Part shown: piece by piece, positions 1 through 20,940 of the stretch
Layout of the letters: the number at the start of each line of letters is the position of its first letter
How positions within the stretch are numbered: position 1 is the stretch's first letter
DNA from: a virus
IMG/VR virus record: IMGVR_UViG_3300042867_000579
Span: 1-20,940 of that record
DNA length: 20,940 nt
Strand: one strand, 5' to 3'
Made by a program: the position numbers and the translations under genes
The notes under the pieces: generated by a model
What the model was told of the DNA's origin: nothing
Database searches by the model: none
The model's input: only the letters and a program-made list of their open reading frames with translations

Positions 1-50
1 ATGTTCTGGTCTTCGTAGGCAACGCCGATTGGCTTAGTGTTTACGGACAT
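1..50 (-). CDS. Start of an unidentified phage gene, cut by the left edge
   Basis: An ATG on the minus strand at 50-48, one base after the terL stop, opens a reading frame that stays open to the edge. The visible product begins MSVNTKPIGVAYEDQN. A GGATGGGG stretch about 7 bases upstream of the ATG, inside the end of terL, can serve as ribosome binding site. Genes directly after terL in tailed phages are often portal or other head genes, but 16 residues are too few to identify a family, so no function is assigned. The tight junction with terL suggests the same late transcript. Confidence 0.55.
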   Translation of the reverse strand, partial: MSVNTKPIGVAYEDQN

Positions 51-51
51 A

Positions 52-1578
52 TCAAGACCCCATCCAGGAATTGGTTACACTGCTGCCGGCAGAATACGCT
101 CGTTTAGTCTCTTTTGCAACATAGGTCCGATGCGCGACCGGAAAGGCGAAGGTGACGCAAATTGCGTCAGCCGCGTCGGGGGACGCCAAACCGCGAGCCT
201 TCATGTCCTTCTTGCTCTCAAGGAAGATGGACCCCTTGCTGTCGGGCTTCATGAGCGGGCTAATCAGGTCGGTCTTAAGATAGCGATCACTAGGTATTGA
301 GGCCGTCTTGAGCCACTCGCGCATCTCGCCCCACATCTCAGCACGCTTGTTGCCGTACATAAGCGGGTTCTTAGCCTTGTTGCCGAAGTTGATGCCCTTG
401 ACCTTGTAGCGCTGCTCCTTGAGCCGGTCCACGACGCCTGCGCCCAGCCCGCCTTCGTCAATCACGACCAGAGCCGGATTGTATTCCTCAATAGCCTCGA
501 TCACCCGTCCAACCGATTCCATCGTGTCATCGCCGCGAAAACGCTTAATGGCAATAATGTCCCGCCCCTGACGTACAGCAATAACGGTGGCGTCTGCGCC
601 GAAACGTGCCGGATCAACACCAATGACGATGGGGGCTGTTTGATCCTTATACCGCTCACGGTTCATCGCCTCATCGACAACGAGGTTAGAGATGAACTGA
701 TCGTCGCTGGCGTTGGGGAACATCCCGTAGACCTCGACGTGAGCCTGGCTGCTGTCGGGGCCATACTCGTCAATGATCTGCTGATACACCGCCTTGTCGG
801 TGCCTTCAACGCTGCGGGCATCGACGACCTTGTTCTTCCAGAAGTCGCGCTTGGAGTTGAACGCCTCGTAGAAGTACCCCGTGTTGCGGCGGGGGTTGCT
901 GAACGCCAGCCAGAAACGGTTAGGGGTGTTTTCGGTAAAGAACCCGCTTGCCACGGCCCAGATGCTGTCGGGGATACCTGAAGCCTCGTCAAAAATAAGC
1001 TGCACGCCGTCGTAGTTGTGTACGCCCGCGTAGGCGTCGGGATTCTCTTCCGACCACAACCGGCCCTCGACGGCCCAGTAGCGCGTACCCTTCTTGAGGT
1101 CGCGCTCGACCAGTTCTGTAATCCACTTGGCCGGCATGATGCGTGTGGCGGCAACCTCGTACCAGTGGCTGTTGAGGCTCATGGCTAGCCACTTGGTTAT
1201 CTCGGCCCATGTGACGGAGCGCAACTGCGATTCAGAGTTGGCCGATACAATGGTCGTTGATCCAATCCGCGTCGACAGCATCCAGATCACCAGCCATGAG
1301 ACGAGCGCAGACTTCCCGATACCGCGCCCCGATGACGTCGCCATGCGGAAGGTGTCGAAATCCACCTTCCCATTGTTCTGCTTGATGTGCTCCTTGAGAT
1401 CCGAAAGCACTTCCCTCTGCCATTTGCGCGGTCCCGTAAAATGTTCCAGCGGCGTACCCTTTTGGCCCCATGGAAACGTGAACATTACAAACGCCAGCGG
1501 ATCGTCCTTGATGGCCGGCGACCACAGCCGACTCATCAACTGCATCTCTTCGGCGGAGCTATACTGCGTCGTTTGCAC
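52..1578 (-). CDS. terL: Terminase large subunit (packaging ATPase and nuclease)
   Basis: 508 residues, normal length for a phage large terminase, the motor that pumps DNA into the prohead and cuts the concatemer. The N-terminal ATPase has a Walker A motif SSGRGIGKS at residues 82-90 and a Walker B VQLIFDEAS at 192-200, with D197 and catalytic E198. The C-terminal RNase H-fold nuclease shows GVDPAR at 320-325 (D322), VVIDEGG with D374, and SPDAADA with D468 or D471 as acidic metal ligands. The start is GTG at 1578-1576, preceded by AGGA with 8-base spacing. The reading frame begins 20 bases inside the end of terS, so the two are translationally coupled. The stop (52-54) is followed within two bases by the next gene. 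Role and both domains are seen directly in motifs; the packaging mode (headful or cos) cannot be read from sequence. Confidence 0.96.
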   Translation of the reverse strand: MQTTQYSSAEEMQLMSRLWSPAIKDDPLAFVMFTFPWGQKGTPLEHFTGPRKWQREVLSDLKEHIKQNNGKVDFDTFRMATSSGRGIGKSALVSWLVIWMLSTRIGSTTIVSANSESQLRSVTWAEITKWLAMSLNSHWYEVAATRIMPAKWITELVERDLKKGTRYWAVEGRLWSEENPDAYAGVHNYDGVQLIFDEASGIPDSIWAVASGFFTENTPNRFWLAFSNPRRNTGYFYEAFNSKRDFWKNKVVDARSVEGTDKAVYQQIIDEYGPDSSQAHVEVYGMFPNASDDQFISNLVVDEAMNRERYKDQTAPIVIGVDPARFGADATVIAVRQGRDIIAIKRFRGDDTMESVGRVIEAIEEYNPALVVIDEGGLGAGVVDRLKEQRYKVKGINFGNKAKNPLMYGNKRAEMWGEMREWLKTASIPSDRYLKTDLISPLMKPDSKGSIFLESKKDMKARGLASPDAADAICVTFAFPVAHRTYVAKETKRAYSAGSSVTNSWMGS

Positions 1579-2065
1579 TATCGGTTTCCTGTGGGGTGGC
1601 GGCGCTATCCGTCAGCACGGTGTACGGCGCGTCGACGATCTCTAGCACGCGCATGTTGGCCTGCTCAAGCGCTTGGGTGATGCTGATGCGCTGGTCTACG
1701 TCGATGTTAATCTGCTGTTTGGCGACCCAGCCATGCTGATGCTTGAGCTTCTCCAGCGCCATCTTGGCGTCGCCGGTTGCGATGGCGGCGTCGACGATAG
1801 TGGCGGCTTCCATCTCGCTGTCAGCGCGGCCCTTCATTTCAGCCATTTCGGCCACGGGGTCAAATTGCTGGAGCTTGCGTAGCTCGGATGGCATCAGCCC
1901 TGCGGCCAGCGCCAAGCTGTCACCTTTCAGGCCCGCCTTAGCCGCCTTGTATATAGCGTCAAGACGCGCCTCAGTGGCGACAACGGTACGGGGTTCGAAG
2001 GCGATGTTGTAGAACATGTCCATCATCTTAGTACCCTTTGGCTTAGGGCGGAAGTCGTTTTGCAT
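1559..2065 (-). CDS. terS: Terminase small subunit
   Basis: 168 residues directly upstream of and overlapping terL by 20 bases, the usual terS-terL order. The small subunit binds the packaging site and regulates TerL. Residues about 35-67 form a helix-turn-helix-like segment (AIYKAAKAGLKGDSLALAAGL then LRKLQQ). Residues 85-115 carry the typical oligomerisation helices ending ATGDAKMALEKLKHQHGW, and the tail is acidic and flexible. Start choice is uncertain. The first ATG (2063-2065) has only an A/T-rich leader without a clear ribosome site. A second ATG at 2026-2024 (codon 14) has CAAAGGG 7 bases upstream, so the true protein may be 155 residues. The family call rests on fold pattern and position rather than on an invariant motif. 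Confidence 0.88.
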   Translation of the reverse strand: MQNDFRPKPKGTKMMDMFYNIAFEPRTVVATEARLDAIYKAAKAGLKGDSLALAAGLMPSELRKLQQFDPVAEMAEMKGRADSEMEAATIVDAAIATGDAKMALEKLKHQHGWVAKQQINIDVDQRISITQALEQANMRVLEIVDAPYTVLTDSAATPQETDSANDAV

Positions 2066-2134
2066 TTTAAAAAAAATTTTGTTCGTGATGGCTCCGTACC
2101 AGAAGGCCCGGTCGCTCGGCCCTACCCTCCCCCC

Positions 2135-2150
2135 TTGACAAAAATGTCAA
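2135..2150. repeat. Inverted repeat TTGACA-aaaa-TGTCAA, possible operator
   Basis: Perfect 6-bp arms around four A bases: TTGACAAAAATGTCAA. Each arm also reads as a consensus sigma70 -35 hexamer on its strand, but no -10-like sequence sits 16-18 bases downstream in either direction. A protein-binding site is therefore more likely than a promoter. It lies 70 bases upstream of terS. A second small inverted repeat, CTGGCC-c-GGCCAG, follows at 2167-2179. Confidence 0.5.
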
Positions 2151-2185
2151 CAGCCATCCAGCCGGCCTGGCCCGGCCAGCCATGC

Positions 2186-2211
2186 CTACCTATCCCCATG
2201 GGGATAGGTAG
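2186..2211. repeat. 26-bp perfect palindrome without a loop
   Basis: The left arm CTACCTATCCCCA is followed at once by its exact reverse complement TGGGGATAGGTAG, with CCATGG at the centre. No T-run follows on either strand, so it does not look like an intrinsic terminator. A perfect 26-bp dyad is very unlikely by chance and suits a dimeric DNA-binding protein, a cruciform or a terminase recognition or cleavage site. It sits 121 bases upstream of the terS start. Confidence 0.7.
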
Positions 2212-2286
2212 AATTTCAGCACAAGTCAAGGGCATACGGTAGCGAAGGCATGATTGCGACCATATTACTACCTAGCGTAATGATTG

Positions 2287-2443
2287 CGGCATTCTCGGTC
2301 ATCTAAATCCAAGTCGATCTGAACAATTCACGGCTTGCGTGGTGGTGGCCTATGCGCGGGGTGTTTGCGCGGGGTCTATGGGGCGGGGAATGTTAACAAG
2401 ACAGGCTCGGTAACATTTGGGAAACGGCATTCTGGGTCATCTA
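2287..2443. repeat. Pair of 19-bp direct repeats, 138 bp apart
   Basis: CGGCATTCTCGGTCATCTA at 2287-2305 recurs at 2425-2443 as CGGCATTCTGGGTCATCTA, with one mismatch. The region between them holds the iteron-like repeats. A shorter direct repeat, ATGATTGCG at 2250-2258 and 2280-2288, overlaps the first copy. Function unknown; spaced direct repeats are typical of binding sites for initiators or small terminase subunits. Confidence 0.55.
2351..2389. repeat. Tandem 13-bp iteron-like repeats
   Basis: TATGCGCGGGGTG (2351-2363) is followed without a gap by TTTGCGCGGGGTC (2364-2376), differing at two positions. A third, degraded unit TATGGGGCGGGGA (2377-2389) follows. The G-rich array lies about 100 bases from the AT-rich tract at 2485-2530. 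That arrangement resembles an iteron-plus-unwinding-element origin, but no experimental or comparative support is available here. Confidence 0.4.
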
Positions 2444-2466
2444 GGCAATGGCTTTTCAGTCGCTGG

Positions 2467-2496
2467 CTGACAACGTCGCCATCCTATAGCTATTAT
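2467..2496 (+). promoter_or_regulatory. Candidate rightward sigma70 promoter with no close gene
   Basis: CTGACA (2467-2472) and TATTAT (2491-2496) are separated by 18 bases, each matching the consensus at five of six positions. Transcription would start near 2503, over 300 bases before the first early gene. The transcript would begin with the hairpin at 2558-2584. It could give a long regulated leader or a small RNA. Confidence 0.4.
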
Positions 2497-2520
2497 ATAA
2501 ACATGTTGTTTTCTTAGTAA
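2492..2520 (-). promoter_or_regulatory. Candidate leftward promoter for the terminase genes
   Basis: On the minus strand TATAAT (2497-2492) is a perfect -10. TTACTA (2520-2515), a weak -35, lies 17 bases upstream. It would read towards terS with a leader of over 400 bases containing the palindrome and repeats. The AT-rich tract makes chance -10 matches likely, so this is tentative. Confidence 0.3.
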
Positions 2521-2557
2521 TATAAACCCAATAGCCCATATGACCTAGAAAAGTGGT

Positions 2558-2584
2558 TCAAACCCTTATACGCCAAGGGTTTGA
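2558..2584. repeat. Hairpin with a perfect 10-bp stem
   Basis: TCAAACCCTT (2558-2567) and AAGGGTTTGA (2575-2584) are exact reverse complements around a 7-base loop. No T-run follows on either strand, so intrinsic termination is not supported. It could be an operator, an RNA leader structure downstream of the candidate promoter at 2467-2496, or a site in an origin. Confidence 0.55.
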
Positions 2585-2679
2585 CGACCACGCCAAAAAC
2601 CGCCAATCCATGACTATTGCGGTACCGAAAAACAGACCTTTATGAGAGACCTCCCAAAACCCCATTTCAGCGTTACAAC

Positions 2680-2707
2680 GCGACCAAAACATTTTACTAC
2701 CTATAAT
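2680..2707 (+). promoter_or_regulatory. Possible second rightward promoter (perfect -10, weak -35)
   Basis: TATAAT at 2702-2707 is a consensus -10. The best -35 candidate is GCGACC at 2680-2685 with a 16-base spacer, matching only three of six positions. It overlaps the repeat TTACTACCTA. It would act as an activator-dependent or minor promoter upstream of the main early promoter. Confidence 0.28.
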
Positions 2708-2767
2708 GCTTTTTCTAGTCATTTTATGGGTCACGCAATTTTTCTTTGAAATGTTAACAGAAACCCC

Positions 2768-2796
2768 TTGCGTGCACACAAATCGTGTGCTTTATA
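2768..2796 (+). promoter_or_regulatory. Early operon promoter with an operator filling its spacer
   Basis: TTGCGT (2768-2773) and TTTATA (2791-2796) are separated by exactly 17 bases. That spacer (2774-2790) is itself an inverted repeat, GCACAC-aaatc-GTGTGC. A dimeric regulator bound here would cover the promoter core. The predicted transcription start near 2803 leaves a leader of about 27 bases carrying AAGGG before the first early gene at 2830. This is the best promoter candidate for the operon. Confidence 0.55.
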
Positions 2797-2829
2797 GGTG
2801 TTACACAAACGCAACAAGGGAACCAGACC

Positions 2830-2994
2830 ATGACCAAAGCCCAACTAAGCGCATTGATGCTCGCAGCCCTAGATGCAGAATGCCGCGCAGAACGCCTAGG
2901 CGATGCTGCATCGCTCCTCAAGGCGCAAGAGGCCAGAGACGCCTACCATGCCGCCCTATGCGCCGCGCTACCTTGTAAAGCCCTTGCAGCCTAG
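2830..2994 (+). CDS. Small alanine-rich helical protein, first gene of the early operon
   Basis: 54 residues, rich in Ala, Leu and charged residues, apparently one or two helices (AQLSALMLAALDAECRAERL then SLLKAQEARDAYHAAL). I do not recognise the family. The frame is open further upstream to 2785, but the predicted promoter -10 lies at 2791-2796 and AAGGGA sits 9 bases before the ATG at 2830, so 2830 is chosen. The initiation region GGAACCAGACCATGACCA (2819-2836) is repeated exactly at the next gene (3011-3028), suggesting duplication of a leader cassette or selection for equal translation. Confidence 0.7.
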   Translation: MTKAQLSALMLAALDAECRAERLGDAASLLKAQEARDAYHAALCAALPCKALAA

Positions 2995-3021
2995 TCCAAC
3001 CCTCACAGACGGAACCAGACC

Positions 3022-3621
3022 ATGACCATCACAGCCACAATCACAGCCACAATCACAGCCGAACTATACGCTCGCGCTATCTCTTGCGCTTCTATCGACG
3101 CGCACCGCCCTCAAATTGCTGGCGTTCGTGTAGAACCGCATAAGGATGGCGGAACCATCCTAATCGCTACAGACGGTCATTGCGCCGTTGTCATCCGCGA
3201 CCTCAAAGGCTTCGCCAGTGAGGCTTTCACGCTAGCCTTGCCCAAGTCATTGCTCAAAGAATGCAAGCCATCCAGACTTGATAAAGAGCCTACTATTTGG
3301 ATCGAGGACGGCGCGGCAAAGATTACAGGCCTAATGACACGCGATTGGCTTGTCGATATGCCGTTTCCAGACTGGCGCCGCATTGTCCCGCAAACAACGC
3401 CCGATATGGGCTGCATGGCTAGCTTTGACAATCGCGTCTTGTCGCGCCTAGCAGGTGCCTTGACGGGCGATAAGGTCCAAACGCTAGTTATCAAGGGCAC
3501 AAGCGACACAGACGCTCATATCGTGTTTGGGACGCTTAGCGACGCCTTTGGCGTTGCCATGCCAATCCGCGTTGCCAATAGCATCCCCGATAACGACTTC
3601 TCACTTCCCTCTTGGCTTTAG
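3022..3621 (+). CDS. Compact DNA sliding-clamp-like protein (DnaN-related)
   Basis: 199 residues, against about 370 for a bacterial beta clamp. Three clamp signatures appear in the right order. GVRVEPHKDGGTILIATDGH (34-53) matches the domain 1 pattern ending ATDGHR. FPDWRRIVP (115-123) matches the FPDYRRVIP entry to domain 2. FGVAMPIRV (176-184) matches the C-terminal VMPMRL strand. A clamp tethers DNA polymerase to template; here it could serve the phage family A polymerase, compete with the host clamp, or act in regulation. The N-terminus is built from a 12-base repeat (MTITATITATITAE) and probably lies outside the fold. The start is supported by the shared leader with GGAA 7-10 bases upstream. 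A GC-rich hairpin follows the stop. Homology is inferred from motifs only. Confidence 0.68.
   Translation: MTITATITATITAELYARAISCASIDAHRPQIAGVRVEPHKDGGTILIATDGHCAVVIRDLKGFASEAFTLALPKSLLKECKPSRLDKEPTIWIEDGAAKITGLMTRDWLVDMPFPDWRRIVPQTTPDMGCMASFDNRVLSRLAGALTGDKVQTLVIKGTSDTDAHIVFGTLSDAFGVAMPIRVANSIPDNDFSLPSWL
3028..3060 (+). repeat. In-frame 12-bp tandem repeat at the start of the clamp-like gene
   Basis: The unit ATCACAGCCACA occurs at 3028-3039 and 3040-3051, followed by a 9-base partial copy at 3052-3060. It encodes ITAT repeats. The unit length is a multiple of three, so copy-number changes would lengthen or shorten the N-terminus without a frameshift. Confidence 0.8.
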
Positions 3622-3630
3622 GCTCTACAT

Positions 3631-3652
3631 GACGCCCGGTCCGCCGGGCGTC
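3631..3652 (+). terminator. GC-rich hairpin after the clamp-like gene
   Basis: GACGCCCGG (3631-3639) pairs perfectly with CCGGGCGTC (3644-3652) across a 4-base loop, starting 9 bases after the stop codon. The following bases (TCACTAAA) are not a T-run, so it is at best a weak or factor-dependent terminator. It may instead protect the 3' end of the upstream message. The operon seems to continue, since no promoter is evident before the next gene. Confidence 0.45.
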
Positions 3653-3699
3653 TCACTAAACCCTCAATCCAATTCAATCTCACTCAAGGATCAAATCAA

Positions 3700-3921
3700 A
3701 TGCCCACATACAATGGACACAAGAGCTGGAACCAGTGGAACGTCTCGCTCTGGATTAACAACGACGAAAGCCTGTATCGTGAAGCCCATGACCTAGTGTC
3801 GCGCTATGGCGTCGCCAAGGCCGCCAACAGGCTAGCACGCGACCTAGAGGGTCAACGCACACCCGACGGCGGCAGGTACAACCGCACGGCCATTTACAAC
3901 GCCATCGCTGACATTCTTTAG
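3700..3921 (+). CDS. Conserved small phage protein, YNGHKSWNxWNVSLW type
   Basis: 73 residues. The N-terminus YNGHKSWNQWNVSLWINNDE is aromatic- and Asn-rich, followed by a helical part (LYREAHDLVSRYGVAKAANRLARDL) and the C-terminal TPDGGRYNRTAIYNAIADI. From memory, this pattern (YNG.K.W..WNVSLW.NNDE...TPDG..Y....I..A) recurs in small early proteins of many phages and, to my knowledge, has no established function. AAGGA lies 9 bases before the ATG. It is followed by the next gene after 11 bases, whose ribosome site overlaps this gene's TAG. Conservation across unrelated phages would suggest a takeover role, but nothing in the sequence shows which. Confidence 0.78.
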   Translation: MPTYNGHKSWNQWNVSLWINNDESLYREAHDLVSRYGVAKAANRLARDLEGQRTPDGGRYNRTAIYNAIADIL

Positions 3922-3932
3922 GAGCAAGAGCC

Positions 3933-4223
3933 ATGACCCTCCCAACCCTTCAATCCTGGCCCGACTTCGACGACGACGGCGAGCCAATGTCAGAAACCGT
4001 CATAAATTCTGACATTACGCCTATCGCCATTGTCCTAACGGGCAACCATCACGACGATTTCAAGCGCCTAGCCCTAGCGGCGCCCGATATGGTCAACGCC
4101 CTCACGATAGCCCTAGAGGCCCTCAGCGCCGTCCCTAACTATCGCGTACCGGGCCATACCGGCGGAAGCTACGCAATCGCCAGCTTGATCGAGCAAGCCT
4201 TAACCAAAGCAAAAAAGGCCTAA
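3933..4223 (+). CDS. Small phage protein, first of a tandem paralogous pair
   Basis: 96 residues, unknown function. The N-terminal half (SWPDFDDDGEPMSETVINSD then PIAIVLTGNHHDDFKRLALAAPDM) is predicted to be mostly strand. The C-terminal half is helical and ends IASLIEQALTKAKKA. The motif LAxxAPDMxxAL...I..A..KAK is a widespread C-terminal pattern in small phage proteins. The next gene is clearly its paralogue: both begin MTL, then W-P-(D/E)-F-D, P-I-A-(I/V), HH, F..LA..APDM and KAK at the end. TAGGAG, overlapping the upstream stop codon, is the ribosome site. Confidence 0.75.
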   Translation: MTLPTLQSWPDFDDDGEPMSETVINSDITPIAIVLTGNHHDDFKRLALAAPDMVNALTIALEALSAVPNYRVPGHTGGSYAIASLIEQALTKAKKA

Positions 4224-4226
4224 GTT

Positions 4227-4502
4227 ATGACCCTTAAATTATTAGATCATTGGCCTGAATTTGACCGAAACGACAATCTCACCGGGCGTCGTATAATTGG
4301 AATCAAAGCTGACCCCATAGCCGTCATTTTAAAAGGCCCACACCATGTTGAATTTCTTCACCTAGCAAAGTACGCGCCCGATATGCTCGCCGCGCTTGAA
4401 GAGGTTGACGCTTATCTTGCGCCGGAAAAAGGCGACGACGATGTGTGGCATGAATTGCGCTCTATGGTTCAAGCCGCCATCGCCAAAGCCAAAGGGGAAT
4501 AG
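4227..4502 (+). CDS. Small phage protein, second of a tandem paralogous pair
   Basis: 91 residues and paralogous to the preceding gene. Shared landmarks in order are MTL, HWPEFD, DPIAVILKGPHHVEFLHLAKYAPDM, AAL and the C-terminal AIAKAKGE. The regions between landmarks have diverged strongly, and the acidic insert APEKGDDDVW differs. The duplication is therefore old or under diversifying selection. The start is 3 bases after the upstream stop, with AAAAGG 8 bases before the ATG. The terminal codons (AAA GGG GAA) provide the ribosome site for the membrane peptide that follows. Function unknown. Confidence 0.75.
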   Translation: MTLKLLDHWPEFDRNDNLTGRRIIGIKADPIAVILKGPHHVEFLHLAKYAPDMLAALEEVDAYLAPEKGDDDVWHELRSMVQAAIAKAKGE

Positions 4503-4505
4503 ACC

Positions 4506-4625
4506 ATGACTTACACGCCACCACCCCCGCGCACCCCTTGGCTAGCCCTCGCGGCCTTTGGCCTAGTCGCTACAGGTTTCTTTGCCGGGGTATGGGCCGC
4601 GCTCGCATGGGCTTTTATCCTCTGA
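4506..4625 (+). CDS. 39-residue single-pass membrane peptide
   Basis: Short product MTYTPPPPRTPW followed by one hydrophobic segment of about 26 residues (LALAAFGLVATGFFAGVWAA and on to AWAFIL), ending at the stop. The N-terminal five residues after Thr4 are mainly prolines. AAAGGGGA at the end of the upstream gene lies about 8 bases before the ATG, and the gene starts 3 bases after the upstream stop. It probably sits in the inner membrane. Small early membrane peptides in phages can alter host envelope or exclusion functions, but no family is recognised. Confidence 0.65.
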   Translation: MTYTPPPPRTPWLALAAFGLVATGFFAGVWAALAWAFIL

Positions 4626-4639
4626 TCACAGAACCGTGA

Positions 4640-4669
4640 TTAACACTTAACAAACATTTTGGTTATAAT
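4640..4669 (+). promoter_or_regulatory. Internal early promoter
   Basis: TTAACA (4640-4645, five of six matches to the -35 consensus) and a perfect TATAAT (4664-4669) are separated by 18 bases in a short AT-rich gap. Transcription would start near 4676, just before the ribosome site of the gene at 4698. It would give the second half of the early operon, including gcrA, its own expression. Confidence 0.6.
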
Positions 4670-4697
4670 TCAAACCACGCAAACAGGAGCAAACCAA

Positions 4698-4934
4698 ATG
4701 CCAAACTACCATCTGATCGAATCCGCTGATCTTGCCAAAATGGGCATGGTCAGTGATGACGAACTGACCAAAGCGCTAGGCCAGGATCTCGCGGAACACG
4801 TTGAAGAATTAGAGGCTTTTAAAGAGGCCGCGTATGACGCACAGGCCAAGGCCCGCGTCTATCAATATCAAGTCATCCCACCGCTACACGCCGAAATTGA
4901 ACGCTTAAACGCAATCCTAAACGAAAAGGCCTAA
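4698..4934 (+). CDS. Small acidic coiled-coil protein
   Basis: 78 residues, acidic and predicted almost fully helical (DDELTKALGQDLAEHVEELE, FKEAAYDAQAKARVYQYQV, PPLHAEIERLNAILNEKA), with heptad-like spacing near the end. No family recognised. The frame extends upstream to 4659, but that start would fall on the promoter -10. The ATG at 4698 has AGGAG 8 bases upstream, so it is chosen. It is the first gene behind the internal promoter. Confidence 0.72.
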   Translation: MPNYHLIESADLAKMGMVSDDELTKALGQDLAEHVEELEAFKEAAYDAQAKARVYQYQVIPPLHAEIERLNAILNEKA

Positions 4935-4938
4935 ACCC

Positions 4939-5241
4939 ATGACCCACGCAACCATAACCACCACCTTTGACCTAGAACTAGAATGCGAGATCGACGGCGA
5001 CTATTGGCGCCATGAGGATGAATCGGTGCAGGATCTCACCCTGTGCTTTATGTACGCCTACGAACCGCGCCCCAGCACCGCACGGTTTGATCTGCTTCAA
5101 GGCCTTGATAGGCCCTCGCGCCTGATCATTCAGCGCAACCTATTCAAAATAGCCGGTATGTCCGAACGCATAATCAAAGACATCGAAGCCCTAGGCGAAG
5201 ATCTGCACATTGAACCCGACGCTTACGTGAAGGAGTATTGA
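4939..5241 (+). CDS. Hypothetical acidic phage protein
   Basis: 100 residues, acidic, mixed strand and helix. The N-terminal part (ATITTTFDLELECEIDGDYW) looks like strands. The central CFMYAYEPRPSTARFDLLQG leads into a helical segment (PSRLIIQRNLFKIAGMSERIIKDIEALGEDL). I do not recognise it. AAAAGG about 10 bases before the ATG comes from the end of the upstream gene. The end of this gene (GTG AAG GAG TAT TGA) supplies AAGGAG for the next gene. Confidence 0.72.
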   Translation: MTHATITTTFDLELECEIDGDYWRHEDESVQDLTLCFMYAYEPRPSTARFDLLQGLDRPSRLIIQRNLFKIAGMSERIIKDIEALGEDLHIEPDAYVKEY

Positions 5242-5244
5242 GCC

Positions 5245-5586
5245 ATGACCGACGATAGCTTGACTAACGCAGACCTTCAGCGCCTTGCAGCGCAAGCGGC
5301 ACGAAAAGCCCTGTCAGATGAGGTTGACCGCCACTTGATTGCATCCATGCAAGCGCGGCAAAACGCCGCCTATATGACCGACCAAGCCCAAACCAACCGC
5401 GCCATTGAGGCATATGAGGAAGCCCGAATGACTCACCGCCCCAAGCCCAAGTTTATCCTTCACATTGACGGCAACCACTTCCACGCCAACAGGCGACGCG
5501 CCACCCTATGGGACGTCCTATTCGTGGCCATCGCGACCGCAACATGGCTCGCCCTGCTAGCCTCAATTTATCTGGTGTTCAAATGA
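5245..5586 (+). CDS. Tail-anchored small membrane protein
   Basis: 113 residues. The first 60 are helical and charged with many Ala and Gln (ADLQRLAAQAARKALSDEVD, MQARQNAAYMTDQAQTNRAI). A His/Asn-rich stretch (FILHIDGNHFHANRRR) follows, then one C-terminal membrane segment (LWDVLFVAIATATWLALLAS to VFK). The arrangement suggests a cytoplasmic helical domain anchored by its tail, with RRR at the cytoplasmic border. Unknown function. AAGGAG 9 bases upstream of the ATG. The stop overlaps the next start in ATGA. Confidence 0.72.
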   Translation: MTDDSLTNADLQRLAAQAARKALSDEVDRHLIASMQARQNAAYMTDQAQTNRAIEAYEEARMTHRPKPKFILHIDGNHFHANRRRATLWDVLFVAIATATWLALLASIYLVFK

Positions 5587-5726
5587 GCGAGCACCTAGTC
5601 ACGTTGCGCCATCCCAGCCGGTGCCGGTGCAGCGCATGGCTTCCAGCCGGATCGACAGCCAAGCTATCCCCTTTCAGCAAGACACCCTACGACTGCGTAG
5701 CGTGCCGACCGAGGCCTAAGTCATGA
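5583..5726 (+). CDS. 47-residue Cys-rich mini-protein, possible zinc knuckle
   Basis: The ATG overlaps the upstream stop (ATGA at 5583-5586), and the stop overlaps the next start (ATGA at 5723-5726), so a coupled gene fills the gap exactly. The product is MSEHLVTLRHPSRCRCSAWL and on, with paired cysteines CRC (C14, C16) and CVAC (C38, C41) and a basic tail RPRPKS. Two Cys pairs 21 residues apart could bind one zinc ion. Longer frames starting upstream at 5508 would overlap the membrane protein and lack support. Function unknown; an RNA- or DNA-binding role is only a guess. Confidence 0.58.
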   Translation: MSEHLVTLRHPSRCRCSAWLPAGSTAKLSPFSKTPYDCVACRPRPKS

Positions 5727-6082
5727 GCTGCCCCCATTGCGTCCACCTCATGCACGAGAACAAGCGGCTGGTCGGTGTCATCAAAAGGCTCAAGGCCAGG
5801 TCGCTACAGTCCACGCCTATTACGCCCTTGTCGTTAGGCTTCACAGGCCAACAGGAAACCATCATAGAGGCCCTGTGGGCCGCGCAGGGGGCTGGCGTGA
5901 CCTCTGCCCTGCTATCCTTCGCCCTTGGCGGTGAATCGTCCAAAGCCAGCGTAAGGGTCCAAATCAACCGGATCCGCGCCAAGCTAGGACCGAACACTAT
6001 CAAGAACCGTTACGGAACGGGATACTATTTCACGCCCGAAGGCTTGGGCGTTCTGTCAGAAATTATGGGAAAAACAAAATGA
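5723..6082 (+). CDS. Winged-helix DNA-binding protein, PhoB/OmpR effector-domain type
   Basis: 119 residues. The N-terminus MSCPHC (C3, C6) followed by a basic helix (HLMHENKRLVGVIKRLK) may bind zinc or form a coiled coil. Residues 36-107 match the winged-helix domain of OmpR/PhoB regulators: an L-x-F-T-x-x-Q start helix, a recognition helix SKASVRVQINRIRAKLG (73-89), then IKNRYGTGYYFTPEG (93-107), the wing hairpin usually written RGxGYxL. No receiver domain is present, so it would not be controlled by phosphorylation. It probably regulates phage or host transcription. Coupled by ATGA overlaps at both ends. The fold call is from pattern only. Confidence 0.68.
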   Translation: MSCPHCVHLMHENKRLVGVIKRLKARSLQSTPITPLSLGFTGQQETIIEALWAAQGAGVTSALLSFALGGESSKASVRVQINRIRAKLGPNTIKNRYGTGYYFTPEGLGVLSEIMGKTK

Positions 6083-6522
6083 CGAACGAAGAACTAGACA
6101 ACGCCCGCGTTAAGGAGGCGCAGCGTTTATTTTTGGATGGCAGCGATGAAAGTCCCACCATTCTTATCGCCGCCCGCCTAGCCCGCGAAGGCTGGACGCC
6201 GCCAGTGGCGGTTGATCCTGATTTGGCGGAGGCCGACAAATTAGCTTATGCTTGGCACGTAGGTGAAATTAAAGACGTTCCTAACGTGGCCCTCGCTGCC
6301 ATCAAACGAGGCCGCGAACTGGAGCGAGCCGAGGCCAAGCCGGGGATGGTTTGGGTTAAGCATGATGGGTCGGATGTGTGTCCGGTTAAGGGGGACACTT
6401 GGGTTTGGTCTAAGGGCGGTGGCTCGGGCGGTGGCTGGGGCGTAAGCCCTGATCAATCGTGTGATCTGGCATGGCCCAACGTCACCCACTACACCATCAT
6501 CACCCAGCCGGAGGAAAAGTAG
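6079..6522 (+). CDS. Two-part phage hypothetical protein
   Basis: 147 residues in two modules. Residues 1-52 (NEELDNARVKEAQRLFLDG, then IAARLAREGWTPPVAVDPDL) are helical, of a kind I have seen at the start of phage proteins from alphaproteobacterial hosts. Residues 86-147 contain GMVWVKHDGSDVCPVKGDTW, a Gly/Ser stretch (SKGGGSGGGWG) and NVTHYTIITQPEEK. This resembles the small W...CPV.GDT.V...ItxYRI module tacked onto many phage hypotheticals. Function unknown. The ATG overlaps the upstream stop. The last codons (CCG GAG GAA AAG TAG) give GGAGG for the next gene, which starts directly after the stop. Confidence 0.75.
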   Translation: MTNEELDNARVKEAQRLFLDGSDESPTILIAARLAREGWTPPVAVDPDLAEADKLAYAWHVGEIKDVPNVALAAIKRGRELERAEAKPGMVWVKHDGSDVCPVKGDTWVWSKGGGSGGGWGVSPDQSCDLAWPNVTHYTIITQPEEK

Positions 6523-6774
6523 ATGAGCATCTGTCTCGATTGCAAATTTGCAGATTGGAACCGGACGGCAAACGGACGGCTTCACCCAAGCGGCGACGGG
6601 AGATGTTCGTGGAAAAAGGTTGTGGCCTTCGCAGCAAGTGTACCTGAGTACCAAAAACAAGCGGTGGATAGGGTGCTAAACTCAAAGGGCGCTTGGCAAA
6701 TTCGTAGGGGTATAAACGACGGACATACAAAATGCCTCACCTATGTCAGAAAGCCCAAGGAGGACGCGGCATGA
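6523..6774 (+). CDS. Small Cys-containing phage protein, GRLHPSGDGRC type
   Basis: 83 residues. It begins SICLDCKFADWNRTANGRLHPSGDGRCSW, with C4, C7 and C28, and has C71 near the end (HTKCLTYV), four cysteines that could form one zinc site. The pattern C..C.FA.W.....GR.HPSG.G.C is one I recall from small phage hypotheticals, without known function. The start codon abuts the upstream TAG, with GGAGG about 10 bases upstream. The C-terminal PKEDAA is encoded by CCC AAG GAG GAC and carries the AAGGAGG ribosome site for the next gene. Confidence 0.77.
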   Translation: MSICLDCKFADWNRTANGRLHPSGDGRCSWKKVVAFAASVPEYQKQAVDRVLNSKGAWQIRRGINDGHTKCLTYVRKPKEDAA

Positions 6775-6983
6775 GCATATTTCAAACCGTCGAGCAGCTT
6801 CAAGCCACCATCGCGGCTCAGGCGGCGCAGATTGAGCGGCTGGACGAGGCGTTGAGAGGCATTCTTTCATGGGCCGAACACATCGCCGGAGACGGTAGCA
6901 ACCTCACGGAACACGAAATCTGGGAGGAACTGCACACTATCGAACTTGCCCGCGCCGCCCTACAGCCTAAGGAGGGGGAGTGA
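6771..6983 (+). CDS. Small coiled-coil protein with LARAALQPKE tail
   Basis: 70 residues. A helix SIFQTVEQLQATIAAQAAQI with heptad character leads to a second helical part (LRGILSWAEHIAGDG) and the tail ELARAALQPKEGE. The frame is open from 6732, but AAGGAGG lies 7 bases before the ATG at 6771, which also overlaps the upstream stop (ATGA), so 6771 is chosen. The last 26 bases of coding sequence recur almost exactly at the end of the next gene. Function unknown; similar coiled-coil plus RAALxxxx tails are common among phage small proteins. Confidence 0.74.
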   Translation: MSIFQTVEQLQATIAAQAAQIERLDEALRGILSWAEHIAGDGSNLTEHEIWEELHTIELARAALQPKEGE

Positions 6984-7194
6984 TGATCAATAAGGATGTA
7001 GTAATACGCGAAAAAATTGCTCAAGCTGAAACGCTGCGCAAAAAAATTCGCAGCCTAGTCGTAGAAAATTGGGCGTTGAGGGAGGCGCTTGATGATTTGG
7101 TCGATTGGATGGACTTCAACCAACGCAGCATTGAAGGCGAATTTTGTATGGACGAGCTTTTGGCAGACGCCCGCGCCGCCCTACAGCCCAAGGA
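6948..7194 (+). repeat. 26-bp repeat at the 3' ends of adjacent genes, carrying a ribosome binding site
   Basis: GCCCGCGCCGCCCTACAGCC(T/C)AAGGA occurs at 6948-6973 and 7169-7194 with one mismatch, in the same reading frame (ARAALQPKE). Shorter versions end the neighbouring genes: AGCCCAAGGA at 6752-6761 and ACAGCCCAAGGAA at 7574-7586. Each copy places AAGGA just before the next start codon. Confidence 0.8.
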
Positions 7195-7207
7195 AAATGA
7201 CCAATGA
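6983..7207 (+). CDS. Small coiled-coil protein sharing the ARAALQPKE tail
   Basis: 74 residues. MINKDVVIREKIAQAETLRK and KIRSLVVENWALREALDDLV form a long charged helix with heptads. The tail is LADARAALQPKENDQ. GTG at 6980 is possible, but ATG at 6983 is better placed, 7 bases after GGAGG, and overlaps the upstream stop as TGATG. The body is visibly more AT-rich than the flanking genes (runs such as GAAAAAATTG and CAAAAAAATTCG), while the last 26 bases match the upstream gene at 25 of 26 positions. That suggests a new gene body fused to a shared end. Function unknown. Confidence 0.73.
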   Translation: MINKDVVIREKIAQAETLRKKIRSLVVENWALREALDDLVDWMDFNQRSIEGEFCMDELLADARAALQPKENDQ

Positions 7208-7434
7208 CCGACAAATATGAAAATATCCGCGTATTGCGTCTTGAAGACAGCCCCAAAGATTTGTGCATTGACGCTCTGCTATCTACCGGAGACTTAGTAA
7301 AAATAACCTTAGAAATGCAAGAGCACCGTTATATAGCTGGGCATTGGGTTTCGTATGAAGACGGGAAGCTAATATATACCCCCATTACCCCCCTTGAGCG
7401 TGCCGAACTCATTTTAGGATTGAGCAACCAATGA
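7204..7434 (+). CDS. Hypothetical small phage protein
   Basis: 76 residues, mostly predicted strands in the middle (ALLSTGDLVKITLEMQEHRY, IAGHWVSYEDGKLIYTPI) and a C-terminal helix (LERAELILGLSNQ). No family recognised. Coupled at both ends: ATGA at 7204-7207 with the upstream stop and ATGA at 7431-7434 with the next start. Base composition is more AT-rich than the operon average, like the gene before it. The initiation context CCAATGACCGAC is repeated at the next gene. The ribosome site AAGGA is in the upstream gene's PKE codons. Confidence 0.68.
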   Translation: MTDKYENIRVLRLEDSPKDLCIDALLSTGDLVKITLEMQEHRYIAGHWVSYEDGKLIYTPITPLERAELILGLSNQ

Positions 7435-7595
7435 CCGACCAACAAGACTGGGACGCCGCCGCAGCAGAGGCCGGGTATTTGCCGACAAGTGAGTATGTCA
7501 AACGATGGGCGATGGCCCGCGAGGCAGCCCGCGAGGCTCTACAGACGGCGCAAAGCCTACACCCCTCTTTAAGACAGCCCAAGGAAGAACAATGA
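7431..7595 (+). CDS. 54-residue helical protein with RQPKEEQ tail, coupled to gcrA
   Basis: Reads MTDQQDWDAAAAEAGYLPTS, then a charged amphipathic helix (EYVKRWAMAREAAREALQTA) and SLHPSLRQPKEEQ. ATG at 7431 overlaps the upstream stop as ATGA, and its own stop (7593-7595) overlaps the gcrA start as ATGA. AREAAREALQ plus PKE resembles the ends of the genes at 6771 and 6983, so it is another member of the shared-tail set. Function unknown. It probably exists partly to deliver ribosomes to gcrA. Confidence 0.66.
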   Translation: MTDQQDWDAAAAEAGYLPTSEYVKRWAMAREAAREALQTAQSLHPSLRQPKEEQ

Positions 7596-8197
7596 GCGAT
7601 AAACCGCCCGTTTACGCATGGCCGCAGGAGGCTATCGACAACATGATCAGGCTCTACCTCAAAGGCGACAGCGCCAGCCAGATCGCCAAAGCCCTAGGCA
7701 ATGGCCTGACGCGCAACGCTGTTATTGGCAAGCTAAACCGCCTAAGAGACAAGGGGCTGCGCCCTGAGTTGAGCCTGCACGTCATTTCGGTTAAGAGGGC
7801 TAACGGCCAACAGATCAACCGCATCAATGCGGCCAAACTGGCGACGCCATACCGGCCCAAGCCGCAACCGGCCAAGGTCGTCCTGTTCAAGGCCCCGACC
7901 ATGCCCAAGCCAACGCCACCACCGCCGCCAGCAGCCGCGCCAGAGCCGACAGGCATACACGCGGCTATCCTTGCAAACCTCCGCCCACGGGGCTGCAAAT
8001 GGATCGTGGAGGACTTCCTGATCGGCCAGGGCGACGAGGCGCTCATGTGCGGCGAACTACGCTCCGGCGAATCGCCCTACTGCGAGCATCACCGCCGGAT
8101 TGGCAAAACCTCGTGGCCTGATCGAAAGGTCGAGGCCAGCAACCGAGGCTTGAGACGCCTAGGCGCATGGGCCACCAAGAACGTCTATGGATCATGA
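7592..8197 (+). CDS. gcrA: GcrA-family cell-cycle transcription regulator, phage-encoded
   Basis: 201 residues. In Caulobacter and relatives GcrA binds the sigma70 RNA polymerase holoenzyme and promoters carrying GANTC methylated by CcrM. Residues 9-55 match the GcrA N-terminal helix-turn-helix: AW (9-10), LYLKGDSASQIAKALG (21-36), then LTRNAVIGKLNRLR (39-52), very close to the family signature SASQIAxxLG-VTRNAVIGKxxRL. A Pro-rich linker (about 88-119, with PTPPPPPAAAPEP) leads to a C-terminal module GCKWIVEDF...LMCGE...SPYCEHHRRIGK (C135, C153, C164, H166, H167), like the conserved GcrA C-terminus that contacts sigma. It is last in the operon, coupled by ATGA, and followed by a strong terminator. 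The longer frame from 7505 overlaps the upstream gene and is not preferred. Both DNA-binding and sigma-binding halves appear intact, so it may redirect or mimic host GcrA. Confidence 0.88.
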   Translation: MSDKPPVYAWPQEAIDNMIRLYLKGDSASQIAKALGNGLTRNAVIGKLNRLRDKGLRPELSLHVISVKRANGQQINRINAAKLATPYRPKPQPAKVVLFKAPTMPKPTPPPPPAAAPEPTGIHAAILANLRPRGCKWIVEDFLIGQGDEALMCGELRSGESPYCEHHRRIGKTSWPDRKVEASNRGLRRLGAWATKNVYGS

Positions 8198-8235
8198 AAA
8201 AGCCCCCGCCGGAAACATCCAGCGGGGGCTTCTTC
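8196..8235. terminator. Bidirectional intrinsic terminator between convergent operons
   Basis: AAGCCCCCGC (8200-8209) pairs perfectly with GCGGGGGCTT (8222-8231). The flanks GAAAA (8196-8200 side) and TTCTTC continue the pairing with one mismatch. The plus strand ends in TTCTTCT and the minus strand in TTTTTC, so it can stop the early operon after gcrA and the replication operon from the other side. Confidence 0.85.
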
Positions 8236-8262
8236 TAAGGAAGACCAACGAGCCTGTTTGAA

Positions 8263-10608
8263 TTAGCGCAGCTTCGCGGTGAAGTCTACAACATTGTCGT
8301 CGTTTCCGCCTTCATTCTCCACCATCCGCCGCAGATCGCTTTTGCTGTTCTTGCGGGCAACCTCCGGCGCGGCCCAGATGTTTTTCTTGGTGCTGTAGTC
8401 GGTCGAGCTAACCCGCCCTAGGTCTTTCCACCCCGCCTCCTTCAAGGCGTGTAGCAAGGCGTTAGCGTGGAACTTGGCCGTGTCAGGCAGTTGGCCCTTG
8501 AGCAGATCGCCATAGGCTTGGAAGGGCGAACCAACCACGCCTCTGGCGAACTCGCCCTTGCGGGCGCGGATCAGCGCCACCAACGCGCTCTCGGTCGCAC
8601 TCATGCTGTTCTCGATCATGCTGCGCTTATAGTCGGTCTCGGCTGGCGCTTGGTGCGGCGCGAAAGCGGACACGTCGCGCTGATGCAGCCAGGTTGCGAT
8701 GGCCTCGAAACCGCCCGACTGGTACCACGAGTGCATAGCATCCGACTCTGCCTTGGGCATACGCCCCACGGACGACCAGACGCAGAACCAGCGGCGGTCT
8801 TGCGAGGGCAGGCTGATCGGTATGGCGAAGTTGGTAAACGCCAGCACAAGCACGCGGTTGACCATCTGGTAGGGGTGCAAGCCCTTGCGGTTGATCGTCA
8901 GGGTCTCCGGCGGCGCGGCGATGATGGGCTTGAGTTGGTTAGCCAAGGCGCGGCGCTGGGCTGCTTCGTTCTCCTGAAGTTCGTTGATGACCATCAACTC
9001 GACTTCCATGTCGTAGCCCCACGCAGACTGGAGGCCCTTGTTATCGACGATGGAGCGGTTGCGGTGGTTCGGTCCCGACAAGGCCCAGATGAAGGGTGCC
9101 CACATCGTGTCTTTGCCGCTGCCCTCGTCGCTGCCGTGCAGGATTGCGTGGTTGATCTTCTTGTTAGGGTTCTGGATTTTGTAGGCCATCACGTCGAGGC
9201 AATGGTTTAGCTCTTCAGGGTCGGGTATCAGCCACTCGCAGTGGTCAAGCCACCGCTTCACAGCGCTGTCTGACACGGGCACCGACAGGTCTAGCTGCGG
9301 CCTGCCGTTGATCCAACGGTTGCCGAAGACCTCGCCATCACGCGCCAGCAGCAGGCCATCGCCAGGTGCGTAGGTGACGCCCGACAGGACTTGGGCACCC
9401 ATCTGCTCGCGGTTCTCGTCGAAGCAGATTGACGCCTCGACCTTGCGGCCTGTGTGGACCGAGATGCAAGGGACGTGGCGGAACAGGGCGTTGAAGTTGG
9501 ACCGGCTCAGTTCGCGCCGGTTCGCCAGTTCGAAGTAGGTATCGTCCGACAGGATGTAGGCGAAATTCTTGTACCAGTCCGCCTTTTGAAGGCGGCTGAT
9601 CTGTTTGTGTTCGACCTCAAGCTGACGTGCCTTAGCCTCGTTCGGGTAGGTGTCGTTAGGCTCCAGCTTCTCTAGGGTCTTGTTGTGGATCTCGGCTAGC
9701 AGTTCCTCACGCAAGCCCTGCGTGACCTGCGGCCCGCCGTTGTCATGCACCCACTGCAAGAACTCCTTGCTGCCTAGCATCTGACAGTGGCCGTGGTAGC
9801 AGCAGAAGGATCGGTCTAGGGGTTTATACCTAGCCTCTGGGTTGCCATCCGAATGGCTGGCCTCGTTAGGGCAGACGATACCCATCCAGCCCTCGGCGTT
9901 GACGCCAGACAGGACCATGTTGTGGTCGTTCATCCAATCAACGACACTATCCTTGCCTGTGTCGCGCAGCTTGATCGACCGCAACTGAGCAGTGTCCGGC
10001 GCGGCTGGCTCGATCCCGTGAGCCTCAAGGAAGCCCTTCAACGTAATGCCTGTGTTGGGGTGCCACTCGACGATACGCGCCGCGAAGTTGTCGCGGCCCT
10101 TCTTGAGGTTGACTGAGCCAGGAATGCGGCAGTTGCGCACCGCGTTGGTTGCGCCCGGGTCGGTATAGCCTGCGTCGGCGATGGCCTTGATGGCTGCGGT
10201 GAACTCCGCCTTGCTGGGCTGCTCCTCGAAGACGTAGCCCCACTGGAACGAGCCGGGCGACGTCTCCATGATCCATGTCGGCTTGACCAGCGGCGTTTTG
10301 GACTTGGTGCCAATGTCGTCTAGCATCATGAACAGGACGTACTCGACGTTCTCAGCTTTGGCTGCTGGCCTGCCATTTTCGAAGCGGTCGAGGATGAACG
10401 AGCCTGTGTTGACGTACCACGCCTGCCCCGGCTTGATCGTGGCCGTGGCGGGGATGAACGACGGAAAGGTAGCCTTGGGCGCACCATCTGCATGATACTG
10501 GCGCTCGCCATCCTTCAGGCTTAACTTTTGGCGAACCACAAGCGCGGTCTCGCCCTGCTCGGCTAGCGCCGAGATGTATTCAACAAATTGTATGTGGTCG
10601 ATGCTCAT
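8263..10608 (-). CDS. Bifunctional primase-helicase (AEP/RepB-like primase plus SF3 helicase)
   Basis: 781 residues, last gene of the replication operon. The N-terminal part resembles archaeo-eukaryotic/RepB-type primases: MMLDDIGTK with D97 and D98 as metal ligands, ETSPGSFQWGYVF (115-127), and NAVRNCRIPGSVNLKKG (155-171). A putative zinc knuckle follows (C246, H252, C269, C270, H272, C275). The C-terminal part is a superfamily 3/DUF5906 helicase: Walker A HGSDEGSGKDT (491-501, K499), Walker B ELMVINE (537-543), sensor Asn in AFTN (593) and arginine fingers in SQDRRWFCV (R605, R606). It would synthesise primers and unwind DNA for the phage polymerase. GGGAG 9 bases before the ATG; 12 bases after the polymerase stop. 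Domain calls come from motifs. Confidence 0.9.
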   Translation of the reverse strand: MSIDHIQFVEYISALAEQGETALVVRQKLSLKDGERQYHADGAPKATFPSFIPATATIKPGQAWYVNTGSFILDRFENGRPAAKAENVEYVLFMMLDDIGTKSKTPLVKPTWIMETSPGSFQWGYVFEEQPSKAEFTAAIKAIADAGYTDPGATNAVRNCRIPGSVNLKKGRDNFAARIVEWHPNTGITLKGFLEAHGIEPAAPDTAQLRSIKLRDTGKDSVVDWMNDHNMVLSGVNAEGWMGIVCPNEASHSDGNPEARYKPLDRSFCCYHGHCQMLGSKEFLQWVHDNGGPQVTQGLREELLAEIHNKTLEKLEPNDTYPNEAKARQLEVEHKQISRLQKADWYKNFAYILSDDTYFELANRRELSRSNFNALFRHVPCISVHTGRKVEASICFDENREQMGAQVLSGVTYAPGDGLLLARDGEVFGNRWINGRPQLDLSVPVSDSAVKRWLDHCEWLIPDPEELNHCLDVMAYKIQNPNKKINHAILHGSDEGSGKDTMWAPFIWALSGPNHRNRSIVDNKGLQSAWGYDMEVELMVINELQENEAAQRRALANQLKPIIAAPPETLTINRKGLHPYQMVNRVLVLAFTNFAIPISLPSQDRRWFCVWSSVGRMPKAESDAMHSWYQSGGFEAIATWLHQRDVSAFAPHQAPAETDYKRSMIENSMSATESALVALIRARKGEFARGVVGSPFQAYGDLLKGQLPDTAKFHANALLHALKEAGWKDLGRVSSTDYSTKKNIWAAPEVARKNSKSDLRRMVENEGGNDDNVVDFTAKLR

Positions 10609-10620
10609 CAGTCTTGCTCC

Positions 10621-12567
10621 CTACTTCCCATATCTATCCATCAGCGTCACCTCTGCGCCGAGAGGCAAGCCTCCAGCCCAGTTCGGTGGGGTGCACATCA
10701 CCCTCATAATATCATCAGCCACCCGTTCTGGGTCGTCGGTCTCGATCACGATTTCGTCGTGAACGTGAAGCACTACGCCAAGCGGCTCTAGCTGGCGCAG
10801 GCTATGACGTAAAATGTCATTAGCGATGGCCTGCGTGATGTTCTCGCAAGCCAAGCCTTTCCACAACCGCGCCCTCGGCCACTCCTTGGCATCCTGCGCG
10901 GGCTTCCAAGCGGCCTTGGCGTATGTCACGTTGCCTTCCTCAAAGCGAGCGAAAGGATAGCACAGGATGCGGCCCGAAGGCAGTTCGTACCACAGGTGCA
11001 GCCCATCGTAGAAGTACGTCACCAGACCGGCCTTGAAGGGCTTGCCTACGTTACGCATGGCGCGGTGATAGCCCTCCTCCAAGGATTGCCAGTAGCGCAC
11101 GGACCACGGGTTAGCCTTGCGCCAGCCGTCAACCATGCGCTTGGCTTCGTGTTCTGGCAAGGACAGGCCGTAGGCCCGGCCCATCGCCGCGAACGCGCCC
11201 ACGCCGCCCGCGAAGCCGCAAGCTAGCTCTTGGACCTTGCCGATCTGGCGCTGGTCCTTGGTGACGGACTTGACAGGCACCTTGAAGGTGGCCGCTGCGT
11301 TGACCTTGTAGACGTCCTCGCCCGTCCTGAAGAGTTTCAGCTTGGCGTCACCCTCGCCGGACGCCCACGGCGTCACACGAGCCTCGATAGATGCCCAGTC
11401 GGCCACGACTAGCCGCTTGCCCTGCGAGGGCGTCAGGGCCGGCCTCAGCATCTGCTTGAGCACGTCGGTCGTGCGGGTGCCATAGGTGGGGACGATCTGG
11501 TGGCCGCGCACCATCGCTTGGCGGACTAGTGCTGGGTCGTCGGCGCACTTGCGCGGAAAATTATGGACCTGTAATCCATAGCTGCTTGCGCGTCCCGTAG
11601 CGCTGCCTCCAGCGAAAACAAATGCTCCTCTAACACGATGATCTTCCGCGTCCGCGAGTTTCGCAGCGCGGCTGAACTTAGCAACGGACGACGCCCACAG
11701 ATCGTCCGCGCACTGGATGACCTCGGCAACATGCGGCGGCACTTCATCAGGGTTCTCCTCGGCTAGGGCTAGCAGGTTGGCACGCACGGTCTTGTCGATT
11801 GACAGTTTGCCGACGTCATCCTTATAGACGGTGGCTAGCTTGATGGCTTGCGGCCCGACACGCTCCAGCACCCACTCGCGCATCTTGGGCGAACGCACGG
11901 ACACGACAGCGCCCTCGGTGATCTCGCGCACGAGGTCTTGGATCTCGGTTAGCTCGGCGGATGCGTAGCGCACCGCAGCCTCGGCCAGTGGCTTGTCCAG
12001 CAGAACGCCACGGTCGTTGATACGCTCGTTGACGTGATAGTCGGACAGTTCCTGATTAGACAGCGGGCGCTGCGTAGCGGCTAGCGAACGCATGGCGCGG
12101 ACGTCCTGCTCGCAGTAGGCCACCATCTCGGCCATCAGCGCGGCATCCTCACGGAAGGTGCCATCGCCCTGCGGCAGGCACAACAGCCGGATCAGTTGCT
12201 TGCCCCGGTGATCCTTACGCATCCCAGCGCCAGCGAAGCGGCCAGCGTCCTCAAGGTTGCCGGGCGCACAGTTGGCGCGGGCCTGCGTGGCCGTGCAGTA
12301 GAACTGCTCAAGGTCATAGTCGATCTGGAGGACGTACCAGAAGATCAAGCGCTCGAAGGCGGCGTTGTGCGCCCTGATCTGCCCCTTGTGGTTCTTGACG
12401 CGGGCAGGGAACGGTTGCCCCGGCACCCACGTCTGGACGTCCTCGTCGTCGAAGGCGTAGGACATGCACAGCACGTCGGTGCTGGCGTCCTGCGCGTAGT
12501 TGTAGGCTCCGTAGGCTGGAAGATCGCAGCGGCTACGGGTCTCAAAATCGGTCCAGAGTATGCTCAT
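10621..12567 (-). CDS. Family A DNA polymerase with 3'-5' exonuclease
   Basis: 648 residues, replicative polymerase of the phage. The proofreading domain has Exo I DFET (D7, E9), an Exo II-like HNAAFERL (67-74) and Exo III YCEQDVRAM (151-159, D155). The polymerase domain has motif A VVADWASIEAR (387-397, D390), motif B RQIGKVQELACGFAGG (440-455, R440 and K444), and motif C LHVHDEIVIE (600-609, H603, D604). Motif A is DWASIEAR rather than the bacterial DYSQIELR, as in other phage-type enzymes. There is no 5'-3' exonuclease domain. The ribosome site is weak (GGCGAG about 12 bases upstream), and a GC-rich hairpin precedes the gene, so translation and transcription may both be damped. Confidence 0.95.
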   Translation of the reverse strand: MSILWTDFETRSRCDLPAYGAYNYAQDASTDVLCMSYAFDDEDVQTWVPGQPFPARVKNHKGQIRAHNAAFERLIFWYVLQIDYDLEQFYCTATQARANCAPGNLEDAGRFAGAGMRKDHRGKQLIRLLCLPQGDGTFREDAALMAEMVAYCEQDVRAMRSLAATQRPLSNQELSDYHVNERINDRGVLLDKPLAEAAVRYASAELTEIQDLVREITEGAVVSVRSPKMREWVLERVGPQAIKLATVYKDDVGKLSIDKTVRANLLALAEENPDEVPPHVAEVIQCADDLWASSVAKFSRAAKLADAEDHRVRGAFVFAGGSATGRASSYGLQVHNFPRKCADDPALVRQAMVRGHQIVPTYGTRTTDVLKQMLRPALTPSQGKRLVVADWASIEARVTPWASGEGDAKLKLFRTGEDVYKVNAAATFKVPVKSVTKDQRQIGKVQELACGFAGGVGAFAAMGRAYGLSLPEHEAKRMVDGWRKANPWSVRYWQSLEEGYHRAMRNVGKPFKAGLVTYFYDGLHLWYELPSGRILCYPFARFEEGNVTYAKAAWKPAQDAKEWPRARLWKGLACENITQAIANDILRHSLRQLEPLGVVLHVHDEIVIETDDPERVADDIMRVMCTPPNWAGGLPLGAEVTLMDRYGK

Positions 12568-12583
12568 TGGTCATGCGCTACTC

Positions 12584-12619
12584 GCCGGGGTGGGCAAGCG
12601 GGAGACAACCCACCCCGGC
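12584..12619 (-). terminator. GC-rich hairpin inside the replication operon (attenuator-like)
   Basis: GCCGGGGTGGG (12584-12594) and CCCACCCCGGC (12609-12619) form a perfect 11-bp stem with a 14-base loop. It lies between the possible ssDNA-binding gene and the polymerase gene. On the minus strand no T-run follows, so complete termination is unlikely. Partial termination or mRNA processing could keep polymerase and primase-helicase below the upstream proteins. Confidence 0.5.
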
Positions 12620-12633
12620 TTTCGCTCTCCTGA

Positions 12634-13296
12634 TTAAGCGCTGCGACGGCGGCGGCGCGACGCGTCCTCATCAGGAGCCTCGACTTCGGGGTCGGCCCTC
12701 ACGTCTTCCCCGGTCGAAGCGGCTTCCCCATCCATCGACGCCCAACGGACGACCTTGAAGATGGGGGTGTAGATGCGGCCATAGGACTTGTGCTGGTAGT
12801 GCTCCTTACCCAGCGACACGACGGCCACAGGCTTGGTCTGGTCCTTGTCCACCTGTTCGGCGATGGCCACGGCCAGTTCTTGAGCCGCACGCTTGCCGCC
12901 GACCGAAGTCACGGTATAGCGGGCGTCCAAGCCCTCGTCTTCGCCGTTGAGGCACTTCAGGCTGAAGCCAACCTGCTTCTCCCAGCCGCGTTTGGCTCCT
13001 GCGGGTGCAGGGTCCAGTTCGGGCAGAGCCTCGGAGATGGAACACATCTTCTCACCGAGAACCTCCCCGTCGCCCCAAGCGATGTAGCCGTGGACGAAGG
13101 AGAACGGATTGATAGCCCACAGGCTATCGTCCTCGATCTCGGTCTGGTCCGCGCCGAACACCCAATGGCCGGTCTTGTCCATCTTAAGGATGGTCACGCC
13201 AGCACCAGTGTCTTCCTTGATGGCGCGGAGGGCAGTCGAAAGCGACTGAACGGATGGCAGCGAACCGCCGCCGAAGTTGATTAGATCTTTAGACAT
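12634..13296 (-). CDS. Replication-module protein, possible ssDNA-binding protein
   Basis: 220 residues between the DUF2800 nuclease and the polymerase, a place where phages often keep a single-strand DNA-binding protein. It has mixed strands (GVTILKMDKTGHWVFG, SLWAINPFSFVHGYIAWGDG) and a later AVVSLGKEHYQHKSYGRIYT-P-IFKVVRW stretch, typical of a beta-rich fold. The tail is acidic (EDVRADPEVEAPDEDA) and then ends RRRRRSA. An acidic tail is a feature of many SSBs, but the terminal basic cap is unusual. I do not recognise a defined family, and the role is inferred from position and composition. The ribosome site AGGA overlaps the upstream TAG, so it is coupled to the nuclease gene. Confidence 0.6.
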   Translation of the reverse strand: MSKDLINFGGGSLPSVQSLSTALRAIKEDTGAGVTILKMDKTGHWVFGADQTEIEDDSLWAINPFSFVHGYIAWGDGEVLGEKMCSISEALPELDPAPAGAKRGWEKQVGFSLKCLNGEDEGLDARYTVTSVGGKRAAQELAVAIAEQVDKDQTKPVAVVSLGKEHYQHKSYGRIYTPIFKVVRWASMDGEAASTGEDVRADPEVEAPDEDASRRRRRSA

Positions 13297-13307
13297 GACT
13301 GTATTTC

Positions 13308-14432
13308 CTACGACTGAAGTTTGGACAGCGCCGACATTAGCTGCTGTCCGATTTGAACCGCGTCAGGCCGGGGATCACTCGCCGGGGCTAACGTGGAACC
13401 TGATGATACGGCGACCACTAGGCCGTCCGCAAATGGGATTTTCACCTTCTTGAGCAGCTTCTCGGCTGCTGCTGGCGAGATGATCTTTTCTTCGTATGCT
13501 TCAATACCGGCACCATGAAGGAACATCGCGGCGTCTACTGGGTCGGTCCACTGACGGACCGCCCGCTTGTTGACCAACTTCCAGCCGGGGACAGGCTGAC
13601 CGGACTCGATCAGGTTCTGCGCCAGACCCTTCAGGTCGCTGATGAACTGCTCGATCATAGGCACCTGCTCCAGATAATATCCGATCTGATCGACAGGCAT
13701 GGCTTCCAACTTGGCCTGCACAGCGCGGTCTACAGCGCCAGTCAGGATCGGGCAGATCGGCTTGGCAGGGCACCAGCGGCAGTGTTCGCCGTGCGCCATA
13801 GGCGCGTCGGGCTGACGCGACAGCTTGACGGCCCGCAGCAGTTCGGTCTCGAACTGAGCCACACGGTCTGGCGTCGTCATCCAACGCCGAACGTAGGGAG
13901 GCTGCACGATCACAAGTTCGACCTCGGTCACGCCCTTGAACAGCCACTCCAGCCCCGGCGTCCGCATGGCGGCGGCGGTATAGAACAGATGCTGCGCATT
14001 GTTCTCGACCTCGACGGTCACGCCGTCGCCAAACTTCCAGTCCAGCACGATCACGCGGTTGCCGATCCGGCCTAGCAAGTCGGCGCTGCCGAACACGCCA
14101 GGTAGGAAGTCACCGAACGAGACGCTGCTCTCGACGACGAACTCCATCGTCTTGTCAGCGTCGATCTCGTCCAACGCCTTCAGGGCGGAAATGAGTTTGC
14201 GCTCCAGCAGGTCTTCGGTGAACTCGACGTTTTCATATTTGCGACCGAGGAACTGCGCTGGCGATGCGTCGGTTTCCAGCACTTGCGCGATGATGTCGTG
14301 AAGCAGCGTGCCCTCGTCGGCGTAGCTGCTGCTGGGTTGGGGCGGCATCGTATCGACCAAGGCAACCGAGCCGGGGCAGTTGATGACGCGCTTGGCGGAT
14401 GAACCGCCGACAATGCGACTGTGAGCAGCCAT
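13308..14432 (-). CDS. DUF2800 protein, Cas4/PD-(D/E)XK-like nuclease
   Basis: 374 residues, first gene of the replication operon. The start HSRIVGGSSAKRVINCPGSV is typical of DUF2800 phage proteins. Nuclease residues are visible in order: E40 and H45 in DEGTLLHD, D118 in GSADLLG, and D131-W-K133 in VLDWKFGDG. Four cysteines fit a Cas4/AddB-type iron-sulfur cluster: C19 near the N-terminus and C218, C221, C227 in HCRWCPAKPIC. Such enzymes process DNA ends for recombination and, in phages, may act with an annealase or helicase. AAGGAAGG lies about 8 bases upstream of the ATG, and a promoter is predicted at 14465-14492. Catalysis has to be inferred; the residues look intact. Confidence 0.85.
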   Translation of the reverse strand: MAAHSRIVGGSSAKRVINCPGSVALVDTMPPQPSSSYADEGTLLHDIIAQVLETDASPAQFLGRKYENVEFTEDLLERKLISALKALDEIDADKTMEFVVESSVSFGDFLPGVFGSADLLGRIGNRVIVLDWKFGDGVTVEVENNAQHLFYTAAAMRTPGLEWLFKGVTEVELVIVQPPYVRRWMTTPDRVAQFETELLRAVKLSRQPDAPMAHGEHCRWCPAKPICPILTGAVDRAVQAKLEAMPVDQIGYYLEQVPMIEQFISDLKGLAQNLIESGQPVPGWKLVNKRAVRQWTDPVDAAMFLHGAGIEAYEEKIISPAAAEKLLKKVKIPFADGLVVAVSSGSTLAPASDPRPDAVQIGQQLMSALSKLQS

Positions 14433-14464
14433 TTAGATAACCTTCCTTTACTGTTTGAGCGGCC

Positions 14465-14492
14465 ACCATACAGGTACACAAATGTTTTGCAA
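14465..14492 (-). promoter_or_regulatory. Promoter of the leftward replication operon
   Basis: On the minus strand TTGCAA (14492-14487) and TATGGT (14470-14465) are separated by 16 bases, placing transcription start about 25 bases before the DUF2800 ATG. The -35 element is its own reverse complement and could also be used by a rightward promoter. Moderate match to consensus. Confidence 0.45.
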
Positions 14493-14516
14493 GTCGGTTT
14501 ACATAAATAATTTACA
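14487..14516 (+). promoter_or_regulatory. Possible rightward promoter for the VRR-NUC/helicase pair
   Basis: TTGCAA (14487-14492) is followed after 18 bases by TTTACA (14511-14516), or after 15 by TAATTT (14508-14513). Neither is a strong -10. The region also holds the repeat TTTACAT at 14498-14504 and 14511-14517. The short AT-rich gap between divergent genes must contain a rightward promoter, but its exact elements are uncertain. Confidence 0.3.
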
Positions 14517-14815
14517 TGCTAGAAAGGGGCATGAAAGAAAGCGAAATCGAGACGTATTTCTGCTGGGCCGTGATGCGGCTAGGCGGCGTCACCTACAAGT
14601 TCAAATCGCCCACCCAGCGCGGCGTAGCCGACCGGATCGCCTGCCTACCTGGCGGCATGACGTGGTTCGTCGAACTCAAGCAGCCCAAGGGGCGGCTATC
14701 TGCGCTTCAGAAAGAGTTTGCGCTTGAAATGCGAATCGCTAGCCAAGATTACGCGGTTCTGTGGACTAAGCAGATGATCGACGATTGGGTGCTTGATGTC
14801 CGCTCATTCTCTTAA
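14516..14815 (+). CDS. VRR-NUC domain nuclease
   Basis: 99 residues, almost entirely one VRR-NUC (PD-(D/E)XK) domain, normal for the stand-alone phage form. The sequence reads KESEIETYFCWAVMRLGG, then YKFKSPTQRGVADRIACLPGG, then WFVELKQPKGRLSALQKEF. Catalytic candidates are E9 or E11, D39 in GVADRI and E53-x-K55 in FVELK. This family cuts structured DNA such as Holliday junctions or replication forks, and in phages usually neighbours a SNF2 helicase, as here. Start uncertain: ATG 14516 lacks a ribosome site, while ATG 14531 has AAAGGGG but only 1-3 bases away. The next gene begins 20 bases before this stop. Confidence 0.88.
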   Translation: MLERGMKESEIETYFCWAVMRLGGVTYKFKSPTQRGVADRIACLPGGMTWFVELKQPKGRLSALQKEFALEMRIASQDYAVLWTKQMIDDWVLDVRSFS

Positions 14816-16145
14816 GCTGCGGGCGTACCAAGAGGAGGCGGCGACGTTCCTCTATGAGCGCGACCGCGCCATGATCCTAGCGCCGGTCGGCGCAGGCAAG
14901 ACCGCGCTCACGCTGACGGCCATGCAGGAGATGATTCGCGACGGACACGCTAAGCGGTGGCTCGTGGTGGCCCCCAAGCGCGTCTGTACGGACGTCTGGC
15001 CTGTTGAGGCACCCAAGTGGTCGGGCCTTGTTCCCGCCCTTGCTGTAGGCTCTCCAGCGCAGCGCGAGGCGGCCTTGGCCAGCGACGCGAGCGTGGTCGT
15101 CATTAACTACGACAACCTCATGAAGCTGAAGACGCTCGAAGGCTTCGACGGAATCGTCTTCGACGAGTTGACGCGGCTCAAGAACCCTAGCGGCGCACGG
15201 TTCAAAGCGCTCGACGCCCTGATCGACAGCGTGCCGATTCGCTGGGGCCTGACTGGCTCGTTCACCAGCAACGGGCTGGAGGACGTCTTCGGCCAGTGCA
15301 AGATCATCGACCGCTCGCTGCTGGGCCGGTCCAAGGGCGCGTTCCTCCAGACCTATTTCGTCTGCACCAACCGCGACTTCGGTGACTGGTCGCCGCGCCC
15401 GCACGCGCTGGCCAAGGTCATGGAGAAGATCCGGCCCGCCACCTACGTCCTAGAGGCGGGCGAGTACGCCGACAAGCTGCCGCCGTTGCATCTGGTCGAG
15501 GTGGCCTGCGACTTGGACGACCGCAAACCCTACGAGACCATGAAGAAGCAGTTTGTGGTCGAGTTTGCCGAGGGCGTCATCACGGCCAAGACCGCAGGCA
15601 CGGCCACCAACAAGCTACAGCAGATGGCGTCTGGCTTCGTCTACAACACGACACGGACGGCGAGCGCTACCCCCGGCAAGTTCAATACGACGCAGGATGC
15701 CATTTGGTTCAGTCAAAGCAAGTTTGACAGGCTTGAAGAGTTGCTGGCCGAGAACCAACGCGACAACACCCTGATCGTCTACGAGTATCAGGAGGAGCTA
15801 GCCGAGCTGAAGCGCCGCTATCCGCAGGCTCAGACGCTGGACGACGACCGCGCCATCGAGCGCTGGAACGCGGGCAAGATCGAGATGCTGCTGGTCCACC
15901 CCAAGTCGGCGGGGCATGGGCTGAACCTCCAGTTCGGAGGCCACAAGATCGTGTTCGTCTCGCTGCCGTGGTCACTGGAACTGTTCGAGCAGACTATCGG
16001 GCGGCTGCACCGCAGCGGTCAGACCAAGCCGGTCTGGTGCTACGCGCTGCTATCGAATAAGACAATCGACTGGACGATCTGGGAGCGCTTGAGAGACAAG
16101 CGCGATCTGTCGGACATAGCCTTAGAGGAACTGAAGAATGGCTGA
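14796..16145 (+). CDS. SNF2-family DEAD/DEAH-type helicase (superfamily 2)
   Basis: 449 residues. N-terminal RecA domain: LRAYQEEAATFL (Q-like motif), Walker A APVGAGKTAL (29-38), motif Ia WLVVAPKRV, motif II VFDEL (121-125, D123, E124; DELT in place of DEAH), and motif III LTGSF (152-156). C-terminal domain: LIVYEYQEEL, LLVHPKSAGHGLNLQ (365-379) and motif VI EQTIGRLHRSGQT (398-410), the SNF2 QRxGRxxRxGQ signature. It is an ATP-dependent DNA translocase, probably assisting replication or recombination with the adjacent VRR-NUC. A TTG three bases earlier is possible, but ATG 14796 is chosen. It overlaps the nuclease gene by 20 bases and the following gene by 8. Confidence 0.93.
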   Translation: MSAHSLKLRAYQEEAATFLYERDRAMILAPVGAGKTALTLTAMQEMIRDGHAKRWLVVAPKRVCTDVWPVEAPKWSGLVPALAVGSPAQREAALASDASVVVINYDNLMKLKTLEGFDGIVFDELTRLKNPSGARFKALDALIDSVPIRWGLTGSFTSNGLEDVFGQCKIIDRSLLGRSKGAFLQTYFVCTNRDFGDWSPRPHALAKVMEKIRPATYVLEAGEYADKLPPLHLVEVACDLDDRKPYETMKKQFVVEFAEGVITAKTAGTATNKLQQMASGFVYNTTRTASATPGKFNTTQDAIWFSQSKFDRLEELLAENQRDNTLIVYEYQEELAELKRRYPQAQTLDDDRAIERWNAGKIEMLLVHPKSAGHGLNLQFGGHKIVFVSLPWSLELFEQTIGRLHRSGQTKPVWCYALLSNKTIDWTIWERLRDKRDLSDIALEELKNG

Positions 16146-16344
16146 ACAAGTCACTTGGCGCTGGCTGAATGCCAACGCATACCGCATGACCGAGGACGAG
16201 GTTCAGACGATGCTGGAAGACGAGATGGTCGGCGCTCGTCGTCCAGACATCATCCGCCGCCTACACCAGCGCTACTCCGCACTGCGAACAGCGCGGGAGC
16301 GTGATGCGTTGATGGCTCGATTAGGCCTCCATGCCGAAGCGTAG
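16138..16344 (+). CDS. Small helical protein following the helicase
   Basis: 68 residues, basic and helical: TWRWLNANAYRMTEDEVQTM, then MVGARRPDIIRRLHQRYSAL and RTARERDALMARLGLHAEA. Starting ATG lies 8 bases inside the end of the helicase gene, in another frame, so it is coupled. Helix-rich basic sequence (RRPDIIRRLHQR) could contact nucleic acid or a partner, but no family is recognised. It ends 4 bases from the convergent Rz1 stop. No terminator hairpin was found between them, so transcripts may run into the antisense of the lysis genes. Confidence 0.7.
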   Translation: MAEQVTWRWLNANAYRMTEDEVQTMLEDEMVGARRPDIIRRLHQRYSALRTARERDALMARLGLHAEA

Positions 16345-16348
16345 GCAC

Positions 16349-16642
16349 CTAGCGCGGCCACGACTTCACGGTCAGCCTGTGGCGCGTGGCACAGTCTTCA
16401 TAGGCACTCAGCACGCCGACCTCCCACTCTAGGCGAGCGGGGTCAATGGCTGGTTGCGGCGGGAGCGGCAGACTTGGGCACGGCGAGGCTAGGTTCGCCG
16501 GTAGCGACATTGGCGTCACGGACACCGTTGACGAGCAGGCCGTACATAGGGTCAGGCAGAGCGCACTCAGCAGGAACAGCGGGAGCGTCGCGGTAAAACT
16601 CCTTGATGGTGTTGGTACGCTGGACATTGACACTGGAAACAC
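16349..16642 (-). CDS. Rz1: Outer-membrane spanin Rz1, overlapping Rz in another frame
   Basis: About 97 residues. A lipoprotein signal (SFTATLPLFLLSALCLTLCTAC) is followed by a short mature part with a Pro-rich segment (CPSLPLPPQPAIDP) and a C-terminal helix (LEWEVGVLSAYEDCATRHRL), the pattern of Rz1-type o-spanins that join the i-spanin to break the outer membrane. The predicted lipidated Cys is C36 in LCTAC; Cys at -3 is not the usual residue. Start chosen: GTG at 16642-16640, with AGAGGAG 7 bases upstream. ATG at 16660 and 16627 are alternatives. It starts inside Rz and runs 94 bases past its end, the classic overlapped spanin arrangement. Confidence 0.8.
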   Translation of the reverse strand: MFPVSMSSVPTPSRSFTATLPLFLLSALCLTLCTACSSTVSVTPMSLPANLASPCPSLPLPPQPAIDPARLEWEVGVLSAYEDCATRHRLTVKSWPR

Positions 16643-16835
16643 GCCTGCGCTCCTCTTCATATTGCGCTGATATAACGTCGATCTTGCCTTGCATGACCAC
16701 ACGCCGCTCTTCTGCGGCCTTGTAGGCTTTGGCCGCAGCAGACTTGGCCGCGCCGTCTCGGATGGCGTAGCCGGTAACACCGCCGCTGACAATCAAGCCG
16801 ACGAACACAGCGATGGTGATAATCGGATTGTTCAT
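16443..16835 (-). CDS. Rz: Inner-membrane spanin Rz
   Basis: 130 residues. One N-terminal membrane segment (PIITIAVFVGLIVSGGVTGY, residues 4-23), then a long charged helix (KSAAAKAYKAAEERRVVMQG, residues 31-50, continuing ISAQYEEERRRVSS) forming the periplasmic coiled coil, then ECALPDPMYGLLVNGVRDAN, a motif common in Rz proteins, and a Pro/Ala tail. Rz spans the periplasm with Rz1 and disrupts the outer membrane in the last lysis step. The start overlaps the holin stop (ATGA at 16832-16835). The Rz1 frame begins inside this gene. Confidence 0.83.
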   Translation of the reverse strand: MNNPIITIAVFVGLIVSGGVTGYAIRDGAAKSAAAKAYKAAEERRVVMQGKIDVISAQYEEERRRVSSVNVQRTNTIKEFYRDAPAVPAECALPDPMYGLLVNGVRDANVATGEPSLAVPKSAAPAATSH

Positions 16836-16993
16836 GGGCGAACCGGCCCATCAGGAATGAAGGCGGCGATTGCCCCAACAGCCATAGAGACGTAGGACCA
16901 CGGCGCGACCAAGGCAGACGCGGCTGCGACGCTTGTGCCGATCAGCAGCCAGGTCGAGCGTTCACTAAGGCGGGCTTTGATGAAGCTAAGCAT
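16832..16993 (-). CDS. Small two-helix holin
   Basis: 53 residues: MLSFIKARLSERSTW, then two hydrophobic segments (LLIGTSVAAASALVA, residues 16-30, and YVSMAVGAIAAFI, 34-46) separated by a short PWS turn, and the tail PDGPVRP. This matches class II-type phage holins and sits between endolysin and spanins. The holin would open the inner membrane and release the endolysin, which has no signal peptide. The frame is open further upstream, but the ATG at 16993 is 8 bases inside the endolysin end, the usual spacing here, so it is chosen. No family-specific motif. Confidence 0.75.
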   Translation of the reverse strand: MLSFIKARLSERSTWLLIGTSVAAASALVAPWSYVSMAVGAIAAFIPDGPVRP

Positions 16994-17387
16994 TTTTTGG
17001 CGGGTCCGGATAGGTGGCTGACGGAAGCTGGATGTGCGGCGCGTCCTTGAAGGTCTTCCAATCGTAGCCGAACTCAGCTTTGACGCCGACATCCTTAGCG
17101 GCCTGCTTGAAGGCCACGATCAGCCGATCATACAAAGGCCAATCCCAACGGATTGAGCCTGCCACGAGCGGCGCTACGTCCACGGCGAAGCCATGCAGGT
17201 GCCGAGACTTCATGGTCTTGGACGCGCCTGACGCGAATAGCTCCTGCTGGCGCTTGATGGTGCGCAGGCCCTCAATGACCGTGAAGTCTAGCGGCGAGAT
17301 CTCAAGCGCTCGCATGACGACCTTGACCAGATCGGGATGGACGCCGGTTAGGTTGAGGCTTGAGCGTTGGCTAAGATGGAAGGTCAT
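16986..17387 (-). CDS. Endolysin, M15 peptidase (VanY/L-Ala-D-Glu endopeptidase type)
   Basis: 133 residues, a single catalytic domain. The M15 signature is clear: VIEGLRTIKRQQELFASGAS (37-56), SRHLHGFAVDVAP (61-73) with zinc ligands H63 and D70, and a C-terminal WKTFKDAPHIQLP (110-122) with D115 as probable catalytic residue and H118 as third ligand. This is the layout of T5-type endolysins that cut peptide stems of peptidoglycan. No signal peptide, so release depends on the holin. Its ATG overlaps the stop of the upstream membrane protein (TGATG), and its end overlaps the holin start. Confidence 0.92.
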   Translation of the reverse strand: MTFHLSQRSSLNLTGVHPDLVKVVMRALEISPLDFTVIEGLRTIKRQQELFASGASKTMKSRHLHGFAVDVAPLVAGSIRWDWPLYDRLIVAFKQAAKDVGVKAEFGYDWKTFKDAPHIQLPSATYPDPPKNA

Positions 17388-17554
17388 CAGTTCATCTTCA
17401 GTACGATGCCGAGAAGAAGCATGATGATGGTCCCGGCGATAACTACGCCGATCCCTTCAATGCGCTTCAACCTGGCGCAAATGCCGTCGTAGCGCAGAGC
17501 GCATACTGCTTCGTGCGTGTCCAACCTAGCACCTGGATCTTTCTCTTCGGCCAT
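17387..17554 (-). CDS. Small membrane protein, XhlA-like, first gene of the lysis cassette
   Basis: 55 residues: a charged N-terminal helix (MAEEKDPGARLDTHEAVCAL, then RYDGICARLKRIEG) and one C-terminal membrane segment (IGVVIAGTIIMLLLGIVLKM). A cytoplasmic helix with HExVC..RY..I..RLKRIE followed by a tail anchor resembles XhlA-type proteins found with holins and endolysins. It may assist or tune hole formation. It is too short to be placed in a family with certainty. Its stop overlaps the endolysin start by one base, and it starts 9 bases after the preceding virion gene. The ribosome site is weak (GTGAG). Confidence 0.72.
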   Translation of the reverse strand: MAEEKDPGARLDTHEAVCALRYDGICARLKRIEGIGVVIAGTIIMLLLGIVLKMN

Positions 17555-17563
17555 AAAACGTAC

Positions 17564-19822
17564 TCACTGTACTAATGCGTTGGTGGGGGCCTTGGCGGGT
17601 GCCAAAGCATTGACGGTAACGGCGGCGGGTGCCGACCAAAATGCGGGGTTAGCTAAGGCAATAGCGGCTTGGCGGCGTTGCGCGGTAGGAACCCGCACCA
17701 ACAGTTGAGCTAAATTTTGTCCAGACTTAAAGCTCGTGACAAGTTGGGCTTCGACTTCGGGTGAGACGCGAAGGTCTTTAACGGCTGATGCTAACCGTGC
17801 TGCTGCTGCCAGTCTGGGCTGCATCGCTTGACCGATGAAAGATTTAACTGTGTCAGGAATGGTGCGGTCTTTCTTGAGCAGTTCAAGCGCTGCGGGGGCA
17901 CCTGTTGCGGCCAGTTCGCCAGCGCGGGTGTCAAGCTCCAATTCTCCCGCAACTTTTTGCAAACCCGTGAGCCGTGACGGCCCCATCTGAGCACCCATCT
18001 CCTTAACGATGTCGTAGCTGCCTGGGCCAAAGACCGCTTCGATGGCGTCGGGATTGTCCCCGCGCACCAGTTTGACAAAATCGTTTGGAGACTCATCAAG
18101 CATCTGCATCAATTTTGCCGACAGTTGGCGGCGCTCGATGTCCCTCATACCAGTAAAGTAGGCGTTTTTGTAATCAAGCCAACCTTCGCCGCCTGCTTTT
18201 TTAATAGCATCATCAATTAAAGGGTTGATTTTGGTCATGACAGCGGCTGCGGCCTTGCGCTTGGACGACGGGTCAGAGCCAGCCATAAGCCGGTCTATGG
18301 TATCGCTGACAGTATTTTTTTGGATGCTATATAATGCTTCAGCATCAATAATGCCGCCGTTCTTTGATGCCCATTCGCTGACGTCGGACAAAACCGCACG
18401 AACGCTTTGGTTGACCTTATCGTTTCCTGCGTATTGCGGGTCGTTCTGCACGCGCACTAGGCGCGACGTCAGCGCGTTGGTGTCTAGTGGGTTAAGACCT
18501 GCTTCGGATATGTTCGCCGCGATCTGGTTGGCGTCACGCGCAGCCTTGCCCGCAACCAAGCTCTCAGCGGCGGATCGTTCGGACTGATCTTTGGCGACCT
18601 GCTCCAGCCTGATCATTGGGCCGGTCACGCGAGGCATCCCCGGCACAGGCTTGAAGTTCTGACCTTGGACGCGGGCGGCGGGGGCAAGACGCTCCATGCG
18701 CCGCACAGTCTCAACATCTGTCGCTGCTTGGCCTTCAAATTGACGCGCTTGCGCTTGAAGGTTTGGAATGTACTTGCCGCCGATGTTGGCGGTGTCCAGC
18801 GCCTCTTGGCGCATGGGGCTAGTCAGCGCGTTCAGGTTGGCCTTGGCGACGTCCTGCGCCATCAACGCTTCGGTCTGGGTTGCTCCGCCCGCCTGCGCGG
18901 CCAGCACGTTGGTGCGGGCCTGCGCCTGCTGCTCAAGAATTGGCACATAGGCAAGCAGTCCTTTGGGACCTTGCTCGATGGCCGACGCCAAACCCACAAC
19001 GATCTGCGGGTTTTCGACGCCCATCGTCCGCAGTTGAGCCTGCACGGCATCCTGCGCTAGAAACTGCTTGGCCGTCATGCCTTCAGGGGCACTATTCAGC
19101 AGCGCAATGACGTCGGGCGCGTTGGGGCCAAGGGCTTTTTTAACCGCAGCCGCAGCAATGTCGGAACCCGTCTTGCTAAAGAAGTCGACCGCGCCGACAA
19201 CGGCTTTACCGAACGGTACACCTACGATGGGCAGCACAGCCCCTATGGTAGCCCCCGCGTTCGGATCTTGCCCTGCAACCGCAGACGTAACTGCGCCGGT
19301 AGTCGCGCCCGTGCCACCACGAACGAGCGCATTGACGACTTCGCCGCCTGCCGAGGTTGGCTTCATACCTGTACGGAAGCCGCCGGTCTCCAAGCCTGCG
19401 GCGACCGGCGCAGCGTAACGTGCAACGGCGGGCACGGCTTTGGCTAGCGCTTTGACGGGCGCAGCTAAAGCGCCACCGACAGGAATTAGAGGTAAAGTCT
19501 CGCCTGCAAACTCACCCACCTTCCCGCCAAGGAACCGGCCGCCTGTGCGCTCGTAAGCGGCCCTATTACGGGCTGCGGCTTCGCGTGCGCCGGAAATGCC
19601 CATAGCTTCCGTCGCGGCGATTATAGCGGGGTCGGTAAACTTAGATGCGCCCGCGATAAGGCCCGTCACAGGCGACATCAGCGACTGACCCCAATCGGCT
19701 AGCGAAGGCCCGCGTGGGCCAGGGATGCCGCTGGGTGGTGCCTTGGGTTTAGCATCAAATTTATCAAAGGGGTTTCCGCCTGCGGCGGGAGCGGAATCAA
19801 ATTGGTCAAACGGATTTGCCAT
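17564..19822 (-). CDS. Large virion protein, probable DNA-ejection (internal virion) protein
   Basis: 752 residues. It begins with two copies of a PFD(Q/K)FD motif (NPFDQFDSAPAAGG and NPFDKFDAKPKAPP), followed by Gly/Ala-rich hydrophobic stretches between about residues 100 and 215 that could insert into membranes. The rest is long helices (ANLNALTSPMRQEALDTANI, LEQVAKDQSERSAAESLVAG, RLAAAARLASAVKDLRVSPE). This composition and the position just before the lysis cassette fit ejection proteins of podophages. No lytic transglycosylase motif was seen. It starts directly after the upstream stop (TAAATG), with GGGG 7 bases before. The assignment is by composition and context; a tail or other structural role is possible. 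Confidence 0.6.
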   Translation of the reverse strand: MANPFDQFDSAPAAGGNPFDKFDAKPKAPPSGIPGPRGPSLADWGQSLMSPVTGLIAGASKFTDPAIIAATEAMGISGAREAAARNRAAYERTGGRFLGGKVGEFAGETLPLIPVGGALAAPVKALAKAVPAVARYAAPVAAGLETGGFRTGMKPTSAGGEVVNALVRGGTGATTGAVTSAVAGQDPNAGATIGAVLPIVGVPFGKAVVGAVDFFSKTGSDIAAAAVKKALGPNAPDVIALLNSAPEGMTAKQFLAQDAVQAQLRTMGVENPQIVVGLASAIEQGPKGLLAYVPILEQQAQARTNVLAAQAGGATQTEALMAQDVAKANLNALTSPMRQEALDTANIGGKYIPNLQAQARQFEGQAATDVETVRRMERLAPAARVQGQNFKPVPGMPRVTGPMIRLEQVAKDQSERSAAESLVAGKAARDANQIAANISEAGLNPLDTNALTSRLVRVQNDPQYAGNDKVNQSVRAVLSDVSEWASKNGGIIDAEALYSIQKNTVSDTIDRLMAGSDPSSKRKAAAAVMTKINPLIDDAIKKAGGEGWLDYKNAYFTGMRDIERRQLSAKLMQMLDESPNDFVKLVRGDNPDAIEAVFGPGSYDIVKEMGAQMGPSRLTGLQKVAGELELDTRAGELAATGAPAALELLKKDRTIPDTVKSFIGQAMQPRLAAAARLASAVKDLRVSPEVEAQLVTSFKSGQNLAQLLVRVPTAQRRQAAIALANPAFWSAPAAVTVNALAPAKAPTNALVQ

Positions 19823-20940
19823 TTATCGCCCCAAAACTTTTTTAGATGCACCCACCCCATATTTAGCATCAAATGCTGAAGCCATGCCGGGGTTTTTTCT
19901 GAGCATATCAATTGCACCTGCGGGCGGTGCAGATGCTGCTGGTGCGGGCGCAGGCGCATCTTCCGAACCGTCAGCGGGTTCGTAGCCTTCGCGTTTGGTG
20001 TTTATGTACTCCTTAAACGCTCCAAGTTTAGCTTTTATAACTCTAGCGTCGTCAAACGGCCCCGGCAAGAAACCATCCAGAACCTTAAGTTCTTGTGCCG
20101 ATTGCGCGGTGCCCGCGCGTTCTTTAATAGCGGCGGACACGATGTTGTAGACAAACGAACGCGCTTGAATCTCGTCGTCTGTCATTTGCGATGCCACTAG
20201 TGAAGCACCCATCCGGCCTCCGGTCACGCCCCCGACACTGGTTGCCGCGCCCTTGCTAAACCCAAACGCCGTTGGGGTTTTTTCAATTCGCGCTAGAGCG
20301 GCATCTACAGTTTTATCGGTTGCCACTAGGCCGCGATAGTCTTTTTGTTCAGCCTTTGACAATTTGCTAAGGAAGTCGCCAGAGCCTTTTGCCTGAAGAT
20401 TTTGACCGCGAACGGTGACATTTTGACCGGCAAGTGCCGTGGCTGCGCCGATGTCTTGCCCGCGCATAGTGACCTGTTGGCCTGCCTTAGCCGTCGCGGC
20501 AGTCATGTCTTGACCGCGCGTAGTAACGTCGCGAGTCGCTGCGGCATCCAACGCCGTTTGTTGTTTGCCTATGTCTAGCAACCCAAACATTGTTTTTTGT
20601 TTCCACGCAGGCATATCCGCTTCCTTTTCAGGAATCGTAGGCAAAACGGCGTCTGCCTGCGCTTGAGTTAGATCACCGGCAGCTACGCTACGCGCCAAGT
20701 CCGCACGCGCACTTTCAGGCGTTGTAAACTGAAGAACCCTTGTAAGGGCATCGAGTTTTTTAGCGTTTGTTTCGTTACGCTCAGCAGTTTTTAGCGCCAG
20801 TGTGTCTGTGTCGTATTTTACGTTCGCCGTCCGTGTTTCCGTTAGATTTTTAAACAAGGCAGGTGCAAGGTTCGGCGCAACCTTAAACGCCGCCGCCTGC
20901 GCTTCGGGATTATAGGGGTCGTAATTTGGCTGGCTAATTA
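19823..20940 (-). CDS. Virion/ejection protein with RGQ repeats, cut by the right edge
   Basis: At least 372 residues remain; the frame is open through the right edge, so the true start is outside. A TTG at 20857 is not credible because upstream codons (ISQPNYDPYNPEAQAAAFKV) are in frame and look coding. After a helical part with LTRVLQFTTPESARADLARS come three units of an 18-residue repeat (V-T-x-R-G-Q-(D/N)-x-x-A-A-T-A-x-A-G-Q). Then follows a globular helical part (KAEQKDYRGLVATDKTVDAA, DDEIQARSFVYNIVSAAIKE). The C-terminus is a Pro/Ala linker and SAFDAKYGVGASKKVLGR. Similar RGQD-repeat proteins occur next to ejection proteins in podophages, from memory. It abuts the next gene without a gap. 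Confidence 0.62.
   Translation of the reverse strand, partial: ISQPNYDPYNPEAQAAAFKVAPNLAPALFKNLTETRTANVKYDTDTLALKTAERNETNAKKLDALTRVLQFTTPESARADLARSVAAGDLTQAQADAVLPTIPEKEADMPAWKQKTMFGLLDIGKQQTALDAAATRDVTTRGQDMTAATAKAGQQVTMRGQDIGAATALAGQNVTVRGQNLQAKGSGDFLSKLSKAEQKDYRGLVATDKTVDAALARIEKTPTAFGFSKGAATSVGGVTGGRMGASLVASQMTDDEIQARSFVYNIVSAAIKERAGTAQSAQELKVLDGFLPGPFDDARVIKAKLGAFKEYINTKREGYEPADGSEDAPAPAPAASAPPAGAIDMLRKNPGMASAFDAKYGVGASKKVLGR
20384..20527 (-). repeat. 54-bp (18-residue) coding repeat in the virion protein
   Basis: Two full units and one partial unit encode VTTRGQDMTAATAKAGQQ, VTMRGQDIGAATALAGQN and VTVRGQNLQAKG. DNA of the units has diverged more than the protein, which points to selection on the repeat at the protein level. 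Confidence 0.75.

Follow-up and report, generated by a model that had tools for sequence, protein, structure and literature searches.

Besides the full-length beta clamp DnaN, E. coli makes a short UV-induced form, beta*, in which domains 2 and 3 are complete and which is active as a clamp. The phage protein described here is likewise a shortened clamp without the N-terminal part, but it also lacks half of domain 3. For DnaN itself, the part of the review PMC11139829 used here lists 18 residues of the pocket that receives clamp-binding motifs (CBMs) and names I78, R103, F106, I272, L273, E298, and E304 as dimer-interface residues. PCNA and gp45 of phage T4 are homotrimers with two motif repeats per protomer, according to the portion of PMC4858162 consulted. 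Our protein resembles them in having the clamp fold and in being shorter than DnaN, whereas it has 1.5 domains and is nearer to DnaN in sequence. Another phage protein acting on the clamp system is Gp168 of phage Twort, but its binding site on the host clamp is the DNA channel, and it is not described as a clamp relative in the same part of PMC11139829.

The kinship of the present family with the clamp is already known, as phage annotators have labelled members either as the beta subunit of DNA polymerase III or as a fragment of this subunit. Bcep781 gp15, EP23 p08, TheodorHerzl bas14_0007, and Skate 041 belong to this family, match over the full length, and share the truncation. In a literature search that left most subscription journals aside, we found no earlier description of phage half clamps and no mention of the 1.5-domain plan, the split between pocket and interface, the single branch, or the mislabel. 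A word search of PMC8357120, which deals with clamp evolution, gave no word starting with phage or virus. The gene analyzed here, called mini-clamp in the following, lies in a window of 20,940 bases, which is a complete IMG/VR virus record and possibly a fragment.

Results

The window gene encodes a relative of DnaN

The original prediction had seen ATDGH, FPDWRRIVP, and FGVAMPIRV in clamp order within 199 residues. The reading frame at 3022-3621 indeed carries them in the order of DnaN (Table 1; FGVAMPIRV at residues 176-184), and they occupy homologous rather than unrelated DnaN positions. In three comparisons with close relatives, dN/dS of the window gene was 0.10-0.15, so the reading frame is under purifying selection. 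With phmmer, residues 3-126 aligned to residues 137-263 of Thermotoga DnaN (PDB 1vpk, E 4.2e-5). The proposed search against DnaN profiles gave a match to NCBIfam TIGR00663 at E 3e-5, with 23.1 bits and thus below the cut-off of 137.65. Queried with the window protein by itself, Pfam gave no match at E ≤ 1; a profile of 65 relatives matched DnaN structures at 2.3e-23. The window protein is a true relative of DnaN. Within PHROGs, residues 9-186 align to positions 3-188 of the 190 of phrog_3007 (E 1.2e-14), so that the profile is matched over its full length, as expected for a member of this phage mini-clamp family. A second match is phrog_947, DNA polymerase processivity factor (1.4e-5).

Table 1 Features of the mini-clamp gene in the window
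Feature	Coordinates	Strand	Remarks
Mini-clamp CDS	3022..3621	+	ATG start, 199 aa, stop included; based on homology and dN/dS
N-terminal MTITATITATITA, residues 1-13	3022..3060	+	Model partly of low confidence
First beta-alpha-beta-beta-beta unit, predicted domain-2 equivalent, residues 9-60	3046..3201	+	DSSP on model; DnaN 121 onward
RPQIAG, residues 29-34	3106..3123	+	Equivalent of DnaN R152-YYLN-G157
ATDGH, residues 49-53	3166..3180	+	DnaN 171-175; pocket subsite I (pocket list from part of PMC11139829)
Second unit, predicted domain-2 equivalent, residues 69-106	3226..3339	+	DSSP on model
FPDWRRIVP, residues 115-123	3364..3390	+	DnaN 241-249; equivalents of pocket residues P242, R246, V247
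Predicted half domain 3, one helix and three strands, residues 127-184	3400..3573	+	About DnaN 313-366
MPIR, residues 180-183	3559..3570	+	DnaN M362-R365; pocket subsites I and II
C-terminal tail with P-x-W, residues 185-199	3574..3618	+	Absent from E. coli DnaN

The stretch 3022-3060 contains twelve-base repeats, by which the window copy has one more four-residue unit than the relatives L016 and L017 (195 aa each). The sequence GGAACCAGACCATGACC is common to 2819-2835 and 3011-3027 of the window. The latter copy lies in the region where the mini-clamp starts, and the former in that of an in-frame ATG (2830) of the ORF at 2785. A scan for promoters and terminators upstream of the mini-clamp gave no excess over shuffled sequences.

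The protein corresponds to one and a half clamp domains

Single-chain prediction with AlphaFold2 yielded the anticipated clamp fold for the window protein (pLDDT 89.6, pTM 0.87) and for the distant member L052 (pLDDT 94.6, pTM 0.89). Both models consist of two beta-alpha-beta units, which together make up one clamp domain, followed by a helix and three strands. On E. coli DnaN (6fvl_D), the window model superposes with Z 14.1 and an rmsd of 2.9 over 174 residues, and the L052 model with Z 16.8 and an rmsd of 2.2 over 162 residues. Both superpositions span DnaN from about 121-128 to 366 and leave 72-77 DnaN residues without a counterpart. The VIA-align matches listed (best 50 each) comprised DnaN clamps and DnaN complexes only, and the lack of two-domain clamps among these best 50 excludes nothing.

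Three sequence comparisons identify the residues without a counterpart as the first half of domain 3. When built from the C-terminal part of the mini-clamps, an HMM scores 14.6 bits on DnaN 305-366 and -0.9 on 245-307. The last third of the family profile aligns in the same register to the ends of E. coli and Bartonella DnaN. In the member from phage Skate, PF02768 matches weakly (E 0.028) and only at its positions 71-121 of 121. As a control, E. coli DnaN matched all three Pfam clamp domains. Hence, the mini-clamp very probably consists of DnaN domain 2 joined to the C-terminal half of domain 3, as judged from sequence and models. The original prediction of a half-length clamp relative holds for the kinship and the length, whereas the protein appears to combine these parts and not two shrunken domains.

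The window protein has neither the three complete domains of DnaN nor the two complete domains per subunit of PCNA and gp45, as both models have just one more unit, the third, after domain 2. The distance from FPDWR to MPxR is 40-79 residues across the 65 aligned rows (middle half 64-71) vs 121 in E. coli DnaN. Among 30 genome loci examined out of 55, it was 64-80 in 8, 121-133 in 17, and 164 in 1, with 4 unmeasured. The other 25 loci, all from Aeromonas, align with the part of the query that the full-length loci also match. We considered a two-domain clamp that has shrunk and forms a trimer like PCNA, but rejected it because FPDWR and MPxR are about 68 residues apart instead of the 121 in DnaN and because the region after FPDWR matches the second half of domain 3 only.

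Compared with DnaN, the mini-clamp thus shares the fold of domain 2 and of the C-terminal half of domain 3 as well as the CBM pocket motifs RYYLNG, ATDGH, FPDWRR, and MPxR. It differs in having 199 instead of 366 residues, in lacking domain 1, the N-terminal half of domain 3, and the dimer-interface positions listed in the part of PMC11139829 used, and, for most members, in an extra tail. This tail contains P-x-W or P-x-F in 50 of the 65 rows. As a canonical CBM it was ruled out, since DFSLPSWL of the window protein lies outside the published consensus. Some other members carry basic tails rich in K, A, and P with a net charge of +6 to +17 (L018 3551-4504, L039 7992-8807, L035 8007-8756, L080 7968-8609). 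From their sequence, these tails look as if DNA binding by the tail had replaced encircling.

The pocket is kept and the dimer interface is lost

All 18 pocket positions listed in the part of PMC11139829 used fall inside aligned, kept segments. The seven dimer-interface positions named there all fall inside lost segments without a counterpart. By alignment and model, the deletion spares the CBM pocket region in its entirety and drops both halves of the ring interface, one of which is domain 1 and the other the first half of domain 3.

When the columns of the search motifs were disregarded, the mean entropy was 1.21 for the 16 testable columns of the listed pocket vs 2.58 for the 140 others, and 0 of 20,000 random column sets was as low in entropy as the pocket set. 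The listed pocket is the most conserved feature of the mini-clamp family, a result that is somewhat circular because the 65 rows were found via a motif or via likeness to DnaN-like columns. The remaining low-entropy columns are mostly sequence neighbors of pocket residues and form no clear second patch. As part of the conservation stems from common descent with DnaN, it speaks for retention and not for a new function.

Among the listed pocket residues, P242 and M362 are kept in all 65 rows, G174 and P363 in 64, R152 in 63, R246 in 62, R365 in 61, T172 in 60, and H175 in 59. Poorly kept are Y323 (36 rows), N320 (33), R176 (30), M364 (28), and V344 (0). The window copy is identical to E. coli DnaN at 10 of the 18 listed positions. 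It has V for Y323, D for N320, C for R176, and A for L177, and also departs from E. coli by Q for Y154 (in RPQIAG, where 64 of the 65 rows have Y). The histidine of ATDGH is missing from three named relatives, GB2A, AH2, and CECAV044, and AH2 also lacks MPxR, so the pocket is not intact everywhere. The position of Q149 is acidic (E or D) in 53 of the 65 rows. We dropped this as an argument against DNA binding because the DnaN of Bartonella, a normal clamp, has STEETRYYLNG in the same region.

The family is widespread and may have a single origin

One motif scan of viral contigs returned 245 relatives, and the best 80 of these 245 were retained. The alignment of 65 rows contains 64 of 70 distinct proteins and the window protein; near copies (L019, L020, L060, L086, L092) and L024, whose start is unclear, stayed outside. 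The typical member L052 matched 246 named phage records (E ≤ 1e-3), and in 201 of these the match covered 80% or more of L052. The matched records include phages of Escherichia, Salmonella, Klebsiella, Vibrio, Acinetobacter, Rhizobium, Caulobacter, and Burkholderia, and the recorded host of TheodorHerzl, which carries bas14_0007, is E. coli K-12. PADLOC gave no match for three family members.

When 73 short and 15 full-length rows were placed in one tree, in which L104, L117, L119, L128, L133, L134, L139, and L146 were not used, one branch (support 100/99) separated short from full-length clamps. Since one branch parts them, the mini-clamps may be of single origin, as far as the sequences tell. 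The window copy belongs to a diverged branch, apart from the members of Bcep781, EP23, TheodorHerzl, and Skate, and its closest relatives are the viral contigs L016, L017, and L003. Full-length FPDWRR clamp genes that are diverged from E. coli DnaN were seen in alphaproteobacterial genomes (L124, L128, L125, L135, L148, L099, L100). They are possibly extra or mobile copies of DnaN.

No clamp loader was found in the carrier records

In agreement with the original prediction that none of the visible genes encodes a clamp loader, PF13177 found no match in the window record. The same holds for all 43 carrier records searched with profiles, which comprise 37 picked for record length or name and six additional named phages; many of them may be fragments. 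DnaE, PolB, and a full-length DnaN above the cut-off were found in none of the 37. A family-A polymerase is present in 20 of the 43 records. PF00476, the profile of this family, matched in 17 of the 37, the phrog_17 polymerase in 19 of the 37 (two of them weakly) and in three of the six named phages. Counting all 13 named phage genomes, six have a confident phrog_17 polymerase and seven do not. The mini-clamp gene thus occurs both with and without a phage polymerase.

Clustering of the neighborhoods (78 loci, 1,108 ORFs) gave as its most frequent groups a terminase-like one in 23 loci and a primase-helicase one in 16, both of which also contain ORFs of the window. A functional reading of the clusters was dropped as some of them resemble antisense ORFs. 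A canonical CBM occurs in 0 of 25 window ORFs, where about 0.7 would be expected per pattern. No phage partner is therefore visible in this record, which may be incomplete, and a host partner is more likely. The window also encodes a homologue of the cell-cycle regulator GcrA at 7505-8197 (+; PF07750, E 4.7e-19), which suggests an alphaproteobacterial host.

Discussion

As the pocket is kept and the ring surfaces are dropped, the simplest action of the mini-clamp would be the binding of CBMs in solution. We consider it very nearly an even chance that the protein is a ring-less clamp module reduced to the pocket, serving as a soluble decoy or adaptor for host proteins that carry CBMs. That the pocket binds CBM peptides is probable. 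That its main function lies in competing for or capturing host proteins, we hold with a confidence somewhat short of even. The divergence of the window copy at several pocket positions weakens the pocket-only reading.

The mini-clamp would be made early in infection and remain soluble as a monomer or small oligomer, and its pocket would capture host proteins by their CBM peptides. Among host proteins, the clamp-loader subunit delta and repair or replication proteins with CBMs, e.g., RecB, Pol II/IV, Hda, and MutS/L, would be the likeliest targets. Delta is reported to bind a monomeric beta mutant about 50-fold tighter than the dimer (PMC11139829, in the part used), and the RecB motif QVEMEF binds the same beta pocket (PMC13254535, in the portion consulted). 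Both make good candidates. Captured proteins could then be kept off the host clamp (decoy) or be delivered to a replication or recombination complex of the phage (adaptor). Tentatively, and with clearly less than even confidence, we propose that the soluble pocket acts as a competitive sponge for delta, RecBCD, and other host replication and repair proteins, that is, as a host-takeover or anti-RecBCD factor. Among the functions originally proposed, the decoy for host clamp partners fits best because the partner pocket is kept; the binding itself we infer. A general decoy would, however, harm phages without a polymerase, which may depend on the host replisome, and this counts against it.

It is unlikely, though worth weighing, that the main role is that of a tether which brings host proteins with CBMs (polymerase, ligase, mismatch repair, RecBCD) to phage DNA. 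Attachment would be via the phage replisome, SSB, or a basic tail and not by encircling DNA. The gene order points in this direction in Rb1, where the gene adjoins SSB, and in Vibrio phage XM1, where RdgC, an exonuclease, and SSB are found in the same cluster. In BcepC6B, the gene sits between polymerase and endonuclease. Occurrence with and without a phage polymerase would also fit a tether. However, the contexts vary, and head genes surround it in EP23, Skate, Bcep781, and CECAV044. Tails with a net charge of +5 or more are found in 6 of the 65 rows, but the other 59, including the window protein, have no strongly basic tail.

There is only a small chance that the mini-clamp is a true sliding clamp, in which four subunits of 1.5 domains would supply three motif units each and thus the 12 of a normal clamp, with half domains pairing across subunits. 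The arithmetic agrees with both AlphaFold2 models, the half domain is without its sheet partner and might pair, and phages with a family-A polymerase could use such a ring. Against this, none of the interface positions listed in the part of PMC11139829 used is kept, the conserved columns group in and beside the pocket, and no clamp loader was found in any of the 43 records. The ring with more subunits, also proposed originally, therefore finds no positive support.

Poisoning of the host clamp, via a mixed interface or via the tail in the host pocket, would have the same outcome as Twort Gp168 through another surface, and we regard it as improbable. Inhibition of a host clamp by a phage is known from Gp168 (PMC11139829, part used), and the hydrophobic P-x-W/F tail is conserved beyond the C-terminus of DnaN. 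Yet the tail does not fit the CBM consensus, and the enterobacterial members read end at MPxR without such a tail.

A RusA-like Holliday junction resolvase, the label that phrog_3007 (matching 65 of 65 rows) and many records carry, can practically be dismissed because the predicted fold is that of a clamp and the record of Bcep781 gp15, whose product name is this very label, bears the note 'DNA Pol III b subunit fragment'. The label of phrog_3007 is wrong: 56 of the 65 rows match the central domain of DnaN in Pfam, no resolvase and hence no RusA family is among the three Pfam families matched, TIGR00663 is matched by 63 rows, and phrog_947 by all 65.

If the pocket-only reading is true, evolution can separate the two jobs of the clamp, which are to encircle DNA and to dock partners, and phages kept only the docking half. 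The clamp pocket is also an antibiotic target, and a natural soluble competitor would show the effect of capturing CBM proteins in vivo. The member in TheodorHerzl, a phage of E. coli K-12, allows direct testing. If the sponge proposal is true, a host-takeover or anti-RecBCD factor has long been hidden under the resolvase label, and a wrong function on many phage genes is corrected in any case. Many phage records name the product by the RusA-like label. Besides phrog_3007, phrog_12598 is labelled in the same way, and the members matching the two are clamp relatives (e.g., L008 7968-8549).

Follow-up and report, generated by a model that had tools for sequence, protein, structure and literature searches.

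The presence of a gcrA gene in a phage genome raises the question of whose promoters a phage copy of this cell-cycle sigma cofactor would serve, and whether both of its halves still do their work. The window, that is the whole stretch of DNA analysed, is a 20,940-base virus record from IMG/VR, and its genes flanking gcrA are podovirus-like (terminase, RepB-like primase, family A DNA polymerase, SNF2 helicase and endolysin). Host GcrA is an activator of m6A-marked promoters that binds domain 2 of sigma70 (PMC7403470), and a phage-encoded homologue, gp222 of phiCbK, was described in 2012, when its authors proposed that it pushes the host into replication (PMC3556154). Phage-borne GcrA has been in the published record since phiCbK and is already known; what is new is the clade described here, in which the C-terminal sigma-interacting domain (SID) has diverged while under purifying selection and gcrA is linked to a winged-helix gene and to a conserved promoter. 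Such genes have been annotated since 2012, but the literature searched yielded no functional test of a GcrA encoded by a phage. From its sequence, the phage probably steers host transcription with a GcrA variant.

The gene, identified by ORF call, Pfam, phmmer and AlphaFold2, lies at 7592-8197 on the plus strand and encodes 201 residues. The original prediction had placed the product in the GcrA family from the sequence alone, and the assignment is secure: PF07750 GcrA is the sole Pfam family found (E 2.9e-19, 70.4 bits against a cut-off of 26.9), with residues 9-173 aligned to positions 2-146 of the 155 in the profile, an alignment that spans both modules. A phmmer search of the PDB recovers Caulobacter GcrA 7ye1 (E 1e-11) together with its two crystallised halves, 5yiu and 5yix. 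The sequence contains every feature named in that prediction: SASQIAKALG, LTRNAVIGK, a linker rich in Pro, and Cys/His residues in the C-terminal part. With Caulobacter crescentus GcrA (PF07750; 7ye1, 7ye2, 5yiu-5yix) the protein shares the two modules, the signature of the DNA-binding domain (DBD), the Cys/His frame and the linker, but it carries an N in place of H41 of the KVHRL motif, an extra C-terminal helix and a much altered SID, and its score against NF050816, the NCBIfam equivalog of Caulobacter-type GcrA, lies far below the cut-off (67.5 bits against 280). 'KLNRL' was discarded as a phage signature, being a search artefact, since the searches had themselves used NAVIGKLN as a pattern.

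The DBD (7616-7771, plus strand; approximately residues 9-60, from alignment and model) is joined by a Pro-rich linker (approximately 61-128), disordered in the AlphaFold2 model, to a C-terminal module (7976-8194, plus strand) made up of a Cys/His SID-like domain (approximately 129-173) and the added helix (approximately 177-197). Taking as conserved those positions shared by at least 80% of the 57 host-genome GcrA rows in the alignment, the DBD retains 19 of 27, including TRNAVIGK, SASQIA and W, and the SID 8 of 16; the other rows of the clade keep 7 or 8 SID positions, against a median of 16/16 in host rows. Retained, in Caulobacter numbering, are C118, W120, C133, G134, P141, Y142, C143 and H146, which preserve the frame CKW...CG...YC..H; changed across the clade are P121, G123, P125, F130, F132, G140, A150 and Y151, and the host motif WPIGDP...FxFCG...AYQP is absent. 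The original prediction held that both functional halves were kept and took loss of sigma-contacting residues as evidence against it; the DBD bears the claim out, whereas the SID, with 8 of its 16 host-conserved positions changed clade-wide, comes close to such a loss. Docking of the SID on sigma70 through the known interface is, from these residues, uncertain.

Structure prediction, proposed earlier as a check in complex with sigma70 domain 2, gave for the protein alone an N-terminal domain of three helices, well predicted (pLDDT about 83-88), and a C-terminal module of moderate quality that includes the added helix at 177-197. In a Foldseek search of this model, Caulobacter GcrA entries take ranks 1-5, with modest E-values of 0.003 to 1.6; the DBD matches 5yiv (target TM 0.90, rmsd 0.9) and the SID matches 5yix_B, a GcrA SID in complex with domain 2 of sigma70 (target TM 0.70, probability 0.97). 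Both halves resemble the Caulobacter structures, the SID at moderate confidence only, as its model leans on homologues in its alignment.

The divergence of the SID is the mirror image of that in phiCbK gp222, which retains 14/16 SID and 12/27 DBD positions. Although alike in being phage-encoded members of the family, gp222 and the other Dolichocephalovirinae homologues (PMC3556154) come from a different setting, phiCbK being a giant siphophage and the window clade having a podovirus-type genome of about 40 kb, and the two do not group in the tree. By alignment, the half of GcrA that was rewritten in one phage lineage is the one better kept in the other. The clade, with its DBD kept and its SID rewritten, is a compact natural experiment, and comparison with phiCbK would reveal which of the two halves is required by a phage, and whether the CcrM mark serves phages as an address for redirecting host polymerase.

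Between relatives, dN/dS (Nei-Gojobori; small samples) is 0.04-0.25 for the whole of gcrA and 0 to 0.17 for the SID, with the C-terminal half lowest in most pairs; in the SID of L003 and L004 there are 0 nonsynonymous and 8 synonymous changes. Because purifying selection is strongest there, the rewritten C-terminal half is most likely functional, and the SID looks re-tuned, not decayed.

The same protein was found in six more IMG/VR contigs (L002, 96% identity; L003, L004 and L005, 65-68%; L203, 64%; L204, 70%, partial), and no GcrA match was found in 40 IMG/VR terminase-relative contigs (approximately 80% identity, many of them fragments) or in two annotated genomes, all searched whole. Across these records gcrA is the marker of a small phage clade. 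The gcrA-bearing contigs have in common an early cassette (the genes at 4939 and 5245, the winged-helix gene at 5723, and gcrA), while their replication genes differ, and the window terminase has no match in the L003 stretches searched. Given this shared cassette and the differing replication genes, gcrA is taken to travel from one phage backbone to another as part of an early cassette that faces the host. The lysis genes of the window (16349-17587) are 71-97% identical to those of the gcrA phages L002 and L003 and, like the early cassette, were not found in the terminase-relative stretches searched; the two may possibly be host-facing modules that travel together. It could be argued from the sporadic distribution, and from the 40 terminase relatives that do without the gene, that gcrA is a recently captured or decaying passenger with no role. 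This is scarcely credible, however, since the gene is under strong purifying selection, which by itself largely refutes the idea, is kept in several contigs with different backbones, and has no close host copy. Among 385 alphaproteobacterial genomes the best homologue reaches 39% identity (61.9 bits), and as no close homologue was found there or in the genome contigs searched, recent capture from a host was rejected.

A phylogeny of phage against host GcrA, a further check proposed at the outset, yielded a tree but no single phage clade: there are four label changes, with many long branches and weak forks. GcrA homologues are also present in Agrobacterium phage Atu_ph08 (PMC6630229), Sinorhizobium phiLM21-like prophages (PMC12429752) and Rhizobium phage RHph_X2_24; these resemble the window in placing GcrA in an alphaproteobacterial phage or prophage, but no close sequence relation to the window protein was found. 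When the phage collection was searched by tblastn, the window protein matched only Brevundimonas phages, over the DBD and the start of the linker at 32-33%, and Caulobacter GcrA matched 32 phage records, many annotated as GcrA. The nearest annotated genome, that of uncultured Podoviridae sp. ctNMl277 (MW202483), shares the backbone (terminase 78.5% and DNA polymerase 59% identical) but lacks gcrA and the winged-helix cassette, whose place in the early region is taken by a 5-cytosine methyltransferase and a DnaA-like HTH. Other architectures were also observed. L008 encodes at 9998-10249 a short DBD-only GcrA-like protein (PF07750, 47.8 bits) without the Cys/His half; this contig is a relative that shares its SNF2, nuclease and PDDEXK genes with the window and is nearly free of GANTC (3 sites against 24.8 expected). 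By eye, the GcrA-like proteins of L007 (9983-10621), L009 (10001-10402) and L186 (988-1695) appear to have two tandem HTH units, with the Cys/His module also retained in L007 and L186.

In the window gcrA is the final rightward early gene, followed by a hairpin and then by the convergent primase gene, as the original prediction had it in placing the gene last in an early operon. That operon had also been described as fully coupled. This applies to its last genes, which are joined through 4-base ATGA overlaps (the gcrA ATG overlaps the TGA of the preceding gene), but not to the whole, as there are gaps at 2994-3022, 3621-3700, 4502-4698 and 5586-5723, the third of which houses a conserved internal promoter. 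The terminator-like hairpin 3' of gcrA (8200-8231, no strand assigned) has a perfect 10-bp stem, AAGCCCCCGC/GCGGGGGCTT, and was identified from the sequence, its 12-nt loop exceeding the loop limit of the terminator scanner; it is retained in L002. Further upstream, the product of 3022-3621 weakly matches the DNA polymerase III beta clamp (TIGR00663, E 3e-5) and also a phage processivity-factor family; despite a best PHROG labelled RusA-like, it is likely to be a small phage sliding clamp.

The early control region (2753-2832, plus strand), directly upstream of the first gene, contains a perfect palindrome, GCACAC-AAATC-GTGTGC with an N5 spacer (2774-2790), between TTGCGT and TTTATA, within the probable promoter spacer, and it is likely to be the operator of an early repressor. 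The predicted internal promoter (4622-4694, plus strand) consists of the palindrome TGATCAC-N6-GTGATTA followed by TTAACA-18-TATAAT. It is found in the window, L002, L003, L004, L005 and L203, ahead of different genes, with the palindrome arms conserved and the core variable; the palindrome looks like a repressor-type operator. L033, a record with no gcrA match, has a copy with two mismatches. Matches to the palindrome outside the clade, in L195, L197 and L198, were dismissed as chance, their flanks being unlike the phage promoter and two resembling coding DNA.

Downstream of this promoter, two small genes (4939-5241 and 5245-5586, plus strand) co-occur with gcrA and with the gene at 5723-6082 (plus strand), which encodes a stand-alone winged-helix protein of the OmpR/PhoB C-terminal type, its Pfam match falling just below the cut-off. 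This is the best-conserved early gene of the clade, with 80-92% identity among those gcrA-bearing phages whose contigs cover the region, and it was not found in the terminase relatives searched. Its only annotated phage relatives, at 27%, are in Caulobacter phages GB2A, RW, RLK and KcrB, a weak hint of a Caulobacterales host. The co-conservation of this gene raises the possibility that the C-terminal module of GcrA has been repurposed for another partner, such as another sigma factor, another polymerase surface or a phage protein, for example the winged-helix product, with methylated GANTC sites serving as landing places for the new activity. The clade-wide loss of WPIGDP, FxFCG and AY within a preserved Cys/His frame, the added helix and the very low dN/dS of the C-terminal half would all fit such a change of partner. 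The modelled SID, however, superposes on the sigma-bound GcrA SID, albeit in a homologue-assisted model of moderate confidence, and repurposing is considered unlikely, if worth serious attention. Somewhat less likely still is the bolder form, in which the phage would have split and re-engineered the cofactor, keeping the methyl-GANTC reader and rebuilding the polymerase half to suit a partner or geometry peculiar to the phage, possibly together with the winged-helix protein. If true, this would make it an epigenetically addressed transcription hijacker.

The distribution of GANTC bears on which promoters the protein would address. The window has 21 sites, against 73.6 in dinucleotide shuffles, a comparison that overstates the depletion, as codon-preserving shuffles give 39.4 (sd 4.7; 0/300 as low); seven control motifs show no comparable depletion in the codon-preserving shuffles. 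GANTC is absent from the intergenic DNA of the window and, as had been claimed earlier, from 2066-2829. In alphaproteobacterial genomes GANTC is normally under-represented at least 2-fold and enriched in intergenic DNA (PMC3973325). Most gcrA-less terminase relatives are undepleted (Markov ratio near 1), with a G+C-rich subset depleted. Because depletion is a general alphaproteobacterial trait and is seen in some relatives without gcrA, it mainly indicates the host, and is read as suggesting that the hosts of the gcrA clade are alphaproteobacteria with CcrM, whereas those of the wider phage family are of several kinds. The earlier statement that the window lacks a methyltransferase agrees with the absence of any PF01555 (CcrM-type) match from the window, and from all 21 records searched, four gcrA-bearing relatives included, and on this ground a CcrM-type enzyme of the phage's own was rejected.

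A map of GANTC at the phage promoters, called for with the original prediction, shows no conserved position across the relatives compared, including near the internal promoter; in L002 alone, a GAGTC lies immediately behind the -10 element of the early promoter. Since these positions are not conserved, phage promoters are unlikely to be conserved GcrA targets. Wu et al. in 2018 reportedly placed GcrA sites on either side of the start site, and the L002 GAGTC, together with the position of gcrA as the closing gene of the early operon and an internal promoter conserved among gcrA-bearing phages, could indicate that GcrA works as an early-to-middle switch, activating phage promoters through GANTC or without regard to methylation. 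With intergenic DNA free of GANTC, none conserved near the internal promoter, and a palindrome there that looks like a repressor operator and recurs in L033, such a switch is decidedly improbable. Methylation-independent action on 2066-2829, as first suggested, found no positive support and was retained only as part of the switch reading: the global shortage of GANTC fits host-promoter targets better, and the L002 homologue has the GAGTC.

The same absence of intergenic GANTC would let the phage spare its own genes if GcrA were a competitor, sitting on methyl-GANTC promoters without productive sigma contact, shutting down host GcrA-dependent genes and stopping the host cell cycle. A conserved DBD beside changed sigma-half motifs is what such a dominant negative might look like. 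It would have no need, however, of a strictly conserved C-terminal half, which is the most constrained part of the protein, and DBD-only proteins such as that of L008 fit the role better; a competitor is accordingly held to be improbable.

Given that GANTC is absent from the intergenic DNA of the window and that none is conserved at phage promoters, the targets would lie in the host. The simplest reading, by analogy with host GcrA (PMC7403470) and with the phiCbK proposal (PMC3556154), is host-like action on host promoters, and about an even chance is given to phage GcrA being a sigma70-RNAP cofactor that acts mainly on CcrM-methylated host promoters. Most likely, the N-terminal domain reads m6A-GANTC sites as host GcrA does, and the re-tuned Cys/His module still docks on host RNA polymerase; the docking site would be domain 2 of sigma70, though affinity or geometry may have changed. 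Expressed from the early operon, the protein would bias host polymerase towards CcrM-methylated promoters of S-phase, replication and division genes, which would favour phage DNA synthesis; alternatively, it may replace host GcrA in cells or stages where that protein is low. Counted for this cofactor role are the PF07750 and PDB matches, the model superposition, the retention of the DBD, the low dN/dS, the retention in six mosaic contigs, the early cassette with its second DNA-binding protein, and the GANTC depletion. Counted against it are the clade-wide loss of half of the host-conserved SID positions, the lack of a near host homologue in the 385 genomes, and the fact that GANTC depletion is a general alphaproteobacterial trait.

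Among the other phage contigs, L010, L011, L080, L088 and L090 have GANTC far below expectation (Markov ratio 0.07-0.29), a stronger depletion than is typical, possibly due to restriction by GANTC-cutting enzymes or to strong CcrM-related avoidance.
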